A stretch of 36,019 bases of DNA from Desulfuromonas sp. GTDB taxonomy: Bacteria; Desulfobacterota; Desulfuromonadia; Desulfuromonadales; UBA2294. Of the stretch, positions 1 to 36,019 are shown one piece after another. The first letter of the stretch is position 1; each line of letters begins with the position of its first letter. The position numbers and the translations under genes were made by a program. The notes under the pieces were generated by a model. That model was not told the DNA's origin. It did no database searches and was given only the letters and a program-made list of their open reading frames with translations. Where the stretch lies: the NCBI GenBank assembly GCA_002868925.1, contig PKTZ01000068.1, forward strand, positions 1-36,019. Direction: 5' to 3'.

Positions 1-1356
1 GCCGCCGGCGAGTGATCGATAAAGGGCGATCCGGTACTCGTAGAGTTGGCGGCGGGCGGTCAGGATCGAACGCTGCAGGCTCTGCTCGCTAAGGATCGAG
101 TCGAGGACCCGCTGGTAGTTTTCACTCCCCTTGGTGTAGCGGTCGCGGATCCGCTCGGTCGCGGCGGTCGACAGCTCGAGCTGCGCTTCGAGGCTGGCCA
201 GATAGTCGGCCTGGCGCAATTCGCGAACAAGGGCGTCCTCGACCTCGGTGATCGCCTCGAGTACAGTCAGGCGGTAGCGGTTAAGCGCCTCGCTGGTGAT
301 CGCCCGGCGGCGATCGACTTCGGCCCGGCGGTTGCCGCCGTCGATGATCGGCCCGAGCAGGTTTGCCGAGAGCGAGGTCGCCCAGTCGTCGAACAGGCCG
401 CTGCTATTGGTCGAGCTGGTCGAAGCCCGTGCGCCGAGAGTTACTTTTGGAAAGCGGTCGGCGATCGCCGAGCGGGTCCTCTGGTTGGCGGCCCGCACAG
501 CGTACCAGGCCGATTGGATGTCGGGTCTGCGCTCAAGCAGTTCGATCTTGAGCCCGGTTTCGGGCAGGGGAGGTAGCTTATGAAAAGAGGCTGGTTCAAG
601 CTCTCCTGCCTCTCCCGGCTCTTTGCCGAGCAGGATGGCGAGGGCATGTTCCAGCAGGCTGATCGTCACTTCGACCCGGGTCAGCTCTCCGCGGTTCCTT
701 TCGACCAGCTGGCGTTGCTGCAGCAGGTCGGCGATGCCGACCTTGCCGGTGCGGAATTGCAGTTCGACCAGCTCCAGGGTCTTGCCGTTGATCGCGATCT
801 GCTCATTGATGATTCGTTTTTGGCCATACTGTTCGACCAGCTGGAACCAGGTTGTGGCGACTTCGGCGGTGACCGTCAGTAAGGCACTCTTGAGATCTTC
901 ACCGGTCGCCAGAAGTTCAAGGTCGGCCGCCTTGTTCGCTCCACGGACACGTCCCCACAAGTCGAGCTCGTAACCAGCGGCCAAGCCGAGGCTGTACAGA
1001 TCACTGTCGCTGGTGATGCCGGAAGTCTTGGTGCGGGTCGAGGTGAACGCGGCATTGGCGTCGAGGCTCGGCAACAGCGAAGAGCCGGCCTGGCGGGCGA
1101 CGGCGCCGGCCTGGTCGAGCCGGTCCCAGGCGCTTTTGATGGTGAGGTTTTCGCTGTGACCCTGTTCGACCAACCGGTTGAGGACGGGGTCGTTGAAGAG
1201 CGTCCACCACTGCTCATCGAGAGCGACCTCTCCGGACGATGTGAACCGGCCTTCCGGTTCGATCGAAGCAGTCGGATCGGGGAGCTTCGGGGTGCAGCCG
1301 AGACAGAGGCAGGTGACAGCAAGAAGTGTCAGGCTGGTAAGGCGTAACCGTGTCAT
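1..1356 (-). CDS. Outer-membrane efflux lipoprotein, TolC/NodT (OprM-like) family, C-terminus cut by window edge
   Basis: Reading the minus strand from the ATG at 1356 gives 452 open codons with no stop before the window begins. The protein starts with a charged residue stretch, a hydrophobic signal and a Cys at residue 21 preceded by LG, so it looks like a lipoprotein, although the lipobox is not textbook. The body contains typical RND outer-membrane factor text: EQWWTLFNDPVLNRLV near the N-terminus, GYELDLWGRVRG, ERRPDIQSAWYAVRAAN and AITEVEDALV. Family members form trimeric outer-membrane channels for tripartite efflux pumps. The usual length is 450-490 residues, so only a few residues are missing. 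The partner membrane-fusion and RND pump genes are not visible and may lie beyond the left edge. The ribosome binding site is weak. Confidence 0.9.
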   Translation of the reverse strand, partial: MTRLRLTSLTLLAVTCLCLGCTPKLPDPTASIEPEGRFTSSGEVALDEQWWTLFNDPVLNRLVEQGHSENLTIKSAWDRLDQAGAVARQAGSSLLPSLDANAAFTSTRTKTSGITSDSDLYSLGLAAGYELDLWGRVRGANKAADLELLATGEDLKSALLTVTAEVATTWFQLVEQYGQKRIINEQIAINGKTLELVELQFRTGKVGIADLLQQRQLVERNRGELTRVEVTISLLEHALAILLGKEPGEAGELEPASFHKLPPLPETGLKIELLERRPDIQSAWYAVRAANQRTRSAIADRFPKVTLGARASTSSTNSSGLFDDWATSLSANLLGPIIDGGNRRAEVDRRRAITSEALNRYRLTVLEAITEVEDALVRELRQADYLASLEAQLELSTAATERIRDRYTKGSENYQRVLDSILSEQSLQRSILTARRQLYEYRIALYRSLAGG

Positions 1357-1454
1357 GACCCCGTTATCCCTGCCTTTCGCGAACGAGGTGTTCGCTTTAA
1401 GGTTAAGAAGCTCAAACTCTAATTGTATATGAATTTCCCGTGGAATGAGAATAT

Positions 1455-1482
1455 AAAAAAACGCCCGCGAGCGGGCGTTTTA
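1455..1482 (-). terminator. Rho-independent terminator after efp
   Basis: ACGCCCGC and GCGGGCGT (1461-1478) form a perfect 8-bp stem with a 2-nt loop. On the minus strand it is followed by a run of six T. It lies 20 nt past the efp stop and also isolates the efflux lipoprotein gene downstream. Confidence 0.85.
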
Positions 1483-1501
1483 ATCAACTATTTTCAGAAT
1501 G

Positions 1502-2065
1502 CTACTCTTTGACCCGGGTCACGTACTCGCCGGTGCGGGTGTCGATCTGGATCAGGGTCCCTTCCTCGACGAAGCCGGGGACCTGCAGGGTGTATCCGGT
1601 CTCGACCGTTGCCGGTTTGTTGTTGCCGGCGGCGGTGTCCCCTTTGACCCAGGGATCGGTCTGGCTGATCCGGAGGTTGACGAAGTTCGGCAGGGTGATG
1701 CCGATCCCCTGGTCGCCGAACATCAGGACTTTTACCTCCATGTTGTCGACCAGGAAGTACTTGTCGTCACCGAGAACCTCGGCGCTCAGGGCAACCTGCT
1801 CATAAGTCTTCTGGTCCATGAAGACGTAACCGGTTTCGTCCTGATAGAGGTACTGCATGTCCTGTTCGGAGAGTGATGCCGGCTCGAACGACTCGCCGGA
1901 GCGGTAAGTCCGGTCGAAAAGGGCGCCGGTCAGCATGTTGCGTAGCTTGCACTTGTAGAGGGCCTGGCCTTTGCCCGGCTTGGTAAAGTCAAACTGGGCG
2001 ATGACGTGCGGTTCGCCGTCGATAAGTAGTTTCAATCCTTTTTTAAGATCGGAACAGGAATACAT
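1502..2065 (-). CDS. efp: Elongation factor P
   Basis: EF-P binds between the P and E sites of the ribosome and relieves stalling at polyproline stretches. The 187-residue product has the normal length and three-domain layout. The N-terminal loop reads TKPGKGQA, so Lys32 sits where E. coli EF-P carries its modified lysine; beta-lysylation is possible but the modification genes are not in the window. The C-terminus has TGYTLQVPGFVEEGTLIQIDTRTGEY, the EF-P signature region. The start at 2065 is chosen because it gives the family N-terminus (MYSCSDLKKG) and has AGGAG 9 nt upstream; the frame is open 37 codons further up but that part does not resemble EF-P. It is divergent from its paralogue at 2274. 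Confidence 0.96.
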   Translation of the reverse strand: MYSCSDLKKGLKLLIDGEPHVIAQFDFTKPGKGQALYKCKLRNMLTGALFDRTYRSGESFEPASLSEQDMQYLYQDETGYVFMDQKTYEQVALSAEVLGDDKYFLVDNMEVKVLMFGDQGIGITLPNFVNLRISQTDPWVKGDTAAGNNKPATVETGYTLQVPGFVEEGTLIQIDTRTGEYVTRVKE

Positions 2066-2167
2066 TTTTTGTAACTCCTTCGAATGTTGACGGTAATGTC
2101 TCGCTGAAAGCCATTCCTGCCAACATTTAAACGTGAAATGAATGACTGAAGACTTGCGCAGTGCACT

Positions 2168-2195
2168 TTTATACACAAAGTCGGTTTGAATGTCA
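2168..2195 (-). promoter_or_regulatory. Candidate sigma-70 promoter of efp
   Basis: On the minus strand TGACAT (2195-2190) and TATAAA (2173-2168) are separated by 16 bp. They lie about 100 nt upstream of the efp start in the shared divergent region. This is recognised by eye only. Confidence 0.4.
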
Positions 2196-2206
2196 CTGAA
2201 AAATCT

Positions 2207-2234
2207 TTGGCAAAGGCCGGTTTCATGCTAGATT
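2207..2234 (+). promoter_or_regulatory. Candidate sigma-70 promoter of the EfpL gene
   Basis: TTGGCA at 2207-2212 and TAGATT at 2229-2234 are spaced by 16 bp and lie 40 nt upstream of the ATG at 2274. The gene also has a good ribosome binding site (AAAGGA). An intact promoter and ribosome binding site suggest the gene is still expressed despite its internal stop. Confidence 0.4.
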
Positions 2235-2273
2235 ACGCCGGAAATTCAGATCAAGAAGAAAGGATTTTAAGAT

Positions 2274-2834
2274 ATGACATCAAACGATCTTAAGCGTGGT
2301 CAGGTGATCCAGCTCGACAATGCGCCCTGCCTGGTGCTCGATGTGACCAGCCAGTCTCCTTCGGCCCGGGGTGGCAGCACCCTGATCAAGACAAAGTACC
2401 GCAACCTGCTGACCGCTCAGGTTCTGGAAAAGGCGTTCAAGGGCGGGGAGCGGGTCGATGCGGCCGACTTTGAAAAACGGAAAGGGCAGTTTCTCTATGC
2501 CGACGGTGACAACGGGGTATTCATGGACATGGAGAACTACGAGCAGTACGAACTCGGCGATGAAATCTACGGCCCGATCAAGGGCTACCTGCTCGACGGC
2601 ACCGAGGTCGTTATGGGCGTGTTTGAGGGGATGGTCGTCTCGGTCGAGCCGCCGATGACGGTCGAACTGGTGGTGTCCTAGACCGAGCCGGTGATCAAGA
2701 ACGCCACCGCCCAGGCCCAGAGCAAGGAGGCGACCCTCGAGACCGGCCTCAGGATTCAGGTACCGGCCTATCTCGAAACGGGTGAAAAGGTCAAGATCGA
2801 CACCCGGGAAGGGCGATTCGTCTCCCGCGCCTGA
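2274..2834 (+). pseudogene. efpL: EF-P-like protein (EfpL/YeiP family) interrupted by one in-frame TAG
   Basis: The reading frame gives a 186-residue EF-P-like protein if the TAG at 2679-2681 (codon 136) is read through, and a 135-residue protein if it is not. Downstream of the TAG, 51 codons continue in the same frame with clear EF-P domain III text (ETGLRIQVPAYLETGEKVKI) and end at TGA 2832-2834. In the N-terminal loop, QSPSARGGS places Arg32 where EF-P has lysine, as in YeiP/EfpL. By recalled alignment with E. coli YeiP the TAG falls at a Glu codon (VDLEIVETAP), so a single G-to-T change (GAG to TAG) would explain it. It could be a recent nonsense mutation, a sequencing error, or suppressed in vivo. 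TAG ends several other genes here, so general recoding is unlikely. Confidence 0.85.
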
Positions 2835-2864
2835 CACCCTCCAGAAAACCAATGTCCATCCTTC

Positions 2865-2905
2865 ATAAGAGGGGGCAGAGAAGATCTGCTCCCTCTTATT
2901 TTGTT
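2865..2905 (+). terminator. Rho-independent terminator after the EfpL gene
   Basis: ATAAGAGGG (2865-2873) pairs with CCCTCTTAT (2891-2899), with an inner GCAGA/TCTGC stem, followed by TTTTG. It sits 30 nt after the distal TGA of the EfpL frame, so the transcription unit was built to include the part beyond the TAG. Confidence 0.8.
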
Positions 2906-2941
2906 CTGTGACCTCTTCACCCCTCCGACCAAAATATTATT

Positions 2942-3060
2942 TTGCAATTTTGCAAAATAGCAGTTTTGTTGTTTTGCATTGCTGCAAAGTGCCGCTAAAC
3001 AGGGGCCTGGCGCCTGATTTCTCATTTTTTTAATCTCTCCAATTCCTTGCATTCCTGCAA
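2942..3060. promoter_or_regulatory. Three upstream activator sites, TTGCA-N4-TGCAA
   Basis: Three 14-bp inverted repeats occur at 2942-2955, 2974-2987 and 3047-3060, with spacers ATTT, TTGC and TTCC. They lie roughly 100-215 bp upstream of the -24 element of the sigma-54 promoter at 3158, the usual range for enhancer sites of NtrC-family activators. The same motif occurs three times upstream of the SatP-like gene (10109-10245), next to an NtrC-family regulator gene. The remainder of the 2835-3236 gap is AT-rich, without a convincing gene. Confidence 0.75.
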
Positions 3061-3157
3061 AAGCGACATTTGTTATTTTTTTACATAGTGGGGGTTTTGT
3101 CTGTTTAAGTGCTTGAAATAGCGTAGAAAAATAAAAAATCAAAACGCCGTTATTTTT

Positions 3158-3173
3158 TGGTATGCAGCTTGCC
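3158..3173 (+). promoter_or_regulatory. Sigma-54 (-24/-12) promoter of the OFA transporter
   Basis: TGGTATGCAGCTTGCC has GG and GC exactly 10 bp apart, as required for RpoN promoters (consensus TGGCAC-N5-TTGC). Transcription should start near 3184, about 50 nt before the ATG at 3237. Confidence 0.75.
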
Positions 3174-3236
3174 AATACCTTAACCCAAGCGCGGCAAAAA
3201 ACGAATCGCCGCTATTAACCAACAGGAGAATCAATC

Positions 3237-4685
3237 ATGGCTTCGAAGCATCCGGACAAACAGAAAAGGGGAGTTGCCGACATCAATGTCAACTGGCCGC
3301 TGAACCACCGGCTGCGGATGATCATGATGCAACGATTGGAAACATCATATCTTCAAACCAAGGAGGAGAGCATGAGTACACAGAATTCTTTACTGCGCGG
3401 CTGGATCGTCGCACTCGCCGGTGTCGGCATCAACTTGGCCCTCGGCGTTCTTTACGCCTGGAGTATCTTCAAGGGTGCAATCGTCGACTCGATCAACAAG
3501 GGTGGCGAAGGTGCCTTCACCTGGGATGTCTCTTCGGCGAACGACCCGTATGCCGTAGCCTGCCTCGCATTTGCTTTTTCGATGATCATTGCCGGCAAGA
3601 TGCAGGATAAGCTGGGTCCGAAGATTACCTGTATTATCGGCGGCCTGATGGTCGGCGGTGGGTTCATTCTCTCTTCGCAGAGCAACGACTACTGGACCTG
3701 GATCATCGGTTTCGGTTTCCTCGTCGGCTCCGGCATGGGTTTCGGCTACTCGGCCGCGACCCCGCCGGCGCTGAAGTGGTTCCCGACCAAGATGACGGGC
3801 CTGATCGCCGGTATCGTCGTCTCCGGTTTCGGCCTCGCTTCACTCTACATTGCCCCGCTGGCAACCTACCTGCTCAATACCTACGGCCTGCAGCAGGCGA
3901 TGCTTTACTTCGGTTTCGCCTTCATGGCAGTGGTCAGCCTGCTCGCCCTGCTGGTTTCCAACCCGCCGGAAGGTTACGTCGCCAACCTGGTCGATACCCC
4001 GTCTACTGCGACGGCTACCGCACCCAAGGTTGAGAACAACGATCTCAGCCCGCGCCAGCTCTTCAGCCAGGGCAAATTCTACGCTCTCTGGGTCTGCTAC
4101 TTCATCGGTTCCGGTGCCGGCCTGATGGTTATCGGCAGCGCCAAGGGTATGGCCAAGGCGAGCATGGGCGAGATGGCATTCCTGGTTGTCGCCATCATGT
4201 CGATCGGTAATGCTGCCGGGCGTTTGATCGCCGGCGTCGTCTCCGACAAGATCGGACGTGCCAATACCCTGATGATCATGCTGGTCTTCCAGGCCGCTCT
4301 GATGTTCAGCTCCATCTTCGTCTTCCAGCAGAGCAACGCAAGTCCGGTTGTGGTCGTCCTGCTGGTCAGCTTTATGGTCTTCAACTACGGAACCAACCTC
4401 TCGCTCTTCCCGAGCTTCACCAAGGATCTGTGGGGCATGACCCACTTCGGCATGAACTACGGCATCCTGTTCAGCGCCTGGGGAATCGGCGCCTTTGCCC
4501 TGGTTCGTATCTCCGAGGTGCTGAAGGCTCGCACCGGTGATTATACTCTCTCCTTTGCCGTGGCCGGCGTCCTGCTGCTGGTCGGGGCGATGATGGCTTC
4601 GACCCTGCGCAAGGCCCAGCCGGTCGTTGCAGTCGACGCCGTCGAGGAAGAGGATCTGGTCCTGCAGAAAGCCGGGATCGAATAA
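3237..4685 (+). CDS. MFS transporter, oxalate/formate antiporter (OFA) family; probable carboxylate carrier
   Basis: The core protein is a 12-helix major facilitator with OFA-family text: GWIVALAGVGINLALGVLYAWSIF at the first helix, GFLVGSGMGFGYSAATPPALKWFP, GRLIAGVVSDKIGR between later helices and FNYGTNLSLFPS. OFA members move small carboxylates such as oxalate, formate or lactate; the substrate cannot be read from sequence. There are two in-frame starts. The ATG at 3237 has AGGAG 8 nt upstream and adds 45 hydrophilic residues with coding-like GC-rich third positions. The ATG at 3372 has a perfect AGGAGG 5 nt upstream and gives the usual family N-terminus (MSTQNSLLRG). The upstream sigma-54 promoter and activator sites suggest control by the regulator at 10253-11620. 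The gene is monocistronic, closed by a terminator at 4746. Confidence 0.88.
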   Translation: MASKHPDKQKRGVADINVNWPLNHRLRMIMMQRLETSYLQTKEESMSTQNSLLRGWIVALAGVGINLALGVLYAWSIFKGAIVDSINKGGEGAFTWDVSSANDPYAVACLAFAFSMIIAGKMQDKLGPKITCIIGGLMVGGGFILSSQSNDYWTWIIGFGFLVGSGMGFGYSAATPPALKWFPTKMTGLIAGIVVSGFGLASLYIAPLATYLLNTYGLQQAMLYFGFAFMAVVSLLALLVSNPPEGYVANLVDTPSTATATAPKVENNDLSPRQLFSQGKFYALWVCYFIGSGAGLMVIGSAKGMAKASMGEMAFLVVAIMSIGNAAGRLIAGVVSDKIGRANTLMIMLVFQAALMFSSIFVFQQSNASPVVVVLLVSFMVFNYGTNLSLFPSFTKDLWGMTHFGMNYGILFSAWGIGAFALVRISEVLKARTGDYTLSFAVAGVLLLVGAMMASTLRKAQPVVAVDAVEEEDLVLQKAGIE

Positions 4686-4745
4686 AGTACCAACTCCATC
4701 TCAATGCGCTTCAAAAGTATCCGTGCCCAAGGATACCTGATGCTA

Positions 4746-4774
4746 GCCCCGCCTAACGGCGGGGCATTTTTTTT
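4746..4774 (+). terminator. Rho-independent terminator after the OFA transporter
   Basis: GCCCCGCC-TAAC-GGCGGGGC (4746-4765) is a perfect 8-bp stem followed by A and eight T residues. Confidence 0.92.
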
Positions 4775-4871
4775 GCGCAAAAGGAGGATAGAAACTTTTC
4801 CGAGCCGGGAGAGGTGGGGATAATATCGTTTCTGTTGTAAACTGGATGAAGATAGACATAGGAATAGACCT

Positions 4872-5486
4872 GTGAAGAACAGAACGGTATCTGCTCATAA
4901 AGCTGCCTTGAAGATCGCCTCGATTTATGGCCTCTTCTCTATATTCTGGATTGCTTTCTCGGACCAGGCTCTTTTCTATCTCGTCCAGGATCCCGAGGTG
5001 TTGACGCAATTACAGATGCTCAAAGGATGGATCTTTGTCATCGTAACCGCGGGTATCGTCTATGCGCTGCTTTTGCGTGAGTTGACAGTCAGTAAGAATA
5101 TCGAGGAGACCCTCGGTGATCGTGAAAAAAGACTCGGTCTTCTTTTTGACCAGGCAGCCGATGCCATCTATGTTTCCCGCCTCGACGGGCAGCTGGTCGA
5201 GTTCAACCGGCAGGCGTGCCAGGAGTCGGGGTACGATGCTGAAGAGCTGGTCTGTTTGAATGTGGCCGACATCGATGCCGATATGGAGACGGTGGAAGAG
5301 TTCAGACTGTTTGCCAGCAAGCTGGAATCGGAGAAGCCGGTGACTCTATTGTCGCATCATCGACGCAAAGACGGGACGGTTTTCCCGGTTGAAATTACCA
5401 TTTCTCTGGTCGATTCTCCTTCAGGGAAGCGGGTCTTCGGGATCGCTCGGGACATTTCCGAGCGTGCGGTAGCTGACTCCCTGTAG
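4872..5486 (+). CDS. Short membrane PAS-domain protein, possibly a truncated sensor
   Basis: The 204-residue product has two hydrophobic helices (about residues 17-36 and 52-70) and then one PAS domain (about 88-200) with RLGLLFDQAADAIYVSRLDGQLVEFNRQA and a PAC-like end (RRKDGTVFPVEITISLVD, GIARDISERA). In related bacteria this arrangement normally continues into a histidine kinase or GGDEF domain. Here the frame stops with TAG right after the PAS domain, and about 30 bp later the long intergenic repeat begins. No kinase remnant was found downstream. It may be a truncated sensor or a stand-alone PAS protein that partners another kinase. The start codon at 4872 may be TTG- or GTG-like in strength; the ribosome binding site (AGGAATAG) is modest. 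Confidence 0.75.
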   Translation: MKNRTVSAHKAALKIASIYGLFSIFWIAFSDQALFYLVQDPEVLTQLQMLKGWIFVIVTAGIVYALLLRELTVSKNIEETLGDREKRLGLLFDQAADAIYVSRLDGQLVEFNRQACQESGYDAEELVCLNVADIDADMETVEEFRLFASKLESEKPVTLLSHHRRKDGTVFPVEITISLVDSPSGKRVFGIARDISERAVADSL

Positions 5487-5518
5487 ATAGTTGTAATATT
5501 TTCTTATCAAGTTCAAAA

Positions 5519-5905
5519 CCGTCGGGTCCCGGCCCGACAACCGGCGTCATTTTCTTTGTCAGCGTGACAAAGAAAACGAAGCAAAAGAAAGCACGCGCCT
5601 GGCGGCGGGCACTGCATTCGCGGTTGCTGTTGCCGCTTATCACCGACAATACAAATCTCGTAAGTAGCATCTTTTGTGGCTCTCTAGCCTGAAACGGGCT
5701 GCGCTGTTCGACGGTGCTGGTGATTTCAGCAGTATTGATTTGGCTTTTCGCCCCGTGGCGGAGCGCCGACGAACCCGGGGACACTTCCCTGAACTTCGGG
5801 AAGTGTCCCCATCCGAAGTTGCGAGTTTTTTTGCTGCCGGTTTTCATCTGTGCGAACGAGGGAACAGCGCAGGGTCGGGGCGGAGTGTGAGGGCGAGACC
5901 TCACG
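5519..5905 (+). repeat. Long dispersed intergenic repeat, copy A
   Basis: This block matches the reverse complement of 26783-27214 over most of its length. Shared landmarks include CCGTCGGGTCCCGGCCCGAC at one end, GGGCACTGCATTCGCGGTTG, TGTGGCTCTCTA, CGCCCCGTG-CGGAGCGCCGA and CCGGTTTTCATC-GTGCGAACGAGG. No convincing gene lies in the 5487-6053 gap. A short peptide frame (FFVSVTKKTKQKKARAW) is shared by both copies, which could mean an eroded coding relic. Copy A contains a 34-nt palindrome absent from copy B, so that palindrome looks inserted into the older repeat. A hairpin with stem GTGGG/CCCAC near 6013-6030 lies at the far side of the gap. Confidence 0.75.
5777..5810. repeat. 34-nt REP-like palindrome, copy 1
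   Basis: GGGGACACTTCCC and GGGAAGTGTCCCC flank an 8-nt centre. It is the reverse complement of copies at 5955-5988 and 18323-18356 and sits inside the long repeat copy A. Confidence 0.85.
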
Positions 5906-5954
5906 GTTTCCCTTTTCTAAAATCCCAGACCAAGATCAGGACCGTCGTAGCTTC

Positions 5955-5988
5955 GGGGACACTTCCCGAAGTTCAGGGAAGTGTCCCC
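5955..5988. repeat. 34-nt REP-like palindrome, copy 2
   Basis: Arms GGGGACACTTCCC and GGGAAGTGTCCCC, identical to the copy at 18323-18356, including the asymmetric centre. Only about 145 bp separate it from copy 1, which has the opposite orientation. Confidence 0.85.
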
Positions 5989-6053
5989 ATTCGATCATTC
6001 GACAACCGGGAGTGTGGGTCGGGACCCCACGATTTTGATTCTATAGCCGAAAT

Positions 6054-7409
6054 TCAAATCTCCTTAATCAACGCCCGGGCCGCAGTCTGCACCGGATCCC
6101 ATACCGGCGAGAAGGGCGGAGCATACCCGAGATCGAGACCGATGAGATCCTCAACTGACATACCGGCGGTCAAGGCGGTTGCCACCGTGTCGATCCGTTT
6201 GGCTGAACAGCAATCGCCGACTATCTGTCCACCGAACAGTCGCCCGCTTCGTTTCTCGGCCAGCAGCTTCACCGTAATCGGCCCGGCTCCCGGAAAGTAT
6301 CCGGCCCGGGTTTTTGCTTCAATGGTAGCGCTTACGTATTTCCAGCCGAGGCGATCCAATTCCTTTTCCTGGAGTCCGGTCCGGGCGACCTCGATCGAGC
6401 AGATCTTGCTGACCGCAGTGCCGATCACGCCCGGAAAGATGGCGGAGCCACCGCCGATATTGGTTCCGGCAACCAGTCCCTGCTTGTTGGCGATCGTGCC
6501 GAGGGAGATGTGAACCTCCTCTTCGGTCAGACGATGGCGACTGGCGGCGCAGTCACCGGCGGCCCAGATGTTATCGCAGCTCGTGTTCATCTGCTCATCG
6601 ACCTTGATTGCATCCTTGATCGTCAGTTCGAGACCGGCATCTTTTGCCAGTCCGGAATTCGGTCGGGTCCCCATGCCGAGAATGACGATATCGGCCGGCA
6701 GGGTTCGCCGGTCGGTGACGACCGCCGTGACCTGTTTTTCGTTGGTTTCGAAGCCGCGCAACTCTTCCTTTCGATAAAGCTTGACGCCGATCTCTTCGAG
6801 AGCCTCGGAAACCAGTTTCCCCATATCGGGATCGAGCGTCTCCATGACCTGCTCGCCGCGCTGCACCAGGGAGACGTCGAGTTTTTGGCGGACCAGCGCC
6901 TCGGCCATCTCCAGGCCGATATAGCCTCCACCGACGATCACCGCTTTTTGCGGCCGGTTGTCGGTGAGAAATTTCTGGATTTTTATGCCGCTCGCCAGTG
7001 TCGAGAGACCGAAAATTCCGTCAGCCAGTTCCCCTGAGATATCGGGACAGAACGGGCGGGCTCCGGTCGCGACCAGGAGTTGATCGTATGGCTCGTACCG
7101 GCTTGTTCCATTGTTGCGGTCGACGACTTCGACCCGTTGCTTGTCGCGATCGATCGCGACCACTTCGTGTTGCATCTGCATGTCGATACTGAGCTTTTCG
7201 CGGAAGCGTTCTGGCGAGCGGACGATCAGGTTGTCAGCTTTTTCGACCAGGCCGGCGATCTGGTAAGGCATGCCGCAGGCAGAGTAGGAGGAGTAGTCGG
7301 TTCTTTCGAAGACGACGATTTCCCGGTCCGGCTGCATTCTTCTTACTTTCGATGCCGCGGCCATTCCGGCGGCATCTCCTCCGATGACGACCAGTCGATT
7401 ATTTTTCAT
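6054..7409 (-). CDS. FAD-dependent pyridine-nucleotide disulfide oxidoreductase, CoA-disulfide-reductase-like
   Basis: The 451-residue protein has an N-terminal FAD-binding motif (VVIGGDAAGMAAASKVRR), a second dinucleotide motif for NAD(P)H (AVIVGGGYIGLEMAEAL) and the FAD-contacting IWAAGDCAA. It has a single redox-type Cys45 in YSACGMPY, the position of the catalytic cysteine in CoA-disulfide reductases, NADH oxidases and persulfide reductases, rather than the CXXXXC pair of glutathione or lipoamide reductases. The C-terminal dimerisation domain is present (LGYAPPFSPVWDPVQTAA). The likely reaction is NAD(P)H-dependent reduction of CoA disulfide, persulfide or oxygen. The start at 7409 has GGAG upstream and begins at the FAD motif; an upstream in-frame ATG at 7442 adds 11 residues without family likeness. 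It is monocistronic and divergent from the patatin gene. Confidence 0.88.
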   Translation of the reverse strand: MKNNRLVVIGGDAAGMAAASKVRRMQPDREIVVFERTDYSSYSACGMPYQIAGLVEKADNLIVRSPERFREKLSIDMQMQHEVVAIDRDKQRVEVVDRNNGTSRYEPYDQLLVATGARPFCPDISGELADGIFGLSTLASGIKIQKFLTDNRPQKAVIVGGGYIGLEMAEALVRQKLDVSLVQRGEQVMETLDPDMGKLVSEALEEIGVKLYRKEELRGFETNEKQVTAVVTDRRTLPADIVILGMGTRPNSGLAKDAGLELTIKDAIKVDEQMNTSCDNIWAAGDCAASRHRLTEEEVHISLGTIANKQGLVAGTNIGGGSAIFPGVIGTAVSKICSIEVARTGLQEKELDRLGWKYVSATIEAKTRAGYFPGAGPITVKLLAEKRSGRLFGGQIVGDCCSAKRIDTVATALTAGMSVEDLIGLDLGYAPPFSPVWDPVQTAARALIKEI

Positions 7410-7539
7410 GCTATCTCCACGATATTGATTAGGATTCGTCAAAACGACAAATGTAGTTTATCATATTGAAATTAACGCAATTCCGGACGACACTGAGGAC
7501 ATGGAGCCGGCCGGGCTACGTTTGCAAGGGAGACGCACT

Positions 7540-8421
7540 GTGAGCGATACTGACAAAAAAATTTCGCTGGTCCTCGGCAGCGGCGGGGCGAGGGGGCTGG
7601 CCCATATCGGCATCATCCGCTATCTCGAGGAGAGCGGCTACCGGATCGAGTCGATCTCCGGCTGTTCGATGGGGGCGCTGATCGGCGGTATCCACGCTGC
7701 CGGCAAACTGGACGAGTATGAAAAATGGGTGCTTGATATCGACAAGCTCGACATCTTTGGCCTGCTCGATTTCTCTTTCGGGCGTACCGGGCTGGTCAAG
7801 GGTGACAAGCTGATGAAAAAGCTCAAGGAGATGATCGGCGAAACTGAGATCGAAGATCTGCCGATCAGCTTTACGGCGGTCGCCGCCGACATCGTCCGCG
7901 AGCGTGAGGTCTGGTTCAGCAAGGGGCCGCTCTACAGCGCCATCAGGGCGTCAATTTCATTGCCGCTCTTTTTTACCCCTTATAAACACAAGGGGGTGAA
8001 CCTGATCGACGGAGGCCTGTTCAACCCGGTTCCGATCGCGCCGACCTACAGCGACATGACCGATATGACCATCGCGGTTAATCTTACCGGTTTTCACGAC
8101 CATGAGATCGAGCAGAACGGGCCGGTCCCCTCATCGGAAGAGAACGGCATGGCGAGCTTCTCCGAGAAGATCAAGAGCTTCATGACCCGCTTCGTCCCGA
8201 ATGAACCGGAAGAGGGTGACGACTGGGATTACTTCTACGTGGCGAGCCAGTCCTTCGATGCGGTGCAGGGGGTTATTGCCCGGCAGAAACTGGCGGCTCA
8301 CCCACCCGACGTGCTGATCGAAATCCCGCGTAATGCCTGCGGCATCCTCGAATTCGACCGGGCACAAGAGATGATCGACCTCGGTTACCGCAAGGCGAAA
8401 GATACCCTGGGGAGTCTCTAG
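7540..8421 (+). CDS. Patatin-like phospholipase (RssA/YlbK type)
   Basis: This 293-residue cytoplasmic serine hydrolase has the three patatin signatures: the oxyanion-hole GSGGARG at residues 13-19, the nucleophile Ser43 in GCSMG, and the catalytic Asp157 in DGG followed by LFNPVPI. The Ser-Asp dyad hydrolyses acyl esters, probably membrane lipids; the natural substrate is unknown. The start is read as GTG at 7540, preceded by GGGAGA, which puts the protein directly at the conserved KKISLVLGSGGARG. A longer frame from 7501 adds 13 residues of no family likeness. The stop TAG overlaps, on the opposite strand, the stop of a tiny two-CXXCH gene. Confidence 0.88.
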   Translation: MSDTDKKISLVLGSGGARGLAHIGIIRYLEESGYRIESISGCSMGALIGGIHAAGKLDEYEKWVLDIDKLDIFGLLDFSFGRTGLVKGDKLMKKLKEMIGETEIEDLPISFTAVAADIVREREVWFSKGPLYSAIRASISLPLFFTPYKHKGVNLIDGGLFNPVPIAPTYSDMTDMTIAVNLTGFHDHEIEQNGPVPSSEENGMASFSEKIKSFMTRFVPNEPEEGDDWDYFYVASQSFDAVQGVIARQKLAAHPPDVLIEIPRNACGILEFDRAQEMIDLGYRKAKDTLGSL

Positions 8422-8582
8422 TGCCTGATGTGGCACTTGGCGCAAGGAAAGGTGTCGATGTCCTGGTCGTTGTAGTGGCACTTCTTGCAGTTCATCTCGT
8501 CCTTGTCCCAGACCGGTTTGCTGAATTGCGGCATGATTTCAGATTGCGAGCCCCGACTTCTTCTTTCGATTCTCTTTTCCAT
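8418..8582 (-). CDS. Tiny two-CXXCH protein without signal peptide
   Basis: A 54-residue frame begins at an ATG with AAAGGA 8 nt upstream. It has a basic N-terminus (MEKRIERRSRGS), a linker with PQFSKPVWDKDEMN, then CKKCH (32-36) and CAKCH (47-51), ending in IRH. CXXCH motifs normally bind haem c, but that needs export to the periplasm and no signal peptide is visible. The alternatives are a cytoplasmic zinc or iron-sulfur ribbon made of the four cysteines, or a cytochrome with an unrecognised leader. The last three bases overlap the patatin stop on the other strand. About 200 bp separate it from the upstream small membrane protein gene, so cotranscription is uncertain. I do not recognise a named family. 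Confidence 0.7.
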   Translation of the reverse strand: MEKRIERRSRGSQSEIMPQFSKPVWDKDEMNCKKCHYNDQDIDTFPCAKCHIRH

Positions 8583-8786
8583 CGCATTTTCCTTTCATTT
8601 CATAAAAGCAGTCATATCTGAAATTTTTACCGATTTTCAGCATGTTGCAAGTAGAAGAGGCTGCTTTTCGTATTTTTGAGGTACAACGCAGATCGGTGAA
8701 ATGTGCCGAAAAGGTATTTTGCCACCCTGAATCGGCGGGCTGTGGCGATGGAATTTTGAAAAGTGGAGAGTCGTAAAAAGGTCGAG

Positions 8787-9158
8787 CTACGGCATGGCCA
8801 TGATCGGCATCTCGTTGTACTCGGGACCGAGCTGCAGCAGGTCGAGATAGGTCATGTCGGGCGGCTTGATCAGCAGCAGGGTCATAATCGCGATGACCGC
8901 GGTCGCAGCCACCCAGTTTAGTACGGCAGTACGAAATGCCCAGTCGATTTCGGGCTTGTCGGTCTCTTCCTCTTCCTTGGCCGGGAGCCGGGCTGCCATC
9001 TGGCGCATGATCTTCCCCGAAAAAAGGAAGAAGATTGCCGAAACGGCAAACTGCGGCAGGATTTCGATGGAGACCTGACCGCTGGCGAGCATGGCACCGT
9101 AAAATGCCATCGCTCCGAACCCGAGCAGGGTTAATTGTCGGCTTAGATTCGCTTTCAT
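8787..9158 (-). CDS. Small membrane protein in the SatP-like operon, function unknown
   Basis: The 123-residue product has three hydrophobic segments: about residues 8-26 (LTLLGFGAMAFYGAMLA), 30-48 (EILPQFAVSAIFFLF) and 79-98 (NWVAATAVIAIMTLLLI). An acidic cytoplasmic-looking loop (AKEEEETDKPE) lies between the last two. The gene starts 21 nt after the stop of the SatP-like gene, so the two are almost surely cotranscribed from the sigma-54 promoter at 10011-10026. It could be an accessory subunit of that transporter; this is inference from position only. No family was recognised. The 8583-8786 gap beyond it holds no feature I can support. Confidence 0.75.
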   Translation of the reverse strand: MKANLSRQLTLLGFGAMAFYGAMLASGQVSIEILPQFAVSAIFFLFSGKIMRQMAARLPAKEEEETDKPEIDWAFRTAVLNWVAATAVIAIMTLLLIKPPDMTYLDLLQLGPEYNEMPIMAMP

Positions 9159-9179
9159 CGTATCGTCCCTGCCGGCAGA

Positions 9180-9959
9180 TTACGTTTTTGCCTTTTTCCT
9201 GTCAAGCTGCAATCCCCTTTCGGGAATGGTGACAAAATACTTCAGCCCGGCCATCAGGCCGGAGAGACCGGTAATGGCCCCGGCCGACCAGGCGATCGGT
9301 TGTACCAACGCGGGGGTGAACGGGATCGCCGCCAGCAGGAAGATGAACAGCGCTCCGAGGCCGTAGAAAACGCGGCAGGAACGGTTGACCTGTACCCCCG
9401 CCTCGAGCGGGATCAACCCGAAGAAGCCCCAGAGCACGAGATAACCCGACATCGGTAGCGGCGCTGTCGAGCTGCCGAGGCCGTAGGCGGGGAGAATGTC
9501 AAGCGCCAGCAGCGAGGTCCAGAACAGGCCACCGCCGATGAACATGATTCCCCGGACCGCTCTTCTCTTGAGGGCGGCCATGCCGGTAAAGAGCTGGAGC
9601 AGGGAGGCGGTGAGCATGATCAACAGGGGCAATTGCACCTTGTCACCGAGCAAGCCCGCCTTGAACAGGGTGTAGCAGAGCATCGACATCCCGCCGCCGA
9701 GCAGGCCGAGAGCCATGCTCTTCCGTTCAGCCATGGAACCCTGGGCTTCCGGCAGTGAAACCGGGATTCGGACCTGGCCGATGGTGTCGGCATCGTTGTC
9801 GAGCCGGACCAGCAGCTCGTTGAACTTGTTGCACGATTTGAAGTCGGATGAGCAGTATTTGCTGATCATGCTTGCATCATGCGACGTAATATACCCGCAA
9901 CCGACATCGCAATAATCTTCATTGCATCCGTAGTAGGGACATGCTGCATGTAATGTCAT
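9180..9959 (-). CDS. SatP/YaaH (GPR1/FUN34, AceTr) family transporter with Cys-rich N-terminal domain
   Basis: From about residue 75 the 259-residue protein has six hydrophobic helices in the AceTr pattern: SMALGLLGGGMSMLCYTLF, GGGLFWTSLLALDILPAYGL and GYLVLWGFFGLIP match in order the LGLMGFGMT, GSFWLT and LGLWG regions of E. coli SatP. Family members carry acetate and succinate. Unusually, residues 1-70 form a soluble Cys-rich domain with Cys at 7, 12, 17, 21, 36 and 43, including YCSSDFKSCNKF, which resembles metal-binding modules rather than a transporter tail. The start is set at 9959 (AGGA 7 nt upstream) because the upstream ATG at 10004 lies at or before the expected start site of the sigma-54 promoter. 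The following small membrane protein gene shares the operon. Family assignment is by motif and topology. Confidence 0.72.
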   Translation of the reverse strand: MTLHAACPYYGCNEDYCDVGCGYITSHDASMISKYCSSDFKSCNKFNELLVRLDNDADTIGQVRIPVSLPEAQGSMAERKSMALGLLGGGMSMLCYTLFKAGLLGDKVQLPLLIMLTASLLQLFTGMAALKRRAVRGIMFIGGGLFWTSLLALDILPAYGLGSSTAPLPMSGYLVLWGFFGLIPLEAGVQVNRSCRVFYGLGALFIFLLAAIPFTPALVQPIAWSAGAITGLSGLMAGLKYFVTIPERGLQLDRKKAKT

Positions 9960-10010
9960 GGCGTGATCCTCTTTGCTGGAGGTTTCGAAATGTTCTGTCA
10001 ACATCTATTC

Positions 10011-10026
10011 AGCAAAGGCCGTACCA
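10011..10026 (-). promoter_or_regulatory. Sigma-54 (-24/-12) promoter of the SatP-like operon
   Basis: On the minus strand TGGTACGGCCTTTGCT matches the RpoN consensus TGGCACG-N4-TTGCW at all but one position, with GG and GC 10 bp apart. Transcription should start around 10000, which decides the SatP-like start at 9959. Confidence 0.85.
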
Positions 10027-10108
10027 ACTTCTTGTTATGTTAAGTAGAAAAAAGCCCGGTTTTTGGGCGCTTTTCGGGGAGAGAGGCTTCTTCCCGTGAT
10101 ACCCGTTT

Positions 10109-10245
10109 TTGCAGAGCTGCAAAAATGGGCTGTTGCGCGGTCGGTGTCCCTTTAGGTGGAAGAAAAATCATCTTTAAAAGCGGACACTTAGGTGTTTTTA
10201 GTTGTTTTTTGCAGCTCTGCAAATAGATTTCTTGCAATGCTGCAA
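10109..10245. promoter_or_regulatory. Three upstream activator sites, TTGCA-N4-TGCAA
   Basis: Sites lie at 10109-10122 (spacer GAGC, extended to a 9-2-9 palindrome at 10106-10125), 10209-10222 (spacer GCTC) and 10232-10245 (spacer ATGC). They are about 85-220 bp upstream of the -24 element at 10026 and begin 8 nt past the stop codon of the NtrC-family regulator. The arrangement mirrors the cluster at 2942-3060. Confidence 0.78.
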
Positions 10246-10252
10246 AAAATAA

Positions 10253-11620
10253 TCAGTCGATACTCCCTTTGTCGATACCATGTTTTTTCAACTTGCGGTA
10301 GATGGTCGCCATGTTCATGCCGGCTTCCGCCGCCGCCGCCTCGACGTTGCTGCCATGCTTGCTCAGCAGCCTCTTTAAATACTCCGTTTCGAAATTGGCC
10401 AGGGCCGAGGCGTAGTCGGAATCGGAGATCGGTTTGACGTTTTCATCAACTTCGATGAACTGGGCTAGGGTCGGCAGCCCGATGTAGGAGTCGGTGGTGA
10501 GGGTGATCGCCGCTTCGATGACGTTGCGCAGTTGCCGGATATTACCCGGCCACGGGTACTCCCTGGCGGCGGCAAGCGCTTCCGGGGTCAACCCCTTGAT
10601 TTCGGTGCCGAACTTTTTGTTCTGCTCACCGATGAAGTGGTTGATCAGCAGGGGGATGTCCTCCTTGCGCTGACGCAGTGGAGGGAGGTGGAGGTTGATA
10701 ACGTTGAGCCGGTAGAAGAGATCCTCGCGGAATTCTCCCTTGTTGACCGCCGCCTGCAGGTCGGAGTTGGTCGCCGAGATGATCCGCACGTCGACCCGGG
10801 TCGGTTCCCGTTCGCCGAGCCGCATGAATTCATGTTCCTGCAGGAAGCGGAGCAGGGTCATCTGGATGTTCATCGGCAGGTTTCCGACCTCGTCGAGAAA
10901 AAGGGTGCCGCCGTTGGCCTCTTCGAGCAGACCGCGCCGGTCTTCGTCGGCGCCGGTGAAGGCCCCCTTGCGATAGCCGAACAGTTCGCTCTCCAGGATA
11001 TTGCCGGGCAGGGCACCGCAGTTAAGGGCGACGAAGCGGCTCTTGGCGCGCGGCGAGTTATAATGGATCGCCTGGGCGATCAGCTCCTTGCCGGTTCCCG
11101 ATTCGCCGGTGATCAGCGCCGAGGTGTCGCGGACCGCTACCTTCGCGACCTTGCCCAGCAGTTGCTGCAGCGGATCGGAGGTACCGATGATGTTGTCGAA
11201 GCAGAAGCGGCCGGAGAGCTCCTCCTTCAGCTCGCGGTTTTCGTCGACCAGCTGTTGGTGCTGCAGGGCATTCTTTACCCGGTAGAGTAGTTCGTCCGGT
11301 TCGAACGGCTTGGTCAGCATGTCGTAGGCGCCCTGGCGGAGGGCATCGATCGAGAGTTCGACCGTGGCAAAGGCGGTGATGACGATCACCGGAATCTCGG
11401 GATCGCGACCGCGGATGTGTTTCAGCACCTCGATGCCGTCCATTTCCGGCATCTTGATGTCGGTGATGACCAGGTCGTAGGTGCCGGCAGTGAAATCGGC
11501 GACCGCCTGCACCGGCCGGGTGTAGCTTTTGGTCTGGTAGCCGCTGTCCTTGAGGATCGCCTCCATCATCCGACAGAGACCTTCTTCGTTGTCGATCAAC
11601 ATGATCCGTGCTTTTGACAT
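10253..11620 (-). CDS. Sigma-54-dependent response regulator, NtrC family
   Basis: The 455-residue protein has a receiver domain (1-120, phospho-acceptor Asp54 in ITDIKMPEMDG), an AAA+ domain with Walker A GESGTGKE, the sigma-54-contacting GAFTGA loop, Walker B GGTLFLDEV and the arginine-finger region REDLFYRLNV, and a C-terminal Fis-type helix-turn-helix (NVEAAAAEAGMNMATIYRKLKKHGI). It is therefore a complete enhancer-binding activator. The start ATG overlaps the stop of the kinase gene (TGATG), giving translational coupling. TTGCA-N4-TGCAA inverted repeats lie just past its 3' end and upstream of the OFA transporter; both targets have -24/-12 promoters. I infer that this protein binds those repeats and activates both transporters. 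Confidence 0.95.
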   Translation of the reverse strand: MSKARIMLIDNEEGLCRMMEAILKDSGYQTKSYTRPVQAVADFTAGTYDLVITDIKMPEMDGIEVLKHIRGRDPEIPVIVITAFATVELSIDALRQGAYDMLTKPFEPDELLYRVKNALQHQQLVDENRELKEELSGRFCFDNIIGTSDPLQQLLGKVAKVAVRDTSALITGESGTGKELIAQAIHYNSPRAKSRFVALNCGALPGNILESELFGYRKGAFTGADEDRRGLLEEANGGTLFLDEVGNLPMNIQMTLLRFLQEHEFMRLGEREPTRVDVRIISATNSDLQAAVNKGEFREDLFYRLNVINLHLPPLRQRKEDIPLLINHFIGEQNKKFGTEIKGLTPEALAAAREYPWPGNIRQLRNVIEAAITLTTDSYIGLPTLAQFIEVDENVKPISDSDYASALANFETEYLKRLLSKHGSNVEAAAAEAGMNMATIYRKLKKHGIDKGSID

Positions 11621-13584
11621 CAGATAACCTCCCGGGTTATCGGCAATTCGATGGTTATGGTTGTTCCTTCTTGTGGCTTGCTGGCGATGCTGAGCAGCCC
11701 GCGGTGTTGCTCGATGATCTGCCTGGTGATCGCCAGACCGAGGCCGGTACCGCGTGCTTTGGTGGTAAAGAACGGCTCGAAGATCTTCTCTTGCTCCTCG
11801 GCCGGGATGCCGCAGCCGGTATCGGCGACACTGATAATGGCCCTGTCTTCGTCACGTTTCGTGCTGATGAGCAGTTCGCCCCCTTCCGGCATCGCCGCAC
11901 CGGCGTTTAGGATCAGGTTGATTGCAACCTGCCGGATCTGGTCGGCGTCTATCGCGACCGGCGGCAGCTCCGGGTCGAAGTCGTACTCGATCTCGACCTG
12001 GCGCAGGTCGGTGTGGTTGGCGGCGAAATCGGCGATCTGTTCGAGCAGTTCGTTGAGGTCGGTTTCATGGAACTCGGGTTGCGGGGTGCGCGCATAGTTG
12101 AGCAGATCCTGGACAATCTTCTTGCAGCGTTTGCTCTCCCGCTTGATCTCGTTGATGTAGTGGTAGTTCGGATCTTCCGGATCGAGCTTCTTTTCCAGAT
12201 AGCCGGCGAAGCCGAGGATGACCCCGAGCGGGTTGTTGATTTCATGGGCGACGCCGGAGGAGAGGATACCGAGAGAGGCCATCTTCTCCTGCTGCGCCAG
12301 GTCTGATTCCAGCTTTTTGTTGCGGCGCAGCATCTGGGTCATGCGGTTGAATGTGGTGGCGAGTTCGCCCAGCTCGTCCTGGCTGTTGACGACCATGCGC
12401 CGCCGGAAATTGCCCGACTTGATACTCTTTACCACCGAGGTCATATGCTGGATCGGATCGGAAAGGACCTTGGCGGCGAGAAAGACCATAAACGCCGAGA
12501 TCAGGGCGGCAAAGAGCGAGATTGTACCCATGCTCTGCAGGATTCTCCCCTTGATCAGGTTCGCCTCGGCGTAGAACTCGTCTTCGTACGAGCCGACGGC
12601 GACAATCCAGTCCCACGGTTCGAAGTGGACATAACGGGCGATCTTGCGTCGCGGTTTCGGATCGGTCGAGTTTTTCCAGTCATAGGTAATCCAGCCGTCC
12701 TTCTTGTCGGTCATGATCTTGACGAACGGTTTGCCGTAGGAGTCGATGACGTCGCGAATATTCTCTCCCTCGGCATCGGGGTGGATGACCAGGGTGCCGG
12801 AGCTGTCCATGCAGTAGATGTAGCCGGTGGCGCCGACTTTCTTCGATTTGATCTTCTGCTTCAGTTTTTCAAAGGCCCGCTGTTCAAACTGCGGGTCCTC
12901 GTAAGTCTCCTCGAGATAACCGCCGGTGGCGATGATCCAGTTCCACGGCTTGAAATAACGGTAGGTGACCATCTTGCGGCGTGGTTCGGTGTCACCGAGT
13001 TGCTTGTTGCGCCAGGGATAGATCGTGGTCAGGATTTCGCCCGGTTCGGCGGCGGGCGCCGCTTTGAGCATCTGCCGGATAAAAAAGTTCCCTTCCTCGT
13101 CCTGCTCGTCGGCGATGTTTTCCCCTTCGCGGGCGATGTGAACCACCAGGTCGCCTTTGCCGGTCATGGCGTAGATGTAACCGCTCTCGCCGACCTGAAC
13201 CCGTTTCAGGATGTCGCGGGCGGCACTTTGGGCCGCCGCCTGGGAGATGCCACGATCATTGGCCTGCCGCTGCTCGGCTTCGACCAGGCTGTAGGCGAGG
13301 TCGGTCAGGGTCTGCAACTCCTCGCGGACGCTTTCCTTTTTGTCTTCCTTGTAGAGGTGGAACTGCTGGTAATGGGCATCGAGCAGGTCGAGGCTGAACT
13401 GCGCCAGGTGGTCGAGGTCGTCCATGCTGGTCTGGGTGATGCCCCGTTGCGCCTGCTGGTAACCGATAAAGCCGACGATACTGCCGACCAGGAAGATCGG
13501 TAGCAGCACCAGCGGCAGAACCACCACCATCATTTTCCAGCGGATGCGGAGATTGTTTACGAATTTGAAAAGATGTCGTGCCAT
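11620..13584 (-). CDS. Membrane histidine kinase with two Cache-type sensor domains
   Basis: The 654-residue kinase has a membrane helix near residues 17-43, two consecutive Cache_2-like periplasmic modules (each with a GESGYIYAM/GATGYIYCM motif, a V-IHP/VVHIA strand and a FEPWDWI/FKPWNWI motif), a second helix near 350-372, a HAMP linker, a dimerisation domain with phospho-acceptor His447 in GVAHEINNPLG, and a catalytic domain with NLILNAG, DTGCGIP and GTGLGL motifs. Cache_2 domains often sense small organic acids. It is followed without gap by its NtrC-type partner regulator. Together with the putative targets, a role in sensing an external carboxylate is likely. The ribosome binding site at 13584 is weak. 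The gap 13585-13758 shows nothing I can name. Confidence 0.93.
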   Translation of the reverse strand: MARHLFKFVNNLRIRWKMMVVVLPLVLLPIFLVGSIVGFIGYQQAQRGITQTSMDDLDHLAQFSLDLLDAHYQQFHLYKEDKKESVREELQTLTDLAYSLVEAEQRQANDRGISQAAAQSAARDILKRVQVGESGYIYAMTGKGDLVVHIAREGENIADEQDEEGNFFIRQMLKAAPAAEPGEILTTIYPWRNKQLGDTEPRRKMVTYRYFKPWNWIIATGGYLEETYEDPQFEQRAFEKLKQKIKSKKVGATGYIYCMDSSGTLVIHPDAEGENIRDVIDSYGKPFVKIMTDKKDGWITYDWKNSTDPKPRRKIARYVHFEPWDWIVAVGSYEDEFYAEANLIKGRILQSMGTISLFAALISAFMVFLAAKVLSDPIQHMTSVVKSIKSGNFRRRMVVNSQDELGELATTFNRMTQMLRRNKKLESDLAQQEKMASLGILSSGVAHEINNPLGVILGFAGYLEKKLDPEDPNYHYINEIKRESKRCKKIVQDLLNYARTPQPEFHETDLNELLEQIADFAANHTDLRQVEIEYDFDPELPPVAIDADQIRQVAINLILNAGAAMPEGGELLISTKRDEDRAIISVADTGCGIPAEEQEKIFEPFFTTKARGTGLGLAITRQIIEQHRGLLSIASKPQEGTTITIELPITREVI

Positions 13585-13758
13585 ACGTATTAAATATGGA
13601 AAAAGTTTCCGGGATTATGGTTTCTGAAGGCCCGAAAAGCAAGATTTATAATTTTTTGCGATATCGAGTAGCTGGTTGTGGCATTGCGATGAACAAGGTG
13701 CCCGGAGGCGGTTACCTTCTGTTCCCAGACAAAATCATCAGTCGACCGCACTAAACCG

Positions 13759-14895
13759 TCAGGACTGCTCCGCCTCGAGGGTTGTTTCGATCAACGAGAA
13801 GGTGCGTCGGTAGTGCCGAATCTCGGTAAACGTTATCTTGATGATACTGACGATCGGGACGCCGATAATCATGCCGATCACGCCGAACAGCTTGCCCCCG
13901 ATAATGATCGAGGTAATGACCCAGAGCGGATGCAGGTTGGAGAAGCGCGAAATCAGGATCGGGATCAGGATGAAGTTGTCGACGATGACCTGGGCAATGA
14001 TGAAGTAAGTAATGACAATCCACCAGAACTGGCCGCCGAAACCGAGGTCGATCAGGGCGATGAGAACCCCTGGGACCATGCCGATCAGTGGCCCGATGTA
14101 CGGAATCAAGTTGGTGATGGCAGCAAAAACAGCAAGGAAGAAGGCGTAGCGGATATCGGTCAACGAGAGTCCGGCGTAGACGACGCAGCCGATGATCGCC
14201 GCTTCAATGATCCGGCCGCGGACGAAATAGGAGAGCTGCATGATGATCAGGTAGGTCATGTCGTGAACCATCTCGAAGGTCCGGTTCGGGATGAAAGAGA
14301 GGCAGGTGCGGACAATGCGACTGCCGTCACGCAGGAAGAAGAAGGTGAAAAGCGGCACGATCAGGAGGATGCCGCCGATGCCGAGCGCCGATTTCGGCGT
14401 GCTGATCAGAATGCCGCCGAGAACCTGTTCGGCCATGGCCCGGCCGCGTGCCGGCAGGTCGTAGGTGGCGACCACCGGAAACTCGTTGTGCAGTTTGTCG
14501 ACGAGCTCCTTGAAATACTCGGTCAGGCGGCCCAGATAACGTGGCAGGTCGGCCTGCAGCGACTGCCAGGCGGCCTTCGAGTTCGGGATCATCCAGATCA
14601 TGAAGAGATAGATTAAAAGGCCGAGCAGGGTGTAGACGATGAAGATACTCAGGGTGCGGCGACCGGTTTTACGCTCGAGGAAGGTCACCGGCGGTTCGAG
14701 CAGAAAGGTCAGCACCAGCGAGACCAGAAGCGGGATGAAGAGCGCCGTCGTCGCCGTGCGGAGCAGGGTGACGATGGTCGTCGCCGAGCTGTAGACGATC
14801 AGCCCGGTGGCGATGCCGGCGGTCAGGGTCAGGTAGAACAGGAGCGCCTGGTTGCGATTGACTTTCGCCTTTGGTGGGATGCTCATGTTGTTCAC
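13759..14895 (-). CDS. PerM / AI-2E-family membrane permease
   Basis: The 378-residue integral membrane protein belongs to the PF01594 family (formerly AI-2 exporter). It has paired N-terminal helices, a soluble middle section (about 110-180) and the family's hallmark NLIPYIGPLIGMVPGV, then GKLFGVIGMIIGVPI near the end. Members include TqsA, PerM and Na+/H+ antiporter-like proteins, so the substrate cannot be assigned. The start is a GTG at 14895 that overlaps the stop of the upstream cyclic-nucleotide-binding gene by four bases (GTGA), implying translational coupling. An in-frame ATG 9 nt later is the other possible start. Confidence 0.88.
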   Translation of the reverse strand: MNNMSIPPKAKVNRNQALLFYLTLTAGIATGLIVYSSATTIVTLLRTATTALFIPLLVSLVLTFLLEPPVTFLERKTGRRTLSIFIVYTLLGLLIYLFMIWMIPNSKAAWQSLQADLPRYLGRLTEYFKELVDKLHNEFPVVATYDLPARGRAMAEQVLGGILISTPKSALGIGGILLIVPLFTFFFLRDGSRIVRTCLSFIPNRTFEMVHDMTYLIIMQLSYFVRGRIIEAAIIGCVVYAGLSLTDIRYAFFLAVFAAITNLIPYIGPLIGMVPGVLIALIDLGFGGQFWWIVITYFIIAQVIVDNFILIPILISRFSNLHPLWVITSIIIGGKLFGVIGMIIGVPIVSIIKITFTEIRHYRRTFSLIETTLEAEQS

Positions 14896-15425
14896 GACGC
14901 TTCGTCCTCAGCCGCAGCCCGGGCTTTTTCCTGGCGGAATTCCATCAACTCCTTGCCGGCGATCTGAAGCCGTTCGCTGATGATGCGGGTGACCCCCATC
15001 AGGATTTTGCAGGCGACCGGCGGCTGCTTCTTGACCATCTCGACGACATCGGCCCGGAACAGGCCGAGCAGCTCGGTCGGTTCCACTGCCCTGACCGAGG
15101 CGGTCCGGTTGGCCGGAGCAGTCAGGGTCGTTTCACCGAAGAAATCGCCCTCGTCGAGACGGGCGAGCTCCATCTCGCTGCCGTCGGACATGCGGGTGAA
15201 GACCTGGACTCGGCCGGAGCGGATGATGTACATTCCGGAGCCGGGATCCCCCTCTTCGAAGATCGTCTCGTTCTGACGGTAGCTCCGGCAATGGACCAGT
15301 GATTCGAGCTGGCCGCAGTCCCTCTTGCCGAGGTCGGAAAAGATTGGGACCTGGCTGAGAAAATAGGCCAGTGATTCTTCTTCTTTTTTGCTGCGGAAGA
15401 AACTGGTGCTCCAGAGTGGGTTCAC
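14892..15425 (-). CDS. Cyclic-nucleotide-binding (cNMP/Crp-type) domain protein without DNA-binding domain
   Basis: The 177-residue protein has one cNMP-binding beta-barrel (about residues 25-140): FLSQVPIFSDL, ETIFEEGDPGSGMYIIRSG and the phosphate-binding cassette GDFFGETTL-APANRTASVRA. The Arg in NRTASV is the position that contacts the cyclic phosphate in ligand-binding members. There is no C-terminal helix-turn-helix; the tail is a charged helix (ELMEFRQEKARAAAEDEAS). It is therefore likely a sensor that acts by protein contact, perhaps on the membrane permease with which it overlaps by 4 bp. Translation starts at GTG 15425, with AGGAGG 5 nt upstream. Confidence 0.85.
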   Translation of the reverse strand: MNPLWSTSFFRSKKEEESLAYFLSQVPIFSDLGKRDCGQLESLVHCRSYRQNETIFEEGDPGSGMYIIRSGRVQVFTRMSDGSEMELARLDEGDFFGETTLTAPANRTASVRAVEPTELLGLFRADVVEMVKKQPPVACKILMGVTRIISERLQIAGKELMEFRQEKARAAAEDEAS

Positions 15426-15457
15426 GATCCCTCCTGTTTCAGGTCAATATAAAGAAA

Positions 15458-16285
15458 TTATTCCAATTTGAGTTCATAGTCTGAAAATTCGGCGGTCAGG
15501 CTCTCGTCGCTCCCCGGGTGTTGGAAAAAACGCTCCTGTTTGACCGGAAGCAGGTAGCCTTCGATCGTTTTAAAGGTCGTTACGAACCGTTCGTCGATAC
15601 TGCCGTCGGGAGAGGTGATCAGAACTTCGCTCGGGAGAAAGTCTTCTCCTGCTTCGATATGCCTGACCTCGATGGAGAGCGGCGACGATTCTTCCGACTC
15701 GATACCGAGATGCACCAGGGTCAGGCGCTTGGTGTCGATATCGATGGTTAAGCGCTTGATCGCCCGCTGTGGCAGTTCGAGGGCGGTGCCGTAGAAGGCG
15801 CCACCGAGGTTCGTCGGTTCCTTGAACGTGAGTTCAAACTGCTGGATACGTTCGCCGGCGATCTCCGAGGTGGCGCTTTTAATGGACGCTTTCGCGAGCA
15901 ACTGTTTGCGTTCTTCAGTTTTTTCGGCCGGGAGGAAAAGCGTGCCGAGATCGATCGCGAAACGCTTGGAAAAACGGTCGATCATCTGCTGCTGGTAGGT
16001 GGCGGAAGTTACTGTCATCGACCGGATGACGGTTCCATACTTGCGATTCCAGAATTTCATCAGGTCCGGTTTTTCCGGACGTGGGACATCCTTGGGGATG
16101 CTCGCCGTCATGCGGTCGAGGATTTCGGCCAGTTTGTTTGTCTTTACTTTGACCCGGTACGAAACCAGCCCGGGATAAACGTCTTTATACTGACTGGAAA
16201 CCTGTTCGAGAAGCTCGGTCTGGGCCGTGGCAATGGTCGGGACGATCAGGGAGAGGGCGAGAAAAATAGTTGAGACAATACGCAT
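15458..16285 (-). CDS. Exported protein, possibly LolA-like fold, function unknown
   Basis: The 275-residue product begins with a Sec signal peptide (MRIVSTIFLALSLIVP, cleavage near ATA-QTE). The mature part is rich in beta-strand pattern: GLVSYRVKVKTNKLAEIL, RIQQFELTFKEP, RLTIDIDTKRLTLVHLGIE, PSEVLITSPDGSIDERFVTTFKTIEGYLLPVKQERF. The alternating strands and the 'conversion of method to slope' layout resemble outer-membrane lipoprotein-sorting (LolA-like) proteins, but I cannot assign it firmly. The start at 16285 has GGAG 7 nt upstream and gives the signal peptide at once; an upstream in-frame ATG at 16420 would place 45 extra residues ahead of it. It is divergent from uvrC. Confidence 0.75.
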   Translation of the reverse strand: MRIVSTIFLALSLIVPTIATAQTELLEQVSSQYKDVYPGLVSYRVKVKTNKLAEILDRMTASIPKDVPRPEKPDLMKFWNRKYGTVIRSMTVTSATYQQQMIDRFSKRFAIDLGTLFLPAEKTEERKQLLAKASIKSATSEIAGERIQQFELTFKEPTNLGGAFYGTALELPQRAIKRLTIDIDTKRLTLVHLGIESEESSPLSIEVRHIEAGEDFLPSEVLITSPDGSIDERFVTTFKTIEGYLLPVKQERFFQHPGSDESLTAEFSDYELKLE

Positions 16286-16440
16286 GATCAGCTCCTCTTG
16301 CCGCTCGCGGGAGAAATGATAGTTCAAGGTTGCCGAATTATAACGTAAGTTGGCGAAACAAAAAAGGGAAAACCGTTTCCGTCGGGACATCGCTTCTGTT
16401 AGAATTCTTATCGGAGACAAGCTGCTTCGGGGGAGTACAG

Positions 16441-18297
16441 GTGAAGGAAAAGTCAGAGAACTTAAAGTTTAAGTTTGAGGCGGGGAAATACCCGACCGCA
16501 CCCGGAGTCTACCTGATGCAAGACGCGGCCGGCCAGGTGCTTTACGTCGGCAAGGCGAAGAACCTGCGCAACCGTCTGCGCACCTACTTCTCTGGTCGCG
16601 GCGACGGGCGCATCCATATCCGGTTCCTACTGGAAAAGGTGGCGGCGGTCGAAACGATCGTGACCGACACCGAGAAAGAAGCACTGCTGCTCGAAAACAC
16701 TCTGATCAAAAAGCATCGCCCCCGCTACAACATTGACCTGCGTGACGACAAGACCTACGTCATGGTCCGGCTTGACCCGCGCGAGGAGTTCCCGGCGCTC
16801 AAGGTCGTGCGTCGGGCGAAGGAGGATGGCGCCCGTTACTTCGGACCCTATGCTTCTGCCGGGGCGATTCGCCAGACCCTGAAGGAACTCTACCGGATCT
16901 TCCCGTTGCGGCACCATCCGATTGCGACCTGCCGCTCGCGCGGGCGGCCCTGTCTCTACTACCAGATCGGTCAGTGCAGCGGTCCCTGTCACGGTTTGAT
17001 CAGCAGGGAGGAATACGCCGAACTGGTCGGCGGGGTCGTCGCCCTGCTCGAAGGACGTGAGGAAGAGGTCGAAAGCCTTTTGCAAAAACGGATGCAGGAG
17101 GCGGCCGCGGCGATGCGCTATGAGGAAGCAGCCCGTTTGCGCGACCAGATCGCGGCGCTGGAAAAGAGCGTCGAGCGGCAGAAGGTAGCAGATGCTGTCG
17201 GTATCGACCAGGACGTGTTCGGACTGCATCGAGAAGGAGGCGAGGTCGAAATCGCGATCCTCTTTGTCCGGCATGGCAAACTGATCGATAAACGGACCTT
17301 TCCGCTCGAATGGCGGCTCGACGAGGATTCGCTGTTTACCAATTTCCTGCAGCAGTTTTATGGCCGGGACGTCGTCTTCCCGGACGAACTGTTGTTACCG
17401 CTGGCAATCGAGGATGCTGACACTATCTCCTCCTGGCTTTCCGATCGGCGGGGCAAGAAGGTGCTGATCCTAGTGCCGCAGCGTGGCGACAAAAAAAGGT
17501 TGGTCGATCTGGCGAACCGCAACGCCGCCGAGGCGTTCCGCCAGCGCGGCAGTCGTGAAGCGGCACGGCAGGCGTTATTGACCGAATTCGTTGGCGCCTT
17601 CCACCTGAGTCGTCAGCCGCGACGGATAGAATGCTACGACATCTCCAATATCCAGGGGGCGCAGGCGGTCGGCAGCATGGCGGTTTTGGTCGACGGCGAG
17701 CCGGCGAAGCGCGAATACCGGCATTACCGGATCAAAACGGTGATCGGTAGCGATGATTTCGCCTCACTGGCCGAGGTGTTGCGCCGACGCCTGGAGCGGG
17801 GAAAGGTGGAGGAGAATCTGCCAGACATGATCCTGATCGACGGTGGCAAGGGGCAGCTCTCCTCAGCCCATGCGGTGTTGCAGGAGGCGGCGCTGGATAC
17901 ACGGATCGATCTGGTCTCGATCGCCAAGAGCCGGGTCAAGGCGAACGTGCGGGGGAAGGTGGTCGAAAAATCGGAAGAGCGGTTCTTCCTGCCGGGGCGC
18001 AAGAACCCGGTGCTGTTACGCCAGGGCTCACCGGCGCTGTTCCTGCTCGAACGACTGCGCGACGAGGCGCACCGTTTTGCCATTACTTATCATCGCAAGC
18101 TACGTAGTAAAAGTACCCTGCAATCGTCGCTCGAGGAGATTCCGGGGGTCGGTCCGGGGCGGCGCAAGCAGTTGCTCAAGCATTTTGGCAGTTTGAAAAA
18201 AGTGAAAGAGGCTTCACTGAAAGAGCTGCAATCGATTCCCGGCTTGTCGCAAAGCCTTGCCGAAACCATCTATAACTATTTCCACGAGAAAAAATGA
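16441..18297 (+). CDS. uvrC: Excinuclease ABC subunit C
   Basis: UvrC makes both incisions around a DNA lesion during nucleotide excision repair with UvrA and UvrB. The 618-residue product is full length. It has the N-terminal GIY-YIG nuclease (APGVYLM, VLYVGKAKNLRNRL), a Cys cluster (CRSRGRPCLYY-QCSGPC) now associated with an iron-sulfur centre, the UVR motif that binds UvrB (MRYEEAARLRDQIAALE), the RNase H-like second nuclease (IECYDISNIQG with its catalytic Asp, ILIDGGKGQL) and a C-terminal double helix-hairpin-helix (IPGVGPGRRKQLL, IPGLSQSLAETI). The start is a GTG at 16441, six bases after GGGGGAG; the longer frame from 16330 overlaps the divergent gene's upstream region and lacks family likeness. 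Confidence 0.97.
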   Translation: MKEKSENLKFKFEAGKYPTAPGVYLMQDAAGQVLYVGKAKNLRNRLRTYFSGRGDGRIHIRFLLEKVAAVETIVTDTEKEALLLENTLIKKHRPRYNIDLRDDKTYVMVRLDPREEFPALKVVRRAKEDGARYFGPYASAGAIRQTLKELYRIFPLRHHPIATCRSRGRPCLYYQIGQCSGPCHGLISREEYAELVGGVVALLEGREEEVESLLQKRMQEAAAAMRYEEAARLRDQIAALEKSVERQKVADAVGIDQDVFGLHREGGEVEIAILFVRHGKLIDKRTFPLEWRLDEDSLFTNFLQQFYGRDVVFPDELLLPLAIEDADTISSWLSDRRGKKVLILVPQRGDKKRLVDLANRNAAEAFRQRGSREAARQALLTEFVGAFHLSRQPRRIECYDISNIQGAQAVGSMAVLVDGEPAKREYRHYRIKTVIGSDDFASLAEVLRRRLERGKVEENLPDMILIDGGKGQLSSAHAVLQEAALDTRIDLVSIAKSRVKANVRGKVVEKSEERFFLPGRKNPVLLRQGSPALFLLERLRDEAHRFAITYHRKLRSKSTLQSSLEEIPGVGPGRRKQLLKHFGSLKKVKEASLKELQSIPGLSQSLAETIYNYFHEKK

Positions 18298-18322
18298 AAA
18301 ACCGTGACAGTCCCGCGTCTAC

Positions 18323-18356
18323 GGGGACACTTCCCGAAGTTCAGGGAAGTGTCCCC
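18323..18356. repeat. 34-nt REP-like palindrome, copy 3
   Basis: Arms GGGGACACTTCCC and GGGAAGTGTCCCC around centre GAAGTTCA, identical to the copy at 5955-5988. It lies between the convergent uvrC and shikimate-kinase-like genes and may double as a terminator hairpin, although no T-run follows. Confidence 0.85.
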
Positions 18357-18396
18357 ATTCGTCCTTCGTTAGGTCCTTAGGTAATACTCGATTCAT

Positions 18397-18906
18397 TCAG
18401 TCGCGGGCGACCTGCTCACTGATTTCGGCTGCAATTTCTTCGATACTCTTGTCCTGGTCAACGATGATGATATCGGCGTACTTGCGGTAAAGAGGGTTGC
18501 GCTCGATGAACAGCTCGGCGAAGCTGTCGCCGGGTTTAATCACCATGCCGCGGCTCTCCATGTCGGCGATCCTTCTCTGCAGGGTCTGCAGCGGCGTGTT
18601 GATAAAGACGATCGTGCCGTTGCGTTTCAGGTGGGTCATCGCCGCCGGGCTGTAGACGGCTGACCCGCCGGTCGAGACAACCGTGTGCGCGACATTGAGG
18701 TCGAGCAAAACTTCTTCCTCGATGCGGCGGAAGGTGTCGAGGCCGTCTTCGTTGATGATCGCCTGCAGGCTCTTGCCGGCCCGGGTCTGGATCAGCAGGT
18801 CAGTGTCGATGAAGTCGGCGCCGAGCCGTTTAGCCAGAACAACGCCGACCGTGCTTTTGCCGGCTCCGGGCATGCCTATCAGGATAATGTTTTCGTCAGC
18901 GTCCAT
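18397..18906 (-). CDS. Shikimate kinase family protein (AroK-like)
   Basis: The 169-residue P-loop kinase has Walker A GMPGAGKST (residues 11-19), the substrate-binding Asp in DFIDTD, the Arg in TFRRIEEE, the glycine motif STGGSAV and the C-terminal NPLYRKYAD, all in shikimate-kinase order. Shikimate kinase makes shikimate 3-phosphate in aromatic amino acid synthesis. Two places differ from the usual family text: the third glycine of GGG is Ser, and the lid usually reading RPLL is RGMVI. The substrate could therefore be shikimate or a related alcohol. The gene stands alone, away from other aro genes, and the ribosome binding site is weak. Confidence 0.72.
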   Translation of the reverse strand: MDADENIILIGMPGAGKSTVGVVLAKRLGADFIDTDLLIQTRAGKSLQAIINEDGLDTFRRIEEEVLLDLNVAHTVVSTGGSAVYSPAAMTHLKRNGTIVFINTPLQTLQRRIADMESRGMVIKPGDSFAELFIERNPLYRKYADIIIVDQDKSIEEIAAEISEQVARD

Positions 18907-18945
18907 GGTTTTCAGTATAGCGGGTTGAAAGTGAAGGTGAAAATG

Positions 18946-18976
18946 AAAAAGGGCCGGAAATTTTCCGGCCCTTTTT
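18946..18976. terminator. Bidirectional Rho-independent terminator
   Basis: AAAAAGGGCCGGAAA and TTTTCCGGCCCTTTTT form a long near-perfect inverted repeat with T-runs on both strands. It closes the quinone-oxidoreductase gene (minus strand), whose stop is 24 nt away, before the downstream shikimate-kinase-like gene. Confidence 0.9.
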
Positions 18977-18999
18977 GAGTATGCAGCGATGAGGATTGA

Positions 19000-19992
19000 T
19001 CAGCCTTCGGCAATCTTCAGTACGATCTTGCCGAAGTGCTTATCCTCTTCCATCATTCGGTGCGCATCGACGATCTCGTCGATGGAGAAGACCTTCTCGA
19101 TGATCGGCACGATGCTCCGGTCGGCGAATTTGGGCAGGGCGCGCCGGGTGAACTCGGCGACGATCTCCCCTTTTTCCGAGACCGGTCGCGAACGCAGCAC
19201 CGAGCCGATGATCTGCTGGCGCTTGACCATCATCAGCGCGAGGTTGAGTTCGGCCTTGATGCCGGAGATAACACCGATGATGACTAGCTTCCCCTTGTAG
19301 GCGAGGGAGTTCATGTTCGGCTTGAGGTACTTGGCGCCAACGTGGTCGAGAATGAGGTCGACCCCCTTCTTGCCGGTGTACTCCTTGATGACGTCGGTAA
19401 AGTCGGGCGTCTCGGTGAAATCGATCACCAGGTCGGCTCCGATCTCCTTGACCCGGTCGATCTTGCTCGGATGAGCGGTGACTATCAGCTTGGCGTTCGG
19501 AGTCAGTGCCTTGGCGAGCTGGATCGCTGCAGTGTTGACGCCGCCACCACCGCCGTGCAGGATCGCGGTCTGGCCGTCCTGCAGGTCGCCGATCATGAAC
19601 ACGTTGAGAAAGGCGGTGATGTACGATTCGCAGACGCAGGCCGCTTCTTCGTAGCTCATCGACTCCGGGATCTTCATCAGGTGGTTGGCGTAAGCGACCG
19701 CGTACTCGGCATAACCGCCGCCGCCGACCAGCGAGATCACTTTGTCACCGACGTTCCAGCCGTTGACACCGGCGCCAATCTCTTCGATGGTACCGGCAAC
19801 CTCAAGGCCGAGAATCTCCGAGTCACCCGGTGGGGGCGGGTAGTTCCCCTGGCGCTGGACCAGGTCGGGGCGGTTGATCGAGGTCGCGACGACCTTGATT
19901 AATACTTCTCCCTCTTTCGGGGACGGTTTTTCCGTTTCACCGACCTTCAGAACCTCGAGGCCGCCGAATTCGTCAAGCAAAACTGCTTTCAT
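19000..19992 (-). CDS. NAD(P)H:quinone oxidoreductase, zinc-independent MDR family (PIG3/QOR-like)
   Basis: The 330-residue protein is a medium-chain dehydrogenase/reductase: an N-terminal GroES-like domain (KAVLLDEFGGLEVLKVGE, INRPDLVQRQGNYPPPPG, LGLEVAGTIEEIGAGV) and a Rossmann domain with a glycine-rich stretch (LHGGGGGVNTAAIQLAKAL). The catalytic zinc ligands of alcohol dehydrogenases and the structural-zinc cysteines are absent, and the NRPDLVQRQG motif is typical of the PIG3/quinone reductase subgroup. It probably reduces quinones or enones with NADPH. It begins at ATG 19992, with AGGAG upstream. Confidence 0.88.
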   Translation of the reverse strand: MKAVLLDEFGGLEVLKVGETEKPSPKEGEVLIKVVATSINRPDLVQRQGNYPPPPGDSEILGLEVAGTIEEIGAGVNGWNVGDKVISLVGGGGYAEYAVAYANHLMKIPESMSYEEAACVCESYITAFLNVFMIGDLQDGQTAILHGGGGGVNTAAIQLAKALTPNAKLIVTAHPSKIDRVKEIGADLVIDFTETPDFTDVIKEYTGKKGVDLILDHVGAKYLKPNMNSLAYKGKLVIIGVISGIKAELNLALMMVKRQQIIGSVLRSRPVSEKGEIVAEFTRRALPKFADRSIVPIIEKVFSIDEIVDAHRMMEEDKHFGKIVLKIAEG

Positions 19993-20117
19993 CTCTTCTC
20001 TCCTTCATTGAAATAAATATTTGTCATGCAACTGTGCAGGTTGAATTGAGCAGGAGGGAACTGTAGCGCAAAGGGCGTTGCTGTTCAAGGTAAGAACGGG
20101 GAAAATATCCCCTGCAC

Positions 20118-20831
20118 TTATTCTGTTTCGGTTTCCCCCTTGATAAAGCGATAGCCTCGGCCACGGACCGTCTGAAAATGGACCGGGGAGGAAGGCTTCT
20201 CCTCGAAATACTTGCGCAGACGGACGATGAAGTTGTCGAGGGTGCGGGTTTCGGTGTTGGGGTTAACCCCCCACGCCGCTTCGAGCAGTTCGCTCCGGCT
20301 GAGAATCTCTCCTTCGTGCTGGAAGAAGGTGCGCAGCAGCCTGGCCTCGTGTTCGGTCAGGGTGATTTCTCCGTTCCTCGTTTGTGCCCGGTACTCCTGC
20401 AGGTTGATCTCATTGTCGCCGAAACGGTAATACTTCTCCGGTGCCGCCTGTGGACGATACCAGGATGAACGTTGCAGCATTCCCTTAACCCGTAGCAGGA
20501 ACTCGTCGAGGTTAAACGGCTTGGTCAGGTAGTCGTCGGCCCCGGCCGAGAGCCCTTCGATCCGGTCCTTATCCTCGGAGCGGGCGGTCAGCATCAGGAC
20601 CGGCAGCTTCGGGTCGTGTTTACGGATCTGCCGGCAGACTTCGATGCCGTCGATGCCGGGGAGCATAAGGTCGAGGACCACCAACTCAAACGGCTCCTGC
20701 CAGAGAAATTCGAGGGCATTCTCGCCCCGGTTGGCATGGGTGACCCGGTAGCCTTCGGCTTCGAGATTGTAGACCAGGCCGCTGGCGATATGCGGTTCGT
20801 CTTCGACCAGGAGAATATGCGGTTGGCTCAT
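20118..20831 (-). CDS. OmpR/PhoB-type response regulator
   Basis: The 237-residue protein has a receiver domain with Asp54 in VVLDLMLPGIDG, the acidic pocket VEDEP, Thr in MLTARSEDKDR and Lys in LTKPFN, followed by a winged-helix DNA-binding domain ending in SSPVHFQTVRGRGYRF. Its start overlaps the kinase stop by 4 bp (ATGA), so the pair is translationally coupled. No target can be read from the window. Confidence 0.93.
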   Translation of the reverse strand: MSQPHILLVEDEPHIASGLVYNLEAEGYRVTHANRGENALEFLWQEPFELVVLDLMLPGIDGIEVCRQIRKHDPKLPVLMLTARSEDKDRIEGLSAGADDYLTKPFNLDEFLLRVKGMLQRSSWYRPQAAPEKYYRFGDNEINLQEYRAQTRNGEITLTEHEARLLRTFFQHEGEILSRSELLEAAWGVNPNTETRTLDNFIVRLRKYFEEKPSSPVHFQTVRGRGYRFIKGETETE

Positions 20832-21805
20832 GATTCTTCTTCTCCGTTACCCGCAGTGGCCAGAGGAAGTTTTATGTGAACCTCTGTCCCCTTGCCGAGC
20901 CCCGGGCTGTAGATCCAGGTTTTCCCCTTGTGCAGGCGCACGACCGCCTTGGTGATGAACAGGCCGAGCCCGGTCCCCTTGATCGTTTCCCCCTCCTTGT
21001 GCCCCCGGTAGAAGATGCGGAAAACTTTCTTCTGTTCGTGCTCGACAACGCCCCGCCCCTGGTCGGAGATGATCAGGTGGAGGGACTTTCCTTCCAGGAA
21101 CAATTTGATCGTGATGTGGGGAGCTTTTGGCGAATAGAGAATGGCGTTTTCGAGCAGGTTGCGGAAGACGGTCTCGATCGATTCCGCTTCGATCCGGGCG
21201 GAGAGATCCGGTTCGATCTCCAGTTCCATGGTGCCGGCCCGCGGCAGCGAGTATTGCAGCGGGCGGAAGTAGTTGAGTACAAACTGCGAAAAATCGACCG
21301 TTTTCAGGGAGAGCTTGATCCCGCGCTGTTCGAGCCGATTGGCCGAAAGCAGGTTGTTGATCAACGCCCCGAGCCGGTCGGTATCGGCGAGCATGGTGTC
21401 GAGAAAGGTCTCCATCTTCAGCGGCGGTGGTGGGTTGCGGCGGATGGTCTCGATGTGGAGCTGTAGCGAGGCGAGCGGTGATTTAAGTTCGTGCGTCACC
21501 TGCGCGATGAAATTTCGCTTCGCCTGCAGCAGTGAGGCCTGCTTGCGCCAGTAGAGGTAGATGACGTAGACCCCGACCAGGATTGCGACCAGCAGGACCA
21601 GGCCTTCGACCAGGATAAACCAGTCGATCCCCTTCGGCACTCCGATGCTGTACTGTTCGGCCAGGTCGCGCAGTTCCCAGTGCTTCTGCATGAACCAGCG
21701 GATCCAGAAGAAAACGACCAGGAGCCAGGCGACCTGGATGCCGATAAAGGCCATCAACGGGCTGAATAGGCGCTTCAGTAGTTTCATGAGACCATTCTTT
21801 ACCAT
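20828..21805 (-). CDS. Membrane sensor histidine kinase
   Basis: The 325-residue kinase has two membrane helices (about residues 15-38 and 62-86) enclosing only a short outside loop, then a dimerisation domain with His105 in QVTHELKSPLASL and a catalytic domain with NLLENAILYS, SDQGRGV and GTGLGLFI. There is no PAS or HAMP domain, so it may sense membrane state or a partner protein. It is encoded directly before its OmpR-type partner. The start is uncertain: ATG 21805 and ATG 21787 both lack a strong ribosome binding site. Confidence 0.9.
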   Translation of the reverse strand: MVKNGLMKLLKRLFSPLMAFIGIQVAWLLVVFFWIRWFMQKHWELRDLAEQYSIGVPKGIDWFILVEGLVLLVAILVGVYVIYLYWRKQASLLQAKRNFIAQVTHELKSPLASLQLHIETIRRNPPPPLKMETFLDTMLADTDRLGALINNLLSANRLEQRGIKLSLKTVDFSQFVLNYFRPLQYSLPRAGTMELEIEPDLSARIEAESIETVFRNLLENAILYSPKAPHITIKLFLEGKSLHLIISDQGRGVVEHEQKKVFRIFYRGHKEGETIKGTGLGLFITKAVVRLHKGKTWIYSPGLGKGTEVHIKLPLATAGNGEEES

Positions 21806-21931
21806 CCCGACAAGGGGACGACAAGGGGATTCTTGACCGGACCGTCCGACAAGCTTTTACAGAACTATTACATTCATCGTTCTATTACGTTGTTACACTG
21901 TTGTCAGCTAAAGCAAAGGAGATTTGTGCCG

Positions 21932-23023
21932 ATGAGCTTGACGATTGGAAAATATACGGTTCCGTACCCGGTTGTTCAGGGTGGAATGGGTGTCCGCGTC
22001 TCGGGCGCCAAGCTGGCCAGCGCCGTCGCCCGCAGTGGCGGTATCGGCTTGGTTGCCAGCGCCGGTCTGGCGGTCAACAGCCCGCATTTCAACGGCCGCA
22101 ATTACTTCACCGCCGATCCGCTGGGATTGAAGGATGAGCTAGAAAAGGCGCGTGAATTCGCTCCGGACGGCGTGATCGGTGTCAACTGTATGGTCGCGAC
22201 CACCAACTATGACGACATGATCCGGGCCGCCTGCGAATACGGCGCGCAGCTGATCGTCTCCGGGGCCGGGCTGCCGATGAACCTGCCCGGACTTACCGCC
22301 GACTACCCCGATGTCGCCCTGGTTCCGATCGTCTCTTCGGTCAAGGCGGCGCAGTTGATCGCCCGCAAGTGGCACAAGGGGTTCGGACGTTTGCCCGACG
22401 CGGTGGTTGTCGAAGACCCGGATACGGCCGGTGGTCACCTCGGCGAAAAGATGGAGAATATCGGCAGCGGCGAGTACGACCAGTACGCGACCGTGCGTGG
22501 AGTGAAGAGCTATTTCCGCGATGAATGGCAGCTCGATATCCCGATCATCGCCGCCGGCGGTATCTGGAGTCGGGAAGATCTCGAATATGCTCTGGAACAG
22601 GGCGCTGACGCGGTGCAGATGGCGACCCGCTTCGTTCCCACCGAGGAGTGTGACGCCGCCGATGCCTTTAAACAGTTCTACCTCGATTGCGACAAGGAGG
22701 ATATCGGTCTGATCATGAGTCCGGCCGGTCTGCCTGGTCGGGCGATCATCAAGAACTTCGAAAAAGTGCGGCAGCGTGATGTCGAGTTGAATGTCTCCTG
22801 CCCTTCGAACTGCCTGCGCAAGTGCAGTTATAAAGAGGGCCGCGAACGGTTCTGTATTGTGCACGCCCTCGACCGGGCACAGCGCGGCGATGTCGAGACC
22901 GGTATCGTTTTCTGCGGCACCAATGCTTGGAAGGCGGATCGGATCGAGACGGTTCAGGAGGTTTTCGACGATCTCTTTCCGCAAGCCGCGACTTCGGCGT
23001 CGGCCGATGCGGTCAACCAGTAA
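21932..23023 (+). CDS. Nitronate-monooxygenase-family flavoprotein (COG2070) with C-terminal Cys cluster
   Basis: The 363-residue TIM-barrel protein has the FMN-binding text of 2-nitropropane dioxygenase/enoyl-ACP reductase II relatives: PVVQGGMGVRVSG at the N-terminus, SGGIGLVAS, GVNCMVAT, VVEDPDTAGGHLG, PIIAAGGIWSREDLEYALEQGADAVQMATRFV. Near residue 305 it adds CPSNCLRKCSYKEGRERFC, four cysteines that could bind a metal or iron-sulfur centre and are not part of the basic nitronate monooxygenase core. The start at 21932 begins at the family N-terminus; a GTG at 21926, closer to AGGAG, is an alternative. It lies upstream of the haem genes but is separated from them by a terminator at 23057, so a haem link is not implied. 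Confidence 0.82.
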   Translation: MSLTIGKYTVPYPVVQGGMGVRVSGAKLASAVARSGGIGLVASAGLAVNSPHFNGRNYFTADPLGLKDELEKAREFAPDGVIGVNCMVATTNYDDMIRAACEYGAQLIVSGAGLPMNLPGLTADYPDVALVPIVSSVKAAQLIARKWHKGFGRLPDAVVVEDPDTAGGHLGEKMENIGSGEYDQYATVRGVKSYFRDEWQLDIPIIAAGGIWSREDLEYALEQGADAVQMATRFVPTEECDAADAFKQFYLDCDKEDIGLIMSPAGLPGRAIIKNFEKVRQRDVELNVSCPSNCLRKCSYKEGRERFCIVHALDRAQRGDVETGIVFCGTNAWKADRIETVQEVFDDLFPQAATSASADAVNQ

Positions 23024-23056
23024 ATGATCCATTCGAAAGTTAAATAAATCAAGATG

Positions 23057-23086
23057 AGACGGCAGTCCCGAGGGGCTGCCGTCTTT
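23057..23086 (+). terminator. Rho-independent terminator
   Basis: AGACGGCAG-CCC and GGG-CTGCCGTCT form a strong stem followed by TTTG, 33 nt after the nitronate-monooxygenase-like gene. It separates that gene from ahbD. Confidence 0.8.
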
Positions 23087-23205
23087 GTATTTCGTCCATC
23101 TCTTGTTTAAGTCTATATCTGGCACCTCTTCTTTCTTGTCTTGCGATGTATATCTATTGTACAATTATAACCTTATGCTGTACTGAAACAAAGTAAGGAG
23201 CTTTT

Positions 23206-24315
23206 ATGGCCAAGCAGGAACCTGAATTTATTCCGAAATGGATCGCCTGGGAGTCGACCCAGCGCTGCAACCTGAATTGCGTGCATTGCCGCTGTTCGTC
23301 CGATATGGACGCCGCCAAGGGCGATTTCAATACCGAAGAAGCGAAGAAACTGATCGACGATATCTGCGAAGTCTCGCAGCCGGTCATGGTCCTCTCCGGT
23401 GGTGAGCCGCTGCTGCGTGACGATATTTTCGAGATCGCCCGCTACGGCACCGACAAGGGGTTGCGCATGTGCATGGCGACCAACGGAACGCTGATCACCG
23501 ACGAGGTCTGCCAGCAGATGAAAGAGGCCGATATCAAGATGGTCTCGCTCTCCCTCGACGGCTCGACCGCCGAAATCCACGACGATTTCCGCTCCTGCCC
23601 CGGCGCCTTTGAAGGCGTGGTGCGTGGCGCCGAAACCTTGAAGCGCAACGGCATCAAGTTTCTGATCAATTCATCCTTCACCAAGCGCAATCAGCATGAT
23701 ATCGGCGATACCTTTCGGGTCGCCAAGGAGCTCGGCGCTACCGCCTGGTACATGTTCATGATCGTCCCGACCGGCCGCGGCGAGGAGATCATGAACGAGC
23801 TGATCTCCAAGGAAGACTACGAGGAGATTCTCTCCTGGCACTACAAACAGGAGAAGAATGAAGACGACATTCTGATGCGGCCGACCTGTGCACCGCACTA
23901 CTACCGGATCGTGCCGCAGATGGCGAAGGCGGAAGGGGTTCCCTTCGAGCGCCGTTCCCTGACCTTTTCGACCGGCGGCGGCAAGGGCTGTATCGCTGCC
24001 CAGACCATCTGCCTGATCGACTGCTTCGGCAATCTCAAACCCTGTTCCTACTTCCACTCCTCGGTCGGCAACGTCAAGCAGATCCCGTTCAAGGAGCTCT
24101 GGTTCAACTCCAAGGTTTTCAACGACCTGCGCGATTTCAAGAAATACGGCGGCAAGTGCGGCGAGTGCGAATTCATCAACGTCTGCGGCGGCTGCCGCGC
24201 CCGGGCCGATGCGGTCTACGGCGACTACATGGCGGAGGAGCCGTTCTGCAATTACATTCCGAACCGGACCCGCAAGCGGATGGAGAAGGAATCGGAAGAA
24301 CTTGCGCCGAAATAA
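23206..24315 (+). CDS. ahbD: Radical SAM haem b synthase, AhbD type
   Basis: The 369-residue protein has the radical SAM cluster CXXXCXXC at Cys21, 25 and 28 (RCNLNCVHC), the GGEP motif ([11 protein letters not shown]) and a C-terminal auxiliary-cluster region with [27 protein letters not shown] and [19 protein letters not shown], then [14 protein letters not shown]. The recalled AhbD of Desulfovibrio shows the same order and wording, including CAPHYYRI. AhbD removes two propionate carboxyls from iron-coproporphyrin III to give haem b in the sirohaem-dependent pathway. Here it is directly upstream of hemE and hemH. NirJ and AhbC are related and cannot be fully excluded. A good AAGGAG lies before ATG 23206. 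Confidence 0.87.
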
Positions 24316-24363
24316 CAGCTCAATAAATTGAACATTTCAAAATAAATCAGGAGGAAAGACAAA

Positions 24364-25401
24364 ATGTCTCAGGAATACCCATTTCTCAAGGCGTGCTGGT
24401 GTCAGCCGACCGATTATGTTCCCGTCTGGCTGATGCGCCAGGCCGGCCGTTACCTGCAATGCTACAAGGATGTCCGCGCCAAGGGGGGCGGCACCTTCCT
24501 CGATCTCTGTAAGGATCCCGAAAGAGCGGCCGAGGTTACGATCCAGCCGATCGACATCCTTAATGCCGACGCGGCGATTCTCTTCTCCGACATCCTCACT
24601 CCGATTGAGCCGATGGGAATGAAGCTCGACTTCGTTCCCGGTCCGGTGTTCGAGGACCCGATCCGTACTGCGGACGATGTCGATGCCCTGGTTGTTCCGG
24701 AGGATATGTCGCAGGCGGTCTCCTACGTGCCGGAGATCATCAAGCGGCTGCGCACTGCTTTTGAAGGTCGCGTTCCGCTGATCGGCTTCGGCGGCGCCCC
24801 GTTCACCCTCGCCTGCTACATGGTCGAAGGGAAGGGGAGCAAGGACTTCGCGACTCTGAAGCAGATGATGTACTCTGACTTCCCGCTCTACGATGCACTG
24901 ATGAAGAAGGTGACCGAGATGGATCGGCGTTACCTCAATATGCAGATCGAGGCGGGCGCCCAGGCGATCCAGATCTTCGATACCTGGGGCGGACTGCTGG
25001 CGCCGCACGATTTCGAGCGCTACATCCTGCCGTACGTCAAGGAGCTGATCAACGGTCTCAACCGCGACGGCATCCCGGTGATCTACTTCGTCAAGGGTGG
25101 TGGCGGCATGCTCGAACTGGTCAAAGAGGCCGGCGCCGACGTGCTCGGTCTCGACTGGCACGTCAACCTCGGTAAGGCGCGCGATATCCTCGGCCCCGAC
25201 ATCGCGGTCCAGGGGAACCTCGACCCGACTGTCCTCTACGCGCCGAAGGATTACATCGAAAAAGAGGTGCAGCGCATCCTCGACGAGAACGCCGGTCGCC
25301 CCGGTTTTATCTTCAACCTCGGCCACGGAATTCTCCCCACTGTTCCGCCGGAGAATGCCATACACATGGTTGAGTGCGTCCACCGCCTGAGCGGTAAGTA
25401 A
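24364..25401 (+). CDS. hemE: Uroporphyrinogen decarboxylase
   Basis: HemE decarboxylates the four acetate groups of uroporphyrinogen III to give coproporphyrinogen III. The 345-residue product has normal length. Family motifs are the N-terminal VWLMRQAGRYLQCY with its conserved Arg residues, AAILFSDILTPIEPMGM with the catalytic Asp, GGAPFTLACYMVEG and, at the end, FNLGHGILPTVPPEN. It starts 48 nt after ahbD, with AGGAGG before the ATG, and is likely in the same operon. A 170-nt gap with repeats follows before hemH. Confidence 0.96.
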   Translation: MSQEYPFLKACWCQPTDYVPVWLMRQAGRYLQCYKDVRAKGGGTFLDLCKDPERAAEVTIQPIDILNADAAILFSDILTPIEPMGMKLDFVPGPVFEDPIRTADDVDALVVPEDMSQAVSYVPEIIKRLRTAFEGRVPLIGFGGAPFTLACYMVEGKGSKDFATLKQMMYSDFPLYDALMKKVTEMDRRYLNMQIEAGAQAIQIFDTWGGLLAPHDFERYILPYVKELINGLNRDGIPVIYFVKGGGGMLELVKEAGADVLGLDWHVNLGKARDILGPDIAVQGNLDPTVLYAPKDYIEKEVQRILDENAGRPGFIFNLGHGILPTVPPENAIHMVECVHRLSGK

Positions 25402-25404
25402 AGG

Positions 25405-25515
25405 GCTTCGCCAAAAGCTCGGTGGCGGTGTTACGCCCGGCCTCGTGCGTTGCGACGTAGTTCCGCTACGCCTCACTTCTCGGCCGCGCAAGCCTTGCCA
25501 CCAAACTTTTTGCTG
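25405..25515 (+). repeat. Possible dispersed repeat between hemE and hemH
   Basis: The stretch has GGTGGC near one end and GCCACC near the other and GC-rich non-coding text (ACGCCCGGCCTCGTGCGTTG, CGTAGTTCCGCTACGCC). It looks like a family of intergenic repeat seen in related genomes, but no second copy exists in this window, so this is a guess. Confidence 0.3.
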
Positions 25516-25542
25516 TGCCCCGGAGCATTGCGAAAATCATCT

Positions 25543-25567
25543 GGGGACAGAATTCAATTCTGTCCCC
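25543..25567. repeat. REP-like palindrome directly upstream of hemH
   Basis: GGGGACAGAATT-C-AATTCTGTCCCC is a near-perfect 12-1-12 palindrome. It shares the GGGGACA/TGTCCCC ends with the three 34-nt palindromes elsewhere in the window. It ends 18 nt before the hemH ATG. Confidence 0.8.
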
Positions 25568-25585
25568 TTTTAATTGGAACCTGAC

Positions 25586-26560
25586 ATGAGCAACTCAGAC
25601 AAAAAAGCGCTTGTCCTTCTCAATATGGGTGGCCCCGATAGCCTCGACGCGATCGAGCCGTTTCTCTACAACCTCTTCGCCGATCGCGACCTGATTCAGC
25701 TGCCGGCCGGTGCCCTGCTGCAGAAGCCTTTCGCCAAGATGATCTCGCATTTTCGGGCGAAGAAGGTCGAGGTGAACTATCGCGTCATCGGTGGCAAATC
25801 GCCGCTGCTCGAGTGGACGCAGAAACAGGCGGCGGCGATCGCAGAACAGCTGGGAGAAAACTATCGGCCCTACGTCGCCATGCGTTACTGGATGCCGCGG
25901 GCCGACGAGGTGGTGAAGAAGATCGCACTCGACGGTATCCGCGACTGTGTCGTTCTGTCGATGTATCCGCACTATACCGGCGCCACCACCGGCAGCAGCA
26001 TCAAGGACTTCAAGCGGGCCGTCGCCCGACACGCCCCGGAGCTGAATTGCAGCTACATCGAGGAGTGGTACGACTGGCCCGGTTATCTCGACGCCTTGGC
26101 CGGGCGGATCGAGGCGGCGATCGATAATGTCCACGACATGCTGCACAACGAACTGCAGATCGTTTTTTCGGCTCACGCTCTGCCGCAGAAATTCATCGAC
26201 CGGGGCGACCCCTACCTCGATCATGTCAAAGCGACGGTCGACGGCGTCATGCAGCGGGTCGGTGACTATCCGTATCACCTCGGTTTCCAGAGCCGGAGCG
26301 GTCCGGTCAAGTGGATGGAACCGGAGACGACCGAGGTCATGGATGATCTGGCGAAAGAGGGGTGCCGCACTTTGCTGATGGTGCCGATCTCTTTTGTTTC
26401 CGACCATATCGAGACCCTGCACGAGATCGACATCGAATATCGTGACCACGCCATTAATGCCGGCATTCACAATTTCTACCGGGCGCCGTCGCTTAATGTC
26501 GACCCGATCTTTATCACCGCCATGGCCGACCTGGTCAGAAACCGGACGGAGCAGAGGTGA
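25586..26560 (+). CDS. hemH: Ferrochelatase
   Basis: Ferrochelatase inserts ferrous iron into a porphyrin. The 324-residue protein has LVLLNMGGPDSLDAIEPFLYNLFADRD at the N-terminus, GGKSPLLEWT, YPHYTGATTGSS, the catalytic His in VFSAHALPQ and the conserved Glu in SDHIETLHEIDIEY. The N-terminal wording (LNMGGP...LF-DRDL) resembles protoporphyrin-type enzymes, including the eukaryotic ones, but I cannot tell from sequence alone whether the substrate is protoporphyrin or coproporphyrin. The ATG at 25586 is preferred; the TTG at 25574 is another frame entry. The ribosome binding site is weak (GGAA), and a palindrome ends 18 nt upstream. The stop overlaps the following small gene (TGATG). Confidence 0.94.
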   Translation: MSNSDKKALVLLNMGGPDSLDAIEPFLYNLFADRDLIQLPAGALLQKPFAKMISHFRAKKVEVNYRVIGGKSPLLEWTQKQAAAIAEQLGENYRPYVAMRYWMPRADEVVKKIALDGIRDCVVLSMYPHYTGATTGSSIKDFKRAVARHAPELNCSYIEEWYDWPGYLDALAGRIEAAIDNVHDMLHNELQIVFSAHALPQKFIDRGDPYLDHVKATVDGVMQRVGDYPYHLGFQSRSGPVKWMEPETTEVMDDLAKEGCRTLLMVPISFVSDHIETLHEIDIEYRDHAINAGIHNFYRAPSLNVDPIFITAMADLVRNRTEQR

Positions 26561-26739
26561 TGAAAACCTGTTCGGTCTGCAAGAAGGAGTTCGATCCGGA
26601 GTTGCGTGGGCAGGGTCCGGCTGTCGAGATGGGGGAATTTCTCGGGGAGAATGTTTTGCGTGATGGCGAGGAGCTTTGCCCGACTTGTCTTGAGAATCGG
26701 GGGATGCTTGGGATGATGTATTGTCGGAATATGGATTGA
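26560..26739 (+). CDS. Small CXXC/CXXC protein coupled to hemH
   Basis: The 59-residue product has CSVC (Cys4, Cys7) and CPTC (Cys40, Cys43), plus Cys55. Two CXXC knuckles 32 residues apart suit a zinc-ribbon or a small iron-sulfur protein. There is no signal peptide. The ATG at 26560 overlaps the hemH stop by one base (TGATG) and has GGAG 8 nt upstream, so it is translationally coupled to ferrochelatase; a GTG at 26557 is an alternative. Handling of iron, or regulation of haem synthesis, would fit the position, but that is only inference. I do not recognise a named family. Confidence 0.75.
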   Translation: MKTCSVCKKEFDPELRGQGPAVEMGEFLGENVLRDGEELCPTCLENRGMLGMMYCRNMD

Positions 26740-26782
26740 GCTGAGTTGTTCTATCTGAATTTTGAATATTACAAGATAAAGT

Positions 26783-27214
26783 CGTGAGGTCGCGGCCTCA
26801 CACTCCGCCATACTCTTTTGGCAACGCTCCAAAAGAGTATGCAGAAAAGAGCTGCGCCCCGACCCTCCGCTTATCTCCTCGTTCGCACGGATGAAAACCG
26901 GCCGAGCAAAAACTCGCTGCGCTCAGACATTTCCTCGGCTTAATCGGTTTTCATCCTCCTCACTCGGCGCTCCGTCACGGGGCGAAAGGCAAATTCGAAC
27001 GGCCAAAACCACCACAAACAGTAAATCCTCGAAGCCCGCTTCAGGATAGAGAGCCACAGCGACGGAATTTATCGATACTGGTATCTCCAATGAAAAGTGG
27101 TAGCGTCAACCGCGAATGCAGTGCCCACCGCCAGGTGCGTGTTTTCTTCTGCTTCATCTTCTTTGTCACGCCGACAAAGAAGATGAAGACGGCTGTCGGG
27201 CCGGGACCCGACGG
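26783..27214 (-). repeat. Long dispersed intergenic repeat, copy B (inverted relative to copy A)
   Basis: The reverse complement of this block matches 5519-5905, starting with CCGTCGGGTCCCGGCCCGAC and ending near GCGACCTCACG. Compared with copy A it has an extra hairpin (CATACTCTTTTGG and CCAAAAGAGTATG, at 26810-26843) and lacks the 34-nt palindrome. The 26740-27321 gap contains this repeat and a terminator, and no convincing gene; a short frame (VTKKMKQKKTRTWRW) is shared with copy A. Confidence 0.75.
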
Positions 27215-27277
27215 TTCTGACTTTAAACCGCAAAAAAAATGTCCGCCACTCTCAGCTTGTTCAATTATCGACCCAAT

Positions 27278-27309
27278 GAAAAAGCCTCCTGTATGTGGAG
27301 GCTTTTTCA
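27278..27309. terminator. Bidirectional Rho-independent terminator
   Basis: GAAAAAGCCTCC-TGTATGT-GGAGGCTTTTTC has an 11-bp stem with T-runs on both strands. It ends the minus-strand gene starting at 28383, whose stop codon is 13 nt away. Confidence 0.9.
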
Positions 27310-27321
27310 TGCTGAGTCGCT

Positions 27322-28383
27322 TTATTCAATCCCAGCATATTCAAGAAAACTCTTCGGCGGCCGATAGACCTCCTGCTGCTTGAGCAGGTCGTGAATTTCG
27401 GTCGGGCTGTAGTAGCGTGCTTCGAGAGCCTGCCCCTTTTCCATCCAGAATCCGTATTGTGGAATGAAGGTCTGGTGGTGGATGGTGTGGTCAACGCTCA
27501 GGCCGGCGAGGATGAAGATGTTGCGGTCGCTGCTGTCGAAATCGTCGGTGACGTAGGAAGCGATGCGGTGAAACTGGCGCCAGGTGTTGACATCACACAG
27601 GCGGCGGTGCGGGTGACTGGAGACGACGACATCCGGCATGAAGTCGAACAGCGAGACCTCGAGCATATTCTTCGGTTCGTGGCTGGCGTGGTCGATCTTT
27701 TTGCTGAAGGTAAATGTCTTGGGAGTGAGCAGGCTGCCGATCGGTACGAAATTCTCGTCGAGCGAACGGAAGTGCTCTGGGATTTCCTTAACCAGGTCGG
27801 GGTGAAGTCGATAAATTTTACCCAGGGTGCCTTCGCCGATCGAAGCGTCATCGGTCAGTTCACGCAGCCTGATCAGGATGCGGACGGTTTCGCCGGCCGG
27901 TTTGCGGAATAGATATTTATAAGGGACTTCGACCTTGATTGTGTCGTTGCGACGACAGATCTTGATCAGCTTGGTGGCCCGCTGGTAAACTTGAAGGTAG
28001 TCGCTAAGGAGTCGCTGCATCATGCCGCAGCAGGGCGCGACCTGGTCATGGATACGTCTGATATACCCGATGCCGTCGACCTCCTCGGCGCCGATGTGGC
28101 TGCCACCGACGATAACAAGGTCGTGGCCGTGGTGAGCGGCGGTCGCCAGGCGGGACGGGTCGAGCAGGCTGCCGACCCGGCCGAGATTAAAGCTCGGGCA
28201 GTTGAAGACATAGCCGAACAGTGATTTCTTGATCGACTGGGTTTCGTCCGAACATTGCCAGATGGCGGGCAGGGTTCCCTTGAACCCGGCCCGGTCGGCC
28301 AGGCTCCGCATCCGACCGAAGAGCTCCATCAGGTTCAATTCCTGGTGAATCAACAGGTCTTCAGGTGGTGGGGCGATCGGCAT
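27322..28383 (-). CDS. LCIB-like (limiting-CO2-inducible B/C) beta-carbonic-anhydrase-fold protein
   Basis: The 353-residue soluble protein contains WQCSDETQS (Cys44, Asp46), TAAHHGHDLVIVGGSHIGAE (His84/His85, His96), GIGYIRRIH (Arg109/110) and APCCGMM (Cys118/119) in the N-terminal third. This Cys-Asp, His, Arg, Cys order resembles the LCIB/LCIC family, a divergent zinc beta-carbonic anhydrase found in algae and some bacteria, with CSDE-like and HHxxxxxxxxGPHIG-like motifs. The remaining 200 residues form a second region (SLLTPKTFTFSKKIDHASH, VVSSHPHRRLCDVNTWRQFHRIASYVTDDF) that I do not recognise. AGGAGG precedes the ATG. Assignment is from motif memory, so moderate. It is monocistronic. 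Confidence 0.55.
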   Translation of the reverse strand: MPIAPPPEDLLIHQELNLMELFGRMRSLADRAGFKGTLPAIWQCSDETQSIKKSLFGYVFNCPSFNLGRVGSLLDPSRLATAAHHGHDLVIVGGSHIGAEEVDGIGYIRRIHDQVAPCCGMMQRLLSDYLQVYQRATKLIKICRRNDTIKVEVPYKYLFRKPAGETVRILIRLRELTDDASIGEGTLGKIYRLHPDLVKEIPEHFRSLDENFVPIGSLLTPKTFTFSKKIDHASHEPKNMLEVSLFDFMPDVVVSSHPHRRLCDVNTWRQFHRIASYVTDDFDSSDRNIFILAGLSVDHTIHHQTFIPQYGFWMEKGQALEARYYSPTEIHDLLKQQEVYRPPKSFLEYAGIE

Positions 28384-28470
28384 AACGTCCTCCTCATGAA
28401 TCGATGAGACAGTCCATTACAGCTCGATCAATAATACATAACGCTGTTTTATAATCAAGGGTTTTCGGTG

Positions 28471-29133
28471 TTACGTCTCGGCCTTCAGGGCCCGGTCGAC
28501 ATCTTCGGTCTTGCCGATCAGGATCAGAACGTCGCTATCCTTGATGGTATAGGTCGGCGGTGGCGCCGGAATGAATCTATCGGTCAGCACGTCCTTGATT
28601 GCGATGACGGTCACCTCGAAATTTTTGCGCAAGTCGAGTCCGACCAGGGTCTGGCCGATGAAATGCTTCGGCGGTTCGGTTTCGGAGAGCGAATACTCTT
28701 CGGCCAACGGGATAAACTCCAGCACATTCGGGCTCGACAGGGTCCGGGCGATGCGCTGCGCCATATCCTTTTCCGGGTGGATGATGTCGGTCGCTCCGAC
28801 TTTCTCCAGGATCCGGCCGTGGTCCTCGCTGATCGCCTTGACGATGATGCGCGGTACCTTCAACTCTTTGAGGTAGAGGGTAATCAACGTCGACAGGTGC
28901 GAACTGTCTCCGGTGGCGACGACCACCGCGTCCATCTCCTCGACACCCTGTGATGCCAGAAATTCCTTGTTGCCGGCATCTCCGAGAATAGAGTAAGTGC
29001 AGATATCCTTTGCCGTCTGGACTTTTTCTTTATCGGAGTCGATGGCGATGACCTCGTGTCCTTCCTGGTCGAGGGTTTTTACCACATGCAGGCCGAAATT
29101 TCCGAGGCCGATGACACAGAATTTTTTCTTCAT
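28471..29133 (-). CDS. Potassium uptake regulatory subunit, TrkA/KtrA type
   Basis: The 220-residue cytoplasmic protein has a Rossmann RCK-N domain (FCVIGLGNFGLHVVKTL, then VIAIDSDKEKV with the acidic ribose-binding residue) and a C-terminal RCK-C domain (about 140-215). A single RCK-N/RCK-C pair is the KtrA size; E. coli TrkA has two. It gates the membrane subunit encoded immediately upstream (29151-30536), with a 17-nt gap, in response to nucleotides. Confidence 0.92.
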   Translation of the reverse strand: MKKKFCVIGLGNFGLHVVKTLDQEGHEVIAIDSDKEKVQTAKDICTYSILGDAGNKEFLASQGVEEMDAVVVATGDSSHLSTLITLYLKELKVPRIIVKAISEDHGRILEKVGATDIIHPEKDMAQRIARTLSSPNVLEFIPLAEEYSLSETEPPKHFIGQTLVGLDLRKNFEVTVIAIKDVLTDRFIPAPPPTYTIKDSDVLILIGKTEDVDRALKAET

Positions 29134-29150
29134 CAGTACGATCTCCCTTG

Positions 29151-30536
29151 TTATCCGATCATGATGTTCTCTTCGGCGTAGTGCGGCGCGAAGCGCCGGG
29201 TGCGGCCGGCGATGGCGAAGGCCATGGTCAGCAGCCCGACTCGGCCGGCGAACATCAGCAGGATGATGATGACTTTCCCGGCACTGTTCAACTTGGCAGT
29301 GGCGCCGATGGAGAGACCGACCGTGCCGAAGGCGGAAAAGGTTTCGAACAGGTAGCTGAGAAATTCCCGATGCGCCTCGTGGGCGAGGTCGGATGTCTGT
29401 ACGGCCAGCAGGCCGAATAGGGCGACCCCGACCAGGATGATCGCTAGTATGACCAGGGCGAGGGACTTGGTAATGGCATCATCGGGGATGGTCCTTTTGA
29501 AAATCGAGGTATGGGGGCTCCCTTTGAGCCGGCTGTAGAATATCGACAGAAACAGGGCAAGGCTGGTGGTCTTGACGCCGCCTCCGGCCGAACCGGGAGA
29601 GGCGCCGACGAACATCAGGAAAATCATGAGGAACAGGGTCGGTACCCTGAAATTGCCGAGGTCGATCGAATTGAAACCGGCGGTCCGGGCCGTTACCGAC
29701 TGGAACAGGGCGGTCCAGAAGCCTTCGGTGGACGACATCCCGGCCAGGGCATCGTCCGCTTCCAGCCAGGCGATCATTATTGCCCCGTAGACGATCAGGC
29801 CGACCGAAGTGATCAGGACGATGCGGGTATGTAGGGAGAGTCGGTTTCGGTTGCCGTTCCGGCTTTTTCTGCGAAAGCCGAGCTGTAACAGTTCGCGGAT
29901 AACCAGGAAACCGATGCCGCCGAGGATGATCAATGTGATAACGGTGATGTTGACCAGGCCGTTGTTCTGAAAGCCGATCAGGCTGTCGCTGAAGAGTGAA
30001 AAGCCGGCATTGCAGAAGGCCGAGATGGAATGGAACAGGGCGCTGTAGATACCGGGCCAGAATCCGAGTTTCGGGACGAAGGCGAACGAGAGGACCACCG
30101 CTCCGGCCAGCTCGATGATAAATGTCATGGCGATGATGTCGCGCACCAGTTCCCGCCACGAGTTGATCGGGGTATGCATCAGGGTTTCGTTGATGATCCA
30201 GCGGCCACGGGTGCTGATGCCGACCCGCAGGTAAATAAAGAGGTAGACCGAGAAGGTAGTGATACCCAACCCGCCGATCTGGATCAGGGTCAGAACTACC
30301 CCCTGCCCGAACAGGCTTAAACGGCTTCCGGTATCGACGACGATCAGCCCGGTTACGCACTGGGCCGATGTCGCGGTAAACAGGGCGTCGAGGAAAGAGA
30401 GCGCTTCACCGTTGGCAGCCAGCGGGGTGGCGAGCAGCAGTGCGCCGATCAGGATGGCGGCGGCATAGTAAAAGACCAGCGCCTGGGCCGGGGAGAAGTT
30501 TTTCAGGTTGTTGATGAGAATAGATGGTTTCATCAA
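29151..30536 (-). CDS. Potassium transporter membrane subunit, TrkH/KtrB family
   Basis: The 461-residue protein has four repeated helix-pore-helix units, each with a filter glycine: TSAQCVTGLIV, SISAFCNAGFSLF, SVTARTAGFNSID and ETFSAFGTVGLSIG. These make the K+ (or Na+) selectivity filter in this family. It is cotranscribed with the RCK regulator. The start ATGATG at 30536 has no strong ribosome binding site; either ATG is possible. The upstream gap to dnaJ is 128 nt. Confidence 0.93.
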   Translation of the reverse strand: MMKPSILINNLKNFSPAQALVFYYAAAILIGALLLATPLAANGEALSFLDALFTATSAQCVTGLIVVDTGSRLSLFGQGVVLTLIQIGGLGITTFSVYLFIYLRVGISTRGRWIINETLMHTPINSWRELVRDIIAMTFIIELAGAVVLSFAFVPKLGFWPGIYSALFHSISAFCNAGFSLFSDSLIGFQNNGLVNITVITLIILGGIGFLVIRELLQLGFRRKSRNGNRNRLSLHTRIVLITSVGLIVYGAIMIAWLEADDALAGMSSTEGFWTALFQSVTARTAGFNSIDLGNFRVPTLFLMIFLMFVGASPGSAGGGVKTTSLALFLSIFYSRLKGSPHTSIFKRTIPDDAITKSLALVILAIILVGVALFGLLAVQTSDLAHEAHREFLSYLFETFSAFGTVGLSIGATAKLNSAGKVIIILLMFAGRVGLLTMAFAIAGRTRRFAPHYAEENIMIG

Positions 30537-30664
30537 AGAGATGCGGCTCGTTCGTTTGAGGTTTTGTGCTTCTCTTGCGCGTATGACAACAAAAGCTGAA
30601 GAGCGTGGTTGCCTGAGCCTGGCTTCCCATATTGTCGATGAAGGGCCGCCGGAGAGGTGCTTTA

Positions 30665-31534
30665 TTACAAACCTTCCTTTTGCAGTTCCTCCAGCAACTC
30701 CTTCTGCTTGTCTGTGAGCGATGCCGGAACCTTGACCTGAACCACTGCGTAGAGGTCTCCCTTGTGTGGTACGCCGAAACCCTTGAGCCGGATCTTGCCG
30801 CCATTCTGCATGCCGGCTTTCACCTTGACCCGCTTGGTTTCGGTCAGGGTCGGCACGTTGATCGAGGTGCCGAGGCAGAGTTCGCTGAACGGGATCGAGA
30901 CATTGACAAGGATATCGTTTCCCTGACGGCTGAAACGGGAATCTTTTTCAACGGTAATTTCGAGAAAGAGATCGCCGGCAGGGCCGCCGCTACCGGAAAC
31001 GCCCCCCTTGCCGGGGACGCGCAAACGTTGCCCGGTTTCGGTGCCGGCCGGAATCCGGACGTTGAGTTGTTCATCGCCCCGTTCTGAGTGAAAGTTGACC
31101 CGCCGTTCACCACCGAGGATCGCCTGGCTGAACGGAATCCGGACCTTGAGGTTGTAGTCGGGACCTTTGCTCGGGAAGCCGCCGGCGCGATGTGGGGCCT
31201 GGCCGCCACGTGAGCCGAAGAGGTTGCCGAACAGGTCGACGCCAATATCGAACTCCTTGAAAATACTGTCGAAATCGAAATTGCGAAAGATATCTTCCTG
31301 ACCGAATCGCTGGTGGAAGTTGGCATCGCCGTACGAGTCGTAAGCGACCTTCTTCTCTGGGTCGGAGAGGACGGCGTACGCTTCGGTGATCTCCTTGAAG
31401 CGGTCCTCAGCCTCCTTGTCATCCGGGTTCTTGTCGGGATGGTATTTCAATGCGAGCTTGCGGTATGCTTTTTTGATCTGGTCGGCCGACGCATTTTTCT
31501 GCAGACCGAGAGCAGTGTAATAATCTTTTGCCAT
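30665..31534 (-). CDS. DnaJ-class co-chaperone, CbpA type
   Basis: The 289-residue protein has a J domain (residues 4-70) with YHPDKNPDD holding the HPD tripeptide that triggers DnaK ATPase, a Gly/Phe-rich linker (about 75-125) and two C-terminal substrate-binding beta domains ([39 protein letters not shown]). The four CXXCXGXG zinc repeats of true DnaJ are absent, so it is CbpA- or DnaJ2-like. AGGAG precedes the ATG. Confidence 0.93.
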
Positions 31535-31735
31535 TTAATCTCTCCTTACGATGCTGCTCTAATTCTAGGTAGGGGGAAGGCATCCGTCAAGTCAGTTATG
31601 TGGACTTGAAAAAGCTGTAAATTCGATTGCTTGACCACTCCCTGTATGTGGGATAATATGCTTTGCATCCATCTGGCATTTCTGTTTTCTCGATACGGAT
31701 GCAGACCAACATTTAACCGATCAATGTGAGGGAAA

Positions 31736-33166
31736 ATGACCCGGATTGCCATCATCGGCGGCGGTATCTCCGGCCTGTCGACCGCTTTCGCCATAGAACG
31801 CCTCGCCGCTTCACGCGGACTCGAGGTCGAAACGGTACTGATCGAAAAAGAAGATCGGCTCGGCGGCAAGATCTGGAGTATCAAGGAAGAGGGGTATCTT
31901 TGTGAATGGGGGCCGAACGGTTTTCTCGACAACAAACCGATGACCCTTGAACTCTGTGAGCGCCTCGACATCCAGAATCGACTTGCCCGTTCCGACGACA
32001 ACGCCCGCAAGCGCTTTATCTATTCCGACGCCAAGTTGCATCGCCTGCCGGAGAACGGACCCTCCTTCATTAGGTCTGATCTGATCTCCTGGAAAGGCAA
32101 GTTCCGCCTGGCCAAGGAGTATTTCATCCCGAAGCGGCAGGATGATGTTGACGAAACCCTGGCTGAGTTCGGTCGCCGTCGTCTCGGAGAGGAGGCGCTC
32201 GATAAACTGATCGCGCCGATGGTCTCCGGCATATTTGCCGGCGACCCGGAGACGATGAGCCTGAAAAGTTGTTTCCCACGGATCTACCAGCTCGAGCAGG
32301 AGTTCGGTGGCCTGCTCAAGGCGATGCTCAAACTGGCCAAGCAGAAAAAGGCGGAACGGAAAGCGGGCAAAGCGGTCGCCAGCGCCGCCGGTCCCGGCGG
32401 AGTGCTGACCTCTTTTGTCAACGGTATCCAGGAGTTGACCGACAGCACCGCCGATCGTCTGCAGGGCACGATCCGGACCGGTGCCGGGGTCGAGCAGATC
32501 AAAAAGAAAGAGGGTGGCTACGAGCTGACACTGCAGAACGGGGATAAGATTGACGCCGAGGTCGTGGTGACCGCAGTGCCGGCGTACCGGCTGGCGAATA
32601 TGGTCAGCGGGCTCAGCATCGTCCTCGCCGATATCCTGCGGGCGATCAAGTACGCGCCGATGAACGTCGTCTGCTTCGGTTACGAAAAAGAGAAGATCGA
32701 GCACGACCTCAACGGTTTCGGATACCTGATCCCCAAAAAAGAGGGATGCAGTATCCTCGGCACCCTGTGGGACAGCAGCATCTTCCCGAACCGGGCGCCG
32801 GAGGGGCATGTCATGCTCCGTTCGATGATGGGGGGCGCGACCAATGCGGCGGCGATCAAACTGAGCGACCGGCACGTGCAGGATTACGTCATGGCCGACC
32901 TGCGCGAGATCATGGGGATCGACGCGTCCCCCGATTTTGTCCGTATTTTCCGGCACCAGAACGCGATCCCGCAGTACACGACCGGGCATGGCCAGCGCCT
33001 GCTCGCCCTGGAGGAGGGATTTCACAAACTGCCGGGCTTTTTCTTCAGCGGCAACGCCTTCTTCGGTATCGGGCTCAACGATTGCGTGCAGGCATCGAAC
33101 CGGGCGGCGGAGAAAGTGGTCGGCTATCTCGAGCGGAACGGAAGCGAACCGGAAAGCACGTCCTGA
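31736..33166 (+). CDS. hemY: Protoporphyrinogen/coproporphyrinogen oxidase, HemY (HemG/CgoX) type
   Basis: This 476-residue FAD protein starts with the dinucleotide motif IAIIGGGISGLSTAFA (GXGXXG at 9-14), ends the FAD site with FFSGNAFFGIGLNDCVQAS, and contains GGKIWSIKEEGYLCEWGPNGFLDN, the usual substrate-side text of oxygen-linked HemY enzymes. It removes six electrons from protoporphyrinogen IX, or from coproporphyrinogen III in the coproporphyrin pathway; which one cannot be told from motifs. It has no signal peptide and is probably membrane-associated. It lies 5 kb from ahbD-hemE-hemH on the same strand. GAGGGAAA precedes ATG 31736. In an anaerobe an alternative electron acceptor would be needed. 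Confidence 0.92.
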   Translation: MTRIAIIGGGISGLSTAFAIERLAASRGLEVETVLIEKEDRLGGKIWSIKEEGYLCEWGPNGFLDNKPMTLELCERLDIQNRLARSDDNARKRFIYSDAKLHRLPENGPSFIRSDLISWKGKFRLAKEYFIPKRQDDVDETLAEFGRRRLGEEALDKLIAPMVSGIFAGDPETMSLKSCFPRIYQLEQEFGGLLKAMLKLAKQKKAERKAGKAVASAAGPGGVLTSFVNGIQELTDSTADRLQGTIRTGAGVEQIKKKEGGYELTLQNGDKIDAEVVVTAVPAYRLANMVSGLSIVLADILRAIKYAPMNVVCFGYEKEKIEHDLNGFGYLIPKKEGCSILGTLWDSSIFPNRAPEGHVMLRSMMGGATNAAAIKLSDRHVQDYVMADLREIMGIDASPDFVRIFRHQNAIPQYTTGHGQRLLALEEGFHKLPGFFFSGNAFFGIGLNDCVQASNRAAEKVVGYLERNGSEPESTS

Positions 33167-33188
33167 ATTGGCAGGAACTTGTGAAATG

Positions 33189-33226
33189 AAAAGAGGGGCC
33201 GGAGATGATCCGGTCCCTCTTTTTTG
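33189..33226. terminator. Rho-independent terminator after hemY
   Basis: AAAAGAGGGGCCGGA-GATGA-TCCGGTCCCTCTTTTTT is a strong stem with one mismatch and a T-run on the plus strand. It also has an A-run that could serve the convergent def gene. Confidence 0.88.
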
Positions 33227-33261
33227 TTGTATGGATTTGCTCGTACCGACCGGTATCGGGA

Positions 33262-33762
33262 CTATTTTTTTCGTCTGAAAATATCGGTTTTCAGGCTGGA
33301 GACCCGATCGAGGAAGAGCAGGCCGTCGAGATGGTCGAGTTCATGCTGGATCGCCACCGCCTCGAAGTCGCTGGCATTGATCACCTGCCGGTTTCCGTCA
33401 CGATCGTTGAACTGGACAACGATCGATTCGGCCCGATCGACGTTGCCGGTGTAGTCGGGCACGCTCATGCACCCTTCGCGCATCGTCTTGTTCCCCTCTC
33501 TGCGGATGATCTCGGGATTGACCATGGTCAGCAGGCCGTGATTGTTCTCACGTCCGAGCTTGCTGTTGGAGACATCGACAACCACGACCCGCTTGCAGAC
33601 GCCGATCTGGGGGGCGGCTACTCCGACCGAGTGCCCGGCGTCGATCATGGTGTCGACCAGGTCCTGGATCAGAGCATCGACCTCGTGATCGTCGGCTTCA
33701 ACCTCGGCACAAACTTCTTTCAGGATCGGGTCGGGATAGATTCTGATTTCGCGAACAGCCAT
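33262..33762 (-). CDS. def: Peptide deformylase
   Basis: The enzyme removes the formyl group from nascent N-terminal methionine. The 166-residue product carries all three metal-site motifs: GVAAPQIG, EGCMSVPD (EGCLS variant with Met) and QHELDHLDG, which together supply Cys and two His ligands and the catalytic Glu. It follows the ACT-domain gene after 4 nt, so the two are cotranscribed. Confidence 0.96.
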   Translation of the reverse strand: MAVREIRIYPDPILKEVCAEVEADDHEVDALIQDLVDTMIDAGHSVGVAAPQIGVCKRVVVVDVSNSKLGRENNHGLLTMVNPEIIRREGNKTMREGCMSVPDYTGNVDRAESIVVQFNDRDGNRQVINASDFEAVAIQHELDHLDGLLFLDRVSSLKTDIFRRKK

Positions 33763-33766
33763 TGTT

Positions 33767-34306
33767 TTAGAGTTCGACCGGGGTGATAGCGCGGACCGAG
33801 ATGTCGACCTGAAGCTCCTGCTTCAGATGTTTCATCATCTGCTCGATATCTTCGACCGAAGTCCCGGCCGGCAAAACTGCCTCGAGCATCATCACGTAGA
33901 CCGGTTTGTCGGCACTGCCGACCAGCTTGGTGTTGAGATCGGTGATGTTGACCTTGCGCTCCCCGAGTTCCTTGGTGACCTGGTAGACGATCCCCGGTTT
34001 GTCCGAACCGTAGACCGAAATCATGCAGATCTCCCCTTCGATGTCGGGGTGGGTCTCTCCTCCCGGTTTCAGGGTCCGCAAAAAGACCGAAAGTTCGACC
34101 TCCTCCAGAGGAGCAAAGGCGTCGCCGAAGCTCTCGCGACCGGTATACTCCGGGTGGGCCAGAATCAGAATCATGGCGAACTGGCCGCCGAGGATCGAGC
34201 AGCTCGAGTCGGCGATGTTGCAACCATGATTGAAGAGGATCTCCGTGACCTGGGAGACGATGCCGGGTCGGTCACGACCGATGATAGTCAGGGCGAAATG
34301 GTTCAT
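33767..34306 (-). CDS. Tandem ACT-domain protein, GcvR-like
   Basis: The 179-residue protein consists of two ACT domains: residues about 3-75 (FALTIIGRDRPGIVSQVTEIL, CNIADSSCSILGGQFAMILI) and 90-170 (MISVYGSDKPGIVYQVTKEL, VNITDLNTKLVGSADKPVYVM). This is the layout of GcvR, the glycine-cleavage repressor partner, and of related ACT regulators that bind amino acids. No gcv gene is nearby, so the target is unknown. GGAG precedes the ATG and def follows in the operon. Confidence 0.85.
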   Translation of the reverse strand: MNHFALTIIGRDRPGIVSQVTEILFNHGCNIADSSCSILGGQFAMILILAHPEYTGRESFGDAFAPLEEVELSVFLRTLKPGGETHPDIEGEICMISVYGSDKPGIVYQVTKELGERKVNITDLNTKLVGSADKPVYVMMLEAVLPAGTSVEDIEQMMKHLKQELQVDISVRAITPVEL

Positions 34307-34387
34307 TTTTTTCTCCGGGCCGAAGTTAGGTTCTTAGAAATTATCTACCATGAACCCGGACAGATTTCCAGCTCTGTTCAATTTTGC

Positions 34388-34420
34388 ATAAAAAAAGGCC
34401 CCGCAATAAGCGGGGCCTTG
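34388..34420 (-). terminator. Rho-independent terminator after cytochrome c7
   Basis: On the minus strand AAGGCCCCGC-TTATT-GCGGGGCCTT is a perfect 10-bp stem followed by a T-run (AAAAAAA on the plus strand). It lies 21 nt past the cytochrome stop codon. Confidence 0.9.
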
Positions 34421-34441
34421 ATATCACTATATCGTGATGAC

Positions 34442-34708
34442 TTACTTCTTGTGGCAATCGTTACACTTGGTCGGGCCGCCCTGGTCCTTGTGGCAGTCCT
34501 TACAGGTGGCGCCGTGAGCAGCAGCCTTGTCGACGGCGATCTTTGCCGGCTCACCTTCGTGGCAGGAATTACAACCGAGCTTATCGCCATGAGCCTTGTG
34601 ATTGAAGGTAACGTTCCCCTTCTTGTTTTCATAGGTTACGGTGTCGGCTGCCCAGGCAGCGGTGACGGCAAAGGCAACGATCATCAGAGCTACAACCAGT
34701 TTCTTCAT
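34442..34708 (-). CDS. Periplasmic triheme cytochrome c7 (PpcA / cytochrome c551.5 family)
   Basis: The 88-residue precursor has a 20-residue Sec signal ending AWA before ADTVTYENKKGN. The 68-residue mature part has three CXXCH haem sites (CNSCH, CKDCH, CNDCH) and the axial histidines in FNHKAH and AHG. From memory this closely follows cytochrome c551.5 of Desulfuromonas acetoxidans and Geobacter PpcA, which carry electrons across the periplasm during metal or sulfur reduction. AGGAGG precedes the ATG. The upstream region (34709-34970) is AT-rich; I see no certain operator there. Confidence 0.96.
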   Translation of the reverse strand: MKKLVVALMIVAFAVTAAWAADTVTYENKKGNVTFNHKAHGDKLGCNSCHEGEPAKIAVDKAAAHGATCKDCHKDQGGPTKCNDCHKK

Positions 34709-34970
34709 GTTCTTTTCCTCCTAGTGAAGTTAGTTTGAGCAAATTAAATCGGTGTGATGATAGTTTTCACATTAGTTTTTGTCAAGAGAAAATGGAAGTG
34801 AATTCTTCGGTCTGTTTAACAAAAAACTCTTTAAGTATTGGCAGGTCACATACTATGATGAATCTTTCGTTTGAATTTAATTGATATATTTATAAATATT
34901 GTCGCTTCGACTGAGCCAAAATAACTGTTATTATTAAATTTTAGGTTATTTCACTTACGGAGGACGCGGA

Positions 34971-35402
34971 ATGCAACTGAGGGCATCGGAATCGATCACG
35001 GTCGGTGACTTGGTCTGCCTGGCGACCGGTCTCGATGGTCACCAGATCCTGCAACGGTGGCGTTTCGGCTGCGAAGCGGTCGGGATAGCGGTCCGTTCGA
35101 TCGCCGAAGATGAAGTGGTTGAGTACCAGCCGAAGACGAGTACGGGCGACATCATGGTCAAGGGCGGGCCGCTCTCCTCTCCGAACGAGGTGGTCTCACT
35201 CAAGGTCGCTTGTGATCTTAAAACGGATGACCTAATCTGCCTGCGACACCAGCAAAACGGCGAGGTTCTGGTCGATAAGTGGCACTACGGAGACGAAGCG
35301 GTCGGGATTACCGCCCGGGAGATCGCGATCCATGAAGCGATCGATTTTTGCCGCGGCAAAAGCACCGCCGACATCTACGTCAAACCGTTGCCCGAATCCT
35401 GA
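34971..35402 (+). CDS. Protein of two tandem 57-residue repeats, function unknown
   Basis: The 143-residue product has no signal peptide or membrane segment. Residues 8-64 and 82-138 repeat the same plan: T-GDLVCL / TDDLICL, then G-QILQRW-FGCEAVGIAVRSI / GEVLVDKW-YGDEAVGITAREI, then a short strand and GDIMVK / ADIYVK. The 'EAVGIA' and 'V-CLA' pieces resemble small beta-barrel folds of phage decoration/capsid proteins (DUF2190-like), but I do not recognise a family. GGAGG lies 9 nt before ATG 34971. The next gene, a binding lipoprotein, begins 78 nt later on the same strand and could be cotranscribed. Confidence 0.8.
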   Translation: MQLRASESITVGDLVCLATGLDGHQILQRWRFGCEAVGIAVRSIAEDEVVEYQPKTSTGDIMVKGGPLSSPNEVVSLKVACDLKTDDLICLRHQQNGEVLVDKWHYGDEAVGITAREIAIHEAIDFCRGKSTADIYVKPLPES

Positions 35403-35480
35403 TCGTACCGCTGACCTTGCCGTTATCGGCTTTCGGCGGCATGAATTGATAACAATGAAACCTTGATTGGCAGGAACAAA

Positions 35481-36019
35481 ATGACCCGAAAATATTTATT
35501 GAAAAATTTGGCATTTCTCCTTCTTATTACGCTGTTGCTTCCACTGGTGGGATGTCAGGATAAGGAGCAGCCGGTCCGGATCGGCGTTATCGCCGATGAT
35601 TTTCTCGATGACGCCTATCACAGCTTGAACTGCATCGAGTTGGCGCTCGCCGATGTCGAACAGGAAGGCGGCCTGATGATCGACGGACGGAAAGTCAAGC
35701 TGGAGCTGGTGGTAGAAAAGATCGAGTTCAACCCGGAGCAGGCGGTTGCTGCGATCCGTAAATTGATCAACAAGGACGATGTGGTTGCCGTGATCGGTCC
35801 CCAGTACAGCGGCGACGCCATTCCAACTGCCTCGATCGCCGAGATCTCGCGCGTGCCGATGATTTCGCCGATGTCGACTAATTCGAAGACAACCTACGGC
35901 AGAAGCTACGTCTTTAGAATGAGTTACCTCGACGGGGTCCAGGGGCGGGTCATGGCGCAGCTTGCTGCAGATGATCTGAAGGCAGAGCGGGCCGCCATCC
36001 TTTACAATAAGGCCGACCC
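35481..36019 (+). CDS. Substrate-binding lipoprotein, branched-chain amino acid ABC type (partial)
   Basis: The frame is open to the window end (179 codons visible). It starts with a lipoprotein signal ending LPLVGC, with the Cys as lipidation site, followed by the type I periplasmic-binding-protein fold: VRIGVIADDFLDDAYHSLNCIELALADVE, then AVIGPQYSGDAIPTASIAEISRVPMISPMSTN, the LivJ-type ligand-binding strand, and RAAILYNKADP. It may deliver a ligand to a transporter or act in signalling. Start ATG 35481 with AGGAA upstream. The C-terminal half lies outside the window. Confidence 0.9.
   Translation, partial: MTRKYLLKNLAFLLLITLLLPLVGCQDKEQPVRIGVIADDFLDDAYHSLNCIELALADVEQEGGLMIDGRKVKLELVVEKIEFNPEQAVAAIRKLINKDDVVAVIGPQYSGDAIPTASIAEISRVPMISPMSTNSKTTYGRSYVFRMSYLDGVQGRVMAQLAADDLKAERAAILYNKAD

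Follow-up and report, generated by a model that had tools for sequence, protein, structure and literature searches.

In the genome of the sediment bacterium Desulfuromonas sp., a double-Cache histidine kinase, an NtrC-family response regulator and two clusters of a palindromic operator very probably make up a compact sigma-54 regulon for short-chain monocarboxylate uptake, in which the kinase would signal to the regulator and the regulator would act through the palindromes on two transporter genes. The window we analysed covers positions 1 to 36,019 of contig PKTZ01000068.1 (GCA_002868925.1), from a draft assembly of 2.57 Mb in 216 contigs that is 88% complete and in which rpoN is present. A prior sequence-only reading had described six TTGCA-N4-TGCAA repeats in two clusters, each followed by a -24/-12 promoter, one upstream of an OFA transporter gene and one upstream of a SatP-like gene, with the regulator and kinase encoded next to the second cluster. 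Each of these features was confirmed at its position, and comparison with relatives gives good support to the regulatory link proposed from them.

Operators and sigma-54 promoters

The first cluster comprises operators 1a (2942–2955, TTGCAATTTTGCAA), 1b (2974–2987, TTGCATTGCTGCAA) and 1c (3047–3060, TTGCATTCCTGCAA), and the second comprises operators 2a (10109–10122, TTGCAGAGCTGCAA), 2b (10209–10222, TTGCAGCTCTGCAA) and 2c (10232–10245, TTGCAATGCTGCAA), none of which is assigned a strand. The second cluster sits between the stop codon of the regulator and the SatP-like gene, and is therefore downstream of the regulator gene. The operators are better written as the 16-mer TTTGCA-N4-TGCAAA, which is exact in four of the six (1a, 1b, 2a and 2b) and has one mismatch, a C at the first position, in 1c and 2c. 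Both promoters are good sigma-54 matches, TGGTATG-CAGC-TTGCC for the OFA gene (3158–3173, plus strand) and TGGTACG-GCCT-TTGCT for the SatP-like gene (10011–10026, minus strand). The operator centres lie about 117, 190 and 222 bp upstream of the -12 GC in the OFA promoter, and this layout of operators and promoter recurs in relatives.

The sequence-only reading had seen no other copy in 36 kb and had held that frequent copies at random genome sites would speak against its inference. A genome-wide scan showed no such copies: the six exact sites are the only ones in the window and in the whole assembly, compared with none for a reversed-pattern control and with a first-order Markov expectation of 0.025 per window and about 1.8 per genome. 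The probability of at least three sites within one 250-bp stretch is about 1e-12. Relatives of the motif with two mismatches occur at chance level in the window (18 vs 12.4 expected), and thus the signal resides in the exact sites. Seven 16-mer sites with one mismatch are found on other contigs and, because the draft genome is fragmented, Desulfuromonas sp. may hold further targets. One of these seven shares a contig with rpoN and lies a short distance downstream of the match to the RpoN DNA-binding domain.

Conservation was assessed in 57 relatives and in 121 upstream regions of genes that were chosen through the similarity of their proteins. With counts that are not corrected for phylogeny, the exact 14-mer is found upstream of 35 of 56 first genes (OFA, Cys-rich-SatP or Cys-rich), as opposed to 5 of 65 other genes, and 19 of the 21 first genes lacking it have the 16-mer within two mismatches (0.7 expected from shuffles). 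Among the same regions, the half-sites are separated by four nucleotides 70 times and by all other spacers from 0 to 11 once. A sigma-54 promoter stands between site and gene in 33 of the 35 cases, the operators being 95–291 bp from the -12 element and often right beside the regulator gene. Genome-wide, the 16-mer totals 114 sites in 58 genomes, compared with 5 for the reversed control. Given the genome-wide rarity, the clustering probability, and the conservation and spacing in relatives, we reject the view that the motif arose by chance. Nor is it a general element of transcription or a common repeat, because the spacing is strictly N4 and the sites are concentrated at the first genes.

Regulator, kinase and probable ligand

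The regulator (10253–11620, minus strand) has the composition of an NtrC-type bEBP, with a receiver (Response_reg), an AAA+ domain (Sigma54_activat) bearing a GAFTGA loop and a Fis-type HTH (HTH_8, all Pfam), and the palindromes lie at enhancer positions, within the range of about 80–300 bp upstream of the -24/-12 elements that is expected for this class, both in the window and in relatives. The sequence-only reading had proposed that this regulator binds the repeats and activates both transporters, and comparative genomics supports this through co-occurrence, N4 spacing and sigma-54 promoters. At an orthologue threshold of E<1e-120, the 16-mer is present in 38 of 41 genomes with a regulator orthologue vs 3 of 16 without one (57 relatives; Fisher P=1e-7, uncorrected for phylogeny). 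The discordant genomes are three relatives with the regulator and no exact 16-mer, and three with 16-mers and no regulator at E<1e-120, one of which is 91% complete and 6% contaminated. The latter three, together with a paralogue in the same Desulfuromonas sp. genome that is 43% identical to the regulator, could suggest that some other protein binds the palindrome, be it an NtrC-family paralogue, a nucleoid protein or a repressor of unrelated type, while the neighbouring two-component pair has different targets. We consider this very unlikely, given that the motif tracks the orthologue and is missing as a 16-mer from six relatives that, at the threshold used, have only a paralogue (~45% identical), and that the sites stand as far from sigma-54 promoters as NtrC-type enhancers do, in many cases beside the regulator gene. 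In addition, the recognition helix of the HTH, MNMATIYRKLKK, is conserved among regulator orthologues and different in paralogues.

The sensor histidine kinase (11620–13584, minus strand) contains dCache_2, HAMP, HisKA and HATPase_c domains and no receiver domain. Its double-Cache sensor region (12550–13467, minus strand) resembles 5G4Y, 4K08 and 4EXO both in sequence and in fold. The Tyr/His/Tyr/Lys residues that contact the carboxylate, which in PscD are Tyr90, His103, Tyr143 and Lys156 (PMC5062169), are invariant in both modules across 24 of 24 aligned sequences. Since both modules keep the pocket of acetate, propionate and pyruvate receptors, the ligand is probably a C2–C3 monocarboxylate. 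The external carboxylate signal predicted by the sequence-only reading thereby gains support from two intact C2/C3-carboxylate pockets (PMC5062169, PMC12415202).

From these features we infer binding, phosphorylation, the direction of control, the ligand and the substrates as follows. The membrane kinase would sense an external small carboxylate, most likely of the acetate/propionate/pyruvate class, through its two C2/C3-type Cache modules and would phosphorylate the regulator, whose gene comes immediately after that of the kinase. Once active, the regulator would bind the TTTGCA-N4-TGCAAA clusters about 100–290 bp upstream of the -24/-12 promoters and, through DNA looping, would drive ATP-dependent opening of the RpoN holoenzyme, switching on the OFA/SfMCT-type and Cys-rich-SatP-like transporters.

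Transporters and the Cys-rich domain

The gene downstream of the first cluster (3237–4685, plus strand) encodes an OFA-family MFS monocarboxylate transporter of the SfMCT type, which scores 394.5 bits against the NCBIfam SfMCT family (cut-off 320), resembles SfMCT structures and matches 6G9X in phmmer with E=1.8e-45. Its score for the oxalate/formate antiporter family (TIGR04259) is 148.2 bits, below the cut-off of 335. This protein bears on whether the same regulon might respond to lactate, in the manner of LurSR-controlled lactate use, rather than to acetate, propionate or pyruvate. The transporter is above the cut-off of an L-lactate MFS family and resembles SfMCT structures, and in Desulfovibrio lactate oxidation is under the sigma-54 regulator LurR, which has three operators ahead of the promoter (PMC6456213). 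In contrast, characterised sCache_2 lactate sensors have Leu where acetate, propionate and pyruvate sensors have His (PMC12415202), and His occupies this position in both kinase modules and in every aligned orthologue, although the rule was drawn from chemoreceptors with one Cache domain and might fail in a dCache kinase. Moreover, LurS is a PAS hybrid kinase with no reported Cache domain (PMC6456213). We regard a lactate signal as possible but unlikely. Because SfMCT itself takes up L-lactate and not pyruvate (PMC6573034), whereas the His of the Cache modules points to a ligand other than lactate, signal and substrate may differ. Sigma-54 control may not extend to all relatives, as in Geobacter sulfurreducens the promoter mapped for a putative counterpart, the oxalate-formate antiporter gene GSU2490, is of the RpoD type (PMC2725144).

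The second transporter gene (9180–9959, minus strand) encodes a SatP-like (AceTr/GPR1-FUN34-YaaH) protein with an N-terminal Cys-rich domain. The listed open reading frame begins at 10004, which is upstream of where transcription should start. Translation almost certainly begins at 9959 instead, at an ATG with a ribosome-binding site. The protein matches the SatP structures 5YS3 and 5ZUG, scores 49.3 bits for NCBIfam AceTr_1 (cut-off 50) and has no match to PF01184 at 1e-3; relatives of the fused Cys-rich-SatP protein at two loci do match PF01184. SatP/AceTr proteins carry the signature NPAPLGL at the start of TM1, which here reads KSMALGL, and a canonical SatP paralogue at one of these two loci reads NPAPLGL. 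A downstream gene for a 123-aa protein (8787–9158, minus strand), which has no Pfam or NCBIfam match, is probably cotranscribed with the SatP-like gene; a similar open reading frame occupies the same place in one relative.

Uptake as the role of both transporters may also be questioned, as some OFA members, among them the oxalate/formate antiporter, are exchangers, and transport by SatP-type proteins can go either way. The transporters could then mainly export or exchange carboxylates, either fermentation products or by oxalate/formate-type antiport, with the system sensing product accumulation. This is improbable given the bit scores of the OFA protein for the two families, and given a Geobacterales member in which the Cys-rich gene cluster is paired with an SSF (ActP-like) symporter and a DUF485-like gene. 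We favour monocarboxylate uptake.

The Cys-rich domain (9798–9947, minus strand; CPYY..CDVG..D..C..C) was overlooked in the sequence-only reading and is previously undescribed, with no family in Pfam (E<=0.1), NCBIfam or PDB sequences and an AlphaFold2 model of mean pLDDT 50. In relatives it is encoded alone or fused to OFA transporters, at five loci together with a HisKA domain. The OFA gene has an internal Shine-Dalgarno sequence, AAGGAGGAG, and, at 3372, an ATG directly ahead of the MFS domain; this internal start, also absent from the earlier reading, is conserved in relatives. It is tempting to speculate, if only tentatively, that the transporters are themselves signalling or regulated. 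In this view, a four-Cys domain that probably binds metal or responds to redox state is joined to monocarboxylate transporters of unrelated families (SatP-like, OFA) or stands as a small protein of its own, and some lineages have a HisKA phosphoacceptor without an ATPase between domain and transporter. The internal ribosome-binding site would let one gene yield two forms of the transporter, only one of which bears the module, and uptake would be physically coupled to two-component signalling.

Significance and comparison with known systems

Acetate and other small acids are the main food of Desulfuromonadia, including Geobacter and its relatives, in sediments and on electrodes. Our literature search, which covered few subscription journals, found no described regulator of monocarboxylate uptake in Geobacter or Desulfuromonas. 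The present analysis supplies a concrete operator, candidates for the regulator and the sensor, and a list of target genes for a regulon that is testable in culturable relatives (Geomonas, Oryzomonas and Pelotalea). Moreover, the Cys-rich module and HisKA-transporter fusions point to an undescribed tie of transporters to redox or signalling state.

DctB/DctD and MifS/MifR (the latter in PMC4482717) are sigma-54 two-component systems that govern the uptake of C4-dicarboxylates and alpha-ketoglutarate. They share with ours carboxylate sensing, an NtrC-family regulator and sigma-54 transporter promoters, but differ from the monocarboxylate-type Cache pocket, the transporter families and the operator described here. 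CrbS/R and RpuS/R also place acetate or pyruvate uptake and use under two-component control through SLC5/STAC kinases (PMC9100948), in which a transporter-like sensor domain is fused to the kinase, whereas here the kinase with its Cache modules is a protein apart, and some relatives have a HisKA domain on the transporter. PscD, Adeh_3718 and V. parahaemolyticus 4EXO (sCache_2; PMC5062169) have the fold and Tyr/His/Tyr/Lys contacts of both modules, but as a single Cache on a chemoreceptor rather than two tandem modules on a histidine kinase. Further parallels are offered by LurSR of Desulfovibrio (PMC6456213, PMC3333781), in which a sigma-54 response regulator is likewise encoded beside its kinase, three operators lie upstream of the sigma-54 promoter, and a monocarboxylate pathway with additional permeases is targeted in a manner conserved across an order. 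The marks of LurSR membership, control of a por/lactate oxidation operon and a PAS hybrid kinase, are not seen here, where the target genes are transporters. LurS is a three-PAS hybrid kinase and LurR, which has a 16-bp motif, targets that operon with lactate permeases, whereas the system described here pairs a receiver-less dCache kinase with OFA, SatP-like and Cys-rich genes.

Putative operators and promoters beside two probable carboxylate transporter genes

The sequence-only reading had placed the inverted repeat TTGCA-N4-TGCAA at six positions, three upstream of an OFA-family transporter gene (2942, 2974 and 3047) and three upstream of a SatP-like gene (10109, 10209 and 10232). A pattern scan of the window confirmed these putative operators, and they proved to be the only six exact copies not merely in the window, as had been claimed, but in the whole draft source genome (2.57 Mb in 216 contigs, 88% complete), where the reversed pattern gave no match. 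From window composition, a first-order Markov model puts the expected number of copies at 0.025 for the window and 1.8 for the genome, and the probability of at least three sites within one 250-bp stretch near 1e-12. Both proposed -24/-12 promoters also fit the sigma-54 consensus, with TGGTATG-CAGC-TTGCC on the OFA side (3158-3173, + strand) and TGGTACG-GCCT-TTGCT on the SatP-like side (10026-10011, - strand), and RpoN is encoded in this genome.

The OFA protein (3237-4685, + strand) passes the NCBIfam SfMCT cut-off (394.5 vs 320 bits), falls below that for oxalate/formate antiporters (148 vs 335 bits), and has the L-lactate transporter 6G9X as its closest solved structure. Directly 3′ on the same strand lies a gene for a 204-aa PAS-domain protein (4872-5486), which is possibly cotranscribed with it. 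The SatP-like protein (9180-9959, - strand) is divergent, scoring 49.3 bits against an AceTr_1 cut-off of 50, with phmmer matches to 5YS3 and 5ZUG; the NPAPLGL signature is absent from it. Translation from 10004, as listed, would begin upstream of where the transcript should start; this gene more likely begins at the ATG at 9959, which follows GAGGATC. An NtrC-family regulator with a GAFTGA loop (10253-11620, - strand) and a dCache_2-HAMP-HisKA-HATPase kinase (11620-13584, - strand) complete the set.

Conservation of the motif and the adjacent regulator

A homologue scan of contigs from 84,980 species, each represented by a single genome, yielded 29 loci with regulator orthologues at 57-75% identity (L007-L033, L039 and L046), mainly from Desulfuromonadales and Geobacter-type bacteria, and in many of these the exact motif adjoins OFA, SatP-like or Cys-rich genes. 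In a genome of the same genus (G001), the OFA, SatP-like and regulator orthologues share one contig with order and orientation preserved. A regulator orthologue was found in 41 of 57 relatives (E<1e-150), and the fuller 16-mer TTTGCA-N4-TGCAAA occurs in 38 of those 41 genomes vs 3 of the 16 that lack the orthologue (Fisher 1e-7, treating genomes as independent despite phylogeny). The motif is missing from six genomes that reach threshold only through a paralogue of ~45% identity. Over 58 genomes, 114 sites were counted vs 5 for the reversed control.

To avoid circularity, spacing and position were recounted in 121 upstream regions selected solely through protein similarity. Here TTGCA-Nk-TGCAA occurs 70 times with k=4, and the remaining spacers in the range 0-11 give one occurrence between them. 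An exact site precedes 35 of 56 operon first genes vs 5 of 65 other genes. Among the 21 first genes lacking one, 19 carry a 16-mer variant with at most two mismatches (0.7 expected from shuffles), frequently of the type TTCGCA-N4-TGCGAA. Of 35 cases, 33 have a sigma-54 promoter in the interval from the last site to the gene, with 95-291 bp from site centre to -12 element, which is the usual enhancer range. The regulator's recognition helix (MNMATIYRKLKKYG) is kept among orthologues and differs in the closest paralogues. Taken together, recognition helix, adjacency, co-occurrence and enhancer geometry make the adjacent regulator by far the likeliest binder of the motif.

In a further sample of 30 motif sites, one from each relative genome, about two-thirds lie upstream of genes for OFA or SatP-type proteins. 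Four (L098, L099, L100 and L114) precede, together with a sigma-54 promoter, an alpha/beta-hydrolase-like gene, a probable additional target. More diverged loci (L150, L154, L156 and L159-L164) lack the exact 14-mer and mostly carry TTCGCA-N4-TGCGAA-like palindromes at matching positions; operator and regulator may have co-evolved in these lineages.

A cysteine-rich domain and fused transporters

The SatP-like protein begins with a Cys-rich domain of ~50 residues (9798-9947, - strand; CPYY..CDVG..D..C..C) that the sequence-only reading overlooked. It has no match in Pfam, NCBIfam or PDB, its structure prediction is poor, and it occurs in only 18 of 297 genomes of a phylum sample. The invariance of its four cysteines and DVG is partly imposed, as these formed part of the search expression; the Asp, Pro and Tyr-Ile lay outside it. 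Across relatives (L007-L039, L117-L164), the domain is shared by members of the proposed regulon, in which it is fused to SatP-like or OFA proteins or is a free-standing small protein, whose gene heads clusters also holding two small conserved genes. In some Geobacter-type bacteria, the Cys-rich gene adjoins an OFA or ActP-like symporter gene. Seven Geobacter-type clusters have the free-standing gene (L014, L020, L021, L023, L030, L032 and L039), followed in most by an 89-aa membrane protein. A conserved ~350-aa protein, whose L032 copy has no Pfam match, is present in six of the seven and was not seen in the stretch read for L021. The L032 cluster continues into OFA, and that of L014 into a DUF485-like gene and an SSF symporter.

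Among OFA fusion genes, 20 of 25 have a strong internal Shine-Dalgarno and ATG immediately 5′ of the MFS domain, as opposed to 10 of 398 control Met codons; examples with an N-terminal extension include L009, L011, L012, L093, L107 and L109. This suggests that one extended gene may give two protein products. The window OFA gene retains the linker and internal start (AAGGAGGAG-AGC-ATG at 3372; 3360-3374), with the Cys-rich part absent. In two other families, OFA fusions (L159, L161, L162, L163 and L164) carry a HisKA-like phosphoacceptor domain (PF00512, over cut-off) between Cys-rich domain and transporter, with no HATPase. A regulator orthologue adjoins all of these in the fetched stretch except L162.

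Predicted signal, proposed mechanism and relation to known systems

In the predicted sensor region of the kinase (mean pLDDT 88) lie two Cache modules whose sequence and fold match those of the C2/C3-carboxylate receptors 5G4Y, 4K08 and 4EXO. Each module aligns Tyr, His, Tyr and Lys with the carboxylate contacts of PscD (Tyr90, His103, Tyr143 and Lys156; PMC5062169), and none of the four varies across 24 aligned sequences. In sCache_2 receptors, His accompanies pyruvate, acetate or propionate, and Leu at the same position L-lactate (PMC12415202). Given these contacts, including His in both modules, we predict a ligand of the acetate/propionate/pyruvate class, by extrapolation from single-Cache receptors. 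Sensor, regulator, operators and promoters are all present as sequence, and we infer the causal steps from the NtrC family. The Cache modules would bind an external monocarboxylate, the kinase would then phosphorylate the regulator, and regulator oligomers on the clustered operators would loop the DNA to reach RpoN-RNA polymerase, opening the OFA and SatP-like promoters.

As a caution, the G. sulfurreducens oxalate-formate antiporter gene GSU2490 has been mapped to an RpoD promoter (PMC2725144). The regulon, operator and member genes all appear new to the literature searched, which covered a minority of subscription journals; the greater novelty lies in the Cys-rich module and in the fusions of HisKA to transporters. 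Sigma-54 two-component control of carboxylate uptake has a known case in DctBD. MifSR (PMC4482717) and LurSR (PMC6456213) also count among the known systems of this kind.
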